From: an uncultured Bacteroidota bacterium
GTDB taxonomy: Bacteria; Bacteroidota; Bacteroidia; Flavobacteriales; Flavobacteriaceae
DNA: 64,000 bases
Direction: 5' to 3'
Assembly: GCA_902598295.1 (NCBI GenBank)
Contig: CACKBA010000001.1
Span: forward strand, 1 to 64,000
A model generated the notes under the pieces. It was given only the letters and a program-made list of their open reading frames with translations. It was not told where the DNA came from and ran no database searches. Positions 1 to 64,000 of this stretch are shown here, piece after piece (the first letter of the stretch is position 1; every line of letters starts with the position of its first letter). The position numbers and the translations under genes are program-made.

Positions 1-210
1 AAAGAGATTTTCTTATTAAAAAAACAATATTTGATGTATTTAGACTAAAAAAATACTTTTTTTTTAATTTTTTTTTATAATCTGTACAATATTTATGTTT
101 TTTTTATTTAAGTGTAACTTTTTATAAAAATTTTAATAAAAAAAACAGAATTGTGATTAAATTTTGCAAAGATTATGTAATTTTTAACTAAAATTTATCT
201 AAAAATTATA

Positions 211-681
211 ATGAAAATCTTTTTCTTAATTTTTTTTATTTCAATCTCTTCTTTTGGACAATTACATCATTCTTCTATTGGTATAAGTAGTTCAAACACC
301 AACACCAATGATTTCTTAGTTCTGCAGTCGATTGGACAATTAAGTCCAATTGGTAATTATAATTCTCAAAAACAAACTGTATTTCAAGGTTTTCAGCAAC
401 CTTTAAATCTGTTTGACGATGGACATAGGAGACATATTTTTGATATTCTAGCTTTTCCTAATCCTTTCCTAAATGATTTGAATTTTGAGTTTGAAAATAT
501 TAAACCAGGTGAAATTAGGGTTGATATATACGATATTGCTGGACGATATATTGATTCCTACTTTGCGAGTGATTTTGGTGAAATCCTTAGACTAAAACTA
601 GAAAACCTGATCAGCACTGAATATATATTTAGGTTAACTGGACCAGGTATAAATTATTCAACAAAAATTATCAAAAAATGA
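211..681 (+). CDS. small secreted protein with T9SS type A-like C-terminal sorting domain
   Basis: N-terminal signal peptide (MKIFFLIFFISISSFGQ); C-terminus AFPNPFLNDLNFEF...VDIYDIAGRYI...YIFRLTGPGINYSTKIIKK resembles T9SS type A CTD. Confidence 0.75.
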   Translation: MKIFFLIFFISISSFGQLHHSSIGISSSNTNTNDFLVLQSIGQLSPIGNYNSQKQTVFQGFQQPLNLFDDGHRRHIFDILAFPNPFLNDLNFEFENIKPGEIRVDIYDIAGRYIDSYFASDFGEILRLKLENLISTEYIFRLTGPGINYSTKIIKK

Positions 682-1319
682 AAAAAACTATAACTACAAT
701 ATTCGTATTTGTTAGCTTCTATCTTTCAGGGCAATATGCATATTTTAATACAGGTATTAATATGACAAATTATGACTATAAAAATAGTCAAGGAACAACT
801 AATGGGAATCTTGAATCATCAAGCGGATCTTACTTTGAGATTGGATATGGAATTCCGTTAGACAATCGTAGGTCTGGTGGTTCAAGAGGATATTCTAAAC
901 TTAAATTAAAAACTGGATTGTCTTTGAGTCAATATAACGCAACAGGTGGAAATACCTTTGACAACTATGATTGGGAAACTCAATATCTCGGACTAAGGGC
1001 TCATGTTGAGTATATAGTTTTTTCCAATGTTAATTTCACCGCTTCAGTAGATGGAGGATTTGGATTTGAAACACTTTTAAATGGAAATCAAAAAATAGGA
1101 GGCTCAACATATAATCTAACTGAGAATGATGAGTTCAAAGGATTATTTATTAGTCCCAAGTTTGGTGGAAATGTAATATTTAATGTTTCTGAAGCTGTAG
1201 GATTATCTGGAGGGTTCCATTTCATGAAGTCAGTTAGAATGAAAGGGGCTGTTAATGGTGAATCTTTATCCTTTAATACAACTCAATTAAATTTTGGTGT
1301 AATTGTACAACTATATTAA
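678..1319 (+). CDS. outer-membrane beta-barrel (porin-like) protein
   Basis: Signal peptide, alternating amphipathic strands, aromatic C-terminus; start overlaps stop of upstream ORF. Confidence 0.6.
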   Translation: MKKTITTIFVFVSFYLSGQYAYFNTGINMTNYDYKNSQGTTNGNLESSSGSYFEIGYGIPLDNRRSGGSRGYSKLKLKTGLSLSQYNATGGNTFDNYDWETQYLGLRAHVEYIVFSNVNFTASVDGGFGFETLLNGNQKIGGSTYNLTENDEFKGLFISPKFGGNVIFNVSEAVGLSGGFHFMKSVRMKGAVNGESLSFNTTQLNFGVIVQLY

Positions 1320-1320
1320 T

Positions 1321-3450
1321 ATGAAAAATCTATTAAAACTATTATTTATCTTTTTCTCCATTTCAATTTTTTCTCAAGAAAAAAGAAATGGAATCAGTTA
1401 TCAAGCACTTATTATTAATCCAAGTGGGGAGGAACTTCCAGGTTACAATAACCAAAACTCACCTTTGGTAAATACCAGTATTTGTCTTGAATTTATTATC
1501 AATGATGAGAATGGTGCAATTGAGTATTCTGAATACCAAACAGTAACGACAGACCAATATGGAATGGTTAATATTATAATAGGTAGTGGGGGTGTTTTTG
1601 CTGGTGGATATGCTGGAAATTGGAACGGAATTGTGTGGAGTGAAAAATCAAAATCACTAACAGTTAATTTGGATACTACTGCAGCATGTAGTGATTTCAG
1701 TGAAATAAGTAAACAAGAATTAACATCTGTTCCGTTTGCATTATTTGCACCTGGTCAGGAAGGTCGTGACGGTGAGGATGGGAAAAGCGCATATCAGATA
1801 TGGCTAGATGCTGGTAATTCAGGAAGTGAACAAGATTTTATTGATTCACTTAAGGGAGATAAAGGTGATGACGGAAATGATGGGGCTGATGGATCAAGCG
1901 GTCAGACTGGAAGTGCTGGTCTAAATTCATTGATATTGACAAGCATAGAAGCTGCTGGTTCTAACTGTGTTTCTGGTGGGATTAAAATTGAAAGTGGGCT
2001 TGATATTGACTCTAACGGAACACTGGATTCAGGAGAGGTAACACAAACCCAGTATATATGCAACGGGAATGATGGGGAAGATGGAGTTGACGGTCAGGAT
2101 GGAGATGATGGATCTGGTTTAGGATCAAATTGTTTTAGTTTTGATATTTTAGGTGTTGTGGAAACCACCATGGATGCGTCAGGGATAACACATGATCCTG
2201 ACTATCCAGCTTATCCTGGCGTAGCATCTGGATTGCTTTCATCAAATATTGAGGGAACAAACATGGTTTTTAACAGCTTGAATACAAATAAGTTTGTTAT
2301 TAGTTCAACAGGTCAAGAAAGGTTGCCTGAATACGAACTGGCTATCGTAGGATATGACAGTGGTGGAGCCTTACTAGATCTTAGTATCAAGTTAGAGCAG
2401 TACTGGTGGATGGGTAATTCAGGTTCCGGATACGACCCAAAAAGAAAGGGTGGAGGTTTTCCCTTATTGGGAGCCATAAGTGAACCAAGAACCACGACCT
2501 TTTATTATAAAGGCAATAGATTTGACAGTAACATTGGAGGTAAAATATATAATAGAGGTGGTGTGGAAGGTCCAAATGAATATGGAATGAACTTGGAGAT
2601 TTTATCAAATAAAACAATTGACAGAATTATTTTGACATACACGCCTGTTAACTGGACAACTGCTGGTGCAGGTTATACTAGATCTAAAATTATTAATTCA
2701 TTTATTAACTATAATTGTTCCACATCTTCATCCAATAGCGGTGGTGAAGATGGATCTTCAAGTTCTAGTAATATTAGTCCTAGCGGATCGGCAGTTCCAT
2801 ATGATGTTGTCATTATTGAAAAAGGTCAATCCTATACAATTCCAAGTGGATTTGTTGGTGAGATATCTGGATACGTGATGGAGTATAATCCCTTTATTGC
2901 TGAAAGCAACGGAAGTTTTATGATTAGTGATAATAATTATGGATTTGTAATTGATGGTGAAGAATATTTATTTGGAGAATGGTTTCAGCAGGGGGGTATA
3001 CAAACACAAACTGGAAGTTCTTTTAACTATAATATGATTAAAGGTTCTGTTTGGGTTGAAACTAATTCATCCATTTCAATAAATAGTTCTAAAAACCGTA
3101 ATATTGATAAACTTGTTGTAAAAATTCACAGACAGAATTTATTTACAGTGAAACTTATTACAGAACCTGCTGTTGTTCCACCAGGTAAAATATGGGAATT
3201 ATCAACTGTATTGATAAAAGAGCATGCGACTCTACAAGGATATGAGCGTTGGCGTTATAAAAACTACTATGTAAATATCAATGATAGAGACCATATATTC
3301 CTAGAGGTGGGGCATCAAACCAGTAACACTGAATCTCAAAAAGTTTCAACTATAGAAAATGAAATGTGGTTTCCTGCGGGCACAAAGTTAGCTCCTACAG
3401 GCTCAGTTAAAGCTTACTCTATAATAGAATTTGATGCAAATTCTTTATAG
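1321..3450 (+). CDS. collagen-like / tail-fibre-like surface protein
   Basis: Start moved from 1303 to ATG 1321 (MKNLLKLLFIFFSISIFSQ signal peptide). N-terminal GISYQALI...YSEYQTVTTDQYGMVNIIIGSG...LTSVPFALFA domain; Gly-X-Y stretches; SAYQIWLDAGNSGSEQDFIDSLKG motif; DUF7151-like LNSLILTSIEAAGSNCVSGGIKIESGLDIDSNGTLDSGEVTQTQYICNG. Confidence 0.7.
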   Translation: MKNLLKLLFIFFSISIFSQEKRNGISYQALIINPSGEELPGYNNQNSPLVNTSICLEFIINDENGAIEYSEYQTVTTDQYGMVNIIIGSGGVFAGGYAGNWNGIVWSEKSKSLTVNLDTTAACSDFSEISKQELTSVPFALFAPGQEGRDGEDGKSAYQIWLDAGNSGSEQDFIDSLKGDKGDDGNDGADGSSGQTGSAGLNSLILTSIEAAGSNCVSGGIKIESGLDIDSNGTLDSGEVTQTQYICNGNDGEDGVDGQDGDDGSGLGSNCFSFDILGVVETTMDASGITHDPDYPAYPGVASGLLSSNIEGTNMVFNSLNTNKFVISSTGQERLPEYELAIVGYDSGGALLDLSIKLEQYWWMGNSGSGYDPKRKGGGFPLLGAISEPRTTTFYYKGNRFDSNIGGKIYNRGGVEGPNEYGMNLEILSNKTIDRIILTYTPVNWTTAGAGYTRSKIINSFINYNCSTSSSNSGGEDGSSSSSNISPSGSAVPYDVVIIEKGQSYTIPSGFVGEISGYVMEYNPFIAESNGSFMISDNNYGFVIDGEEYLFGEWFQQGGIQTQTGSSFNYNMIKGSVWVETNSSISINSSKNRNIDKLVVKIHRQNLFTVKLITEPAVVPPGKIWELSTVLIKEHATLQGYERWRYKNYYVNINDRDHIFLEVGHQTSNTESQKVSTIENEMWFPAGTKLAPTGSVKAYSIIEFDANSL

Positions 3451-3468
3451 ATTATTTAATTAAATCTA

Positions 3469-4449
3469 ATGTGTTTTAAACAAAGAAGATTTTATTATAA
3501 AATCGTTTTAGTATTCATTTTTAATGTTTCTCTTTTAAAATCTCAAATCCAACAAGAGATTTATTTTGAAAGTGCCAACCCGTTTGCAATGAGCGACGTG
3601 ATTAATGATTTAAATAATCAAGAGAAACAAGAAGTTTATGGGATTCTTACATTACCAACTGACTCACTTTCAAATCGAAAATATCCACTAATCATTGGTG
3701 TTGCGGGAAGTTTGGCTTGGCGTGATCATCATTATGAGTATTTAGATATGTATCAACAATCGGGCTTTGCAACTTTTGAATTAAAAAGCTTTAAAAGCAG
3801 AGATGTTGAATCAACAGTGGGATCTCAGGTTGAGGTTACAACAGCAATGATGATCTTAGATGCATATCGAGCGTTAGAAAAGTTGTCACAACATCCAAAT
3901 ATTGATAAAGAAAGGGTTTCAATTACTGGTTGGAGCCTAGGTGGTGCTGTTTCATTATTTTCGGGATGGCTCCCAATTAAAAATGCGATAACAAAGGATG
4001 TCTCTTTTGCATCCCACCTACCCATTTATCCGCCTTGCTTTGTTGACCCTGAAAATACAGATTTTACTGATGCTCCAGTTCATATTTTGATCGGGGAAAT
4101 TGACAACTGGACACCCTCTAAACCCTGTGTTGAATTTGTAAAGAAAATAAATGAAAAGGGCAATGTTGGGTTGACAATTTATCCACGAGCGCACCATTCA
4201 TTTGACAGTAAATCACCACTTGAGCAAAATGAAGATGGTTTGAGTTTTAAGGACTGTTTATTTAAGTTGACTGAGGATGGCGATGTTTTAATGAATTACT
4301 TATCACTACCAATGTCCTCACCTTTTATGCAGAAAATCGGATTTCTTTTTTGCGTTGAAAAGGGTGTTACTTTGGGAGGGAACCCCGTGGCCAGGAAAAA
4401 AGCTTTTAAATTTGCGCTAGATTTTATGGAAGAGACTTTAAAAAAATAA
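3469..4449 (+). CDS. dienelactone hydrolase-like alpha/beta hydrolase
   Basis: GWSLGG nucleophile elbow, late RAHHSFD histidine motif, signal-like N-terminus. Confidence 0.7.
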   Translation: MCFKQRRFYYKIVLVFIFNVSLLKSQIQQEIYFESANPFAMSDVINDLNNQEKQEVYGILTLPTDSLSNRKYPLIIGVAGSLAWRDHHYEYLDMYQQSGFATFELKSFKSRDVESTVGSQVEVTTAMMILDAYRALEKLSQHPNIDKERVSITGWSLGGAVSLFSGWLPIKNAITKDVSFASHLPIYPPCFVDPENTDFTDAPVHILIGEIDNWTPSKPCVEFVKKINEKGNVGLTIYPRAHHSFDSKSPLEQNEDGLSFKDCLFKLTEDGDVLMNYLSLPMSSPFMQKIGFLFCVEKGVTLGGNPVARKKAFKFALDFMEETLKK

Positions 4450-4644
4450 CTACTCGGTTTCTTCTGTAGTATCAACTAAAACCTTACCTCTGTAATAAAG
4501 TTTACCTTCATGCCAATGAGCTCTGTGATACAAGTGATCTTGACCTGTAGTTTTGTCAGTAGCTATTTGAGATACAGAAGCTTTATAGTGTGTCCTTCTT
4601 TTATCTCTTCTAGTTTTTGATGTTTTTCTCTTTGGATGCGCCAT
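4450..4644 (-). CDS. rpmF: 50S ribosomal protein L32
   Basis: [22 protein letters not shown]... typical L32. Confidence 0.95.
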
Positions 4645-4647
4645 GAT

Positions 4648-5169
4648 TTACTTTTTTAATTCTTTTAGTTTATCCCAACGAGCGTCGAAATTACTATTTT
4701 TTTCTTTATTAATGTCAAATTCTTTTAATCTATTTAATATTTCAGAGTCTAAGGTCCCATTTTCCACATCTGGGTGAACATTTCTTATGGGCATAGATAA
4801 AACAATCATTTCATAGAAATATTGGTCTAGATCAATTGAATGTGATCCGTGAGGCAAAACTAAAAGCTCATCATTGTCAGCATCATATATATCTCCAAAC
4901 TTTACAAGTAAGTTTAAATTTGAAGTAATTTGGTAATCAAAAGGTTCATTCGTGAGTGTACAGTTTATATTAACACTACCATTCCCCTTAAAATTTAATT
5001 CTAATATTGTAGGTTTTTTAACTAACTCTAAATCGATATTAATATCAACACTATTAAAATCAAAATAATTGAAAGTTTCAAAAAAAGATTTGGATAATGG
5101 ATACTGAAAATTATGAATCCCTTCCTTTAAACCAATAAACTTAACCGAAAAAGCCTTTGTTTTGCTCAT
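4648..5169 (-). CDS. DUF177 (YceD-like) protein
   Basis: Sits immediately upstream of rpmF; ...CTLTNEPFDYQI... and C-terminal DARWDKLKELK. Confidence 0.85.
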   Translation of the reverse strand: MSKTKAFSVKFIGLKEGIHNFQYPLSKSFFETFNYFDFNSVDINIDLELVKKPTILELNFKGNGSVNINCTLTNEPFDYQITSNLNLLVKFGDIYDADNDELLVLPHGSHSIDLDQYFYEMIVLSMPIRNVHPDVENGTLDSEILNRLKEFDINKEKNSNFDARWDKLKELKK

Positions 5170-5196
5170 TTTTTAGAAAATTGGAATGCGAATATA

Positions 5197-6198
5197 CTAA
5201 TTTTTTCCTCTGTTTTTTACAATTTCTATAGATGTAAATATTGCAGATTTAAATGAATCATAATTGGCAATATTTTTCCCAGAGATATCATACGCTGTTC
5301 CGTGATCAGGTGAGGTTCTAACTATATCTAAACCAGCAGTAAAATTTACACCCTTACCAAATGTTAATGTCTTAAACGGAATCAATCCCTGGTCGTGGTA
5401 TATGGCAACAATTGCATCAAAATTCTTGTATGAATGAGATCCAAAAAAACTATCACTTGCAAAGGGGCCTTTAATGTCATGGGATTCTGCCATAAGTTTA
5501 TTTAAAACTGGTTTTAAAAGTTTTTCATCATCATTTCCAATCACACCTTGATCACCAACATGTGGATCGATTGATAAGACAGCAACTTTAGGTCTTTTAA
5601 TTCCAAAATCACTCAATAAGGACTTAAAAACTTGTTTAATTCTAAATTCAATTAAATTTTCATTTAGATGATCTTTAACACTACTTAAAGGAATATGTTC
5701 TGTTAATAGAGCAACTTTTATATCCTTGGAAACCATGAACATTAAACTCTTACCTTTAAACTCGTTATCAAGAAAATCTGTATGCCCCTTAAACTGAAAA
5801 TCGTCAGATTGTATGTTTTTTTTATTAATTGGTCCTGTAACTAAAGCATCAATACTTTTATTTTTTAAAGCTTTAACAGCTTTGAATAAGGAATCTCTAG
5901 AATAATGTCCACCCTTATCAGTCAACTTACCATGTGAAACAGTTATTTCATTATTATTAATAGAATATATATTTACACAGCGTGAATCAAAACTATTAAA
6001 ATCATCAACCTCTTTCAAGGGCAAATGAATATTAAAAAAGCGCATCTGATTTTGAATCAATTCGAAATTTGAAAAAACTACAACAAAACATTTTTCTAGT
6101 ACTGATGGATCTTTTAAAGATTTCAGGATTACCTCAATACCAATACCGTTTGGATCGCCAACAGAAATTCCAACAATCGGTTTTAAATTTTTTAACAT
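5197..6198 (-). CDS. pdxA: 4-hydroxythreonine-4-phosphate dehydrogenase
   Basis: VGISVGDPNGIGIEV, GPINKKNI, YHDQGLIPFKTLTFGKGVNFTAGLDIVRTSPDHGTAYDISGK. Confidence 0.95.
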   Translation of the reverse strand: MLKNLKPIVGISVGDPNGIGIEVILKSLKDPSVLEKCFVVVFSNFELIQNQMRFFNIHLPLKEVDDFNSFDSRCVNIYSINNNEITVSHGKLTDKGGHYSRDSLFKAVKALKNKSIDALVTGPINKKNIQSDDFQFKGHTDFLDNEFKGKSLMFMVSKDIKVALLTEHIPLSSVKDHLNENLIEFRIKQVFKSLLSDFGIKRPKVAVLSIDPHVGDQGVIGNDDEKLLKPVLNKLMAESHDIKGPFASDSFFGSHSYKNFDAIVAIYHDQGLIPFKTLTFGKGVNFTAGLDIVRTSPDHGTAYDISGKNIANYDSFKSAIFTSIEIVKNRGKN

Positions 6199-6245
6199 GC
6201 CTTTATTATTATTGTGTATTTTTGGGCCTGTAAATATACAATTAT

Positions 6246-6836
6246 ATGTTCACAGGCATAATAGAAACTATTGGTGAGGTTACGCAAATTAAAAAAGAAG
6301 GTAATAACATAATCTTTACCATAAAATCCAAAATATCCTCTGAACTAAAAATAGATCAAAGTTTATCACATGATGGAGTATGCCTTACAGTTGTTGAAGC
6401 AACTGAATCCACACACTCGGTTGTTGCAATAAAAGAAACCTCTCTAAAAAGTAACGTAAAAGAATGGAAAGTTGGGAGTTTAATTAACTTAGAAAGAGCC
6501 ATGAAACTTGGAGACAGGCTTGACGGTCATATTGTTCAAGGACATGTAGATCAAACGGCAAAATGTAGCAATATTACAGAGGAAAACGGAAGTTGGTATT
6601 TCAACTTTGATTATGATGAATCTGATAATATTACTGTTGGTAAAGGATCTATTTCTGTCAATGGTGTGAGTTTAACAGTTGTTGAATCAGGTCCGCATAA
6701 CTTTTCTGTTGCCATAATTCCCTACACTTATGAACACACCAATTTCAAATCTCTTAATGTTGGATCAACTGTGAATATTGAATTTGATATGATAGGGAAA
6801 TATATTGCTAAACTTATCAAAAACAATAAAGATTGA
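6246..6836 (+). CDS. ribE: riboflavin synthase
   Basis: MFTGIIETIGEV, two lumazine-binding repeats, HIVQGHVDQT, SISVNGVSLTV. Confidence 0.93.
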   Translation: MFTGIIETIGEVTQIKKEGNNIIFTIKSKISSELKIDQSLSHDGVCLTVVEATESTHSVVAIKETSLKSNVKEWKVGSLINLERAMKLGDRLDGHIVQGHVDQTAKCSNITEENGSWYFNFDYDESDNITVGKGSISVNGVSLTVVESGPHNFSVAIIPYTYEHTNFKSLNVGSTVNIEFDMIGKYIAKLIKNNKD

Positions 6837-7735
6837 ATCGCACCAAAGTTCTGGCATTATTGGCTGCTACAACGGCTACAACTATATATGGCCTAAATCA
6901 CACAATTGCAAAAATGATAATGCCTATTTACATTGGTTCATTAGGTCTTGTTCTTCTCCGGGTTTTGGGGGCTACTGTAATTTTCTGGACATTAAGCTTT
7001 TTTATAAAAGGCAAGCCAATTGAAAAAAAAGATCGATTTACAATCCTTAAGTGTGGTTTATTCGGCATGAGTATTAACATTGCTGCTTTCATAGCAGGAT
7101 TGGACTACTCAACGCCTGTAAATAGTTCAATATTAATCATAGTGTCTCCAATATTTGTTGTGATTTTATCTTTTTTAATGTTCAAACAAAGAATAAATTT
7201 TTTTAAAATATTTGGAATTTTTTTAGGATTTATTGGTGCTCTTATTTTAATTATAACTGCCGATACAAATAGTTCAGTTGGTAGAAATATTCCACTTGGA
7301 AATTTTTTATTTATTGTAAATAGTATTTCATATGCATACTACTTAATTATAGTTAAACCAATGGCAGAAAAATATGATTTAATTACCCTGCTAAAATGGC
7401 TTTTTCTAATTGGATTAATTTTTAATTTTCCTTTAGGAATTAATCAGTTCTTAAATGTTGAATGGACTAACCTGCCAGTCCAGGAAGCCATCCTACCAAT
7501 GATGTATGTAGTTATTTGTACCACATTTTTGACGTACCTATTTAATGCATTTGCATTAAGTAAATTGTCTTCAACTGAGGTTGCTGTATTTATGTATTTA
7601 CAACCTATAATTGGTGTATTATTTGCAATTTTCACAAAATCTGATACGATAACAATAACAATTTTTGTTGCCTCAATGCTAATTTTTTCTGGTGTATATC
7701 TAACAACTATATTAAAAGAAAAAAAGCCACTATAA
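6833..7735 (+). CDS. EamA/DMT-family transporter
   Basis: About ten TM segments, EamA-type repeats; TTG start overlaps ribE stop. Confidence 0.8.
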   Translation: MNRTKVLALLAATTATTIYGLNHTIAKMIMPIYIGSLGLVLLRVLGATVIFWTLSFFIKGKPIEKKDRFTILKCGLFGMSINIAAFIAGLDYSTPVNSSILIIVSPIFVVILSFLMFKQRINFFKIFGIFLGFIGALILIITADTNSSVGRNIPLGNFLFIVNSISYAYYLIIVKPMAEKYDLITLLKWLFLIGLIFNFPLGINQFLNVEWTNLPVQEAILPMMYVVICTTFLTYLFNAFALSKLSSTEVAVFMYLQPIIGVLFAIFTKSDTITITIFVASMLIFSGVYLTTILKEKKPL

Positions 7736-8515
7736 AATAACTTTTCCTGTGAGGTAGGTTTTAGCTTTTCCGTTAATTACAACCCGATTGCCTAAATCTT
7801 CACAAAACATCTCCCCACCTCGCTCAGATAATTGAATGCTTTTAAGTTTATTTTTTTTGAGTATTTGACTCCAGTAAGGGACTAATGAACAGTGTGTAGA
7901 CCCTGTAACTGGATCCTCAAAAAAAGAACATTGAGGGATAAAATATCTTGAAACAAAATCCGATTCATTTCCCTCGGATGTAATCACAACACCCCCTGGA
8001 TCTAAATTTATTTTGTCAAATAAATCTTTATCAATTTCAATGTTTTTAATTTGCTCTTCGTCATCATAAATCAAAATGTAATCTCTTGATTTTAAAACTT
8101 TGTTTGGTTTTATACTTAAAGAATCCATAATGTTTCTTGGCAGCTCAGAATTTATTGGTTTTCTGTGTGGAAAATCCATTTGAATATAATCTCCATTAAA
8201 TTTAACAATTAGTTCTCCACTCATTGAATCAAAGGTGACCTGATTTTCTTTATAGTCTAGATGGTTTTTTAAACAGTGGGCAGTTGCTAGCGTTGCATGA
8301 CCACACAGATCCATTTCAATTTCTGGTGTAAACCAACGAAGATAAAAACCATTATTTTTTTTTACAAAAAAGGCTGTTTCTGACACATTGTTTTCTTTGG
8401 CAATATTTAATAATAATTCATCAGGCAACCAGTCATCTAATGGCATTACGCATGCTGGATTCCCTTTAAATAATTCAGACGTAAAGGCATCTATTTGAAA
8501 AATATCTATCTCCAT
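7730..8515 (-). CDS. PhzF-family isomerase/epimerase-like protein
   Basis: IFQIDAFTSELFKGNPACVM, LRWFTPEIEMDLCGHATLATAH, DPVTGSTHCSL. Confidence 0.9.
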   Translation of the reverse strand: MEIDIFQIDAFTSELFKGNPACVMPLDDWLPDELLLNIAKENNVSETAFFVKKNNGFYLRWFTPEIEMDLCGHATLATAHCLKNHLDYKENQVTFDSMSGELIVKFNGDYIQMDFPHRKPINSELPRNIMDSLSIKPNKVLKSRDYILIYDDEEQIKNIEIDKDLFDKINLDPGGVVITSEGNESDFVSRYFIPQCSFFEDPVTGSTHCSLVPYWSQILKKNKLKSIQLSERGGEMFCEDLGNRVVINGKAKTYLTGKVIL

Positions 8516-8578
8516 AATTATTACAAATTTAAACCTTTACCTTTATTTAGTATCTTATATATAAAACATATTAATAAA

Positions 8579-9169
8579 ATGAAAAAATTTATTGTAATAC
8601 TTGCATTGCTTTTAAGTTATACCAATGTCTATACTCAGGACAGGGAAAAAATGAGACAAATGGTCTCCGAATACATGAAAAAGATTGGAATTGAAGATGA
8701 CCAGATTCAAAACTCAATGAATCTTGTTAGAAAAGTTATGATGGAATATGTTAATGAAATGGAAATTTCAGAAGAATCAATAGAAAAATTGGAAAACTAT
8801 AGTGAGAAGCAGAGGCAATCGCTAAAAGATCTAGCTAAAAAATTAATTAAATTAAGGTCCGAAAATCGAACCAAATCAAATTTTGACAAGTCAACTAAAC
8901 GTCAGGGACCTGCAAGACCAGATGTCGGCGATCCTATATTTCAAAAAATTATAGAATACTTAAGAGATCAAGGAATTAATAGAGAAAATTTCAGAGAGGT
9001 TTTTAGTACGGTTAGGGAAATTAGATTAGAGTTTTCAAACTCCAATGATAAATCAAAATTTAAACCAAGTAAAAAATATATTAAAAAGTTAAAGAATTCA
9101 GGATTATCTGATGAGTCAATTGATAGGATTCTTGACTTAATCAAAGCAATAGTTAGTCTAGAAAAATAA
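8579..9169 (+). CDS. hypothetical secreted charged helical protein
   Basis: ATG at 8579 gives signal peptide MKKFIVILALLLSYTNVYTQ; track start 8495 is upstream extension. Confidence 0.65.
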   Translation: MKKFIVILALLLSYTNVYTQDREKMRQMVSEYMKKIGIEDDQIQNSMNLVRKVMMEYVNEMEISEESIEKLENYSEKQRQSLKDLAKKLIKLRSENRTKSNFDKSTKRQGPARPDVGDPIFQKIIEYLRDQGINRENFREVFSTVREIRLEFSNSNDKSKFKPSKKYIKKLKNSGLSDESIDRILDLIKAIVSLEK

Positions 9170-9192
9170 AATTCAATAAATATTTATAATTT

Positions 9193-9222
9193 AATGGCTC
9201 ATTGATGGGCCATTTTTTTTTT
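9193..9222 (+). terminator. Rho-independent terminator-like hairpin
   Basis: AATGGCTCA-TTGA-TGGGCCATT (9 bp with one T:G wobble) followed by T-run. Confidence 0.6.
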
Positions 9223-9960
9223 AAAAATTTTGAGTTTTTGATTTTATGCTGGATAACCTTGGGGCTAATAACCTTTCTTTATTTAATATATTCAAAAACA
9301 AGGGCACCATATGGAAGACACGTTAAAAAAAAACGTGGGATTCTAATTGATAACTCGTTTGGTTGGTTTATTATGGAAATGCCTGCATTAATTATTATGC
9401 CGATCTTAAGTTTACAGAACCTCAATAATTCATTTGCAGTATTCATTGCCTGTCTTTGGTTATTACATTATTTCAATAGAACCATTGTGTTTCCCTTGAG
9501 GATAAACACTAAAAAAAAGAAAATTCCAATATCCATAGTTCTGAGCGCTTTTGCTTTTAATTCGATTAATGGTTTGTTTAATGGCTATCATGTTCAACTT
9601 AATGTTTCACAAACAAACTTTTTTGAATTTAATATTATCGTTGGTGTATTAATATTTTTTATTGGGATGTTAATTAATATAACATCCGACAACAAATTAA
9701 TTTCATTAAGGAGACAGAAAATGGGCTACAAAATTCCACAAGGTAAATTATTTAAATTGGTTTCTTGTCCAAATTATTTGGGTGAGATTATTGAATGGTT
9801 TGGCTTTTTTATAATTGTTCCTAGCATAGCTTCGTTAAGTTTTTTCCTTTGGACTTCATTCAACTTGATACCAAGGGCTCTAAATCATCATGAGTGGTAC
9901 AACGAAAAGTTTAAAAATTATCCAAAAAACAGAAAAGCCGTAATTCCGTATACTTTATAA
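9205..9960 (+). CDS. steroid 5-alpha-reductase C-terminal/DUF1295-like membrane protein
   Basis: GYKIPQGKLFKLVSCPNYLGEIIEWFGFFI...HHEWYNEKFKNYPKNRKAVIPY; exact start uncertain because it lies in the hairpin. Confidence 0.8.
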   Translation: MGHFFFKNFEFLILCWITLGLITFLYLIYSKTRAPYGRHVKKKRGILIDNSFGWFIMEMPALIIMPILSLQNLNNSFAVFIACLWLLHYFNRTIVFPLRINTKKKKIPISIVLSAFAFNSINGLFNGYHVQLNVSQTNFFEFNIIVGVLIFFIGMLINITSDNKLISLRRQKMGYKIPQGKLFKLVSCPNYLGEIIEWFGFFIIVPSIASLSFFLWTSFNLIPRALNHHEWYNEKFKNYPKNRKAVIPYTL

Positions 9961-9984
9961 ATAAAGTTTTAAATTTGATGTATT

Positions 9985-10323
9985 ATGAATGCATACAAAG
10001 CAAATCTTATCAATTCCATTTCATTAATTGTTTTTGGCGTTTGGGGCTATATTGATGGATCATCAATTACAGCACTAATTCCAACTGCTTTTGGGGCTAT
10101 TCTTTTAGCCTGCACTGGTGGAGTTAAAAATCAAAATAAAATTATTGCACATATTGCCGTACTGTTAACACTATTGATCCTATTTGCACTTTTAGGAATG
10201 AGATTGCCAAAATCATTAGAGTCAGGTGGTATTGGTCTATTCCGAGTATTATTTATGTGTGGAACATCATTGTTAGCAATGATTTATTTTGTAAAAAGTT
10301 TTATAGCAGCAAGAAAAAAGTAG
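9985..10323 (+). CDS. hypothetical small membrane protein
   Basis: Intact 112-aa ORF with several TM segments. Confidence 0.6.
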   Translation: MNAYKANLINSISLIVFGVWGYIDGSSITALIPTAFGAILLACTGGVKNQNKIIAHIAVLLTLLILFALLGMRLPKSLESGGIGLFRVLFMCGTSLLAMIYFVKSFIAARKK

Positions 10324-10324
10324 A

Positions 10325-10492
10325 CTAATTTTTTTGTGGAAATCTACCATAGTTTCCCATTCCATCATAGTCCATTTCATTAGCTTGATCTGAATCCTTG
10401 TACTTATCTTTTTCCTCTTTGTTAACTAGAAATACACTTGCAATCACCAAACAACTAACCAAAAAACCAATTATAAATAAATACAATTCCAT
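10325..10492 (-). CDS. 55-aa small single-TM protein (partner B of cassette copy 1)
   Basis: Manual translation MELYLFIIGFLVSCLVIASVFLVNKEEKDKYKDSDQANEMDYDGMGNYGRFPQKN*; not in track. Confidence 0.6.
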   Translation of the reverse strand: MELYLFIIGFLVSCLVIASVFLVNKEEKDKYKDSDQANEMDYDGMGNYGRFPQKN

Positions 10493-10494
10493 TA

Positions 10495-10668
10495 CTATTT
10501 ATATACGCTTTTAACGTATGAACCAAAAGCTAATATTGAGGGGACCCATAATCCTACATAAAAACCTTCTTCCTTAAAACCATTAAACCATAATCCAACA
10601 GATAAAGCAAATGAAATTAATACTGCAATTAAAAGCAATTTATCTGACTTTTTAAATTTGGAAAACAT
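10495..10668 (-). CDS. 57-aa small membrane protein with WVPSIL motif (partner A of cassette copy 1)
   Basis: Manual translation MFSKFKKSDKLLLIAVLISFALSVGLWFNGFKEEGFYVGLWVPSILAFGSYVKSVYK*; paralogue at 15575. Confidence 0.7.
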   Translation of the reverse strand: MFSKFKKSDKLLLIAVLISFALSVGLWFNGFKEEGFYVGLWVPSILAFGSYVKSVYK

Positions 10669-10749
10669 GTCTTTTAAATATTAGTTTAAATTAACTTATA
10701 TATTTGTGATGTTAATATTAGTAAATATTTACAAAATATTAGAGAATTT

Positions 10750-11622
10750 ATGACTGAAAAAATTAATAGTGTTTTTAAAAAAGTTTTTTCAGATAGGAAT
10801 TTAAAAACATTTGAAAAAATTATCTTATTTCTAGCTACGGCTGGATTTATAATTCACTTGGTTCTAATATTATTAAATAACAAGGGCTACGTAGATCTAT
10901 CATTTTTTCAGGGTAGCCTATTTGTAAATCCAATTTCAGCAATTTACACCCCTTTTTCTTTCATCTTAATATATGAGGCATTTCTATTAATCTATTATTT
11001 GCCTAGATCATTTACAACCTCCATAGCAAAGCAATTTGAGATTATGTCTCTCATTTTAATAAGAAAAATATTTAAAGATATCCCTGATGTTAATCTTTCT
11101 GATAATTGGATTTTAAATGAAAATAACCTTCAATTGATTTATGATTTGACAGGTGTATTAATTGTTTTTTATCTAATATATATGTTTAAAAAGTTGAAGG
11201 AAAATTTACCGAAACTGCCTGTTCATCAAAACTTGGAGCGTTTCCTAGGTTACAAAAGATTAATTAGTCTTTTATTAATTCCTACATTAATTATTCTTTG
11301 TGTATTTAGTTTTATAGATTGGTACGGTGCTATATTTATTGGTGGAGAGGGCTCTCCAAATATTGATTATTTATTTTTTGTGGAATTTTTTGGAATATTA
11401 ATTTTGGTTGATGTATTTATTTTATTGATTTCTTTTCAATACACAGAAAGATACTCACAACTGGTTAGAAATACCGGTTTTATCATATCAACCATACTTT
11501 TAAGATTGTCATTTAATGCAGTTGGGTTAACCAGTGTAATTCTATTGATAAGCGGAATAGTTTTCGGATTAATTATTCTTTACATTTATAACAAAATGGA
11601 AAGAACATCTTTAGTCACATGA
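10750..11622 (+). CDS. hypothetical multi-pass membrane protein
   Basis: Long ORF with about seven hydrophobic segments. Confidence 0.6.
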   Translation: MTEKINSVFKKVFSDRNLKTFEKIILFLATAGFIIHLVLILLNNKGYVDLSFFQGSLFVNPISAIYTPFSFILIYEAFLLIYYLPRSFTTSIAKQFEIMSLILIRKIFKDIPDVNLSDNWILNENNLQLIYDLTGVLIVFYLIYMFKKLKENLPKLPVHQNLERFLGYKRLISLLLIPTLIILCVFSFIDWYGAIFIGGEGSPNIDYLFFVEFFGILILVDVFILLISFQYTERYSQLVRNTGFIISTILLRLSFNAVGLTSVILLISGIVFGLIILYIYNKMERTSLVT

Positions 11623-12180
11623 TCCTAAGCTATAACTGATTAGTCCAGCACATCCAGCCAAGGTAGAGTTATTGTAAGTAAAACCATCGCAACCACAAAC
11701 AGGGTCTACAACAGTTGGTGCAATGCAATTTTTATTAATCTTTGTTAAATCTATACATCCATCAAAATATTTACTGATGAATTCCTCATTTTCTTGTGAT
11801 CCAAATGTCATATTACTAATTTCTGAGATGGCAGCTCTGATGAGTTCAACTGAATCAGATGTGTCTGGCATTGTAAATGTTGATCTATCCATACTAATTA
11901 ATTCGTTTTTGTCGGAATTTAGATCAATAGCTGTGTAAAAATAATATCTTAGTACGTAACCAATACTGATTTCTAGATTTCCATAATTTTTATCAAAAAC
12001 TGCTGAATCAGAAATTGTTGTTTTTAAAATTCGATAAGGCTGATTAAAACCTGAATTAGTTCGAAGAGCTGGCAACTCAATTATGTCAGATAGATTTTGG
12101 TCTCTATCATTATCATTAGGGTATTCTTCTGAACAAGAAATTGAGTTAAAAATAAGAAGCATAACAAAGAAGTTTTTCAT
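11611..12180 (-). CDS. lipoprotein with C-terminal Kazal-like domain
   Basis: Start MKNFFVMLLIFNSISC lipobox; CIAPTVVDPVCGCDGFTYNNSTLAGCAGLISYSLGSC matches Kazal-like spacing. Confidence 0.7.
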   Translation of the reverse strand: MKNFFVMLLIFNSISCSEEYPNDNDRDQNLSDIIELPALRTNSGFNQPYRILKTTISDSAVFDKNYGNLEISIGYVLRYYFYTAIDLNSDKNELISMDRSTFTMPDTSDSVELIRAAISEISNMTFGSQENEEFISKYFDGCIDLTKINKNCIAPTVVDPVCGCDGFTYNNSTLAGCAGLISYSLGSCD

Positions 12181-12219
12181 AATTGTATTGTTTTCAAGTA
12201 TTATGCCATACAATTTTGC

Positions 12220-12960
12220 TTAGGAATAAGTACTATAACTTGGATTAATAGGTGATATAATTTCAAAAACTTTTGCTTTTTCTAATACTTTAATTTGGAA
12301 ATAATTTTCTAATTGAACAGTAAAAAAAGTTCCCTCAGAGTATTCAGTTCCATTAAAAGACATTACTCCTTCAATCAAAAATATAGAATGAACACAACCT
12401 TCATTAATATCAATTAGATGATCTCCAATTTCAAAACAATATTCATTTACACTAACTCCTTCAGAATCAATTTGGACTGGTGAATCACCGCCTATTATAT
12501 TTTTCACGACTTTATTTTTTGTAGTGTTTACTGCAAATTCATTTGACTTGTAATCGCTATATGATGCTTCCTTAATTAAAGTTTTTGAAAGATCCGGATC
12601 AAACCAAATTTGAAAAATTTCAGAGTTATCACAAATTTCCTCGGAATGGGATATTCCACTTCCTGAACGTACTACTTGAACATCTCCCTCATCAAGTGGT
12701 ATCCATTTATTTTGCACAGTATCAAAGTGATTTATTTTGCCTTTCAAAACAAAACTACATATCTCAAAACCCCTGTGAGGATGAAGTCCAATTGTACTTT
12801 TTTCATAAGGTGTCCACGCATGAGCCCAATAAAATATATTCGAATAAGGTTTTAATTTGCCTCCATCTTGAGGAAAACCAATGGGTTTTTTTTCTAAAAT
12901 TTCGCCCTGATTAAAGCTTCCGCTTGCTTGATCACTTTTTTTATAAACACTAACACCCAT
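12220..12960 (-). CDS. pirin family protein
   Basis: Cupin: ANAW-like YWAHAWTPYEKSTIGLHPHRGFEICSFVLKG; DVQVVRSGSGISHSE. Confidence 0.9.
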   Translation of the reverse strand: MGVSVYKKSDQASGSFNQGEILEKKPIGFPQDGGKLKPYSNIFYWAHAWTPYEKSTIGLHPHRGFEICSFVLKGKINHFDTVQNKWIPLDEGDVQVVRSGSGISHSEEICDNSEIFQIWFDPDLSKTLIKEASYSDYKSNEFAVNTTKNKVVKNIIGGDSPVQIDSEGVSVNEYCFEIGDHLIDINEGCVHSIFLIEGVMSFNGTEYSEGTFFTVQLENYFQIKVLEKAKVFEIISPINPSYSTYS

Positions 12961-12965
12961 CCTGC

Positions 12966-13499
12966 TTATATTTTAGAGATAAATTCATTGAGTTTGGATT
13001 CAAAAATAGATTTAAGTTTAGGGTCGGTTATTCCCAAGTTATCATTAAAGTTCTCATTAAAGTTTGGTAGAGAAAAAGTTGAAATATGGTTTGTATTACG
13101 CCTACTTATCCTAGAAAATGCTGCTTCAAGAACTATAACAGCTCCATTCCCGCCTGTTGATGTTGCTAATAAAAACATTGGTTTGTTATACCATACATTT
13201 TTATCAATTCTTGATATCCAGTCAAATATATTTTTGAAAGCACTGGTATAAGAGGCATTGTGTTCTGCAAAAGAAATTACAACAGCGTCTGAGTTTTTAA
13301 ATTGTTGTTTAAATCTGTGTGCTAGGTCTGGAATACCATCTTCATTTTCTCTGTCAATACTATAAATTGGCATTTCATAATCATTCAAGTCGAGGATGTT
13401 TACATCTGCATTAGGAATACAACTTGCCACATAGACAGCAAGTTTCTTATTTATGGATTTTTTCGAGGAGCTCGCTCCAAATGCTAAAATTTTACTCAT
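12966..13499 (-). CDS. NAD(P)H-dependent FMN reductase
   Basis: ILAFGASSSKKSINKKL, PNADVNILDLNDYEMPIYS, MFLLATSTGGNGA. Confidence 0.88.
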   Translation of the reverse strand: MSKILAFGASSSKKSINKKLAVYVASCIPNADVNILDLNDYEMPIYSIDRENEDGIPDLAHRFKQQFKNSDAVVISFAEHNASYTSAFKNIFDWISRIDKNVWYNKPMFLLATSTGGNGAVIVLEAAFSRISRRNTNHISTFSLPNFNENFNDNLGITDPKLKSIFESKLNEFISKI

Positions 13500-13585
13500 T
13501 ATTTTTTACTGTGTGATCCATCACAATAACCATTGGGATTTGATGTATTTCCACATCCACACATTGGTTTGTCTATTGATTTCAT
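13499..13585 (-). CDS. 28-aa stand-alone CDGSH-type iron-sulfur protein
   Basis: Manual translation MKSIDKPMCGCGNTSNPNGYCDGSHSKK*; in-frame stop upstream; TAATG overlap with FMN reductase start. Confidence 0.7.
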   Translation of the reverse strand: MKSIDKPMCGCGNTSNPNGYCDGSHSKK

Positions 13586-13622
13586 ATTAAATTTTTTTAA
13601 TTTTTTTCAAATAATATGCCAT

Positions 13623-13961
13623 CTAATCATCGAATTCGAATAAATCCTTTGTTTCATCTGAATCAAAATCGACTGACTCATCAATTTTTTTTATTTCTGA
13701 AACTATGGATTTCATGATCTTTTTATTGCATCCTTCAAAATTTTTGAGTTGAACTAAATCTTCAACCAAAAGGCTTTTTCTTCTATTTTCTTTGAATGAT
13801 TTAAAAAGCTTCTCTAGATAATTATTGAAAAAATCTATTTGATCTAAGTAGCATTCTTTAATTAAGTCTAATGTTTCTAAACTTTTTGACCTTCGTTTAA
13901 AAGCTTTGAAGTAAAATACCTTGAGTTCTCTCTCAATAATATCTGATAGAAATTTATTCAA
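13623..13961 (-). CDS. hypothetical helical protein
   Basis: Intact 112-aa ORF, charged, acidic C-terminus. Confidence 0.55.
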   Translation of the reverse strand: MNKFLSDIIERELKVFYFKAFKRRSKSLETLDLIKECYLDQIDFFNNYLEKLFKSFKENRRKSLLVEDLVQLKNFEGCNKKIMKSIVSEIKKIDESVDFDSDETKDLFEFDD

Positions 13962-14036
13962 TGATTCATTTTATTTGACGATAAAATTAATTTGAATTTA
14001 GTAAAATGGTTTAGGTTTTGATTAATTTAATTTGAA

Positions 14037-14354
14037 ATGCACATATATAATATAACTTTTATAGTTGAAAAAGAAATTGAAAAAAACTGGATTGAACATA
14101 TTGATATGGTTTTGCTTCCAGAAATTTCAGCTAATGTTCACCAAGTAGATTTACTCAAAGTTACATTTGAGGAAAACCCCACAAACATCCAAGGTTCTAC
14201 ATTTACCGTTCAATTTTATTGCTCTGACGAAAGTATGATTAGTTGGGTTAAAGAAATTGGACATCAAATGCTTTTACAAAAATTATACAGAAAATTTCCT
14301 AAATACTGGGTGGCATTTGCTTCAAGATTAGATTTCATCAAAACTTATAAATAA
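14037..14354 (+). CDS. DUF4286 family protein
   Basis: YNITFIVEKEIEKNWIEHIDMVLLPEI... typical DUF4286. Confidence 0.8.
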   Translation: MHIYNITFIVEKEIEKNWIEHIDMVLLPEISANVHQVDLLKVTFEENPTNIQGSTFTVQFYCSDESMISWVKEIGHQMLLQKLYRKFPKYWVAFASRLDFIKTYK

Positions 14355-14388
14355 TAATGGCACATGTTTTGAACACTGTGTTATTGAA

Positions 14389-15000
14389 ATGAAAAATTTA
14401 GTCGTTATAGGGCACCCTGACAAAAATTCTTTTTGCCATAACGGGATTTTTAAAACGATTTGTTCTGAAATTAGTAATAAAGGTGAAGAACTTGAGATAA
14501 TAGATCTATACAGGGATAGTTTTACCCGCCCAAGAACTAAGCTCATTGAAAAGTATAAAAAACTTGTTACTTGGTGTGAAAGAATATACATCGTTTCACC
14601 AGTTTGGTGGTTCAGATTGACTCCTAGAATGGAAGTTTTTTTTGACGAGGTATTTACCCCTGGATTTGCATATAAGTTTGTGAATGTCACGAAAACCTAC
14701 GCTTATCCTGTACCGTTTTTAAAAGATAAAAAAGTGCGAACCTATATCACTCATGGAGCACCCTCACTTCCTGTTAGAACCCTTTATGTAAATTCAGTAA
14801 AACTAAGACTTGTAATGGGTGTGTACACTTTTGTTTTTGGATGGAGATTATCCCTCTTTACAAAAACAAAGCAATTCTGGTCGGTACCCTTTGTTTCTGA
14901 AAAAAAGAGAAAGAAATATTTAAGAACTGTTCAAAAAGATATAAGAAGGGATTTGAGACACTCTGTTGTTTCTCAAAAAGAAGCACTATCTTCACTCTAA
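14389..15000 (+). CDS. flavodoxin-fold NAD(P)H oxidoreductase
   Basis: MKNLVVIGHPDKNSFCHNGI..., IYIVSPVWWFRLTPRMEVFFDEVFTPGFAY. Confidence 0.85.
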   Translation: MKNLVVIGHPDKNSFCHNGIFKTICSEISNKGEELEIIDLYRDSFTRPRTKLIEKYKKLVTWCERIYIVSPVWWFRLTPRMEVFFDEVFTPGFAYKFVNVTKTYAYPVPFLKDKKVRTYITHGAPSLPVRTLYVNSVKLRLVMGVYTFVFGWRLSLFTKTKQFWSVPFVSEKKRKKYLRTVQKDIRRDLRHSVVSQKEALSSL

Positions 15001-15015
15001 ACTAACTGCTATTCA

Positions 15016-15453
15016 ATGTATAACTTTAACACCAATGACTACCTAGTCAGAATTCCTTTATTTATCATATTTTTTTGGTTTGGGTTTTTAAAAATTATTG
15101 ATTTATCTCCAGCACAAGAACTAGTTATGGACACGGTGTATTGGATGCCTTTTTTGGATGCTGCAACCTGGACAATAATTATTGGTGTTTGGGAAGTTTT
15201 CATTGCAATTTTCTTTTTGTTTAAAAGAACAACACTGATTGCTATGGTTCTACTTCTAATCCAGATGACAGGTACCTTTTTACCACTAGTAATTCTGCCT
15301 GAAGTTACATTTCAAAACTCAAATCCTTTTTTACCTACACTGGAAGGTCAGTATATAATTAAAAATATAATTATAATAACTGCTGCTATAATTATTGGTG
15401 GAACACAACTTAAAGTAGGATTATTCAATAAATTTTTTAAAGATGGGGTATAA
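15016..15453 (+). CDS. DUF417/YkgB-like DoxX-related membrane protein
   Basis: LFIIFFWFGFLKIIDLSPAQE...LPTLEGQYIIKN. Confidence 0.65.
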   Translation: MYNFNTNDYLVRIPLFIIFFWFGFLKIIDLSPAQELVMDTVYWMPFLDAATWTIIIGVWEVFIAIFFLFKRTTLIAMVLLLIQMTGTFLPLVILPEVTFQNSNPFLPTLEGQYIIKNIIIITAAIIIGGTQLKVGLFNKFFKDGV

Positions 15454-15538
15454 GAGTGAAATATTTGTTTACTTATGGATTATCTTAATCTTTATATTGG
15501 GAAGTTTAGAGATTTATAAAAAGTATAAAAAAAAATAA
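15443..15538 (+). CDS. putative 31-aa single-TM protein
   Basis: Manual translation MGYKSEIFVYLWIILIFILGSLEIYKKYKKK*, overlaps 3' end of preceding gene. Confidence 0.4.
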   Translation: MGYKSEIFVYLWIILIFILGSLEIYKKYKKK

Positions 15539-15574
15539 TTAATAATATTCTGCATAATTTTTGCTTAAATTATT

Positions 15575-15769
15575 GTGATGATTAATTTCTTCTTAAAATA
15601 CTATCCAATCATACTAGCCTTTATATCTTTTTTGTTTTCTGTTTTTCTCTGGTTTAGCGGTGATAAACTGAGTGGAATTTTTGTTGGAATTTGGGTTCCA
15701 TCAATACTTGCTCTTTCAATTGCAATACGACAACGGAGAAATGATGATAAAGATTTAGGCAATGGATGA
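15575..15769 (+). CDS. 64-aa small membrane protein with WVPSIL motif (partner A of cassette copy 2)
   Basis: ISFLFSVFLWFSGDKLSGIFVGIWVPSILALSIAIR; paralogue at 10495-10668. Confidence 0.75.
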   Translation: MMINFFLKYYPIILAFISFLFSVFLWFSGDKLSGIFVGIWVPSILALSIAIRQRRNDDKDLGNG

Positions 15770-15899
15770 TAAAATAATTTTTATTGTAGGCTTTGTAATA
15801 TTTTGCCTTTATTTAGTTGGATTCTTGGCTGTCATATATACTCAAAATAAAATACAAGACAAGGAGCTAGAAAACGATCCCGAAATTGAAGGCAACTAA
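15762..15899 (+). CDS. 45-aa small single-TM protein (partner B of cassette copy 2)
   Basis: Manual translation MDDKIIFIVGFVIFCLYLVGFLAVIYTQNKIQDKELENDPEIEGN*; overlaps partner A by 8 nt. Confidence 0.6.
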   Translation: MDDKIIFIVGFVIFCLYLVGFLAVIYTQNKIQDKELENDPEIEGN

Positions 15900-16381
15900 T
15901 TAATTGGTACAATTGTGTCGAAGATTGCTTCGGAAAAGTAGAACTTAAATTTTAATTCATCGTCTTTTTCAACAAGGTAAGTGCTTTCCAACCAATCAAA
16001 AATCAGTCTAACTTTTCCATCAGGCGTGTTTATATCAAATTCTCCGTGATGTTCTAAACTTACATGGGCTGAGTTAAAATCAGTATCTATTTCTATGTTT
16101 TTAAATTCTCTTTTAGATTCGATAATATCAAATGACTTTACAAAATCAATAAATTCTTCCGTGCTGTACCTTTTACTGTTTTCAAAAATGAAAAAATCAT
16201 CTGTCACAATTTCACCGAAAAGATCTACATCATTATCAACAATTTGGAAAATTTCATCTAGCTTTTCTTTTACATCAGATTCTGAAACTTTATTGGACTC
16301 TGAAATTAGGACATATAACATCCCTAATACAATCCCAACAAAAAAGAAAAAACCAAATTTAAAATTAAAAATATGTTTCAT
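15896..16381 (-). CDS. hypothetical membrane-anchored NTF2/SnoaL-like protein
   Basis: TM anchor plus LDEIFQIVDNDVDLFGEIVTDDFFIFENSKRYSTEEFIDFV... Confidence 0.5.
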   Translation of the reverse strand: MKHIFNFKFGFFFFVGIVLGMLYVLISESNKVSESDVKEKLDEIFQIVDNDVDLFGEIVTDDFFIFENSKRYSTEEFIDFVKSFDIIESKREFKNIEIDTDFNSAHVSLEHHGEFDINTPDGKVRLIFDWLESTYLVEKDDELKFKFYFSEAIFDTIVPIN

Positions 16382-16399
16382 GATTTAAATTTATAATAA

Positions 16400-16924
16400 T
16401 TATTTGGACTTCTCATCTTTTTTTGTGTCCTCTAATTTTTCTGTAGGATACTTTACCTTACTATATCCATATGCTGTAAAGTAGGGGTTTTTTACATCAA
16501 ATTTGATTTCATACTTATCCTCAAACTTATCAATGATTTCAAGAATTTTATCCAGATTTTTTCTAGTACTTTTTTGAATTCTTAAACAAACTTTGTCATT
16601 AAAATCTATAAACCACAATACTTCAATTTTTTGAGTCCCATATTGTCCACTCCATTTTTCTGTTACATGAGCGTAATGTTTAATTTCTCTCCAAGTCTTT
16701 TTTTTAAGTGTAATAGGGGCTAGGTATAATTCCTTTCTTATTCCCTCTCTGTTAACTTTAACGCTATTAATACAACATAGAGCATATAAAATTATACATG
16801 GAATAATAATATTTAGATTTTGGGTAAATAAATCCTGAATTGAATCTATATATAGGGGCAAGAAAAGAACCAATAGTCCAGCAAGCATATCACGATTTAT
16901 CCCAATAGACTTAAACTCTTTCAT
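16400..16924 (-). CDS. hypothetical membrane protein
   Basis: Intact ORF with two N-terminal TM segments. Confidence 0.55.
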   Translation of the reverse strand: MKEFKSIGINRDMLAGLLVLFLPLYIDSIQDLFTQNLNIIIPCIILYALCCINSVKVNREGIRKELYLAPITLKKKTWREIKHYAHVTEKWSGQYGTQKIEVLWFIDFNDKVCLRIQKSTRKNLDKILEIIDKFEDKYEIKFDVKNPYFTAYGYSKVKYPTEKLEDTKKDEKSK

Positions 16925-16944
16925 TCCTTTTAATTTAGAAAAAA

Positions 16945-17052
16945 TTAATCACCTCCCCAATTGTCTTGAAAAAAAATCCCCACCCCGAGCTCTGCCCAAA
17001 CGTATAAAACAAAAACAAAAAAGCATATTAACACGACTAACTTTTTACTCAT
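16945..17052 (-). CDS. 35-aa small single-TM protein ending NWGGD
   Basis: Manual translation MSKKLVVLICFFVFVLYVWAELGVGIFFQDNWGGD*; overlaps SDR stop. Confidence 0.5.
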   Translation of the reverse strand: MSKKLVVLICFFVFVLYVWAELGVGIFFQDNWGGD

Positions 17053-17839
17053 AGCGACCTGGAGCCAAAAAGGAACTCAAAATATCGAATATTTTTTTTG
17101 GAACGATTTTTAAAAGAAAAACAATAAATTTCCAAGTTTTAGTTGGTACAACAACTTTTTTATTATTTAACATACCTTTGACTCCCTCCACAGCAATTCT
17201 TCTTGCTGATTTTTTTAAAAAAGATGGTACGTTATCCATCTCATTTTGAACACCACTTGCCGTATGAAAATTTGTGACAGTATATCCAGGACATAAAGCA
17301 GTTGAGTATATTTTATGCTTATTATAAACAGCATTTAAAGATTCACTGAATCTATTCATAAATGTTTTTACTGGACCATACAATGATTGAATTGATGATG
17401 GAGGAGCATACGCAGCTACTGATGAGACAATCATTATATTTCCACGACCATTTTTCATCATTTTAGGTATAAAAATCTTTGTTAAAGCTATCACAGATGT
17501 TGACAGTACCCTCAAAAACTTTTCTTCATCTTCCATAGTTGATATATGAAATAAATCTGGTAATGCATAACCTGCATTGTTAATGAGGTAATCAATTTGG
17601 TAATCATTTGATTCACAAAAATCATAAAGCATTTTGGGCGCATCCTTTTCGCTTAAATCACATTTAATATAATCTGATTTAACTCCATAATTTTGAGATA
17701 TTTCAGATGAAAATTGAATTAGTTTTTTTTCACTTCTTGCTGTCAGAATTACATTATGTTTTTTTTCCGCAAGACACTTTGCAATTTCCAATCCAATTCC
17801 AGAACTGGCTCCAGTTATGAGTGCATAATTATTTGACAT
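17045..17839 (-). CDS. SDR family NAD(P)-dependent oxidoreductase
   Basis: ALITGASSGIGLEIA, LINNAGY, SSVAAY...SLYGPVK. Confidence 0.92.
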   Translation of the reverse strand: MSNNYALITGASSGIGLEIAKCLAEKKHNVILTARSEKKLIQFSSEISQNYGVKSDYIKCDLSEKDAPKMLYDFCESNDYQIDYLINNAGYALPDLFHISTMEDEEKFLRVLSTSVIALTKIFIPKMMKNGRGNIMIVSSVAAYAPPSSIQSLYGPVKTFMNRFSESLNAVYNKHKIYSTALCPGYTVTNFHTASGVQNEMDNVPSFLKKSARRIAVEGVKGMLNNKKVVVPTKTWKFIVFLLKIVPKKIFDILSSFLAPGRYE

Positions 17840-17840
17840 T

Positions 17841-20800
17841 TTAAAGTGATTCTACTTTCTTTCTATTATCATCCGAATTCGTATCAATCAATTTATTGTA
17901 GGGGTCGATACCAACTTCAACAGGCTTTTCATCCAAAATAATTGACAGCTTATTATTAATGGAAGTAATTTTATGTTTCTTTAAATAAAGTTCATTATTA
18001 TCCTCATCTCCAAAAATACCTACATCAATATAGTCTTCTAAGTACACTGAATACTCCGGCTTTATCATATCATCAGACTTGTAGAAAATAGAGTCTCTTT
18101 CTTCATCTCCATAAAACATTTTTCCTTTTTCATCATTTCTATACTTGCTGACTCTGAACTCCATATCAACTTGATATTTTCCGCTTTCTAATTCTTTAGA
18201 TTCTGCTTTTAAAACTCTATTTTCATATAAAGTGATTGTTTCAAACATATCTTTGATTACATAATTGAGAGAGTCCGGAATTACTTCTCTCAGATCATCA
18301 ACCAATTCAATTGAAGTTGTGTAGGGAGGTGATTGAAATGCAACTTTATCTACATATTTTGATAACGTTTGATTTAAAACTTTTTCTCCAATATAATCAC
18401 TGAGCGCATAAAAGATTAATGAACCCTTTTGATAGTGAATATAACCCTGTCCATCATTGTACATTAAAGCATTTTCTCTTTTAGTTTCAAAGGTTCTTTG
18501 TGTCAAATATGTATCTAAGGATCTTTTTAAAAACTTCCTCATTTTGTTTTTTCCATTTACTTGTTCTATGACTTTTAAAGCAACATATTCAGAAAGGCTT
18601 TCAGAGAGCATTGTAGCACCAAGGACATCAGCACCTATAACTTGATGTGCCCACCACTGATGTGCTATCTCATGTGCCGTAACAACAAATGCGAAGTCGT
18701 TACCTCCTTCATCAGAGTCGTCTACATCAGCAATAAAACCAAAGGTTTCTGAAAAAGGAATCGTGTTGGGAAAAGACTGGGCGAACGTTCCCGATGTTCT
18801 TGGAAATTCAATAATTCTAGCTTGTTTATGTTGATAAGGACTAAAATTTTCTGAACAATATTCTAAAGCTGCCTTCATGCCTTTCATCATCCTGTCTAAA
18901 TTGTACTCATGCCCTTTATGGTGATAAATTTCAAGATTGACATCGTTCCATTTGTCTCTTGCCACTTGATAGTCTGCAGAATTGAATGCATAAAAATTTA
19001 AGATTTTACTGTCCATTTTATAATGGAAATATCTTCTATCTTCCTCAATCCATTCTTTTTGTAAATAACCTGGAGCAATGGCAATTTGATCTTTTGACGT
19101 ACTCACAACTGCTTCAAAATCTATCCAATCGGAATCGTTTGAAATGTATGTATTCCCTAGTGCTGTTGAATCAGAGGGATGGGGTTTTAGTTTATTTGGC
19201 GGGAGGCCATACTTTTCTCTTGTTTTATCGTCTCTTAATTCTCCTCCACTGTAACCTAGTGATGGGAACAATGTGAAATTATTAACAAACGTTCCGTTGT
19301 ATATGACTGGTGAATTATTTCTTAAAAAAGTATTGGGTTGGTTTTTTACAGTAAAGTTTAAGTTTAATGAATCCCCAGGAATTAATGGTTCTTTCAACTT
19401 GTAGATATCAAAATGATAAATCGTATCTTCTAGAACCAGAGAATTTTCTTTACTGAACTCAAAAGTACTAATACCGCGATTATGGTTTAAAAATATGCTG
19501 TCAATTACATCCTTTGTTTTATTTACCATGACGTACTTTCCCGATGCACTAACATTTCTTGATTTTGGAAAAAGGTCAACATTGACGTTAACCGAAACAA
19601 TTCTTGGTTGACTGTAACTCTCAAATTTTTTATATTTTTTTTCCCACTCTACTGTTTCAATTTCTCGTTCCTTGGCTGATTTTCTGACATTTATGATATT
19701 GTTTACATAATAAATATATCCACCAATTGAAATAAACAACAATGTGAAAAGTGATAAGAAAAATGGATTTTTGCCATTAAATCTAGATTTAGCAATTTTA
19801 AACTTTTCTTTTATTCCTGTAGATATTCCACGATTGTAAAATAAAATAGTGAGTATGTAAAATACTATTCCAAGGCTCAACCAATAAATTTTATACACAA
19901 AATAGTTTTCCAATCCTGCTCCATAACCATTCATGTCTGAATAGGAAAAACCTGGACCTTGATTGTATTTAAATATTGATTGTTCTATGCCGGCTACACT
20001 CGTTAATGGTATGCCAATTAACAATACAATCATTACAAAAAGTCCCAAGTAAGGGTTTGGTATTAAAGTCTGTACAAAAAAGGAAAGCAGTGCCCAAATC
20101 ACATAATATATAAGGTTTAGGACAATTAACTCATAAAAGTAAAGTCCAATCTGGAAGTCATAATATCCTTTGTAAATTTGAAAAATAATGCCTGTAATCA
20201 TTATCAGAGATAATAAAACAAGTTGCATTTTTACAATGGCTAAAAACTTTGAACCCAACAAAATCCAATTTGGAGTTGGTGTGGTATCAATTAATTGGTT
20301 AATATTAGATATCCTGGAGCGATGAATTAATAAACCTGCGTATAAAAAAGTACAAATATTTATTGCTAATGTAAATGGAGCTCCTGCTTCTAGCATCCTC
20401 CATGTTCTAGGCAATGTTGCAGTACCAAAAATATTTCCTAATTCAAAAAGACCAACTAAGTTTAGAAGCAGTCCAACAATTACTATTGAGATAAAGGGCC
20501 AACTTTTTATAATGTATACAAAGTCAATATTTGAAAGACGCCATAATAAATTGAATTTAGTTTTATTTGAGAAACTTAATTGGATCTTTGGTAAGTTAAT
20601 TTTAGTAATTCCCCCGAAATTCGATTTTGTAAACCTGACTGAATCTTTCTTTCTAAATGAAAATGTAAATGCGTTTTGGCTAAAAGTGAAAAGCCTATAT
20701 ATAGAAATAAAAATAGCCAACCCAACAGACAGCCATATTAATCTATTATAAATAAATACTCCCTTAATTGGAATGTAAAGTTCATTTTGTTCTGCAACTG

Positions 20801-21482
20801 TCCAATATCTTGTATAGTAATCCAGAGCCATGTCTCCAAATGGGTCTAGAAGTGCTGCGACTAATCTATTTTCTTGTTCTTGCCCAAAACTTACAAGAAA
20901 ACCTTGTAATATTAAAATAATAATAACGAATATAAATCCAGCTGAAATGTTACGAGTGAATGTAACTATACCGAAAACAATCGCTCCGGTGAATAACATA
21001 TTGGGTAAAATGTATATTATATATGCATCAAAATATGGTTTAATATCAAACTCTGTTAGTAAATCTGGATTGGTCCCAGGCAGGTTAAATCCAAGTCCAA
21101 TTCCTAATGCAATCAACAATACAATTATGTGAACTATAAATATTCCGCTGAAAAATTTTGCAAGTAAATACTCCAACTTTGTAAAAGGATAAGAATATAA
21201 AATTGTATGCATTTCGCTTTTGAAGTCTCTGTAAACAGAAACTCCAATTATTGAGGGATATAAAAAGACAACCAAAGTACTTAGGCCAGCAAAAAGTCCA
21301 GAAAGTGCGAAAGGAGAGTTCACAATTCTTGATGAACCCACAGTAACTGTAACCGAATCAAATAAACCAGCTGCAGAGCCTGAGGTCATTACTGCAATGA
21401 ACAAAAAGATAAGTGAATAAACATAAAATGCTGGTCTATCCAACCAATAACTAATTTCATTTTTAAAAATATTAAGGAACAT
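17841..21482 (-). CDS. ABC transporter permease fused to M1-type aminopeptidase domain
   Basis: Multiple TM segments in N-terminal half; HEIAHQWWAHQVIGADVLGATMLSESLSEYVAL (HExxH...E) in C-terminal half. Confidence 0.9.
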   Translation of the reverse strand: MFLNIFKNEISYWLDRPAFYVYSLIFLFIAVMTSGSAAGLFDSVTVTVGSSRIVNSPFALSGLFAGLSTLVVFLYPSIIGVSVYRDFKSEMHTILYSYPFTKLEYLLAKFFSGIFIVHIIVLLIALGIGLGFNLPGTNPDLLTEFDIKPYFDAYIIYILPNMLFTGAIVFGIVTFTRNISAGFIFVIIILILQGFLVSFGQEQENRLVAALLDPFGDMALDYYTRYWTVAEQNELYIPIKGVFIYNRLIWLSVGLAIFISIYRLFTFSQNAFTFSFRKKDSVRFTKSNFGGITKINLPKIQLSFSNKTKFNLLWRLSNIDFVYIIKSWPFISIVIVGLLLNLVGLFELGNIFGTATLPRTWRMLEAGAPFTLAINICTFLYAGLLIHRSRISNINQLIDTTPTPNWILLGSKFLAIVKMQLVLLSLIMITGIIFQIYKGYYDFQIGLYFYELIVLNLIYYVIWALLSFFVQTLIPNPYLGLFVMIVLLIGIPLTSVAGIEQSIFKYNQGPGFSYSDMNGYGAGLENYFVYKIYWLSLGIVFYILTILFYNRGISTGIKEKFKIAKSRFNGKNPFFLSLFTLLFISIGGYIYYVNNIINVRKSAKEREIETVEWEKKYKKFESYSQPRIVSVNVNVDLFPKSRNVSASGKYVMVNKTKDVIDSIFLNHNRGISTFEFSKENSLVLEDTIYHFDIYKLKEPLIPGDSLNLNFTVKNQPNTFLRNNSPVIYNGTFVNNFTLFPSLGYSGGELRDDKTREKYGLPPNKLKPHPSDSTALGNTYISNDSDWIDFEAVVSTSKDQIAIAPGYLQKEWIEEDRRYFHYKMDSKILNFYAFNSADYQVARDKWNDVNLEIYHHKGHEYNLDRMMKGMKAALEYCSENFSPYQHKQARIIEFPRTSGTFAQSFPNTIPFSETFGFIADVDDSDEGGNDFAFVVTAHEIAHQWWAHQVIGADVLGATMLSESLSEYVALKVIEQVNGKNKMRKFLKRSLDTYLTQRTFETKRENALMYNDGQGYIHYQKGSLIFYALSDYIGEKVLNQTLSKYVDKVAFQSPPYTTSIELVDDLREVIPDSLNYVIKDMFETITLYENRVLKAESKELESGKYQVDMEFRVSKYRNDEKGKMFYGDEERDSIFYKSDDMIKPEYSVYLEDYIDVGIFGDEDNNELYLKKHKITSINNKLSIILDEKPVEVGIDPYNKLIDTNSDDNRKKVESL

Positions 21483-21486
21483 ATTA

Positions 21487-22368
21487 CTATTTTTTTTGAT
21501 CTTCTTTTAGGGCTATAAAATAAACATCATCAAGTTGCGGTTCAGTTTTTTTAAATCCAACCCCGGGTTTTTTGTCAGAGTATACCCTAATATTAATTGT
21601 ATTGTCTACATTGTAATTTGAAGATAAGACATTGTGCTCTTGTTCAGCTTTTTCAAGAGAGTCCCTCTTAACCGATTTTGTCCAAATCTTACCTGAAATT
21701 TCTTTAGTTGCTTTTGCAGGTTTAATATGTTTTAATATTTTACCTCCATTCATGATTGCCATATCATTACACAATTCTTTGACATCTTCAACAATATGAG
21801 TAGAAAATATAACTGCACAGTTTGTGCCTACTTCTCTAATTACATTTAGGAATCTTTGTCTCTCGGCTGGGTCCAATCCTGCAGTTGGCTCATCAACAAT
21901 AATAAGTTTTGGGTCATTAAGCAATAGTTGAGCAATCCCAAATCTTTGCTTCATTCCTCCAGAATATCCATCGACATTTTTTTTCTTAACATCTTGAAGG
22001 TTGGTAATCTCTAAAAGTTGATTAACTAATTCTTTACGCTCTTTTTTATCACTAACCCCTTTTAAAACAGCAAAATAATTTAGTAGTTGTTCCGCTGACA
22101 TTTTTGGGTATACGCCAAAGGATTGCGGAAGGTAACCTAAAATTTTTCTAAGTGATAACTGATCATCAAGTACATTAATATCATTAAAGTGAATTTCACC
22201 TGCATCTGGTGATTGAATTGTAGCGATCGTCCTCATCAACGTAGACTTACCTGCACCATTTGGTCCCAACAATCCAAACATACCAACTCCGATTTTTAAA
22301 CTTACATTATCAAGAGCCTTTACTTTGTTGCTGTAAGTTTTTGTTAAATTTTTGATTACTAATTCCAT
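21487..22368 (-). CDS. ABC transporter ATP-binding protein
   Basis: GLLGPNGAGKSTLMR Walker A; YSGGMKQRFGIAQ signature; LIIVDEPTAGLDP. Confidence 0.95.
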   Translation of the reverse strand: MELVIKNLTKTYSNKVKALDNVSLKIGVGMFGLLGPNGAGKSTLMRTIATIQSPDAGEIHFNDINVLDDQLSLRKILGYLPQSFGVYPKMSAEQLLNYFAVLKGVSDKKERKELVNQLLEITNLQDVKKKNVDGYSGGMKQRFGIAQLLLNDPKLIIVDEPTAGLDPAERQRFLNVIREVGTNCAVIFSTHIVEDVKELCNDMAIMNGGKILKHIKPAKATKEISGKIWTKSVKRDSLEKAEQEHNVLSSNYNVDNTINIRVYSDKKPGVGFKKTEPQLDDVYFIALKEDQKK

Positions 22369-22425
22369 ATAATGTTTTTTAATACAAATTCATTTATTTA
22401 ATAGACAATTAAGAATTAAAAGAGT

Positions 22426-22536
22426 TTAATACCTTAATAAAAATCTACTTCCACACTTTGGACATTTTGCCAAAAAGGAAATGAACTCTGTCCATTTTGA
22501 TCTTTGCCAAGTGTGTTTACATTTTAAGCATTTCAT
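22426..22536 (-). CDS. 36-aa zinc-ribbon protein
   Basis: Manual translation MKCLKCKHTWQRSKWTEFISFLAKCPKCGSRFLLRY*; two CxxC pairs. Confidence 0.6.
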   Translation of the reverse strand: MKCLKCKHTWQRSKWTEFISFLAKCPKCGSRFLLRY

Positions 22537-22538
22537 AT

Positions 22539-24539
22539 TTACGAATCAATTTTTCTGTAAATAAATTTTTTTGAAATTTTCTTTTCAGCATTTTCAATAA
22601 TTATTGAATAAACTCCATTCTCTAAATTATTATCTAGTTTGATTTTTGCATTTGAACTGCTGATTTTTCCTCTTTGCTTTTCTTTCCCAGTAATATCCAT
22701 CAATTTAAACTTAAATTCCTTATTTACATTTTTAAATTCGATTTCTTGGCCATTAAACAAATCTCTAATTAATGGGTTTTCTAAATTATATAAACTTGTG
22801 ATTTCTCCATTTTTCGCATTGTTTGCTCCAATATTTGGTGTTGAGTTCACATTCAATGACCTGCCAAAAAACCCAACTGAAGGTATTGCTTCAACCTCAG
22901 AAAAAATCTCAGAATCCCCAACAGGTATTGGAGGGTGAGAATATTTTCCAGAATAAGGAATTCCTGAATTAATAGCGGGGCTGGTGGCGAGGAGTTGGTA
23001 ACCTTTTGCTTCTCCCAAACTTTCATCATAAAAACTTGGATTTTGAAAAACCCCTTGTTCATCATAATCTCTAAACCTGGAATCAACTTGTCCAAAAAAG
23101 AGATTATTAGTCATTGATAAGTTCTCATCAGTCACATAAACTTGCTTATTACCCATTTTTGATCCATTAATTGAATAAAAAATATTATTAAAAATTCTTG
23201 TATTGTTTGCTTGAATATCAATAGCTGTTCGATATGGATTAGAAGACCTATTTATCACTACTGTGTTATTATATATATAACTGTTTTGAGATTTGTATCC
23301 ATCCTGTCCCCCAATGTTATCACTAAGCCATATCGTGTGATTGCTATTGACCCAATTTGGATTACTTCTCCAACCATCATTTACACTGATATTAAATCTA
23401 TAAACTGAAGTCTCATTTCCTCCTAAAATTTCAACAAAACCACCTTCACAATCTTCCATGTAATTGTATTGGATAAATGTATCCACATTTCTGTGATCAA
23501 CATGAATTCCGTGTGAATCTAAAACACCTCTAATTTTCAATGCCTGATTGTTTTGAATTATTGTATTAATACTATACCAATTCCATACTGCACTCCCCCT
23601 TCCAATCATTCTTGAGTTTGTCTTTGCACCGGGCTCATCAAATATGTTGTTTTCTATCAAGCAATTTCTAACTCGAGATGGAAGTATACACGTACCTCCA
23701 ATTTGTTTAAATTCATTTCCTCGAAAAACAAAATTTGTATGTCTATTATCATTAGCATTATTACCAATGGCGTGCTTAGCATGAACTCCAAATCTTTGTA
23801 GATCGGTGAAATAGTTGTCTTCAACTAAAACATTATTAATAGGTGCTTTATTCCAATCCGAGAAAACCCTGATTCCAGCAACTTCAAACTGATTGAATGC
23901 TTGCTGATCTGAGGGGTCAACTTGGGCTATTGCATAAACATTTTTAAAAGTCATGTTCTTAAAAACAAAATTGTTTAAAGTCTCTTCACTAGTGTTGTGG
24001 ATATGAATACCAAAACTGTCAGAGTTATCTACATTTGTTCTAGGGGCTTGACGATTATTTTGAACCTCTAAATTTTCGAAAACCATATTGTCGTGATTTA
24101 ATACATAAATCGCCTGTTGATAATCACCTCCACCACTTGAGCCTACTTTTCCACTAATAATTGGTTTATCGCCTGAACCATAAGTAGTAAAAACTATTGG
24201 CTCTGATGCTGTACCTGAACCATTAACCACCAACTCGCCAAAAAAAGAATCTCCTCTGTTAAAGAAAATTGAATCACCTGGTGAAAGTTCACTATTACTT
24301 AGTTTTGACAATGATTTCCAAGGATTTTTTTGAGATCCAGAATTTGAATCATTCCCAGAGTTACTGAAATAGAAATTTGTTTCATCTTTAGTATCGTCAT
24401 TCCCACCATTATTTCCTCCATTATTATTTCCTCCGTTATTATTTCCATTATCCCCACTTGTGTCAGATGAATCATTGGAACTGCCACATGCCAGAAAAAT
24501 TAGAACTGTAAAATATAAAAATAGTCTCTTTGCGGTCAT
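22539..24539 (-). CDS. right-handed parallel beta-helix lipoprotein with T9SS-like C-terminal domain
   Basis: MTAKRLFLYFTVLIFLACGSS; NNGGN linker; parallel beta-helix-type repeats; C-terminal FKFKLMDITGKEKQRGKI...LENGVYSIIIENAEKKISKKFIYRK. Start moved from TTG 24557 to ATG 24539. Confidence 0.75.
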   Translation of the reverse strand: MTAKRLFLYFTVLIFLACGSSNDSSDTSGDNGNNNGGNNNGGNNGGNDDTKDETNFYFSNSGNDSNSGSQKNPWKSLSKLSNSELSPGDSIFFNRGDSFFGELVVNGSGTASEPIVFTTYGSGDKPIISGKVGSSGGGDYQQAIYVLNHDNMVFENLEVQNNRQAPRTNVDNSDSFGIHIHNTSEETLNNFVFKNMTFKNVYAIAQVDPSDQQAFNQFEVAGIRVFSDWNKAPINNVLVEDNYFTDLQRFGVHAKHAIGNNANDNRHTNFVFRGNEFKQIGGTCILPSRVRNCLIENNIFDEPGAKTNSRMIGRGSAVWNWYSINTIIQNNQALKIRGVLDSHGIHVDHRNVDTFIQYNYMEDCEGGFVEILGGNETSVYRFNISVNDGWRSNPNWVNSNHTIWLSDNIGGQDGYKSQNSYIYNNTVVINRSSNPYRTAIDIQANNTRIFNNIFYSINGSKMGNKQVYVTDENLSMTNNLFFGQVDSRFRDYDEQGVFQNPSFYDESLGEAKGYQLLATSPAINSGIPYSGKYSHPPIPVGDSEIFSEVEAIPSVGFFGRSLNVNSTPNIGANNAKNGEITSLYNLENPLIRDLFNGQEIEFKNVNKEFKFKLMDITGKEKQRGKISSSNAKIKLDNNLENGVYSIIIENAEKKISKKFIYRKIDS

Positions 24540-24568
24540 GTTAGTTGTTTGCTGCAAAAATACGAATT

Positions 24569-25180
24569 TTAAGCCTTAAGCTCTTTATAAAAAATTGCAA
24601 ATGACACATACATTTGAGGTGTTAACCATAACCACCAAATACCTAGAGTAAAAATTCCTAAAATAAAAAGAGCAAAATACCTCAAACATAAACCCAAGAA
24701 TTGAAACTTTTTATTTTTCATTAAACTTGCACTTTGCTTAAAGGTATCAATGATACCCGTTTGAGGATTTTCAGCTATTATGTAGAAGATTTGAGAAAAC
24801 ATAAGAAATATGATAATTCCAGGGATTATTAAAAGCATAAGACCAATAAAAAATAATATTGAAAACAGTAGAAATAAAAACAATGCTTTAAAAAAATATT
24901 TAAACCCTGAGGCAATTTGAGTATAACTAAAATGTACCTTATTCGCAATTGAGAGAGAATACGTTGCCAAACCAATACTTATTGGACCCTGGATAAATAA
25001 AGCCAATGAACCAACAGTGGCGACAAAAGTAAGTCCATAAATTTCATATCCAAAAGTGTAAAAATCCTTCGATTGACTTAATCCAACTAATATGCTCGTT
25101 AAAATATAAGGCAACATAACATGTTTATATTTTCCTTTTAGTGTTTCTTTAGTAACATTTCTGATTTCTGAATTATTCAT
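24569..25180 (-). CDS. DUF975-like membrane protein
   Basis: IRNVTKETLKGKYKHVMLPYIL, hydrophobic, GIDTFKQSASLMKNKK-like segment. Confidence 0.5.
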   Translation of the reverse strand: MNNSEIRNVTKETLKGKYKHVMLPYILTSILVGLSQSKDFYTFGYEIYGLTFVATVGSLALFIQGPISIGLATYSLSIANKVHFSYTQIASGFKYFFKALFLFLLFSILFFIGLMLLIIPGIIIFLMFSQIFYIIAENPQTGIIDTFKQSASLMKNKKFQFLGLCLRYFALFILGIFTLGIWWLWLTPQMYVSFAIFYKELKA

Positions 25181-25192
25181 AATTAATTTTTT

Positions 25193-25224
25193 AAGAAGAA
25201 ACTGGGCAAAATACCCAGCTTCTT
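25193..25224 (-). terminator. terminator-like hairpin downstream of 25231-25989
   Basis: AAGAAGCTGGG-TATTTTG-CCCAG-(TTT)-CTTCTT on minus strand. Confidence 0.45.
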
Positions 25225-25230
25225 TTAAAG

Positions 25231-25989
25231 TTATAATTGAGTTGAAAGATCTGGTCGATACATCATTTTAATAACACTCGAACCCCACATTTCAATTGCC
25301 TCGCTTGCAGCAGTCCAATCCTCACTCCACGCATTTTCACCAAATTTTTCATTATAAGCGTCAGCAAAATTTGTTTCCTCAGGAAGGTTATTAGTAAATG
25401 AAGCAGCGTGTGAATCAAAACCGTTTATTACCATAAAAGTTTGATTATTCCCTCCACTATTTAATCTAAATACAGCTCGATTACCAGTATATTCTGTCTC
25501 AGACATCATTTGCTTGAGTCTTCTCTGAATATTCATAAAATCTTGATTTTTTCCTCTTTTTACAACTACGGTATTTTGGACGTAATATTTTAGGGGAGTT
25601 CTTGGTTCATCCCAACCATGACTTGCACCCTTGAGCATTTGCCAAATTTTTTGACCACTTTTATCTGCGATATAAGGGTCTACATTATCGTTCCAATATT
25701 TAAGCTCTTCGGCATTATCTTGATCAAAAAAAGACCTGTCTTTTCTTACGACCCATCTTTGGTATGCACCCTGACCCCCACCGGTCATTATTTGAAATGC
25801 AAAAATTGCATCCTCTTCGCTTGCGTTGTATTTTTTAGTTTTATCAGCAACTGCTTTTTCAAATTCTTCGACCATACCTTTTTTGGGAAGATAGGTGAAA
25901 CTGACCCAGTATTCAGCATTAGCATTTCTTTGGGAATTTAAAGAAATACAGAACAGAATACTTAAAGTTAATAATATAGATTTTTTCAT
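25231..25989 (-). CDS. hypothetical secreted protein
   Basis: Signal peptide MKKSILLTLSILFCISLNSQ; intact 252-aa ORF. Confidence 0.6.
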   Translation of the reverse strand: MKKSILLTLSILFCISLNSQRNANAEYWVSFTYLPKKGMVEEFEKAVADKTKKYNASEEDAIFAFQIMTGGGQGAYQRWVVRKDRSFFDQDNAEELKYWNDNVDPYIADKSGQKIWQMLKGASHGWDEPRTPLKYYVQNTVVVKRGKNQDFMNIQRRLKQMMSETEYTGNRAVFRLNSGGNNQTFMVINGFDSHAASFTNNLPEETNFADAYNEKFGENAWSEDWTAASEAIEMWGSSVIKMMYRPDLSTQL

Positions 25990-26247
25990 ATAATATAATT
26001 TTTGATTACTTAATAAGGTATTTATTTATGATGTAATGCACGAAAAAAAAGTATAGAATTTTTAATAATTATTAATCTTTCAATATTTGGGATCATTTAA
26101 TAGTAAATTGTTAGAAACCACTAGTTTTTTTTGATAATATATATTTCTTTTAATTAAAAGTTTGTATAAATAATAATAATGCTTCTACAGAGATAAAAAT
26201 ATTGTGAAATAGATACGAAATACATAATATTGCAGAAAAATATATTT

Positions 26248-26391
26248 ATGAATTTGAAAGAACAAAAAAACGGAAATGATCAGTTAAATTCAATTAGAAA
26301 TGAATTTAATGATAGGTTAAAGAAAAAATTATTCTTAGGAAATTCTAACAGGGTTTATTGGACAAACTCTAGAAGATTTAGAGCTATCTAA
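26248..26391 (+). CDS. 47-aa basic orphan small protein
   Basis: Manual translation MNLKEQKNGNDQLNSIRNEFNDRLKKKLFLGNSNRVYWTNSRRFRAI*. Confidence 0.4.
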   Translation: MNLKEQKNGNDQLNSIRNEFNDRLKKKLFLGNSNRVYWTNSRRFRAI

Positions 26392-26402
26392 AAAACTACT
26401 TT

Positions 26403-26810
26403 TTATTTTTTTGGAGGACAACAATTCTCATCCTCACACTGGCAATATTTTAAATTGTAAACATGTAATGTAGCAAGGGAAATTCCAGCAAAATATGTCA
26501 ACAGTTCAGGCATGTGCATAATCTCAAATTCTTCATTTAAGATTAAAGCAGAAAGTAAGACCCATGATACCCACAAAAGTGATTTAACGAGTTCATTAGA
26601 TGAGTTTTTTACAGTCCTTTTGACTGCAAAAAATGAAACAATTATAAAAACGTAATTAAGCAATTGCCACCATAATGGCACCGATGATAACTCAACTAAA
26701 CTGGTTTGGGCTTGAGTTAGAAATAAAAATGGTGTGGCAAAGCAATGAGCAACACACAAAGAACTGTTTATCGCTCCAACTTTATCAGGGTGATTTAAAG
26801 TATATTTCAT
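26403..26810 (-). CDS. MerC domain-containing protein
   Basis: DKVGAINSSLCVAHCFATPFLFL; C-terminal CQCEDENCCPP. Confidence 0.8.
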   Translation of the reverse strand: MKYTLNHPDKVGAINSSLCVAHCFATPFLFLTQAQTSLVELSSVPLWWQLLNYVFIIVSFFAVKRTVKNSSNELVKSLLWVSWVLLSALILNEEFEIMHMPELLTYFAGISLATLHVYNLKYCQCEDENCCPPKK

Positions 26811-26821
26811 AATTGTGGTAG

Positions 26822-26829
26822 CAAACTTA
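26822..26829 (-). promoter_or_regulatory. candidate Bacteroidota -7 element for MerC-like gene
   Basis: TAAGTTTG matches TAnnTTTG, 11 nt before ATG; no TTG -33 found. Confidence 0.35.
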
Positions 26830-26854
26830 AATAATTTTCTTAATTATTTAAGGA

Positions 26855-29269
26855 TTATTTTTTATTCTTAACATATTTATCAAGCCATTGATCTTGTTCC
26901 CATAAGACATGATAAATGCTTTCTTTTGATCTATATCCATGACTTTCTTTTGGCAACATCACCAATCTTACAGTAGCACCCAAACCCTTTAAGGCATTAA
27001 AGTATCTTTCACTTTGCATTGGATAAGTCCCTGAGTTGTTATCATCTTCCCCATGAATTAACAGCAATGGGGTTTTCATTTTATCAGCATGCATAAATGG
27101 TGACATTGTATAGTAAACATTTGGAGCCTCCCAGTAACTTCTCTCTTCACTTTGAAATCCAAAAGGCGTGAGAGTCCTATTATAGGCACCACTTCTAGCT
27201 ATTCCTGCGGCAAAAAGATTACTGTGTGATAATAAATTTGCAACCATAAACGCACCATAGCTATGACCTCCAACAGCCACTCTATTTCTATCAATGTAAC
27301 CCATTTTATCAACAGCATCAATCGCAGCTTCTGCATTTGCTACCAATTGATTTCTAAAATTATCATTTGGTTCATTTTCATCCTCACCTATAATTGGGAA
27401 GGATGCATCATCCAAAACTACATATCCCTTAGTTACCCAATAAACCATTGAACCATAATAAGGGTATGTAAATTCGTTTGAATTTTTAGTATTCTGTGAT
27501 GCGCTTTGCCTGTCTTTAAATTCTCTTGGGTAAGCCCAAAGAATCATAGGCATTTTTTCTTTCTTTTCTTTATCATAATTAAGAGGTAGATATAATATTC
27601 CAGAAAGCTCAACTCCATCGTTTCTCAGATATGTTATTTTCTCTTTTTTAACGTTTTGTAATTCTAAAAAAGGGTTTTTTAGATTGGTTAATTTTTCAAG
27701 TTTTCCTGACTTTACTTTTTTTGTATAATAGTTGGGGTACTCACTTGGTGATTCAATACTTACGGTAAGCTGATTTTTTTTTGGATCATAGTCAATAATA
27801 CTTTCAATTTTATCAGTGTAGCTAGATTGATAAACCCTAGTTTTTTCAAAAGTCTTGGTATTAACCTTATCTATAAAAGGAAATTGACCATTTGGTGAAA
27901 AACCTTGTCCTCTTAGAAAAATATTTCCATAATGCATTTTTAGCACCGACCTGTTAAACTCGTTTCTAGATCTAAGAAAATTTCCTGGATCGCTGTATAT
28001 GTCCTGATAGTTTCTATCAGAGATTATTTTCGGTTTAATATTTGGGTTTGATGGGTTAAAAACATAAGATTTTCTATTTCTTGTATTCCACCAAGTATCA
28101 TAAGCGATTGCCATATCTTTAGTTCCCCAATCAATGCCAGAAAAACGATTTATTGTTTTGAGTATCAATTTACCTTTGCCCGAGAAAGGATAATTTAATT
28201 CATAAACCTCATCCCTAAAATCAACTTTTTTTGAGGGATCTCCGGAATCTAATGCTGTAACATAAGTTAGAGATGCTCCTTTATCAGGTCTCCAGCTAAA
28301 ACTTCTTTTACCTGTTCTAACCGACATAAAGCCTTTTGGCAGTTCTTCAATCAATGGAACTTTTTGAAGGTTTGAAACAAAATCTCCGTCTTTATTGTAA
28401 ATATTTGTTTCTGTTGGAAATCTGCTATATGTAACTAAATAGGAAAATGGTTTATTGATTTGAGAAATCATGACATATTCACCATTTGGTGAAAAAGATA
28501 TTGTTCTATACATTCCATCATCCATCCATTTTTTAACGGATCCATCAATAGAGACTTTATATATCGTTGATGTTGAGAGTTGTTCAAAATTGTGCTCATC
28601 AAACTTATTTTTTAGCAAGTCTTGATATGTTCTATTTTGTGCTTTTTCACCAAAATTTGTAGATATTGTTGGCCCGTCAGGGACAATTTTATTTGTATCG
28701 ATTAATGGTCTTCTGTTGTTTGATATCATTTTAACTAGCATGTTTTCACTGTCAGAAAACCAATTAATTACACTTCCAATATTTGAATTTAAATTTGGCT
28801 CTGTAAGTTTCGTGACCGACCCATTTTCCAATTCTAGAACCCAAAGTTCAACACCAGTTTCAGTTGTATTTGTTAGAGCAATTCTTTTTTGATCGGGAGA
28901 CCAAGATATATTACTCAATTTAGGATTTTTAGGCAGGCCTTTTACTTGAGTTATCTCAAGTTTTTGATTTTTAAGATTTCGAATTTTGACATTGTTGTAA
29001 TAAGTTACCCTACTTCCAATATTAGTTTTTGGATCAATTCTTAAACCACCAAGTCGTAATTCCTTTGCTGAAAGTTCAGCAATTGATTTGTAATTATCTC
29101 TAAATAAAAAAAGCATAAAATTCTTGTTTTCGTCATATAATATTGACGGGGGTCTTTCAAATTCAACAAGATCTAATATCTCTTTGGATGGTTTTTGATA
29201 CTTAATATTCTCTTGTGAACTAATTGATATGAAGAATAGAGAAAAGAAAAAAATTGATAGCTTTTTCAT
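26855..29269 (-). CDS. S9 family (prolyl oligopeptidase-type) serine peptidase
   Basis: VAVGGHSYGAFMVANLL, HGEDDNNSGTYPMQSERYFNALKGLG, SHGY. Confidence 0.9.
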   Translation of the reverse strand: MKKLSIFFFSLFFISISSQENIKYQKPSKEILDLVEFERPPSILYDENKNFMLFLFRDNYKSIAELSAKELRLGGLRIDPKTNIGSRVTYYNNVKIRNLKNQKLEITQVKGLPKNPKLSNISWSPDQKRIALTNTTETGVELWVLELENGSVTKLTEPNLNSNIGSVINWFSDSENMLVKMISNNRRPLIDTNKIVPDGPTISTNFGEKAQNRTYQDLLKNKFDEHNFEQLSTSTIYKVSIDGSVKKWMDDGMYRTISFSPNGEYVMISQINKPFSYLVTYSRFPTETNIYNKDGDFVSNLQKVPLIEELPKGFMSVRTGKRSFSWRPDKGASLTYVTALDSGDPSKKVDFRDEVYELNYPFSGKGKLILKTINRFSGIDWGTKDMAIAYDTWWNTRNRKSYVFNPSNPNIKPKIISDRNYQDIYSDPGNFLRSRNEFNRSVLKMHYGNIFLRGQGFSPNGQFPFIDKVNTKTFEKTRVYQSSYTDKIESIIDYDPKKNQLTVSIESPSEYPNYYTKKVKSGKLEKLTNLKNPFLELQNVKKEKITYLRNDGVELSGILYLPLNYDKEKKEKMPMILWAYPREFKDRQSASQNTKNSNEFTYPYYGSMVYWVTKGYVVLDDASFPIIGEDENEPNDNFRNQLVANAEAAIDAVDKMGYIDRNRVAVGGHSYGAFMVANLLSHSNLFAAGIARSGAYNRTLTPFGFQSEERSYWEAPNVYYTMSPFMHADKMKTPLLLIHGEDDNNSGTYPMQSERYFNALKGLGATVRLVMLPKESHGYRSKESIYHVLWEQDQWLDKYVKNKK

Positions 29270-29361
29270 ATTTTATTTTGATTAAATTTTAACACATAAA
29301 TCTAATCAATCTTTATTAAATTTATCTTAAATAAAACCCTAAAATCAAATAACAAAATAAA

Positions 29362-29781
29362 ATGAAAGAAGAGATTGAAAAATATTTAGCCTTTCATAAA
29401 AATAAGGGTGGATCAGGAAAAATTTTCAACTTTAAATTTATAGAATATCGTGAAGGGTTTTTAAAATTAAAAGGTTCTTTCCCTGCCAATACTTTAAACC
29501 CTGCAGGAACTGTTCAAGGTGGACAAATGAATTCCATGTTAGATGATGTAACAAGCCTTCTTTTAATTTATGAAGCTGACGGCACCATATATCCCAACTC
29601 AACGAATTTACACAGTATTCATCACAGACCTCTCTTTGAAGGAGATGCGATAGCAACTGCCGAAATAATTAAAAAGGGTAAAAACATTGTAACTATGAGA
29701 GGCGAACTTTACAATCTGGATGGAAAATTAGTTGCAACCCTGATTCACACAGCTTTGATCATGGAGTTTAAAACTGACTGA
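29362..29781 (+). CDS. PaaI-like hotdog thioesterase
   Basis: NPAGTVQGGQMNSMLDDVTSLL, hotdog fold pattern. Confidence 0.8.
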   Translation: MKEEIEKYLAFHKNKGGSGKIFNFKFIEYREGFLKLKGSFPANTLNPAGTVQGGQMNSMLDDVTSLLLIYEADGTIYPNSTNLHSIHHRPLFEGDAIATAEIIKKGKNIVTMRGELYNLDGKLVATLIHTALIMEFKTD

Positions 29782-29859
29782 TTGATAGTTTCACCCATTT
29801 AAAATAAAATATACAACTTGGTTTCTGCAATTTCCCTCAAATAAATTTTATATTTAGCC

Positions 29860-30900
29860 ATGGGATTATTTGATTTTTTTAAGAAAAAGGAAACACCTCC
29901 TCCGCTCTCCAAAGGGGCTATGCTTAGAACTAATGGACCATCGAAAGCAGTCAAGTGGTTTAAGCCAGATGAGGTTGGGATTATAGCAAAACCTAAAATT
30001 CATAAAACTGGATATATCATGAACTCTTGGTATGATTTAAAGGGTAATAGAGTATCTCCAACAGCAGCAAAAAAGAGAACTGCTGAATATTATACTGGAG
30101 CATACCTTGGACTAAAGCAGTATAAAAATTCACAAAGATGGGAGTTAATAAAACCTGAAGATGTTGACCCTTACCTGAACGATGCAATTTTTTTGAACAA
30201 GCACGCTTTAAAAAGCAAAAAAGATATTGCTAATGAATTGAAATCAAAGAAAAAAGAAATAAAAAAAATCTTTGATAAAGACAATAATGGTGTGCCAGAT
30301 GTTGCGGAGGGGGATGTGTTTTCTAAAATCTTAAGGAAAAATCAAAAAGTAATCATTGAAATTGATAAATCTCACATAAAGGAATTTGTTAAACTTGGAA
30401 ACTTCCTTAAGAAAGAAAGAATAAAAATAAATGAGTTATTTAAGAAAATTTCTGTAAGTAAATCGATTGATGAGGTTGAAAATTTAAAAACTGTCATTGA
30501 GTTAAATATTAATTTTTTTCAAGTTTGTTTAGTACATTCTCTAAATATGGTGGCAAGTCTAACCGAGGAAGATTTAATTACATATCACCAGATATATGAA
30601 ACTTTTGATAAAATGAAAGTCTTTAATTCAAATTGGCAAAATGATTTTCTTGATGGTATTTCTGAGCTAGGTCTTGGAATATCAATGCTTAGAAGAGATA
30701 TGAACATGATGAATCAAGCAATTCTTGATGAAATAAATTATATTGGAAGTGAGATTCAATCACTTTCTTACAATATTGACTCGTTCAGCAATACAGTTTC
30801 ATCACAATTAGAATCAATTGACTCTGGAGTTCAGTTTAATAATCTACTCGGTATTGTTAATACGCTTCAATTTAGAAAAATGAATAAAAGATTACAATAA
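29860..30900 (+). CDS. hypothetical protein with EF-hand-like loop and helical C-terminal half
   Basis: FDKDNNGVPDVAEGDVF loop; C-terminal long helices. Confidence 0.6.
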   Translation: MGLFDFFKKKETPPPLSKGAMLRTNGPSKAVKWFKPDEVGIIAKPKIHKTGYIMNSWYDLKGNRVSPTAAKKRTAEYYTGAYLGLKQYKNSQRWELIKPEDVDPYLNDAIFLNKHALKSKKDIANELKSKKKEIKKIFDKDNNGVPDVAEGDVFSKILRKNQKVIIEIDKSHIKEFVKLGNFLKKERIKINELFKKISVSKSIDEVENLKTVIELNINFFQVCLVHSLNMVASLTEEDLITYHQIYETFDKMKVFNSNWQNDFLDGISELGLGISMLRRDMNMMNQAILDEINYIGSEIQSLSYNIDSFSNTVSSQLESIDSGVQFNNLLGIVNTLQFRKMNKRLQ

Positions 30901-30909
30901 GTTTTAAAA

Positions 30910-30972
30910 ATGAATAAACTACTTGTACATATCCTTCTTTAGTTTATTTCATTTGGATGTAAAAATGACTAA
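30910..30972 (+). pseudogene. relic lipoprotein signal peptide interrupted by in-frame TAG
   Basis: ATG frame reads MNKLLVHILL*FISFGCKND*. Confidence 0.4.
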
Positions 30973-31403
30973 TCTATAGTTTCTATTTTCCCCGTAAGTA
31001 AAAAATATGCAGGAAAGATTGGAAGCATACCTAAAATCACATGCCCATAAACTGCAGCTGATGGAATGTAATCTACCTGAGATGCATAAAAGGCCCAAAA
31101 AAAATTAATTATCGAAAGGCTTATCATTATTTTAGGAACGGCTGATTTTGCAACTACGCTTCCATCTTTTGTTAATGGTGGTAATCTATTTGGGATAACT
31201 AAAATTACTTGAATCGACCATAAACAAGCTAGTGCTAAATTTAGTGAATCTAAATTTTCAATATAAATACTTATTTGATCGATAATTATTAATAATCCTA
31301 TTATTAAATAACCATAATTGAAATAAATACGATTTTTTTTGGTTATTGAGTAGAACACCAGTAGAATACATAAAACAAATATTATAGTTTTTATTGTCTC
31401 CAT
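30969..31403 (-). CDS. hypothetical membrane protein
   Basis: 144-aa ORF, four to five TM segments. Confidence 0.6.
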   Translation of the reverse strand: METIKTIIFVLCILLVFYSITKKNRIYFNYGYLIIGLLIIIDQISIYIENLDSLNLALACLWSIQVILVIPNRLPPLTKDGSVVAKSAVPKIMISLSIINFFWAFYASQVDYIPSAAVYGHVILGMLPIFPAYFLLTGKIETID

Positions 31404-31445
31404 TAGTTAATGTTTTTACCTTCAAACAAAGCCCCAATAGATTAT

Positions 31446-31955
31446 CTATTCATCTATTACAGACTGATTAAATTGATTAACCCAGACTATTTTTCCATCA
31501 ACAATATAAAACCTCAATATTGAATTAAAACTGCTTTTATTTTCACCATCATCATATGTGACAACATAGTCAGCGCTTACGTGCTCACCACCTCGAGTTG
31601 GATCTAAATCTACAGAGAATGCATTAACTAAATTCCATTTATAATCAGCATTATTAGCCTCATATAATGAATCCCTCCTTTCTGTCATAGTTAGCATTTC
31701 AAGAGGGGTGACCTTTCTGCCACTGTAGTATGTTACGCTAGCAGTATCATTAAAAATCTGAAGCGCCTCATCATACATCTTGTTACTTATCAATTCATGA
31801 TAATTTAATACAACATCAACAGCCTCCTGTGTTCCTAGGAAAAATTTGTATTCTTTTCCATCATCGGACCATGTTGTCATGCCAATTGATTTCTGCTCGT
31901 TTGTACAAGAATAAAATAACCCTGCTACAATAAGAGTAAGTAAATATTTCTTCAT
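31446..31955 (-). CDS. NTF2-like lipoprotein
   Basis: Lipobox GLFYSC; NTF2/SnoaL-like fold pattern. Confidence 0.65.
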   Translation of the reverse strand: MKKYLLTLIVAGLFYSCTNEQKSIGMTTWSDDGKEYKFFLGTQEAVDVVLNYHELISNKMYDEALQIFNDTASVTYYSGRKVTPLEMLTMTERRDSLYEANNADYKWNLVNAFSVDLDPTRGGEHVSADYVVTYDDGENKSSFNSILRFYIVDGKIVWVNQFNQSVIDE

Positions 31956-31988
31956 ATAACTTTTTTTTTATTAAGTTAGTTATTCTGT

Positions 31989-32909
31989 ATGATAAAAAGA
32001 CTGAAATTAATTGTTTTTTGTTTGATTGTTTTTGGGTGTTCGGATGGTGGAGATTCCACTTCAAATCATGATAATGATTCATCCAATAATTCCAATAGTC
32101 CGGACTCTCCCCATGTTCCTCCAGGTTTTGAATTGGTTGTCATTGATGACTTTAATTCTTTTGATAGAAAAAATTGGTCAAAGGGTTTAACACACGATAC
32201 CAATCCAGATATTAAAATGATTTGGAATAAACAGACTGGTGGAGAGAACCTTTTAAATGATAATTATGCAGGATACTTAAAGGACTCTAATGTTTATGCT
32301 AGTAACGGTTTACTTTATTTATCCAATAAAAAAGAATCAATTACCGGAACGGATCCTGCCCGCGATTTTGATTATTCAACAGGATGGATTAATTCACTCC
32401 AAAAAATAAACTTCAATGGAACGAGTAAAGATGTTTATATAGAAGTTCGAGCCAAATTTCCAAAGGGAGATAAAGTATGGCCGGCAATTTGGATTATTGA
32501 CGATTCAGAAAATAGACGTTGGCCACCGGAAATTGATGTCTGGGAATATTTTGGAAAATTTTTTAGGACCAATAGAAAAGATGAAATGTATTTTAGGTAT
32601 ATATATGGTGTATGGAATGATAAAAAAGATGATAGTTATGTCTTGCCCAACTTCCAAGCTACATACAATTCCTCGGCACAGCATCGCATATATGGATTCA
32701 AATGGACAAAAGATGATATGAAATGGTATATAGATGGAGTGCTGGTACACACTAAAACTAAGGGAGTAGAGGTCCCCGAAACAGACTGGCCCGATCAACC
32801 AATGTGTATGGTAATTAATAATGGGCTTATGAGGGTTGTAGAAGAAGGAAATACTGCGTTTCCAAACTATTTAATTCTTGACTATTTCAAAGTTTACGAA
32901 AAAAACTAA
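31989..32909 (+). CDS. glycoside hydrolase family 16 lipoprotein
   Basis: Lipobox IVFGC; WPAIWIIDDSENRRWPPEIDVWEYFG (ExDxxE catalytic motif); YGFKWTKDDMKWYIDG. Confidence 0.88.
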   Translation: MIKRLKLIVFCLIVFGCSDGGDSTSNHDNDSSNNSNSPDSPHVPPGFELVVIDDFNSFDRKNWSKGLTHDTNPDIKMIWNKQTGGENLLNDNYAGYLKDSNVYASNGLLYLSNKKESITGTDPARDFDYSTGWINSLQKINFNGTSKDVYIEVRAKFPKGDKVWPAIWIIDDSENRRWPPEIDVWEYFGKFFRTNRKDEMYFRYIYGVWNDKKDDSYVLPNFQATYNSSAQHRIYGFKWTKDDMKWYIDGVLVHTKTKGVEVPETDWPDQPMCMVINNGLMRVVEEGNTAFPNYLILDYFKVYEKN

Positions 32910-33556
32910 CTATAAATTTCTTGTTTATTTAGTGGATTGATTGTTGTTATTAGCATCGTAAATGCAAATAAACATTCCCATATTTCAGAAATCCTGTCAT
33001 GGTCAAAAATGTAAATAATAATTGTTGAACAAATAAAAATTATAGACTGACTATATTTTGGAATCACAATGGAAAATCTATTTATTATGGATTTTACATT
33101 GTTGAATTTGGCATATAAATATGGTAGTGCCAAAAAATAAAATAAGAAAATAAAAAACAAACCGTTGGTGAAAATCAGTTTATTCAATTTAACCCCACCA
33201 ATCATTAGGTTATGAATATTCGTCTCCGATTGTAGGTTATTTTCACTAAAAAAAGGAGGAGATTCAATGCTAAAAATTCTTTGTCCCCAAGAAATTTCCT
33301 CCCCAAATCCAAAAAAGAATATAATTGAGAACATTATAATTCCAATATTTTTTAATGAAATTTTTTCTATACTTTTTATAAGTTTACTCATCATATATAT
33401 TGAAACAGACAATAAAAAAATTGCTGTTAAGTACTCAATAATTCCATCCTCCATTACCAAATAATTATATACAGATTCTGAATAGTAAAACAGAAAAATT
33501 GTTGATACTATCAGTAGTGAAAAAATAGAGTGTAAAAAATTTATTTTACCATTCAA
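32906..33556 (-). CDS. hypothetical multi-pass membrane protein
   Basis: 216-aa ORF, hydrophobic; FFGFGEEISWGQRIF motif. Confidence 0.6.
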   Translation of the reverse strand: MNGKINFLHSIFSLLIVSTIFLFYYSESVYNYLVMEDGIIEYLTAIFLLSVSIYMMSKLIKSIEKISLKNIGIIMFSIIFFFGFGEEISWGQRIFSIESPPFFSENNLQSETNIHNLMIGGVKLNKLIFTNGLFFIFLFYFLALPYLYAKFNNVKSIINRFSIVIPKYSQSIIFICSTIIIYIFDHDRISEIWECLFAFTMLITTINPLNKQEIYS

Positions 33557-33569
33557 AATTGTTTCAATT

Positions 33570-33824
33570 TTAATTGTAAAAATAGTAAACTATGAATATC
33601 AATAAATAAATGAGTAAGTAAACCCTGTAAGTGTTGCGTGTTTTTAGATAATTCTTATTTTCAGGGTAAAGATTAAACAAAAGACCCTTTATTTCTTTAA
33701 TAAATATGGGTTTAATATTTATTTTCCAGTCATCTGTTTGATAAACAATCTTTCTAAACTTACTTCTTAAAAATGTGCTTGGTAAGCCCCATAAAATTAA
33801 AAGTATGAAAAGTACTGTTTTCAA
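33570..33824 (-). CDS. hypothetical small membrane protein
   Basis: 84-aa ORF with N- and C-terminal hydrophobic segments. Confidence 0.45.
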   Translation of the reverse strand: MKTVLFILLILWGLPSTFLRSKFRKIVYQTDDWKINIKPIFIKEIKGLLFNLYPENKNYLKTRNTYRVYLLIYLLIFIVYYFYN

Positions 33825-33979
33825 GTTTTAAATTTACTAAATATCAATTTTAATTATATTATCTTAAATAAAAATTACTTCAATGAAAGAGAAAATAATG
33901 AAATCCCTTGTAGTTGCTTTGTTGTTTCTATTTACTGTCCTACTTGTACAATACATAAAATAAGTTTTGTTGAAATTTT

Positions 33980-34240
33980 TTATATGGTTAGTTCTGAATT
34001 GAACCCTCCAAGATTTGTATGTATGACAATTAAGTATATAAGGTAGGTAACGATTACAATTGAAATTGAAAACAATAAACTTTTTAAAACAAAATTTAAA
34101 TTTTTATTAGAAATCAATAAGACAGAATTAAAGTATAATATGACACTTAGAATTATAATGTTATTAGAGATTCCAAATAAAAATAGACTTAGAAAAGCAA
34201 CAATTGAAAAAAAGAAAAATGAATAGTTTATGTATTTCAA
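33980..34240 (-). CDS. hypothetical small membrane protein
   Basis: 86-aa ORF, three hydrophobic segments. Confidence 0.45.
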   Translation of the reverse strand: MKYINYSFFFFSIVAFLSLFLFGISNNIIILSVILYFNSVLLISNKNLNFVLKSLLFSISIVIVTYLIYLIVIHTNLGGFNSELTI

Positions 34241-34274
34241 TTTTTAAATATTAGTTAATACTAATTTAGATAAT

Positions 34275-34604
34275 CTATATTGAATGATTTAATATTAACG
34301 CACTCAACATTAGGTAAGTAATAGCTGGTAATATTGTCGCTACATTATCCTTTATTCTGACTCTCACAATTATTGCAAAAAACATCATTATTGATAAACA
34401 TAAGGAAGATGCGATCAGAATAATATTGATTTGTAAACCTATTACTAAGCCCAATCCTCCCAAAATTTGTAGCGATGATATTGTCTTTCTATGTTTTTTA
34501 TATCCCCATCTTTTAAACTCACTAATCATTCTTTTTGAATAGAAGGAATTAATCCCATAAATTATAAATGAAATTCCTGTGAATAGAATTATAGCTGTTT
34601 CCAT
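34275..34604 (-). CDS. DoxX-like membrane protein (copy 2 of tandem pair)
   Basis: SEFKRWGYKKHRKTISSLQILGGLGLVIG...; aligns with 34608-34952. Confidence 0.65.
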   Translation of the reverse strand: METAIILFTGISFIIYGINSFYSKRMISEFKRWGYKKHRKTISSLQILGGLGLVIGLQINIILIASSLCLSIMMFFAIIVRVRIKDNVATILPAITYLMLSALILNHSI

Positions 34605-34607
34605 TAA

Positions 34608-34952
34608 TTACAACAAACCATAATTAAAAGCAGCCACAAATAAAGACATTAGAAGAAAAACAAAAGATGGAATAAATTTTACAATTGGGTTTTTAACTTT
34701 TAAATGAGAAACTTGTGCGCACAACATGAAAAAAGCCATTGATAATGATGCACAAACAAGAACTTCATTATACCAAATACCCATTAACATAATAGCAGAA
34801 ATCGAAATTTTCGAAGCTCCTACAAAATTCCTTAAAAGATTTGAGTAACCATAATGTTTGAACTCAACAACAATGTTGTCATATCTAAAAACCCATATAT
34901 ATAAAACTGAGACCGCTACTATGATTTGAGATGCAAAAGATAAATTTTCCAT
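34608..34952 (-). CDS. DoxX-like membrane protein (copy 1 of tandem pair)
   Basis: VEFKHYGYSNLLRNFVGASKISISAIMLMG... Confidence 0.65.
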   Translation of the reverse strand: MENLSFASQIIVAVSVLYIWVFRYDNIVVEFKHYGYSNLLRNFVGASKISISAIMLMGIWYNEVLVCASLSMAFFMLCAQVSHLKVKNPIVKFIPSFVFLLMSLFVAAFNYGLL

Positions 34953-35034
34953 GACTTTAATTTACATAATTTATTTTGTTTTGGAGATTTACCCTGTAGA
35001 GTAATGGTCTGAATAGTCAACCAAATTTTAGTTA

Positions 35035-35376
35035 TTATTTTCCAGCTGGACCTATGTATTTAGATGAGCCTAGTCCTAGAATAGGCAGGAAAATACCTGG
35101 TAAGAGTATTAAACCAATTGTGAATCCAACACCTTTACCAAAACTTTTAGATGTTAAATTAAGTGCCCATATTAAAAAGATTATATTAACATATGGAATT
35201 AGGAATAGCAACAACCAATACCAAGGTTTACCAATAACTTCAAGCCACACTATTGTAGCATAAATTGGTATAATTGCTGCCCAACCTGGTTTACCTGCTT
35301 TTTGATATAAGAACCAATTTCCAACTATTGGTAAAATTAAAATTAGTAAAAGAAGAATTATTTGGAATGGTCCCAT
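35035..35376 (-). CDS. DUF5684-like membrane protein
   Basis: GNWFLYQKAGKPGWAAIIPIYATIVWLEVIGKPWYWLLLFLIPYVNIIF. Confidence 0.75.
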   Translation of the reverse strand: MGPFQIILLLLILILPIVGNWFLYQKAGKPGWAAIIPIYATIVWLEVIGKPWYWLLLFLIPYVNIIFLIWALNLTSKSFGKGVGFTIGLILLPGIFLPILGLGSSKYIGPAGK

Positions 35377-35461
35377 ATTTAAAGTTTTGTTGTAAACCTA
35401 AATTATGGAATATTTATTATAATTCGACTGTTATTAAAAACATTTTTTATTGCTAATCCTG

Positions 35462-36163
35462 TTACTGATGAACCAGTTGTTTAGTTGCTACATAAATTGT
35501 TGAGGCTCCAAATAGTTTTATGTCCTGCGATATGTTTGTAAATTTTGAGTTTTTTAAAATATTTATAAAATCCTGACCATGAGGAAAATTTGATGCAGAT
35601 TTCTGCAAATAAGAATAAGCATTGAAGTCTTTGGAAAAAAGGAATCCAATTAATTTTACATAGAATTTTGTAAAAAAATTATAAAATAATTTAATAGCCC
35701 TGTTTTTTGGTACTGAAGTTTCTAAAATTATCAATGTCCCATTTTTCTTTAAAACTCTATAGATTTCATCCAAAGATTTTTTTAGGTTTTCAAAATTTCG
35801 AACACCATAACCTACTGTTACAACATCGAAATAATTATCATTATACTCTAAATTTTCAACATCTCCTAACTCGAGTTTAACATTTTTGTAAAGATGTAAT
35901 TCCTTGATTTTTTTTTTACCAATCTCTAACATATTAGATGATAAATCCATCCCAATAATTTCACAATTTTTGATTTTAGTCAGTGCTATAGCAATATCAG
36001 CAGTCCCGGTTGCTACATCTAATATTCTTTTTGGATTTAAAGATTTAGAAATATCTACAATTTGTTTTTTCCAATTTTTGTGTAGACCAAAAGTGATGAG
36101 GTTATTTATGAGATCATACTCTTCATAAATAGAGTTAAACATTATTCTTATTTGATTTTTCAT
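35462..36163 (-). CDS. ubiE: demethylmenaquinone/ubiquinone methyltransferase
   Basis: MFNSIYEEYDLINNLITFGLHKNWKKQ, RILDVATGTADIAI, VTVGYGVRNFENL; start set to ATG 36163. Confidence 0.92.
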   Translation of the reverse strand: MKNQIRIMFNSIYEEYDLINNLITFGLHKNWKKQIVDISKSLNPKRILDVATGTADIAIALTKIKNCEIIGMDLSSNMLEIGKKKIKELHLYKNVKLELGDVENLEYNDNYFDVVTVGYGVRNFENLKKSLDEIYRVLKKNGTLIILETSVPKNRAIKLFYNFFTKFYVKLIGFLFSKDFNAYSYLQKSASNFPHGQDFINILKNSKFTNISQDIKLFGASTIYVATKQLVHQ

Positions 36164-36164
36164 C

Positions 36165-36425
36165 CTAAAAATCAGGATTATAATGAAACCTGTTCCCTTT
36201 AACAATTTTTAAATTGACCATAATGCCATCGCAAGCTGAGAAAATGTTATTAATTTTCTCGGTGAGCATTAGCATAGTGGGTTCAAATTCACCAAATATT
36301 TGAGTACTCAATGGATTTTCAAGGATTTGAAAATTACTTTCTCGCAAAGAAATTATAAATTTTTTAATGATTGATTTGTAATCATCATTTAGTGGCATAA
36401 GGGTTATTTCAATCGAAGTTTTCAT
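36165..36425 (-). CDS. YkoF/thiamine-binding-like protein
   Basis: IEITLMPLNDDYKSIIKKFIISLRESNFQILENPLSTQIFGEF. Confidence 0.6.
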   Translation of the reverse strand: MKTSIEITLMPLNDDYKSIIKKFIISLRESNFQILENPLSTQIFGEFEPTMLMLTEKINNIFSACDGIMVNLKIVKGNRFHYNPDF

Positions 36426-36512
36426 GCGGATAAATTTATAAAGAATAAAATACAGAATATAATTCTATTGTATTTTAGTTTAAATACACTGTATTTAATG
36501 TTAAATTAATTA

Positions 36513-37712
36513 TTAATGAGAAACTGGCCAACTATCAATTAAATGAAGATCTCCATTTTTCCATTCAACTATCTCTTGCTCGTTCAATAAACAATCATCT
36601 AGTTTTGTTGTTATAGCATTAACATCAAGTTGTTGGCCAATAAAAACCAATTCTATTTTCCTGTCTCCAAAATCCGAACACCAATCTGACTCAATCATTT
36701 GTTGGTTATTGACAAAATTTGCATAATTTATTCTTTCAGAAAATGGCATGGAGTCCCACCAAACACCAGCAGGATCTGTCTTTACTGATCCGCCTGCAGA
36801 ACTCCACACAAGAGCTTGATTAGCCCTAGATGCAATCCAAAATAAACCTTTACTTCTAATTATGTTTTTTGGAAACTGATATTGAATAAATTTAAGGAAT
36901 CTATTAGGATGAAAGGGCTTTTTTCTTCGGTAGACAAAAGAACCAATCCCATATTCTTCTGTTTCGGGGATGTGTTCGTTTTCTAATTCTTTAATCCAAC
37001 CTGCCGATGATTCTGCTTTTTCAAAGTCGAATAATCCTGTATTAATAACGTCACTTAGATTAACCTTAGAATGGATTGTTGGGATAATTTTAGCATCCGG
37101 ATTTAACTTGTGGATAATATCATATAAATTTCGGAGATCTGATTCTGAAACTAGGTCAGTTTTATTTAATAGAATAATGTTAGCAAACTCTACCTGATCC
37201 GTTAGTAAATTAACAATAGTCCTTTCATCTCCTTCAATATCTGTCAAGTTTCTATCTTTAAGGTATTGAGGACTTGAAAAGTCTTTAAGAAAATTAAGTG
37301 AATCCACAACTGTAACCATAGTATCCACATAACTAAATCTGCTTAAGTCAATACTTCCATCTTCACTTTCAAAACTAAAAGTTTGGGCAACTGGAACTGG
37401 TTCAGATATACCAGTACTTTCAATTATTAAGTAATCAAATTTTTGAGCTTTTGCCAATTTCTCGACCTCTACCATGAGATCCTCCCTTAGTGTACAACAA
37501 ATACATCCGTTACTCATTTCCACCAATTTTTCTTCGGTTCTGGATAATGTATTTTCATTTTTTACAAGATCAGCATCAACGTTAACTTCACTCATATCAT
37601 TGACAATAACTGCAGCCTTCAAACCTTGCTTATTATGCAAAATGTGATTTAGGAGAGTTGTTTTACCAGCCCCTAAAAAACCGCTTAACACGGTTACAGG
37701 AAGTTTTTTCAT
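36513..37712 (-). CDS. CobW/ZigA-type zinc metallochaperone GTPase
   Basis: LSGFLGAGKTTLLNHILHN, GCICCTLREDL, CobW C-terminal domain. Confidence 0.92.
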   Translation of the reverse strand: MKKLPVTVLSGFLGAGKTTLLNHILHNKQGLKAAVIVNDMSEVNVDADLVKNENTLSRTEEKLVEMSNGCICCTLREDLMVEVEKLAKAQKFDYLIIESTGISEPVPVAQTFSFESEDGSIDLSRFSYVDTMVTVVDSLNFLKDFSSPQYLKDRNLTDIEGDERTIVNLLTDQVEFANIILLNKTDLVSESDLRNLYDIIHKLNPDAKIIPTIHSKVNLSDVINTGLFDFEKAESSAGWIKELENEHIPETEEYGIGSFVYRRKKPFHPNRFLKFIQYQFPKNIIRSKGLFWIASRANQALVWSSAGGSVKTDPAGVWWDSMPFSERINYANFVNNQQMIESDWCSDFGDRKIELVFIGQQLDVNAITTKLDDCLLNEQEIVEWKNGDLHLIDSWPVSH

Positions 37713-37722
37713 AGCTCGTTTG

Positions 37723-37752
37723 CAAAATTATAAATATAATTTCAAGGGGCAA
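37723..37752 (-). promoter_or_regulatory. Bacteroidota-type promoter upstream of CobW/ZigA gene
   Basis: Minus strand TTG-N19-TAATTTTG, -7 element 10 nt before ATG. Confidence 0.5.
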
Positions 37753-37778
37753 ACTGAGTTTAATTAAAAATCATGTTA

Positions 37779-38849
37779 TTATTTTTTTTGTTGTTTTGCT
37801 AGTACTTGTAAATCTACAACAGTATCGGTTTCATCTACGATTTCAAACCCTAAGGCAGTCTCTATAATATCCTCTAGAGTTACTATACCTTTAATTTTTT
37901 TTTGTTTATCAATGACCAACGACAAATGCTCCCTATCCCTTAGAAGCTTGTCAAATAAAATTGGAACTTTTGAGTTGTGATCTGTCTTAATTATTTTTCG
38001 CTTTATATCATTAAGCCTTAGGTCCCCCTTTTTTTGAATTATTTTTTCTAAGATTGTATCCTTTAAAACATAACTGCTTATTCTGTTTGTAGTCTGGTTA
38101 TATATTGGTATTCTGGAGAATTCCAGACTCTTATTTTGATTATAAAAATCATGAATTGTAGAGTTTTGATCTGCAATTTTCATAACAGAAAAAGGTGTCA
38201 TAATATCTTTTACTTTAACATTTTGAAGTTTGACAATATTCTTTATAAACAGTGAATCTTTTTCTTCAATTACACCCTCTTCCTCAGCAATTTCAGCAAT
38301 TGTAGAAATGTCCTCTCTTTTAAAAATTGACTCCCTTTTTTCACCCAATCCAATTTTTGTAAAAAGTTGCAAAATCCAAAGCAAACCACTATACCTGAAA
38401 ACTGGTAATATAGAAGATAATAAAATAGTACTTGGTTGAGCCAATTTGTCCCAATAATTTGCCCCTATTGTTTTGGGAATTATTTCAGAAAGAACAAGAA
38501 TTAAAACAGTCATTATTGTTGAAATAATACCCACCAATAATTCTTCCGAAACAGATGCACCAAAAATCAAATAAGTATTGTCAATCTGTAAAGTTGAATA
38601 AGCAATTTTAGCTTGAACCCCTACCATTATTGAACCAACAGTATGAGCGATGGTGTTAAGTGTAAGAATTATTATCAAAGGCTCATCAATCGAACTTTTT
38701 AACCCTTGAAGTTTCTCGGCATATTTTTTTCCTTCCTTAATTTTAATCTTTATAAATGTTGGGTTTACACTCAAAAGGACAGCTTCCAGTATAGAACATA
38801 AAAAAGAAAGAGAAATTGTGAGAAAAGCGTAAAGGATTAAAAGCTCCAA
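37779..38849 (-). CDS. CNNM/CorC-family (DUF21 + CBS) membrane protein
   Basis: DUF21 TM region then VKDIMTPFSVM CBS domain; LVIDKQKKIKGIVTLEDIIETALGFEIVDETD. Confidence 0.9.
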   Translation of the reverse strand: MELLILYAFLTISLSFLCSILEAVLLSVNPTFIKIKIKEGKKYAEKLQGLKSSIDEPLIIILTLNTIAHTVGSIMVGVQAKIAYSTLQIDNTYLIFGASVSEELLVGIISTIMTVLILVLSEIIPKTIGANYWDKLAQPSTILLSSILPVFRYSGLLWILQLFTKIGLGEKRESIFKREDISTIAEIAEEEGVIEEKDSLFIKNIVKLQNVKVKDIMTPFSVMKIADQNSTIHDFYNQNKSLEFSRIPIYNQTTNRISSYVLKDTILEKIIQKKGDLRLNDIKRKIIKTDHNSKVPILFDKLLRDREHLSLVIDKQKKIKGIVTLEDIIETALGFEIVDETDTVVDLQVLAKQQKK

Positions 38850-38873
38850 ATAAAATTGTAATTAAATAAAGTT

Positions 38874-38898
38874 AAGCAATATTATTAAAATATTGCTT
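38874..38898 (-). terminator. 10-bp perfect hairpin at 3' end of CIA30-like gene
   Basis: AAGCAATATT-attaa-AATATTGCTT overlapping stop codon. Confidence 0.4.
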
Positions 38899-39433
38899 TG
38901 ATATATTTTATCTCAAGCTTAAACTCTCCCTCTTGCTTATCTGAAATCTGTAACCCTAAGGACCCTATTCTTTCTGGCGTGATAGGGGGGTAATCAGTAT
39001 ATGTATATCCGCGCCATGTCGGAACAAAATCTTCGATGGGTATGTTTACCTCAACCCACTTATTGTCAACCGAGTTAAAATTAGCTGAATATGATGCTCG
39101 TCTATTGTCTTGACTAAGTCTCATCTTATATGAATTTCCATCTCCTTTAATTCTAATTGAAAAAGACTTGACACCTGCCAATATCTTTCTGCTTAATCGT
39201 AGACGAGATGATGCAAAACCTCCGTTATTTTCCAGAGACAAGTTCCCATAAAATATTAAAGTTTTTTCATCACTAACAGAGAGGTATGATGTTGATATTC
39301 CACCCATGACATCATCATTAACAATGCTCCAATTGTCCAAGCCTATATTTTTTTCAGGATTTAATAGATCCGTACTTTGACTACTCATAGAAATAGAAAC
39401 CAAAAGAATTGTATTTAAAATAAAGTTTTTCAT
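38885..39433 (-). CDS. CIA30-family protein
   Basis: NWSIVNDDVMGGISTSYLSVSDEKTLIFYGNLSLENNGGFASSRL. Confidence 0.85.
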   Translation of the reverse strand: MKNFILNTILLVSISMSSQSTDLLNPEKNIGLDNWSIVNDDVMGGISTSYLSVSDEKTLIFYGNLSLENNGGFASSRLRLSRKILAGVKSFSIRIKGDGNSYKMRLSQDNRRASYSANFNSVDNKWVEVNIPIEDFVPTWRGYTYTDYPPITPERIGSLGLQISDKQEGEFKLEIKYIKAIF

Positions 39434-39464
39434 TTAAGAATTACATTAAAATACTATAATTGAC

Positions 39465-39545
39465 TCAATTTGAAAAATACTTAATTAACCAAATGATTAA
39501 AACAATATCAATAGCTAACGCTAAAAAAATCAAATTTTTTTTCAT
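39465..39545 (-). CDS. putative 26-aa single-TM protein
   Basis: MKKNLIFLALAIDIVLIIWLIKYFSN*; ATGA overlap with upstream stop. Confidence 0.4.
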   Translation of the reverse strand: MKKNLIFLALAIDIVLIIWLIKYFSN

Positions 39546-40519
39546 TTAAGTTTTATCCTTGAAATGTCTTCAAATCCAGTGACATACAAATACTCTTCTT
39601 TGTCATCAAAATTACAATTAGTAATTTTTTTGCCATAATTTATCATAGCCAATAATTTTCCATTTGGTGATATTACTAGAATGCCATTTGGACCCGTTGT
39701 AAAAATATTTCCACTACTATGCACCTTTAAACCGTCAAATCCCCCAGGATATTTTTTACTAAGTTCTTTTCCATCAAAAAAGATTTTTTCCTCAAAATTG
39801 ATAGTATTAAATCTCGATATTTTGGGGTCATTTTTAGGGTCAGAATTGTTAACATAAATATATTTTTCGTCTAATGACAAAGCAATCCCATTTGGTCTTG
39901 ACATGTCCACAGAAATTAAAGAGAGATTTCCGTCTTTAGAATATTTGTAAACTCCATTAAAGTCTATTTCCCTGTACCTATCACTAAAGTTTTTGAATCC
40001 ATAAGGTGGATCTGTAAAATATATATCTCCATTTTTACTAATCGCTAAATCGTTTGGGCTGTTAAATCTTTTTCCTTTGTAATTGTCTACTATGGTTATA
40101 AACTTTGGGTTTTTGCTGCTTAGATTTAATGTCAATGCCAATCTTCTATCCCCGTGTTGACATAAAATAATATTTCCATTTTCATCAAATGCTAATCCAT
40201 TTGCCCCTATGCCCCCCTCATTGAATGATGGGGCATATCCTGTTGAACCACTTGGCGAAATGTAATCTTTGATACCACTTTTTTCATCCCAGGTGAAGAT
40301 TTTATTTTGTCTTACATCCGTAAAAATTAATCTCCCTTTGTCCGAGTCCCACAAAGGTCCTTCTGCTACAATAAACGAGTCAGCTAATATTTCAATTTTC
40401 GCATTTTTATTAATAATTGATAAAACAGAGTCATCAAAAATGGTAATATCATCATTACCAAATTCCTGACTCAATAAAGTAAATGGAATCAGAAAAAGGA
40501 ATTTGATTAATTTTTTCAT
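39542..40519 (-). CDS. SMP-30/gluconolactonase-like protein
   Basis: AEGPLWDSDKGRLIFTDVRQNKIF, FNSPNDLAISKNGDIYFTDPPYG, SRPNGIALSLDEKYIYV. Confidence 0.9.
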   Translation of the reverse strand: MKKLIKFLFLIPFTLLSQEFGNDDITIFDDSVLSIINKNAKIEILADSFIVAEGPLWDSDKGRLIFTDVRQNKIFTWDEKSGIKDYISPSGSTGYAPSFNEGGIGANGLAFDENGNIILCQHGDRRLALTLNLSSKNPKFITIVDNYKGKRFNSPNDLAISKNGDIYFTDPPYGFKNFSDRYREIDFNGVYKYSKDGNLSLISVDMSRPNGIALSLDEKYIYVNNSDPKNDPKISRFNTINFEEKIFFDGKELSKKYPGGFDGLKVHSSGNIFTTGPNGILVISPNGKLLAMINYGKKITNCNFDDKEEYLYVTGFEDISRIKLK

Positions 40520-40564
40520 AAAAAATTTATGACCTTTTCGCTTTTAAGAACGAAATTCAAGATA

Positions 40565-40696
40565 TTAACCTCCTCTGCCAACTTTTCTTACTCCGGAGGA
40601 CTTAGACTTATTGTTCTTGTTGTTAAAATTTTGCTTGACTCCCTTTTTTTTGGGTTGGTGTTTAACAGTTCGATTTCCAAAAAATTTGCTTGACAT
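40565..40696 (-). CDS. 43-aa Lys/Arg/Asn-rich basic protein
   Basis: Manual translation MSSKFFGNRTVKHQPKKKGVKQNFNNKNNKSKSSGVRKVGRGG*. Confidence 0.6.
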   Translation of the reverse strand: MSSKFFGNRTVKHQPKKKGVKQNFNNKNNKSKSSGVRKVGRGG

Positions 40697-40836
40697 TTTT
40701 CAATTTAAAAGTTAAATATACCTAAACAATATGCAATAAGCTTTTAATTGTCTTATTTTTTACCACCGTATTCATTTTTTGATTTATAGTTTTTAATTGC
40801 TAAATGAGTAATATAAAGAAACCACAGGAAAAATAT

Positions 40837-41175
40837 TTATCCAAAAGGAGAGTCCCATTCAAGCCCAAAAATTGTGACCGGATTGTCAAAATATATGTCA
40901 GAATAAATTGTATAGAGTACTAATGAAAGAGAAGAAAAGTACAGCAACTGAGGCAAATATTTGACAGAATAAATCAGTTTTTCTAATTTATCCATCTCAC
41001 TTGATTCACTTTTTTTATAATTTTTTATTGCCAAATACATCATGTATAAGAAAATAACAAATACAGGAATTATTGGTATGAATTCAATATCAAAAACTAT
41101 AATAAGGAGAATTAGAACTGATGATCCAAAGTATAATGCCTGGGGCAAAAACTTCACGGAATATAAGTTTTTCAA
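40837..41175 (-). CDS. internally duplicated membrane protein, second repeat truncated by in-frame TAA
   Basis: LYSVKFLPQALYFGSS... and IYSVKYLPQLLYFSSL... repeats; homology continues after stop to 40753. Confidence 0.6.
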   Translation of the reverse strand: MKNLYSVKFLPQALYFGSSVLILLIIVFDIEFIPIIPVFVIFLYMMYLAIKNYKKSESSEMDKLEKLIYSVKYLPQLLYFSSLSLVLYTIYSDIYFDNPVTIFGLEWDSPFG

Positions 41176-41236
41176 TTTTTTTCATCTTTTGTCTAAAATA
41201 ATTGAAATAAAGTAAACATTATTTAAAATTAAAACA

Positions 41237-41244
41237 TAGGTTTG
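41237..41244 (+). promoter_or_regulatory. candidate -7 element for csp gene
   Basis: TAGGTTTG matches TAnnTTTG, 15 nt before ATG; no properly spaced TTG. Confidence 0.3.
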
Positions 41245-41259
41245 AGTAAATTTATTTAA

Positions 41260-41451
41260 ATGACAGGAACAGTAAAATTTTTTAATGTATCTAAAGGTTT
41301 CGGTTTTATTACAAATGACGAAACCGGAGAGGACATGTTTGTACATTCTACGGCTTTAGACGGAATAACAATTAAAGAAGGAGATAAAGTGAATTATGAA
41401 GAGGGTGAAGGAAGAAAAGGACCCGCTGCCGTTAACGTTACATTAGCTTAA
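41260..41451 (+). CDS. cold shock domain protein
   Basis: GTVKFFNVSKGFGFITNDETGEDMFVHSTAL. Confidence 0.95.
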   Translation: MTGTVKFFNVSKGFGFITNDETGEDMFVHSTALDGITIKEGDKVNYEEGEGRKGPAAVNVTLA

Positions 41452-41548
41452 TCCACAAAAATATACTACTTAAATAATTAATAAGGTTTTAATCTGTTTT
41501 CAGATGTGTGCTGTTTAGTTTTAATTTTTTATTATTTCTAACAAAAAA

Positions 41549-42967
41549 ATGATGACATATAACTTTAACCATCTAATTATAATAATTGTAATTTTTATTT
41601 TTGGATGCGAAAAAAGTCATTATAAACCGCCCAATATTGTTTTTATTTTAACTGATGATTTGGCGTATGCTGACCTAAGTTCTTACGACTCTGAATTTAT
41701 AAATACACCTCATATTGATAAAATGGCTAGTGATGGTGTAAAATTGACATCATATTATGCAGCACAAGCAGTTTGTTCAGCTTCAAGAGCGGCAATACTA
41801 ACCGGGTGCTATCCAAACCGTATTGGGATAAGTGGAGCTTTTGGACCAAAGTCAAAAAAGGGAATAAATCCTGATGAACTATTGTTATCTGAGATGCTTA
41901 AAAATAATGATTACAAAACTGGAATTTTTGGCAAGTGGCATTTGGGAGATGCAGAAAAGTTTATGCCTACCAAACATGGATTTGATGAATTTTATGGAAT
42001 TCTTTTTTCTAATGATATGTGGCCTTATCATCCTGAGTTTCCAGATTCTTATCCTGAAGATCTTTTATTGTATAGAAATACGAAACCTGTCAAGGCTTTA
42101 ATTGACCAGTCTGATTTGACAAAAAATATAACGGACGAGAGTATTCGTTTCATCGATGAGAATAAAGACAACCCATTTTTCTTGTACATATCCCATCCAC
42201 AACCACACGTTCCATTATTTGCATCAAAAGAGTTTGATGGATCTACGGGCAAAGGATTATTTGCAGATGTCATTACTGAAATCGATTTTTCAGTTGGAAG
42301 AATTATTGATGCATTGGAAAAAAATGGTCTTTCTGAAGACACTATAGTTGTTTTTACATCTGATAATGGGCCGTGGCTTTCTTATGGAGATCATGCCGGA
42401 TCATCTGGCATCTATAGGGAAGGAAAGGGAACAGCCTGGGAAGGAGGGCAAAGAGTTCCGTGTATCATTAAGTATCCAAATGAAATTATGGCTGGAACTA
42501 TAATTGACGAGCCTGTAATGGGAATTGATTGGATGCCAACTTTTTCTAAACTAACTGGGTCTACTCTTTCAGAAAATAAGATTGATGGCAAAGATATTTG
42601 GCCACTTATAACTCAAAGAGTAAAAAAATCTCCACATGATGAGCTATATTTTTATTATAGAGAAAATGAGCTTCATGCAGTAAGGTCAGGTGATTGGAAG
42701 CTATATTTCCCAAGAACTTATAGATCATTAAATGGCAAACCTGGTGGTACTGGTGGAATGCCTGTTAAGTATGAGATGAATAAAGTGAGTGACAATGAAC
42801 TTTATAATCTCAAAAATGACCCAAGAGAACAATATAATCTCTACAATGAAAATATTGAAATTGTAAAGAAATTAGAAGATATAGGTGAAAGAGCTAGGGA
42901 AGAACTTGGAGATAAACTGACCTCACGAATTGGTAAGGGTGTTCGAAAAATCGGCATTATAGATTAG
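41549..42967 (+). CDS. sulfatase (arylsulfatase-type)
   Basis: PNIVFILTDDLAYADLS; CSASRAAILTG formylglycine-type motif; GKWHLG; TSDNGPW. Confidence 0.92.
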   Translation: MMTYNFNHLIIIIVIFIFGCEKSHYKPPNIVFILTDDLAYADLSSYDSEFINTPHIDKMASDGVKLTSYYAAQAVCSASRAAILTGCYPNRIGISGAFGPKSKKGINPDELLLSEMLKNNDYKTGIFGKWHLGDAEKFMPTKHGFDEFYGILFSNDMWPYHPEFPDSYPEDLLLYRNTKPVKALIDQSDLTKNITDESIRFIDENKDNPFFLYISHPQPHVPLFASKEFDGSTGKGLFADVITEIDFSVGRIIDALEKNGLSEDTIVVFTSDNGPWLSYGDHAGSSGIYREGKGTAWEGGQRVPCIIKYPNEIMAGTIIDEPVMGIDWMPTFSKLTGSTLSENKIDGKDIWPLITQRVKKSPHDELYFYYRENELHAVRSGDWKLYFPRTYRSLNGKPGGTGGMPVKYEMNKVSDNELYNLKNDPREQYNLYNENIEIVKKLEDIGERAREELGDKLTSRIGKGVRKIGIID

Positions 42968-42970
42968 AAA

Positions 42971-44365
42971 TTACTTGCCGATACAAAAATTTGAAAATAT
43001 GTTTCCAAGCATCTCATCATTAGTTATTTGACCAGTGATTTCTCCAATTGAGTCAATAGCTTTTCTTAGATCTATTGACAACAAATCTCCTGAAATGTTA
43101 TTAACCAAACCTTTTTCAACTTCTACTAAAGATATTAAAGCCTGTGACAAAAATTCATAATGTCTCAAGTTTGTAACGACTGTACTTCCAGCTGTTTCTA
43201 TTAACTCAAAAGCGTTTGATAATTTTTTTACTAGAGTCTCAACAGATTTTTTTTCCAAAGCAGATATTTCAGCCATTTCAGTAATCCCAAATTCGCTAGA
43301 TTTTTTCAAAAGGTTTTCTAAATCAATTTTGGAATTATTCTCTAAGTCTGCTTTATTTCTAATTAGGAAAATTTTTAAATCTTGTCGAGCAAACTCATTT
43401 AAGTCATTTATAATTTCCTCCTCATTTACATCATTAATGTCAAAAAGATAAAGCAATACAGATGCCTCAGATATTTTTGATTTTGTTATTTCAATTCCTT
43501 TTGATTCAATAATATCTTTTGTTTTTCGAAGTCCCGCAGTATCAATAAATCTATACTTTATCCCATCAATAATTATTACATCTTCAATAGCATCTCTAGT
43601 TGTTCCGGGTATATCACTTACTATGGCTTTTTGTTCATTTAATAAAGTATTTAGTAGTGAAGATTTTCCAGAATTTGGTTTGCCAGCAATCGCAACTGGT
43701 ACGCCATTTTTAATCGCATTTCCATACTTAAATGATTCTTTTAAATTTTCCACTTTCTCCTTAACTTTTTTAATAAGTTTTTCTAATTCACTTTTATTTG
43801 CAAAGTCAACATCTTCCTCACCAAAATCTAGTTCTAACTCTATCATTGAAACAAAGTGTAGTAATTCCTCTCTTAGAGCTTTTAAGTCCTTTTGAAAACC
43901 TCCCCTCATTTGACTTAATGCGATTTTATGCATTGAAAATGAGTCCGAATAAATAAGGTCTGACACGGCCTCAGCTTGTGTCAAGTCCATTTTACCACTC
44001 AAAAATGATTTCATCGTAAACTCCCCAGGCTTAGCCAGTCTTATATTACTTTCTAATAATGTTTGAAGTATTTTCTTTTGAATAAATGTAGATCCATGAC
44101 AGGAAATTTCAACTGTCTGTTGACCTGTATAGGACTTGTCCTTATCAAAAAAAGAAACCACCACTTCATCAATTACATCCCCCTTATTTATGAACTCCCC
44201 AAACATCATAGAATGTGACTTTATATCCAAAAGACTTTTTCCACTTTTGGATTTAAAAAAAGGATTGACTTTTTCCAATGCTTTTTCTCCACTTACTCGA
44301 ATCAAGGAAATTGCCCCCATACCACTAGGTGAGGATATAGCAACAATATCATCTTTAAAATCCAT
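42971..44365 (-). CDS. mnmE: tRNA uridine-5-carboxymethylaminomethyl synthesis GTPase
   Basis: IVAISSPSGMGAISLIRVSG; GKPNSGKSSLLN; DIPGTTRDAIED; C-terminal CIGK. Confidence 0.95.
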   Translation of the reverse strand: MDFKDDIVAISSPSGMGAISLIRVSGEKALEKVNPFFKSKSGKSLLDIKSHSMMFGEFINKGDVIDEVVVSFFDKDKSYTGQQTVEISCHGSTFIQKKILQTLLESNIRLAKPGEFTMKSFLSGKMDLTQAEAVSDLIYSDSFSMHKIALSQMRGGFQKDLKALREELLHFVSMIELELDFGEEDVDFANKSELEKLIKKVKEKVENLKESFKYGNAIKNGVPVAIAGKPNSGKSSLLNTLLNEQKAIVSDIPGTTRDAIEDVIIIDGIKYRFIDTAGLRKTKDIIESKGIEITKSKISEASVLLYLFDINDVNEEEIINDLNEFARQDLKIFLIRNKADLENNSKIDLENLLKKSSEFGITEMAEISALEKKSVETLVKKLSNAFELIETAGSTVVTNLRHYEFLSQALISLVEVEKGLVNNISGDLLSIDLRKAIDSIGEITGQITNDEMLGNIFSNFCIGK

Positions 44366-45493
44366 TTATTTAAGCTTTTTAGTAAATGTTGCTCTTCTTT
44401 TATGCAGTGTGCTTTGATAGTTTTTCCAAAATGCCTGAATAGCTTTGTTTTCAACAAGTTCAGGATTTGTTTCAACTTCGACTATTCCTCTTTTATTAAA
44501 AGTATTTTGTAACTCATTAAAAATAACAGCTGTTACACCTTTACTCTGGTATTTAGGGTCAACCCCAATTAAATAAAGCGATACCCTGTCATTAAAGTGT
44601 TGTGCTTTAAATAAATGCAAGTATCCCATTAACCCCATTTTACCATTAATTTTTTTTAATGCTCTGGAGAATGAAGGCATTGTAATTAAGAAAGCTATTA
44701 AATTATTGTCCTTATCCAAACAACATTTGATAAAGTCTGGGTGGATATATTTAATGAATTTTTCTTTGTAGAAATCGATTTGATATTGCTTAATGGTAAC
44801 ATATGTCTGTAGATTTGAATAAGTAATATTCAATAACTCAAACATCTTGTCGACATAAGGAATAATCTCCTTTCTTGATTTAAAATTTAGAACCTTAAGC
44901 TCATACCTTTGCTGAATTATTTTGGAGAATTTTTTTACTTTTTCAGGCGCATCCTCAGCAGAAAAAATTTTGATTTTATACTCCACCCATTCTGCAAGCT
45001 TACTAAATCCAAGTTTTTTTAAATGCTCTTTTTGATATGGATAATGATACCAAGTAATCATCGTATTTAGCTCTTCATATCCCTCAATCAATAGTCCTGC
45101 TTTATCCATATTTGAAAATCCAACAGGTCCATCAACAAATTCAAGCTTTCTTTTTTTGCCAAATTCTATAACGGATTCAAGAAGCTTTTTACTAACCTCC
45201 AAGTCATCAATGGTATCGTACCAACCAAACCTTAATTTATTTTTCTTTTGCTCTTCAATTTCGACCCAATTGACCATTGCCGCAATTCTTCCGACCGTAA
45301 CACCATCTTTTTTAGCGATATAAAATTCCGCTTCGGCATTTTCAAAGACAGGGTTTTTTTCTTTATCCATGGATTCTAATTCTTCCGAAATGATTGGTGG
45401 AACCCAATAATCACAACCCTTGTATAAAGAAAAAGGGAACATCACAAACTCTCTTTCCTGATCTTTATTTTCAACCTTAATAATTTCTATCAT
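44366..45493 (-). CDS. GNAT-like acyltransferase (YghO-type)
   Basis: FPFSLYKGCDYWVPPI, PVGFSNMDKAGLLIEGYEE, GVDPKYQSKGVTAVIFNEL. Confidence 0.75.
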   Translation of the reverse strand: MIEIIKVENKDQEREFVMFPFSLYKGCDYWVPPIISEELESMDKEKNPVFENAEAEFYIAKKDGVTVGRIAAMVNWVEIEEQKKNKLRFGWYDTIDDLEVSKKLLESVIEFGKKRKLEFVDGPVGFSNMDKAGLLIEGYEELNTMITWYHYPYQKEHLKKLGFSKLAEWVEYKIKIFSAEDAPEKVKKFSKIIQQRYELKVLNFKSRKEIIPYVDKMFELLNITYSNLQTYVTIKQYQIDFYKEKFIKYIHPDFIKCCLDKDNNLIAFLITMPSFSRALKKINGKMGLMGYLHLFKAQHFNDRVSLYLIGVDPKYQSKGVTAVIFNELQNTFNKRGIVEVETNPELVENKAIQAFWKNYQSTLHKRRATFTKKLK

Positions 45494-46737
45494 TTATTTT
45501 TCTTTCTATCAACTCTATTTTGCCGTTTGGCTTCTTTATCTAGTTTCTTTGATTCCTTCTTTAGATCCTTCAACTCTTTCCTGACTTTTTTCTTTTCTGA
45601 AACCTCTCCTTTTTTAAAAAAATCTAAAATGGTTTTTCCTTTTCTTTCACTTTTTCTTGCTTCTTTCTCAGAATCTTTTTCTGCTTTTCGCTGAGCTTTT
45701 TGATTTTTCTTAAACTCTTTCATCTGTTTTAACTCGACATCTGTAATGTCAATGTGCCAGTCAAACCTTTTTGAAAAACCGAGGTTTAAATAAAATAAAC
45801 TTGGGGTCTTTTTTAAACTACCACCAATATTTAAATCCGCTTGTACATCTTTCGATATGAGATGGGCTGCTCCAAACTTGAAAAGCTGATCGGAGTAAAC
45901 TCCATTTTTAAAAGTCTGGAACTCACCAAATACACTCCAGTTAGGATTTTGTAAGTTGTGAGTTATTGTAAATAGATAATTTAATGTATTGTAGTTGGTT
46001 GATTTTGGGACAAAACTTGGAAATGTAGGATTTTTGAAAGCGAATTTGTAAAAGATATTATTTACAACCACCCACCTTCCTTTGAAATGATTTTGCGTGG
46101 CAATCCCGACAAATGGAGAAATATTTTGAATTGGATGATTAAAATTTCTAATCCTCGTAATATTCTGATTAAATAAATCGGGGTGAACCGTCTTTTTCAT
46201 TTCAAAAAATTGATCATTATAATTTATCTTATCATCAAAGTTAAATCCTGAACCTAACATAACTGAAATGGCAGGAATAAAATCTGTCAATTTTATAACT
46301 CTACCCGCCTTCCAACTGTATAGGTTTTCACCATGCCATTTTTTGTTTTTAAAAGGGTCGAAAACAAGGTATTTAAACCCTAAAACTTGGTCTCCGATTA
46401 AGGTTTCGGTGATTTCTGTGGAGTAATTATTTTGATAATTATTGTCCAAAACATTTCGGGATAAAATTGATCCCTCAAGAAACATTTCTAACTTATCATT
46501 TAATAAACCGTATCTGAATAAATAATTAAAATTAAATCCATCAATTTTAGAGTTGTTTAAATTTTTATGCTCCATACTATAGCTTGAAACTCCAGTCTCA
46601 ACCTGAAGAACATTCCATCCAATTGCAAAAGCCCCATGTGATGTTCCTGGTCTATTTGAGTTTATTGTTTCTGTATACTGAGCAATTACAGAAAAGGACA
46701 TTAAAAAGAAAAACACAAAACATCTAGCTGTTAGCAT
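45490..46737 (-). CDS. outer-membrane beta-barrel transporter-like protein with long charged tail
   Basis: ETINSNRPGTSHGAFAIGWNVLQVETG; K/E-rich C-terminal ~80 aa. Confidence 0.7.
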   Translation of the reverse strand: MLTARCFVFFFLMSFSVIAQYTETINSNRPGTSHGAFAIGWNVLQVETGVSSYSMEHKNLNNSKIDGFNFNYLFRYGLLNDKLEMFLEGSILSRNVLDNNYQNNYSTEITETLIGDQVLGFKYLVFDPFKNKKWHGENLYSWKAGRVIKLTDFIPAISVMLGSGFNFDDKINYNDQFFEMKKTVHPDLFNQNITRIRNFNHPIQNISPFVGIATQNHFKGRWVVVNNIFYKFAFKNPTFPSFVPKSTNYNTLNYLFTITHNLQNPNWSVFGEFQTFKNGVYSDQLFKFGAAHLISKDVQADLNIGGSLKKTPSLFYLNLGFSKRFDWHIDITDVELKQMKEFKKNQKAQRKAEKDSEKEARKSERKGKTILDFFKKGEVSEKKKVRKELKDLKKESKKLDKEAKRQNRVDRKKNK

Positions 46738-46802
46738 AATACAATAAATATAATTCAAAGATAAATTGAAATATGCAATTAACTAATTCATTTGATTAAT
46801 TG

Positions 46803-46810
46803 TATTTTTG
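46803..46810 (+). promoter_or_regulatory. candidate -7 element for DUF4834 gene
   Basis: TATTTTTG, 11 nt before ATG 46822. Confidence 0.3.
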
Positions 46811-46821
46811 AAAAAAAGGGT

Positions 46822-47019
46822 ATGCTTTTTATTTATATTTTTTTATTTATTGTAATCTCTAGTTATATATTGAAAAGACTGGCTCCGTACATTTTGAGAT
46901 ATATGATAAAAAAACAATTTGAAAAATTTCAAAGAAAACAACCGCAAAAAAAAGATGATTTTAAGAGGAAATCAAATGAAAAGGTGGGTGAATATATAGA
47001 TTATGAAGAGATTGATTAA
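46822..47019 (+). CDS. DUF4834 family protein
   Basis: Single TM + RYMIKKQFEKFQRKQPQKK...KVGEYIDYEEID; start set to ATG 46822. Confidence 0.7.
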   Translation: MLFIYIFLFIVISSYILKRLAPYILRYMIKKQFEKFQRKQPQKKDDFKRKSNEKVGEYIDYEEID

Positions 47020-49408
47020 AGGTTATTTAAATAGAAATCTCGTTATTGATGTTTTAATCATTTGCTCTTTTTGCATAATCTCTCTTATTTATTTTAATCC
47101 GCTTCTTTCAGGAAAAAAAATAAAACAATCGGATATTGATCAGTTTTCGGGAATGTCTCGTCAAATTGTTGAACATAGAGATAATTTTGATGAGGAACCT
47201 TACTGGCTTGATAATGCTTTTCTAGGAATGCCCACTTATCAAGTAGCAGTAAAGTATCCATTTGATCTTTTGGATAAGGTTGATAAATTAATTCGTTTTC
47301 TTCCAAGACCCGCTGATTATCTTTTTGTTTACCTGCTGTCTTTTTTTCTTTTACTTAAAAGTATGAAGGTTAGAAGTGATTACGCTTTTTTTGGGTCCGT
47401 TGCTTTTGCCTTTTCCACGTACCTTATAATAATTCTTGGAGTTGGTCACAATACAAAAGCATTAGCAATTGGTTATACTCCTTTGGCTCTGGCTGGATTT
47501 TTCAAAATTTTAAATAATCGGATTCTGAGCGGTATTATTATTTGCTCTATTGGGATTGGACTTCAAATAAATGCCAATCATTATCAAATGACCTACTACT
47601 TTATGATGCTGATGGGGCTTATTTTGATCATGTCAACTGTATTTGAAAAAGGTGATAATTTAAAAAACAAGTTTGTAAAAACAGGAGCGTTCTCATCATC
47701 TGTATTAATTGCAATTCTTTTAAACTCTTCATCAATCATGGCTACAAAAGAATACACAGAATTTAGCACGAGGGGGAGTTCTGAAATTACAATTAATCCC
47801 GATGGAAGCGAAAAAGATGATCTCGATGGTCTGAGTAAAGACTACATAACAGAATACAGTTATGGAAAAATTGAAAGCCTAAATCTCATTATTCCAAGAT
47901 TTATGGGGGGAGGAAGTTCTGATCTTATTGGAAAGGACACAGATTTTTTCAAAAACTTATCCAATTACGATCCTCAATCAGCAAGCTTAATCTATCAAAA
48001 TGCTAGGTTATACTGGGGAGATCAACCCATTGTGGCTGCACCTGCATATATCGGTATAAGTGTATTTTATTTATTCATTATATCTCTTTTTTATTTAGAC
48101 AAGAAAACTTTGAGGTGGGTTTTTCCGTCTTTGATTTTCGCATTATTATTATCATGGGGCAAAAACTTTTCTGTTTTAACAGACCTTATGATTGACTATT
48201 TCCCTTTTTATAATAAGTTTAGGGCTGTATCCTCAATTCAGGTAATCATCGAACTTGTAATTCCCTTGATTGCTTCGCTTGGATTATACAAAATATTTGA
48301 AGGGCAACGTCAAAAGACATTGAACCACAAAAAGATTATTTATCCATCATTGGTTTTTTTGACAACCCTATTTTTACTTTTAATATTTGGCGAATCAATT
48401 TTTAAATTTCAATCCGAAAGAGAAGTTTTTGGAGCATATCCTGAAATTCTTGACATGATTATAAATGAAAGAAAATCGATATTCAGGGTAGATGTAATGC
48501 GTTCGATATTTATTGTTTCTCTTCTTTTTGTTTCAATTCTTGCAGTCAAAAAAAACTACTTATCAAGGAAATACATAATCCCTGTTCTAACAATAATTGT
48601 TTTGGCTGATTTATGGTCTTTTAATAAAAATTATGTCAATGAGAATAACTTTACCAATGCCTCTAAAATTAAAACTCCATTTGCTCTGAATGATATAGAT
48701 AAAGAAATTATAAATGATAAATCTGACTTTAGAGTGTATGAAAGTTTTCGTGGGTTTGTTAATGGAAGGACCTCTTTTTTTCATAATTCAATCTCGGGTT
48801 ATCACGCCGCAAAACCCAAAAGGATGCAGGACATCTATGACTTCTATCTTTTAAAAAATGAACTACGGATATTGGATATGCTAAATGTAAAATACATAAT
48901 CAATTTAAATGAAAATGGAAATATAGAATTAAACAAGAATCAAAATGTCCTAGGCAGTGCTTGGTTTGTTGATGAAATACAAAAAGTTAAAGACGCCAAC
49001 GAGGAACTAATTGGGTTGTCTAGTCTAAACTTTAAAACAAAGTGTTTAAGTACAAACTTGAACAACAAATCATACAATGATACTTCAAAAAACTACATCA
49101 AAGTTGTAGAAAAGATGCCAAATAAAATTACCTATGATGTGTTTTCAAATGATACCGGTTTTATTGTCTTTTCTGAGGCATTTTATAAAAAAGGTTGGGT
49201 AGCAAAAATTAATGGCAAGATTAAGGAACATCATAAAGTAAACTATCTGCTTCGTGGTCTAGAAGTTGAAAAGGGAGAACATGAAATTGTATTTACTTTC
49301 GATCCACCCGTAATAAAGACAGGTACATTCTTAATGGCAGGATCGAATATTCTGTTGTTGATTTTATTCTTTTTTTATTTTAGAAATCTAGTCAACCATG
49401 TACAATAA
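47003..49408 (+). CDS. YfhO-family membrane protein
   Basis: Large multi-TM protein with YfhO-like periplasmic C-terminal domain (SEAFYKKGWVAKINGK). Confidence 0.85.
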   Translation: MKRLIKGYLNRNLVIDVLIICSFCIISLIYFNPLLSGKKIKQSDIDQFSGMSRQIVEHRDNFDEEPYWLDNAFLGMPTYQVAVKYPFDLLDKVDKLIRFLPRPADYLFVYLLSFFLLLKSMKVRSDYAFFGSVAFAFSTYLIIILGVGHNTKALAIGYTPLALAGFFKILNNRILSGIIICSIGIGLQINANHYQMTYYFMMLMGLILIMSTVFEKGDNLKNKFVKTGAFSSSVLIAILLNSSSIMATKEYTEFSTRGSSEITINPDGSEKDDLDGLSKDYITEYSYGKIESLNLIIPRFMGGGSSDLIGKDTDFFKNLSNYDPQSASLIYQNARLYWGDQPIVAAPAYIGISVFYLFIISLFYLDKKTLRWVFPSLIFALLLSWGKNFSVLTDLMIDYFPFYNKFRAVSSIQVIIELVIPLIASLGLYKIFEGQRQKTLNHKKIIYPSLVFLTTLFLLLIFGESIFKFQSEREVFGAYPEILDMIINERKSIFRVDVMRSIFIVSLLFVSILAVKKNYLSRKYIIPVLTIIVLADLWSFNKNYVNENNFTNASKIKTPFALNDIDKEIINDKSDFRVYESFRGFVNGRTSFFHNSISGYHAAKPKRMQDIYDFYLLKNELRILDMLNVKYIINLNENGNIELNKNQNVLGSAWFVDEIQKVKDANEELIGLSSLNFKTKCLSTNLNNKSYNDTSKNYIKVVEKMPNKITYDVFSNDTGFIVFSEAFYKKGWVAKINGKIKEHHKVNYLLRGLEVEKGEHEIVFTFDPPVIKTGTFLMAGSNILLLILFFFYFRNLVNHVQ

Positions 49409-49958
49409 AATTCCCGTCAACAGATACAATAAAACTTTAAAAATGTTGAAGGAGATATGTCCTTCACCTTCGGTTATTTTTGATTTAGGTGTGAGAAATC
49501 CCTTTTCTGAAATTATGGAAAAAAACAATTATAAAGTATACAATACAGTTGGGCAAGATTTTGATTTAGAACCTCAAATTAAGATGCCCGATGATGTTGA
49601 TTTGGTGACGGGGTTTGAAATTATAGAACACTTGGTTTCACCATATTCATTACTAAGAAATATAAAGGCAAAAAAGATTTTTTTAACGGTACCTTTAAAA
49701 CTTTGGTTTGCAAAAGCATACAGAAATAAAGTTGATGAAAGAGATCGTCATTATCATGAGTTCGAAGCCTGGCAGTTCGATTGGCTTTTAGAGAAATCCG
49801 GATGGAAGATAATCAAGAAAGAATTTTGGAAAAGCCCAACGAACAAAATTGGATTTAGACCTTTTTTAAGACTGTTTACAAACAGATACTATGCCGTCTA
49901 TGCGGAGAGAATAGAGGAAGAGTTTGACAATTATTATAAAGGAGTTTTGAATTTGTAA
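49398..49958 (+). CDS. SAM-dependent methyltransferase-like protein
   Basis: PSVIFDLGVRNPFSEIMEKNNYKVYNTVGQDFD...DLVTGFEIIEHLVSPYSLLRNIKAKKIFLTVPL. Confidence 0.75.
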   Translation: MYNKIPVNRYNKTLKMLKEICPSPSVIFDLGVRNPFSEIMEKNNYKVYNTVGQDFDLEPQIKMPDDVDLVTGFEIIEHLVSPYSLLRNIKAKKIFLTVPLKLWFAKAYRNKVDERDRHYHEFEAWQFDWLLEKSGWKIIKKEFWKSPTNKIGFRPFLRLFTNRYYAVYAERIEEEFDNYYKGVLNL

Positions 49959-49961
49959 ACC

Positions 49962-51140
49962 ATGAAGATAGGAATGATTTTAGATGCCCCATTCCCTGAT
50001 GATGCCAGGGTCTCAAACGAATGTGATGAATTAATCAAACGTGGGCACGAAATTTTTTTATTTTGTCTTTCTTACAGACAAAAATTCAAGAAAAAAGAGG
50101 TTCATAATGGGATAAATATCAGACGATATTTCTGCTCGAAACTGCTTTATAAAAGTTCAGCTCTTGCAAATGATTTGCCTTTTTATAATATGAAAATGAA
50201 ACAGAAAATTAAACATTTTGTAAAAATTCATAATCTTAAATATTTACATATTCATGATATTCAAATCGCTTCGGCAGCAATTCAAATAAGTGAAGACCTA
50301 GACTTAAAGTTTACATTAGATTTGCATGAAAATAGACCTGAAATCATGAAATACTATAAGCATGTGAATTCTTTTTTTGGAAAGCTCTTGATTAATCCGA
50401 GACGATGGAAAGCTGCAGAGGAAAATTTTATTAAAAAAGCGGGTAAAGTAATAACTGTTACCAAAGAGGCCAAAAAAGAACTATTGAAAAGGACTAAAAT
50501 AAATGAAGAGAAAATAGTTGTTTACCCCAATACTGTAAAAAAAAGCTTTTACTTAAATAAAGAGATTGACAAAAGGTTAAGTGATATTTATTTAAATAAA
50601 TTTGTTTTGGTTTATATTGGGAATACATCCAAAAGAAGAGGCCTAGATACCGTAATAGATTCATTATCATCGCTTAGGAATAAAATCTCAAATATTAAAT
50701 TGATAGTAATTGGAAAAAGCTCTTTTGATAAAGAGTTAAGGTCTAAAGTTGAAAAACTTAAGTTGTCTAGTTATGTTGATTTTACTGGATGGGTAAATGA
50801 AAATCAGCTTTACAAATACCTGATGGTTTCTAATTTAGGTGTTTCACCATTACACAGAAATATACACCACGACACAACTTATGCGAATAAACTTTTTCAA
50901 TATATTTCATTTGGTATCCCAGTTATCTGTAGTAACTCTACAGCTCAAGCTAACCTAATAAATGCTTTTGAGTGTGGTAAAGTTTTCGAAGAAAAAAACT
51001 CAAATGATTTTGAAAAAAAAGTTCTCTCGCTTTTCAATAACAAAAAAGAATATGAATTATTAAAAACTAACTGTTTGAATGCTATTAAAAAATTGAATAA
51101 TAGTGTTGTCTCAAAAGAACTTATCTCAATTTATGAATAG
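49962..51140 (+). CDS. glycosyltransferase family 4 protein
   Basis: LVYIGNTSKRRGLDTVIDSL...GVSPLHRNIHHDTTYANKLFQYISFGIPVI. Confidence 0.9.
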   Translation: MKIGMILDAPFPDDARVSNECDELIKRGHEIFLFCLSYRQKFKKKEVHNGINIRRYFCSKLLYKSSALANDLPFYNMKMKQKIKHFVKIHNLKYLHIHDIQIASAAIQISEDLDLKFTLDLHENRPEIMKYYKHVNSFFGKLLINPRRWKAAEENFIKKAGKVITVTKEAKKELLKRTKINEEKIVVYPNTVKKSFYLNKEIDKRLSDIYLNKFVLVYIGNTSKRRGLDTVIDSLSSLRNKISNIKLIVIGKSSFDKELRSKVEKLKLSSYVDFTGWVNENQLYKYLMVSNLGVSPLHRNIHHDTTYANKLFQYISFGIPVICSNSTAQANLINAFECGKVFEEKNSNDFEKKVLSLFNNKKEYELLKTNCLNAIKKLNNSVVSKELISIYE

Positions 51141-52362
51141 AAAATCTATTGGCATTTTAACCTATTATTGGCCGCCGTCTGGCGGTTCGGGCGTACAAAG
51201 ATGGTTAAGGTTTTCTGATCATCTAGTTGAATTGGGTTGGGAAGTTCACGTATTTACGTTCAAAAACCCAAAGTATGATGTAATTGATAAAAAAAGTGAA
51301 GATATAATAAATCCAGAAATAGTTGTAAATAAAATAAAAGGTTTTGAACCATCGAAGTTCTTAAAGAGCATGTTCGGCAATAAATCTAACAAGAACCTTA
51401 AACCCTCTATAATTCGTGAATTGTTTTTCTTCCCAGATTCAAGACGGTTTTTAATTGGTCCAGCTTACAGATTTATAAAAAAATACTTTTTAGAAAACAA
51501 CTTAAATCATCTTATTACAACTGGTCCACCCCACTCAATGCACCAGGTTGGATTGAAACTAAAAATAGATATTAAAATTAAATGGATTTCAGACTTTAGA
51601 GATCCTTGGTCAAATTTTTTTCAAAACAAATTATTAAATCAACTAGGATCAACACATAAAAAACATGAAAAAGAGGAAAAAAGAATTTTAAAAAATGCCG
51701 ACGCAATTTTTACCACCTCTAAAAACCTGAAAGATAAGTTTGATAAGATAAATAATCGATGTCATTACGTGCCAAGTGGATTTGGTAATATTATATCCAG
51801 TAAGCCTTATAAGAAATTTAGAATTCTTTATTCGGGCACAATGAAACCCATACAAAACCCCACTAATCTTTGGTGTGTATTGGCTGATTTAATTGACTCG
51901 CATGAAGATTTTGAAAAAAGGGTTGAAATAGTTTTAATTGGAAATATTGACGATTATATATTGAACTCTGAAGAGTTTAAAAGGATTAAAAAAAGAGAAA
52001 TTAAAAGTCCTGTCTCTAAAGATGAAATTGATAACGAAATTGAAATTTCAGAACTTTTGGTTGTTTGTTCAGTGAATCTGAATGACTCCAATGATATAGT
52101 TCCTGGAAAGTTTTTTCATTATCTGTCATCTGGTAAAAAAATTCTAGGAATTAGTAATAATGGAAGTGATCTAGAAAAAATCATAATTGAAACACAATCC
52201 GGCAGGTCATTTGGTTATGACAATTATGATGATTTAAAAAATTATATTTACGAAAGTTTTAAAAATTATTTAGATAAAAAATCAATAAATAAAAATCCTC
52301 CCTCTAAATATATGTCCCTTAATATTGCAAAGAAAATTGAACAAATAATTATAAGCTTATAG
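51133..52362 (+). CDS. glycosyltransferase
   Basis: GILTYYWPPSGGSGVQRWLRFSDHLVELGWEVHVFTFK; start ATG 51133 overlaps upstream stop. Confidence 0.85.
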   Translation: MNRKSIGILTYYWPPSGGSGVQRWLRFSDHLVELGWEVHVFTFKNPKYDVIDKKSEDIINPEIVVNKIKGFEPSKFLKSMFGNKSNKNLKPSIIRELFFFPDSRRFLIGPAYRFIKKYFLENNLNHLITTGPPHSMHQVGLKLKIDIKIKWISDFRDPWSNFFQNKLLNQLGSTHKKHEKEEKRILKNADAIFTTSKNLKDKFDKINNRCHYVPSGFGNIISSKPYKKFRILYSGTMKPIQNPTNLWCVLADLIDSHEDFEKRVEIVLIGNIDDYILNSEEFKRIKKREIKSPVSKDEIDNEIEISELLVVCSVNLNDSNDIVPGKFFHYLSSGKKILGISNNGSDLEKIIIETQSGRSFGYDNYDDLKNYIYESFKNYLDKKSINKNPPSKYMSLNIAKKIEQIIISL

Positions 52363-52363
52363 T

Positions 52364-53842
52364 ATGGGAATTGTATTCAACCAGTCTTATAAAAATATTA
52401 TCATAATTATAATTGCTATAATCATTGGTGGTTTTAATACCTTGTTTTTTTACCCAACTTTTCTTCAAGCTCAGTATTATGGTCTCGTTGTTTTTTTATT
52501 AGCAACTTCAAACCTATTAATGCCTTTGGTTTCGTTTGGTAGTCAACATACTATAATTAAGTATTTTTCATCATATAAAAGCAAAGAAGAAAAAGACATT
52601 TTTATGTCATCTGTAATTTTTATTCCTATGCTTACTATAATCCCCATTTCGTTACTGGTGGTAGGGTTTCATGATACAATTGGAAATATCTTGTCGATTC
52701 AAAATCCAATAATTGACTCTTATGTGTGGGTTATATTTTTGGTTGCTTTTGCAACTTCATATTTTGAGGTTTTTTATTCTTGGGCCAGGGTTCAATTAAA
52801 GTCTGTATTTGGTAATTTTTTGAAAGAAATATTTCCAAGGCTATCAATATTAATTTTGCTGACCTTGGTTTATCTTGGATATATTTCAAGAGAAAATTTT
52901 ATTTGGTGGTTAACAGGATTTTATTACTTAAGGCTTATAATCATGATGTTGTACTCTTTTTATCTGTATCTACCTAAATTCTCTTTTTCAGTTCCCAAAA
53001 ATATAAGTGACATTTTAACCTATTCCGTCTATATTTTCTTGGCAGGGTCTGCTGCAAGCGTCCTAATAGATATTGATAAATTTATGATTCCTCAAAAGGA
53101 AATAATATCTCAAACAGCATTCTACGCCGTGGCTGTCTTTATTGCTACTGTTGTTGAAATTCCAGGCAGAGCGATGTTTCAAATTGTAAATCCCCTTGTT
53201 GCAAAAGCATTAAATGAGAATGACCAAAAAGGGCTTGATAACCTTTATAAAAAGAGTTCACTTAACCTCTTAATAATTTCAGGTTTGTTTTTCTTACTGA
53301 TAAATCTAAATATTGATCCATTTTATAATTTAATTCTAGATTCATCATATTCTACAGCTGTATTAGTTGTTTTAATTATATCCATAAGTAAATTAATTTT
53401 AATGAGTTTTGGTTGTGGACCTGCAATTCTTGCAACTGCGAAGTTTTATAAAATAACTTTACCTTTTTCTATAATGATGGCTGTCTCAGTTTATTTTCTT
53501 AATGATAAATTGATTGATTTGTACAGCTTAAATGGAGCAGCTATATCTACCTTAATTGTAATATCTTTTTTTACTTTGGCTAAGATTCTTTATTTAAAAT
53601 ATAAGCTGAAAATTCAGCCCTACTCTTATAATACTTTTAAGGTTTTTGTTCTAATTGTATTTCTATTTTTCTTAATTAACCCTATAAATTTTGGTGAAAA
53701 TTACATGCTTGAAATAATTGGTAAATCAATACCCGTTTCTATAACCTATATATTATTGGTTTATCAAATGAAGGTTTCTAATGAAATAAACACATTGATA
53801 AAAAAGACATTATCAAAGTTTGGGCTTCAAAAATTTAGCTAG
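52364..53842 (+). CDS. polysaccharide flippase-like (MATE/MOP superfamily) protein
   Basis: About 12-14 TM segments, Wzx-like organisation, next to glycosyltransferases. Confidence 0.8.
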   Translation: MGIVFNQSYKNIIIIIIAIIIGGFNTLFFYPTFLQAQYYGLVVFLLATSNLLMPLVSFGSQHTIIKYFSSYKSKEEKDIFMSSVIFIPMLTIIPISLLVVGFHDTIGNILSIQNPIIDSYVWVIFLVAFATSYFEVFYSWARVQLKSVFGNFLKEIFPRLSILILLTLVYLGYISRENFIWWLTGFYYLRLIIMMLYSFYLYLPKFSFSVPKNISDILTYSVYIFLAGSAASVLIDIDKFMIPQKEIISQTAFYAVAVFIATVVEIPGRAMFQIVNPLVAKALNENDQKGLDNLYKKSSLNLLIISGLFFLLINLNIDPFYNLILDSSYSTAVLVVLIISISKLILMSFGCGPAILATAKFYKITLPFSIMMAVSVYFLNDKLIDLYSLNGAAISTLIVISFFTLAKILYLKYKLKIQPYSYNTFKVFVLIVFLFFLINPINFGENYMLEIIGKSIPVSITYILLVYQMKVSNEINTLIKKTLSKFGLQKFS

Positions 53843-56587
53843 TAAAGACTTTTTATTTTTAACTAGTTTTTCAGGAGAACCTGCAAATATTAATTCACCC
53901 CCCTTATCTCCACCATAGGGCCCTAAATCTACGATATAATCTGATGATTTGATTAATTCTATGTTATGCTCTACTACAATAATTGAGTGACCGTAATTGA
54001 TTAAATGATTGAATGAGTTTAGGAGTTTTTTAATGTCGTGAAAATGAAGGCCTGTAGTTGGTTCATCAAAAATAAATAGTGTTTTTTCTGCTGTTTGACC
54101 TTTTAAAATAAAAGATGCTAGCTTAATTCTTTGTGCCTCACCCCCACTTAAGGTTGATGAAGATTGACCAAGATTAACATACCCCATGCCTACATCTAAC
54201 AGTGCTTTTAGTTTATTTGCAATTTTGATCTGACCATTTTCAAGGAAAAAATTATAACCTTTATCAATTGTCATATTTAAAATATCATCAATGTTCTTGT
54301 TTTGATAAGTTACTTGCAAAATATTTTTTTTAAATCTTTTCCCTTTACAACTTTCACAGATTAAATTAATGTCTGCCATAAACTGCATTTCAACTTTAAT
54401 TGTACCCTCACCCTTGCATTCGTCACATCTCCCTCCATCAACATTGAATGAAAAATGTTTTGGTTTAAAGGAGAATTGTTTGGATGCAGGTTGTTTTGAA
54501 AAAAGATTTCTGATATCATCATATGCTTTTATATATGTTACTGGATTTGATCTTGATGATTTACCAATTGGGTTTTGATCAATGAATTCAATTGAAGATA
54601 TAGACTCTAAATTTCCATCAATTGAAGAAAATTGACCCGGTTTTGTTGTGTATATTCCTTTTGCTTGCAATAGGGCTGGGTACAATATTTTTTTTACCAA
54701 AGTAGTTTTGCCACTCCCTGATATCCCAGTAACGGCCACTAAAGAGTTGAGTGGAAAATTTACACTTAAATTTTTTAAATTATTTTCCCTACAACCTTTA
54801 AGTGTTATGATTTTATTACTAACTCTTCTTTTTAATGGTACAGCTATTTCATTTTGGTTATTAAGGTATTTTGAGGTTATTGTTTTTGAATTTAAAATTT
54901 GTTTTAAGGAGCCCTGCGCAGCAATTTCCCCGCCTTTGCTTCCTGCGCCTGGACCAAGGTCTATAATTTGATCTGCAGACCTTATAATATCTTCATCATG
55001 CTCTACAATAATAACAGTATTCCCTATGGATCTTAAGTTCTTAAGAATAGAAATTAACTTGCTTGTGTCTTCAGGGTGAAGACCAACACTAGGCTCATCC
55101 AAAACATATATTGAACCAACTAATGCGCTTCCAATTGAAGTCGCAATATTAATTCTTTGAGTTTCACCTCCCGAGAGTGTATTTGATTTTCTATTTAATG
55201 TTAAATAAGGCAATCCTACTTTGCATAAAAATGACAATCTGTTTTTAATTTCTATTATAACTCTATTACATTTTTTTAATTCACTCTCGGAAAACTTGAT
55301 TTTATTAAAAAATTCCAATACAGTTTCAATTGGTAAATTGACCAATTCAGAAATCGACAAACCATTTATTCGAACATAATTTGCTTCTTTTCTTAGTCTC
55401 GTACCATTACACTGACTACATTGAGTTCTTCCTCGATATCGGGAAAGCATCACTCTGTTTTGAATTTTATACATTTTTTTTTCAAGTTTTGAAAAAAAGA
55501 AATTAATACCCTTAAAGTACTCATTGCCCTCCCAAAGCAATTTTTTTTCAGATTCATTTAACTTAAAATAGGGTCTGTGTATTGGAAAATTGAATTTTTG
55601 TGAATTATTTACAAGTAAGTCTTTATACTTACTAAGTTTTTGCCCTCTCCACGGAGCTATGCATTCTTCATAAACTGAAAGACCAGTATTAGGAATTACT
55701 AGTTCAGGGTCAATTCCCATTATATCGCCATATCCATTACAATTACTACAAGCTCCATATGGATTATTAAAACTGAATAAATGTTCAGTTGGTTTCATAA
55801 ACTTTATACCATCTTGTTCAAATTTTTTTGAAAATACTTTATAATGATTATCCTTTAAACTTTTAATGTACATTTCATCATTACCTTGATAAAATGCATT
55901 TTCAATTGAGTCCGTTATTCGGTCTGAATAATCTTTGTCAGTTTTATAAATTGACCTATCAACAACTAGAAAGAGGTTTTCTTTTTTCTCTGAAATAAAA
56001 TCTTCAATCTGATAGATTTTTCCGTCTGATTCAATACGAGCATAACCCTCATCTGAAAATAATTTAAGATATTTTTGTAAACCAATACTTTCAGGACAAA
56101 AGAGTTTTGCCATTATTAAAAACTTATCTCCTTCACAAAAAGTATTTATATAGTTGACAACTGTGCTGACATTATCTTTAACAACTTCTTGGTTTGTAAT
56201 TGGGCTATATGTTTTACCAACTCTTGAATATAACAACTTTATGTAATCATAAATTTCTGAGCTTGTACCAACTGTAGACCTCGGGTTTGAATTATTTACT
56301 TTTTGCTCAATAGCAATTGCAGGAGATAATCCTTGTATTTTTTTAACTTTCGGCTTTTTAATTTTTCCAAGAAATTGTCTTGCATAAGATGATAAGCTTT
56401 CGATGAATCTTCTTTGACCTTCTGCAAATATTGTGTCGAAAGCTAAACTTGATTTACCAGACCCCGAAAGACCTGTAATAACTATTAATTTTTTCTTTGG
56501 AATATTAACATTTATATTTTTAAGATTATGCATCTCTGCACCTTCAATTGTTATTTGCTCTTTTATTTTTTTTTCTTTAACAGACAT
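53813..56587 (-). CDS. uvrA: excinuclease ABC subunit A
   Basis: VITGLSGSGKSSLAFDTIFAEGQRRFIESLSSYARQFL; two ABC signatures; zinc-finger CxxC motifs. Confidence 0.97.
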   Translation of the reverse strand: MSVKEKKIKEQITIEGAEMHNLKNINVNIPKKKLIVITGLSGSGKSSLAFDTIFAEGQRRFIESLSSYARQFLGKIKKPKVKKIQGLSPAIAIEQKVNNSNPRSTVGTSSEIYDYIKLLYSRVGKTYSPITNQEVVKDNVSTVVNYINTFCEGDKFLIMAKLFCPESIGLQKYLKLFSDEGYARIESDGKIYQIEDFISEKKENLFLVVDRSIYKTDKDYSDRITDSIENAFYQGNDEMYIKSLKDNHYKVFSKKFEQDGIKFMKPTEHLFSFNNPYGACSNCNGYGDIMGIDPELVIPNTGLSVYEECIAPWRGQKLSKYKDLLVNNSQKFNFPIHRPYFKLNESEKKLLWEGNEYFKGINFFFSKLEKKMYKIQNRVMLSRYRGRTQCSQCNGTRLRKEANYVRINGLSISELVNLPIETVLEFFNKIKFSESELKKCNRVIIEIKNRLSFLCKVGLPYLTLNRKSNTLSGGETQRINIATSIGSALVGSIYVLDEPSVGLHPEDTSKLISILKNLRSIGNTVIIVEHDEDIIRSADQIIDLGPGAGSKGGEIAAQGSLKQILNSKTITSKYLNNQNEIAVPLKRRVSNKIITLKGCRENNLKNLSVNFPLNSLVAVTGISGSGKTTLVKKILYPALLQAKGIYTTKPGQFSSIDGNLESISSIEFIDQNPIGKSSRSNPVTYIKAYDDIRNLFSKQPASKQFSFKPKHFSFNVDGGRCDECKGEGTIKVEMQFMADINLICESCKGKRFKKNILQVTYQNKNIDDILNMTIDKGYNFFLENGQIKIANKLKALLDVGMGYVNLGQSSSTLSGGEAQRIKLASFILKGQTAEKTLFIFDEPTTGLHFHDIKKLLNSFNHLINYGHSIIVVEHNIELIKSSDYIVDLGPYGGDKGGELIFAGSPEKLVKNKKSLLAKFLKPKL

Positions 56588-56588
56588 T

Positions 56589-57791
56589 TTATTTAACAAT
56601 CCAAATATATGGGTCTATGGCTTTTGTGTTATTGAAAATACTAAACTGTAATGTTGATTTAGAACCGTCTTTTGGATTAAATACTTTTCCTATTTTTTGC
56701 AAAGCAGTAACATTTTCTCCCTTTTCAACATAAACTTCAGCAATATTTTTGTAGGCTGTAATATAACTTCCGTGTTGAATCAATACAGTAATATTGCTAC
56801 CCTTAAACTTTAGTATTGATAATACTACTCCATTAAACACTGTTCTTATTTCAGCGTCTTTTGTAGTAGCAATAACCAATCCGTTGCTTTGAATTTTGGT
56901 TGTTCTGACAACAGGGTGGGGTTGTAATCCGAATTTTTGGATAATCGCGCCTCTCTCTACGGGCCAAGGCAAATTACCCTGGTTTGCGCTAAACTTTTCA
57001 GAAAGAGCCCTTGCTTCAGGTGTTAATTTAAATATGTTATTATTCGGTTCATTATTAGATTTTCTGATAGCTTCTTTTATTAGGCGATCGATTTCTTTAT
57101 CAAGGTTTTTTGATATTTTTTGCTTTTCGTCTATTTGATTTTTATATGATATTTCTTTTCGTTTGAGACCAGTAATCATTAGTTCTTTTGAGTTTTCTTC
57201 GACTTTGAGTTTTTTTCTGCTTTGCTGGTTTTGTTTTAATAATTTGTTTTTTTGGGTCTTCAATGAATTTAAATCTTCCACTTTTTTAGCCAGTAACTTA
57301 ACGGAGTTTGTAATTTTAAGAGCAACACTTTTTCTGTCTTTAGAAAACTGATTTATGTATCTGGAACGTTTTAATGCCTGTAAAAAATCCTCTGACGAAA
57401 GTAAAAACATTAACCTGGACTCTTTGAGCTTGCTTTTATAAGAATTATTAATCATTAATGCGTATTGTTCTCTAACTTTTTTTATCTCTTTATTAAGAAA
57501 GTCAATTGAGTCATTTTTTTTATCAATTTCCGTTGTAACCATATTAATTTGCTGATTAGTTAATTTGATTAACTCCTCATTTTTTGAGATTTTGATTGCT
57601 AAGTTTTCTAAATCGTTGTATGCAATTTTAGTTGTCCTGGAATTGTTAAACAACAAGGAGTTTATATTCTCTATTTCTTTTTTAATTATTAACCTTTGAT
57701 TTTCAAGTTGTTTAATTTTAGGGGTTTGTGAAAAGGTTGTGCTGCAAAAGAAAACTATAGATATTAGACAATATGATTTGAGTTTTGACAA
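56589..57791 (-). CDS. EnvC-like murein hydrolase activator (M23 domain, coiled coil)
   Basis: Coiled coil then GNLPWPVERGAIIQKFGLQPHPVV...NGVVLSILKFKGSNITVLIQHGSYITAYKNI. Confidence 0.88.
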   Translation of the reverse strand: MSKLKSYCLISIVFFCSTTFSQTPKIKQLENQRLIIKKEIENINSLLFNNSRTTKIAYNDLENLAIKISKNEELIKLTNQQINMVTTEIDKKNDSIDFLNKEIKKVREQYALMINNSYKSKLKESRLMFLLSSEDFLQALKRSRYINQFSKDRKSVALKITNSVKLLAKKVEDLNSLKTQKNKLLKQNQQSRKKLKVEENSKELMITGLKRKEISYKNQIDEKQKISKNLDKEIDRLIKEAIRKSNNEPNNNIFKLTPEARALSEKFSANQGNLPWPVERGAIIQKFGLQPHPVVRTTKIQSNGLVIATTKDAEIRTVFNGVVLSILKFKGSNITVLIQHGSYITAYKNIAEVYVEKGENVTALQKIGKVFNPKDGSKSTLQFSIFNNTKAIDPYIWIVK

Positions 57792-57818
57792 TTTTAGAAA
57801 TTCGAATCTATCAATATA

Positions 57819-58256
57819 TCAATTAGTACCGGTACTACCAAACCCGCCTGAAGATCTTTTTGTTGTTTTTAACTCTACAGAATTTTCCCAATTAGCTTTA
57901 ATTATCGATGTAAAAACAAGCTGAGCAATTCTATCAGATGGATTTATTTGAAATGGAGTTTTTGATGAGTTAAATAATATTACCCCTATTTCTCCTCTGT
58001 AATCTGCATCTATTGTGCCTGGTGAATTTAAAACTGTGATGCCTTTTTTTAATGCAAGTCCACTTCGAGATCTAATCTGGGCTTCATATTGCTCCGGAAT
58101 TTCTAAAAATATTCCTGTAGGAACCAACAATCTATCGCCAGGGTGCAAGGTGATTTGAGAAGGAATGAAAGCTCTAAGGTCCATACCTGATGACCCGCTT
58201 GTTTGGTAAGATGGATTTTGATTATTAGACTTGTTGATTATCTTAATTTTCATCAA
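57819..58256 (-). CDS. dut: dUTP diphosphatase
   Basis: GSSGMDLRA, RSRSGLALKKGI, GTIDADYRGEIGVILFN, RSSGGFGSTG. Confidence 0.96.
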   Translation of the reverse strand: MMKIKIINKSNNQNPSYQTSGSSGMDLRAFIPSQITLHPGDRLLVPTGIFLEIPEQYEAQIRSRSGLALKKGITVLNSPGTIDADYRGEIGVILFNSSKTPFQINPSDRIAQLVFTSIIKANWENSVELKTTKRSSGGFGSTGTN

Positions 58257-59113
58257 CCATTCAGCGCTTCAGCTCCGGAAACAATTTCAAGAATTTCATT
58301 TGTAATAGCCGCTTGCCTTGCTTTATTGTATGTCAAAACCAGTTCACTTTTCAACTCACTTGCATTATCTGTAGCTTTGTGCATTGCTGTCATTCTTGCA
58401 CCATGCTCTCCCGCAAATGAATCCCTTATTGCTTTAAATAGTTGGATTTTTAATGACTTAGGCACCAAATCTGAAACGATTTGTTCCATAGAAGGTTCAA
58501 AAATATAATCAGATAAAGCTTCGGAATTAGTTGGTGCAGAGATCGGTAGAAATTGCTCGGAAATCGTTGTTTGATTAGCGGCATTCTTAAAAGTATTATA
58601 AATAAGTTCTACGTGGTCGTACTCCCCGTTTGAAAATAATTCTATTACAGTATCAACAATTTCTGACGTCTCATCATAATTAATATTCTCAAAAATATTA
58701 CTGTGATTTGAGATTACCTTTTCTGTTTTAGATATTATATCGTTTGCTTTTTTTCCAATGATTAAGAAACTGAAATTTGACTTTGAAAAACGTGGTTCAT
58801 TTTTCATTTTGACAGCTTTCTTAATAACATTAGAATTGAATGCACCACAAAGTCCTTTGTTTGAACAAATTGGAATTAAAAGAACATTTTTAATGGTTCT
58901 GTTTTCTGACAACTGAGACACACTGGAGGATGAGATTATTTCATGGAAACTTGACATTAATTCACCTAGTTTTTCAGAATAAGGCCTCATCGCAGTAACT
59001 GCATCTTGTGCTTTTTTTAACTTAGCTGCCGAAACCATTTTCATTGCACTAGTAATCTTCATTGTTGAGGTTACTGATGAAATTCGGTTTCTTATCTCTT
59101 TTAAATTAGGCAT
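58253..59113 (-). CDS. atpG: ATP synthase F1 subunit gamma
   Basis: MPNLKEIRNRISSVTSTMKITSAMKMVSAAKLKKAQ; SNKGLCGAFN; ARQAAITNEILEIVSGAEAL. Confidence 0.97.
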   Translation of the reverse strand: MPNLKEIRNRISSVTSTMKITSAMKMVSAAKLKKAQDAVTAMRPYSEKLGELMSSFHEIISSSSVSQLSENRTIKNVLLIPICSNKGLCGAFNSNVIKKAVKMKNEPRFSKSNFSFLIIGKKANDIISKTEKVISNHSNIFENINYDETSEIVDTVIELFSNGEYDHVELIYNTFKNAANQTTISEQFLPISAPTNSEALSDYIFEPSMEQIVSDLVPKSLKIQLFKAIRDSFAGEHGARMTAMHKATDNASELKSELVLTYNKARQAAITNEILEIVSGAEALNG

Positions 59114-59118
59114 GAAAA

Positions 59119-60696
59119 TTATTCATAAGATGATGTTAGGTCTGCTGCTACGCTTTCCAGGGTTGATAAAACATTGTCCGTAAGTTTACCTTGTTTAATC
59201 GTATCTAAAGTTTTTCTATGTTTTAAGTTCATAAGCTCTAAAAAATTCTTTTCAAACTCTTTGATTTTATCTACGGGCACAGATTTTAAAAGATTTTTTG
59301 ACCCTAAGTATATAATTGCTACTTGATTTTCGACAGTAAATGGGTCATTTTGCGCTTGCTTTAAAATTTCAACATTTCTTTTCCCTTTTTCGATTACACT
59401 TAGTGTTACAGGATCTAAATCAGATCCAAATTTTGCAAATGCTTGTAATTCCCTAAATTGAGCTTGATCAAGTTTTAAAGTACCTGCAACTTTTTTCATT
59501 GATTTAATCTGAGCTGAACCTCCAACTCTTGAAACAGAGATACCAACATTAATTGCAGGTCTTACTCCTGAGTTAAATAGATCTGATTCAAGAAAAATTT
59601 GTCCATCTGTAATAGAAATAACATTTGTGGGTATATATGCAGAAACATCTCCTGCCTGTGTCTCTATAACTGGTAATGCAGTCAATGAACCGCCTCCTTT
59701 TACGACTGGTCTCAAACTTTCGGGGAGGTCATTCATTTTTTTTGCAATGCCATCATCATTGATAACTTTAGCTGATCTCTCCAGTAGTCTTGAGTGTAAA
59801 TAAAAAACATCCCCAGGATATGCTTCACGACCCGGCGGCCTTCTCAAAAGAAGTGAAACTTCTCTATATGCAACAGCTTGCTTTGATAAATCATCGTAAA
59901 TAATTAGTGCAGGTCTTCCGGTATCTCTAAAATACTCCCCAATTGCAGCACCTGCGAAAGGGGCGTAAACTTGCATGGGAGCTGGATCGGAGGCGTTTGC
60001 AGCTACTATGGTTGTATAAGAGAGTGCTCCTTTTTCTTCAAGGGTTTTTGCTATTCCTGCAACTGTAGATGCTTTTTGACCAATTGCAACATAAATACAA
60101 TACACAGGCTCTCCAGCATCATAAAATTCTTTTTGATTGATTATTGTATCAATACATACAGTTGTTTTTCCAGTTTGTCTATCTCCAATCACCAACTCTC
60201 TTTGGCCTCTTCCAACAGGTATCATTGCATCAATCGATTTTATTCCTGTCTGTAGAGGTTCATTAACGGGTTGTCTGTATATCACACCTGGCGCTTTTCT
60301 TTCAAGAGGCATCTCATACATTTTACCTTTAATTTTTCCCTTACCATCAATTGGTTCTCCAAGTGTATTAACAACCCTGCCCACAACACCATCACCAACA
60401 TTAATCGAGGCGATTCGTTCAGTTCTTTTTACAGTATCCCCTTCTTTTACATCCTTAGATGGACCTAAAAGTACTACACCTACATTGTCCTCTTCAAGAT
60501 TTAGTACAATACCTTCCATGCCATTTTCAAACTTCACCAATTCTCCATATTGTACATTTGAAAGACCGTAAACCCTGGCTATTCCATCTCCTACTTGAAG
60601 AACGGTTCCGACCTCTGCTAGTGATGGTCCAATATCGGATCCTGTTAATTGTTTTTTTATAATTGCTGATATTTCAGCTGGTTTTATATCTGCCAT
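59119..60696 (-). CDS. atpA: ATP synthase F1 subunit alpha
   Basis: [18 protein letters not shown]; full-length alpha. Confidence 0.98.
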
Positions 60697-60699
60697 AAT

Positions 60700-61245
60700 T
60701 TATTGTGTTGATGTGTTTAAAAACTCTTGCTCTAAATTTTTCAATTGTTGTTTAAAGCTAGCATCATATTGCTTATCGCCCACTTTTAGTATAAAGCCTC
60801 CAATTAGGTTTTTATCTACTTTATTCGTGAGATGTACATTTTTAGATGTTAAAGATTCTACCTTAGATTTGATTTCCGCCAGCAGTTCATCTGAGAGTTT
60901 AGCAACTGAAACTAAAATAACATTTTGGTTGCCCATTTTTTCATTGTAAAGATGAACAAAGCACTTAGCGACATCGTCAAACAAATCGATACGCCCACTA
61001 TTCATAAGATGATAAAGCAGATTTGTTGAGTTGGTTGACAAATGAGGAAACACCATTTTCAGAGTTTCTGCTTTGTCCGTGTCTTTTATAACTTTTGAGT
61101 CGATAAACAGTTTTAGCTCCTGTGATTGTTCAAAGGCTCTTTTGACGGAGTTCATGTCTTTAAACATTATCCCTAAATCATTTTCTGATTCTGTAATGCT
61201 CAAAAAAGCTTTTGCATATCTATTTGCAGCTCGAGTGTTTATCAT
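60700..61245 (-). CDS. atpH: ATP synthase F1 subunit delta
   Basis: Position and ANRYAKAFLSITES...NKVDKNLIGGFILKVGDKQYDASFKQQLKNLEQEF. Confidence 0.95.
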   Translation of the reverse strand: MINTRAANRYAKAFLSITESENDLGIMFKDMNSVKRAFEQSQELKLFIDSKVIKDTDKAETLKMVFPHLSTNSTNLLYHLMNSGRIDLFDDVAKCFVHLYNEKMGNQNVILVSVAKLSDELLAEIKSKVESLTSKNVHLTNKVDKNLIGGFILKVGDKQYDASFKQQLKNLEQEFLNTSTQ

Positions 61246-61742
61246 TTAAGTTTAACGTCTTTTATTAATTCTTTTACAATTTTCATTTGTTTATCGTCAT
61301 CTGAAAGCTTTTCTTTAATAAGCTTTTCAGCAATTTCAATTGATAGTGTAGCTACTTGTTTTTTAATTTCTGAAACAGCAGCTTCTTTTTCAGACTTTAT
61401 AGAGTCATTGGCATTGTCAATGATTTTCTGAGCTTCAGTTTTTGCCTCAGACTTAGCCTCTTCCAAAATTGACTTCTTAAGGTTACTCGCTTCTTTTAAG
61501 ATATTATCGCGTTCAATTTTTGCTTCTTTAAGAACCTTGTCATTACTGGCTTTTAGGGTCTTTATTTCTTCTCTTGCTTTTTCAGCAGACTCTAAAGCGT
61601 TTTTTATACCTTCCTCTCTATCATTAATTGTATTAAGTATAGGAGTCCATGCATATTTTTTCAACAACCAGATTAGTAACAAGAATATCACGGTTTGCCA
61701 AAAAAACAAACCAATTGAAAACTCTTCAATTAATTTTTCCAT
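61242..61742 (-). CDS. atpF: ATP synthase F0 subunit b
   Basis: N-terminal TM, long coiled coil; operon position. Confidence 0.95.
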   Translation of the reverse strand: MEKLIEEFSIGLFFWQTVIFLLLIWLLKKYAWTPILNTINDREEGIKNALESAEKAREEIKTLKASNDKVLKEAKIERDNILKEASNLKKSILEEAKSEAKTEAQKIIDNANDSIKSEKEAAVSEIKKQVATLSIEIAEKLIKEKLSDDDKQMKIVKELIKDVKLK

Positions 61743-61757
61743 ATGAGTTAAAAATTA

Positions 61758-61964
<207 letters not shown>

Positions 61965-61979
61965 TTAAATTTATTCATC

Positions 61980-63065
61980 TTAATGTTCAGTTTCACCATG
62001 CTCCTCTACAGCAAATCCAAAATACAAAGCAGATAGCATAGTAAAAATGTACGCTTGTAATAACGCTACTAAAATTTCAATAATTGAAATGAAAAAAGCA
62101 AGCACAAAAGACAAGCTACTCCCAATCCAATTTTGAAAAACAAACATCAACCCTATTAGGCTGTACAGCACGATATGTCCAGCCTGAATGTTTGCATATA
62201 AACGTATTAGTAGTGAAAAAGGCTTTATAAATAAGCCTAAAAATTCGATTGGTGCCAATATTATTTTTAGTGGAATTGGCACACCCGGCATCCAGAAAAT
62301 ATGACCCCAATAATTTTTATTTGCTGTTAGGTTTGTAAGTAAAAACGTCAATAAGGCCAACGAAAATGTTACCGCTATGTTTCCCGTTACATTAACACCT
62401 AATGGAGTTAATCCCAACATGTTCAAAAACCAAATGAAGAAAAAAACAGTTAGCAAATAACTCATGTAGTTTTTATACTTTTTTTCTCCAATTCCAGGTA
62501 TTGCAATTTCATCCCTGACATATAAAATTATGGGTTCTAAGAACCTACCTATCCCAGCAGCAATGCCGTTATTTGTTGAGTATGATCTCGCAAGTGAGTT
62601 AAATAAAAATAACATCAAAAAAGAAACGAGAAGGATAGTAACAATATTTTTTGTAATTGAAAAGTCCAAAGGTTTTTCGTTTGTGATTTTACCATTTTCG
62701 TCTTTCAAAATATCACCATTAGCATTTGTTTTGTAGATTTTATTATTGTCATAATTCATTCTATAAAAACTTTCATTGTCGGCCACTACCTCTTTGCCAT
62801 GTTTAAAATCAGAAGACATAAAAATCTTAAGACCATTATCGTACAGAATCACAGGCAAAGGGAGCTCTATATAAACTTTTTTACCATCAGCTTTTGTGTA
62901 TGATGTTAAATAAAAACTGTGAGAGTCTTTTAGGTGATGGGTTATGTATTTTTTTATCTCTGTTTTTTTGTCTTTCTTTTCAACCGAAGATTCTGCGGAA
63001 AAAGCAGTACAAAAAGCAAGTGTTGAAAATAGAGTTACAAAGAGAAATTTTTTTGAAAAAAACAT
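61980..63065 (-). CDS. atpB: ATP synthase F0 subunit a
   Basis: FLEPIILYVRDEIAIPGIGEKK; FSLLIRLYANIQAGHIVLYSLIGL; LQAYIFTMLSALYFG. Confidence 0.96.
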   Translation of the reverse strand: MFFSKKFLFVTLFSTLAFCTAFSAESSVEKKDKKTEIKKYITHHLKDSHSFYLTSYTKADGKKVYIELPLPVILYDNGLKIFMSSDFKHGKEVVADNESFYRMNYDNNKIYKTNANGDILKDENGKITNEKPLDFSITKNIVTILLVSFLMLFLFNSLARSYSTNNGIAAGIGRFLEPIILYVRDEIAIPGIGEKKYKNYMSYLLTVFFFIWFLNMLGLTPLGVNVTGNIAVTFSLALLTFLLTNLTANKNYWGHIFWMPGVPIPLKIILAPIEFLGLFIKPFSLLIRLYANIQAGHIVLYSLIGLMFVFQNWIGSSLSFVLAFFISIIEILVALLQAYIFTMLSALYFGFAVEEHGETEH

Positions 63066-63124
63066 TCCAGATTTTCTGTAAAATATATGCCTGCAAAGTT
63101 AGAACAATTAGTTAGAAAATAAAG

Positions 63125-63358
63125 CTATTTGTGAAGTTTATTTACTTGCTTATAAACAATATAAAACGCTAGAATAAACCCTAAAAAAGTTAATGAAAAC
63201 GTGAATAGTTTGTCAAAATTATAGTATGCATCCAACCATTTTCCAAGTCTGGAAAACAGGAACATAATAATCCCCATTTCAAAACTAATTACAACAAAAA
63301 CCAATAAAGGATTAGGCTGTTTTTTCAGACTGTGGTTTGTTTTCAGTTTTGCCTTCAA
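63125..63358 (-). CDS. AtpZ/AtpI-family protein
   Basis: KKQPNPLLVFVVISFEMGIIMFLFSRLGKWLDAYY; upstream of atpB. Confidence 0.8.
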   Translation of the reverse strand: MKAKLKTNHSLKKQPNPLLVFVVISFEMGIIMFLFSRLGKWLDAYYNFDKLFTFSLTFLGFILAFYIVYKQVNKLHK

Positions 63359-63716
63359 CAGCCTTTAACTGTTTTCCTGATTTCATTGATATTGAAGCGT
63401 CTACCTGAGCGCCTTCCTCAACTGAGAGTTTTCCAGTAATGATATCCCCTTGAATTAATGATTCTGACATTAATGAAAGAACTTCAATAACTTCAATTTT
63501 TCCTGATATTGATCCAGAAATATCTGCGTTAGAACAATTGATTTTGCCATTAATTTTACCCGATTTTCCGACAACAACTTTTCCTGTGGTTGTGATATTT
63601 CCCTCAACAACACCATCAATCCTAAAGTCTGCCTCCGAGAAAATGTCTCCTATAATTTTTGTTGATGATTCAATAATATCAACAGAGGGTGATGAAAAAA
63701 ACTTATTATCTGCCAT
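63312..63716 (-). CDS. bactofilin/polymer-forming cytoskeletal protein
   Basis: SSTKIIGDIFSEADFRIDGVVEGNITTTGKVVVGKSGKINGKINC. Confidence 0.93.
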   Translation of the reverse strand: MADNKFFSSPSVDIIESSTKIIGDIFSEADFRIDGVVEGNITTTGKVVVGKSGKINGKINCSNADISGSISGKIEVIEVLSLMSESLIQGDIITGKLSVEEGAQVDASISMKSGKQLKAVEGKTENKPQSEKTA

Positions 63717-63719
63717 AAT

Positions 63720-63995
63720 CTAATTTTTGGTTATATCTAATGTTTTAAATATCAGCATATTAATGTACTGGGGCGTCGAAAATACAAAATATTTATTGTT
63801 TGACAATATTTTTTTGTTTTGGGTAATTGAATTGGCAAACTTTTCAGCATCTACCCTATCAGCGAAACCATATTTCACCATTATATATGAATTGTTTTGA
63901 TATGGTTCTTGAACGAAACCATACTTGTTTGATAGTTCTAATACACGGTCCCTGTTGTCAGCAAAAACCAAAACATACTGATTGTCATCATACAA
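63720..63995 (-). CDS. C-terminal fragment of larger protein, possibly PorW/SprE-like T9SS component
   Basis: Runs off the window end; gene order upstream of bactofilin-atpZ-atpB recalls flavobacterial porW/sprE loci (positional inference only). Confidence 0.4.
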   Translation of the reverse strand: MYDDNQYVLVFADNRDRVLELSNKYGFVQEPYQNNSYIMVKYGFADRVDAEKFANSITQNKKILSNNKYFVFSTPQYINMLIFKTLDITKN

Positions 63996-64000
63996 AACTT

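Follow-up and report, generated by a model that had tools for sequence, protein, structure and literature searches.

In Rhodobacter sphaeroides, the RpoE-ChrR regulon lists the photolyase gene phrA, the fasciclin gene RSP_1409, the SDR gene RSP_1087 and folE2, all of which are given with singlet-oxygen induction values (PMC7074977). An early comparison found that rhodopsin, blh and a photolyase-like flavoprotein are uniquely common to proteorhodopsin-bearing flavobacteria (PMC2668756). One small subunit of the alternative complex III (ACIII) of R. marinus, ActG, lacks density and is predicted to have a single transmembrane helix (PMC5928083). Here, we describe a pair of genes for small membrane proteins, designated A-B, that occurs twice in a 64,000-nucleotide stretch (the window) of contig CACKBA010000001.1 from an uncultured member of the Flavobacteriaceae. 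The neighbors of A-B belong to the same families (photolyase, fasciclin, SDR and GTP cyclohydrolase) as members of the singlet-oxygen (RpoE-ChrR, ECF11) regulon, although descriptions of the R. sphaeroides set mention no homologue of A or B.

Neither A nor B is covered by any family in Pfam, NCBIfam, PADLOC or the PDB, and PDB searches with the A and B profiles gave no match. The pair, both proteins of which are shorter than 65 aa, is unnamed by these libraries, and no description of it was found in the open-licence literature. In size and coverage, A2 resembles the NCBIfam family SE1626 (NF047566), with residues 12-59 aligned to positions 9-54 of a 55-position profile, but its score of 16.3 bits falls below the curated cut-off of 70, and this identity was rejected; the SE1626 profile reached E 0.01 with 1 of 50 A members. 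Like the match to SE1626, those to Ycf66, DUF3953, Na+/H+ antiporter subunit B and 7TMR-DISM fell short of the threshold and were not judged credible. A 478-aa open frame with weak A matches was dropped, being an LptG-like permease as judged from its sequence.

Two gene pairs in the window

The two pairs and the genes around them are as follows.

9202-9960, plus strand: steroid 5-alpha-reductase/DUF1295-like gene, syntenic with A1B1 across the genus
9985-10323, plus strand: Tmem14-like protein, syntenic with A1B1 across the genus
10325..10492, minus strand: B1, 55-aa protein with one transmembrane (TM) segment, tail end DYDGMGNYGRFPQKN
10495..10668, minus strand: A1, 57-aa two-TM hairpin protein containing LWFNGFKEEGFYVGLWVPSILAFG
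10750..11622, plus strand: 290-aa multi-TM protein, divergent from A1, with the motif IYTPFSFILIYEAFLLIYYLPRSF
12220-12960, minus strand: pirin-like gene (sequence inspection only), between the two pairs
12966-13499, minus strand: NADPH-dependent FMN reductase (FMN_red, 5.6e-29), between the two pairs
15016..15453, plus strand: DoxX/RclC-like membrane protein, ~120 bp 5' of A2, with weak sub-threshold family matches
15575..15769, plus strand: A2, two-TM hairpin protein of 64 aa from GTG 15575 or 63 aa from ATG 15578
15762..15899, plus strand: B2, 45-aa one-TM protein

All four small ORFs of the original prediction were found where it had placed them, on opposite strands and in the same A-then-B order, with the tight spacing that it had described: A1 and B1 are separated by a gap of 2 nt, and A2 and B2 overlap by 8 nt. 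This spacing suggests that each pair is probably translationally coupled. The pair is duplicated as predicted, and the partner A copies are alike, since an A2 query retrieved A1 with an E value of 2.4e-9 and 53% identity; by this match, A1 and A2 are homologous. The two copies had also been assigned to different neighborhoods, which is true in part; their settings are not unrelated, as the copies lie ~5 kb apart on opposite strands in a single conserved region. Congeners with A1 and A2 on one contig show a similar arrangement, with ~5-10 kb separation and opposite strands, and both A types were present in 8 of 8 congeners that were at least 80% complete. B1 was found beside A1 in 20/20 genus copies examined. 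An extra B is present 3' of A1 in part of the genus (L031-L035, L045, L056).

The median dN/dS values were 0.135 for A1, 0.089 for A2, 0.123 for B1 and 0.171 for B2, and no usable pair exceeded 1 for any of the four genes; medians of 0.09-0.17 indicate purifying selection on A1, A2, B1 and B2 alike. A tree of 79 A proteins, which has few columns and many open forks, places A1 of the genus among the common A type and groups A2 with A of other Flavobacteriales families with support of 100/99. A1 and A2 are ancient paralogues, and their duplication is not recent.

Spread of A and its pairing with B

The strict motif of A is S-x3-S-x2-LWF-...-G-[FY]VG-x-WVPSIL. Among 50 diverse members, S17, S21, W25, G33, G37, W39, V40, P41, S42 and L44 (A2 numbering) are invariant, and an AlphaFold (AF2) model of A2 is a two-helix hairpin with a mean pLDDT of 79. 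When GTDB genomes were scanned for the pattern [FY][VIM]G[LI]W[VI]P[ST][IL]L, at least 580 confirmed A relatives were obtained, the best 80 of which belong to Bacteroidota, Balneolota, Acidobacteriota, Planctomycetota, Deinococcota, Omnitrophota and records labelled Actinobacteria. Within the phylum, the A profile matched 132 of 393 genomes at E<=0.001, a scan in which at most 16 candidates per genome were scored, so that absences are unsure; about half of these 132 genomes carry a Chlorobium-type subfamily without B. In Acidobacteriota, A is patchy (17/247 genomes at E<=1e-5, about nine of them of the WVPS type). The Chlorobium-type MKP...FIGLWAPTI proteins and the VGQWA proteins, which have the hairpin motif in common and occur without B, were treated as separate subfamilies. 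Chlorobiaceae-like loci (L115, L116, L118, L119, L133, L134) encode a lone A-like MKPxYY...FIGLWAPTI protein with no B, directly 5' of a crcB-like (fluoride channel) gene. A further hairpin family, ...ALFVGQWAAPFLLLGIYNKIVK, shows the same motif pattern without B (L123-L126, L248, L249) and was found in other Bacteroidia and Acidobacteriota genomes.

In 63 of 82 non-redundant groups, A was directly followed by a B-like ORF, defined by a length of 27-85 aa, a hydrophobic helix at the N-terminus and a start at -16 to +23 nt from the A stop; the background was 23/911 (2.5%) when the identical test was applied downstream of other genes. Similarly, the B profile reached 10 bits or more in 104 ORFs in the vicinity of A and in 5 elsewhere among 7967. 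The groups without B were mostly A-like subfamilies without WVPS (Chlorobium-type, VGQWA-type) or Chlorobia-like trios, and at one locus (L104) B is present below the threshold of the pairing test. B homologues are thus found beside A in other genomes, and this pairing, together with the selection on the genes, supports the earlier view of a conserved small-protein module. The claim that these are not chance ORFs also stands, as the pair recurs both within the genus and far outside it and purifying selection acts on each of the four genes. A rare decoupling was seen in Acidobacteriota, where a B homologue (L191:1778-1990, minus strand) lies ~4 kb from A.

The acidic tail that the original prediction ascribed to B holds in part, but it is no family trait, as the mean charge of the B tail over the 63 groups is ~-0.1. 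A DYDG[MGS]G motif, with the window version DYDGMGNYGRFP, is common to B tails of flavobacterial groups (L057, L059, L049, L164, L205, L215, L218, L224) and was not seen in B tails of other phyla.

In the Chlorobia-like trios (L107, L122, L136-L138), the gene order is A-[B.A]-B. The middle gene encodes a C-terminal A hairpin (22-38 bits) preceded by a B-like N-terminus, which scores 23.4 bits in L136 and is weaker in the others. Fusion of adjacent genes is classical evidence for association of their products, and this natural B.A fusion suggests that A and B touch each other, as they would in the two-component membrane complex that the original prediction had considered possible. Two tiny adjoining genes, one of them with a hydrophobic helix, might also be read as a toxin-antitoxin or defence pair. 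We consider this reading extremely improbable, given that PADLOC returned no match, that the one PHROG match was weak and of unknown function, and that A-B shows vertical conservation and stable synteny in the genus.

Genes adjacent to A-B

Neighbor clustering over the 82 groups showed that the 290-aa membrane protein is the most widely conserved large neighbor specific to A-B; apart from it, A contexts vary. It lies near A in 8 groups, including Balneolaceae (L098, L150), f44 (L140) and L226, is divergent from A1 throughout the genus and adjoins rhodopsin/A-B in the two Balneolaceae loci. It has no Pfam or NCBIfam match, and its AF2 model (pLDDT 52) is too low in confidence for a fold search. 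The DoxX-like gene is co-located with A in 7 groups and also occurs near A in Acidobacteriota, where DoxX_2 was confirmed in L189. The order of the pirin-like and FMN reductase genes is conserved in the genus.

We assessed genes near A in 23 non-Bacteroidota genomes, picked solely for having A, by whole-genome searches. A fasciclin gene was located within 0.5 kb of A in 6 of the 23 against an expected 0.02, and a DPRP photolyase within 7.3 kb in 6 of the 23 against an expected 0.06. Several of these genomes are related, so that their lineages are non-independent and the probabilities optimistic; when DPRP was counted as four lineages, p was still about 6e-7. Fasciclin is also adjacent to A in Balneolaceae (L098) and Flavobacteriaceae (L049), and lies within 2.3 kb in L055. 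The loci outside Bacteroidota show DPRP in L189, L190/L235, L221 and L242 and fasciclin in L170, L221, L231, L236, L237 and L241; amine-oxidase-like flavoproteins, Dps-like ferritins and DoxX were also found near A, as were BLUF and GTP cyclohydrolase in L191 and rhodopsin in L229. Pfam confirmed DPRP, fasciclin, amine oxidoreductase, BLUF, GTP cyclohydrolase, ferritin/Dps-like, rhodopsin and beta-carotene dioxygenase genes beside A.

In Balneolaceae, rhodopsin was present in 15 of 19 genomes with A, as compared with 4 of 27 without detected A (Fisher 1.7e-5); counted by genus, the figures were 6/6 versus 2/7 (p=0.016), and in 6 genomes rhodopsin lies within about 1.5 kb of A. In the genus of the window, 19 of 23 genomes have rhodopsin. 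Photo-oxidative neighbors of A-B were found in relatives outside the window lineage and not in the window itself: the window genome has both DPRP photolyase and rhodopsin, but on another contig (C3), away from A-B, whose surroundings offer no more than a DoxX-like, a flavin reductase, a flavodoxin-fold and a pirin-like gene. Many A-B loci (e.g., L238-L240, L245) have housekeeping neighbors.

One possible explanation for these contexts is that A-B is a general module for membrane stress or lipid homeostasis that acts, for example, alongside DoxX, the TMEM14-like protein and the 290-aa protein and is not specifically tied to light. Consistent with such a module, the 290-aa membrane protein is the most conserved neighbor in the window lineage, A2 has a DoxX-like gene nearby, and many A-B loci contain no light gene. 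However, the co-location with fasciclin and photolyase and the correlation with rhodopsin are too strong for neutral neighbors, and we regard this explanation as improbable. A sodium:solute-symporter-like gene lies directly 5' of the pair in a single Salinibacter-like case (L117), as might be expected if A and B were small regulatory or accessory transporter subunits, like small symporter subunits; no such transporter recurred in neighbor clustering, which makes this role very unlikely.

A possible role in the photo-oxidative stress response

Several loci have a respiratory context. In six Chlorobia-like genomes of two families (L107, L109, L122, L136-L138), actB and actC are separated by A-[B.A]-B or A-B; ActB was recognized by its TAT-variant and Fe-S domains, and ActD was also identified. 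Elsewhere, A-B is located 5' of heme A synthase (L111) or adjoins a fused cytochrome c biogenesis gene (L053, L102). A and B resemble ActG and ActD of ACIII in being small, cofactor-free TM proteins with genes in some act operons. A and B might hence serve a respiratory complex, chiefly ACIII or an ACIII-oxidase supercomplex, as small accessory subunits or as assembly factors, with light genes adjoining them as respiration and phototrophy share the membrane. Against this, A-B is not part of the act operon either in the window or in those loci of Flavobacteriaceae and Balneolaceae that were read, no PDB chain, including ACIII subunits, matches A or B by sequence, and a Chloroherpeton-like genome (G064) has A but no ActD. 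ACIII was found in 299 of 393 genomes of the phylum, far more commonly than A-B, and its near universality in the aerobic part of the phylum makes co-occurrence with A-B uninformative. We consider a respiratory subunit unlikely, albeit a candidate of appreciable weight.

Taken together, the light and oxidative-stress neighbors and their likeness to the RpoE-ChrR regulon suggest that A-B is most likely part of a photo-oxidative gene set. We therefore tentatively prefer, at a probability a little short of even, the hypothesis that A-B acts in the photo-oxidative stress response as a small, heteromeric accessory complex of the inner membrane. In this hypothesis, A, a two-TM hairpin, and B, with its single TM, would be co-translated and would assemble with each other in that membrane, and the window genus would maintain two paralogous complexes of this kind. 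A-B would be accessory to a set comprising photolyase, fasciclin, FAD oxidoreductase, Dps-like ferritin, DoxX, and rhodopsin with retinal synthesis, and from the gene neighborhoods we infer that it may be induced by stress; an alignment of the upstream regions led to no assigned motif. Its most likely function would be to protect or stabilize membrane-embedded machinery that handles light or electrons when light and oxygen coincide, with rhodopsin and quinol-oxidizing complexes as example clients. The presence of A-B inside the ACIII operon of Chlorobia-like genomes suggests that the clients may be membrane redox complexes or light-driven ones. A broader version seems to us a doubtful extension. 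In it, A-B would be a heteromeric membrane complex, undescribed and spanning several phyla, that binds or shields membrane machines driven by light or quinol, such as rhodopsin and ACIII; the genus would use two paralogous units of it, and in rhodopsin phototrophs and in non-phototrophs alike it would be the counterpart of small membrane proteins that are photoprotective.

With the present analysis, the genes that accompany photolyase, fasciclin and rhodopsin come to include a widespread, unnamed two-gene family of small proteins. Should the proposed role hold, A-B would offer a testable handle on membrane protection in proteorhodopsin bacteria and other sunlit microbes, and small ORFs beside stress genes could be working parts of that response.
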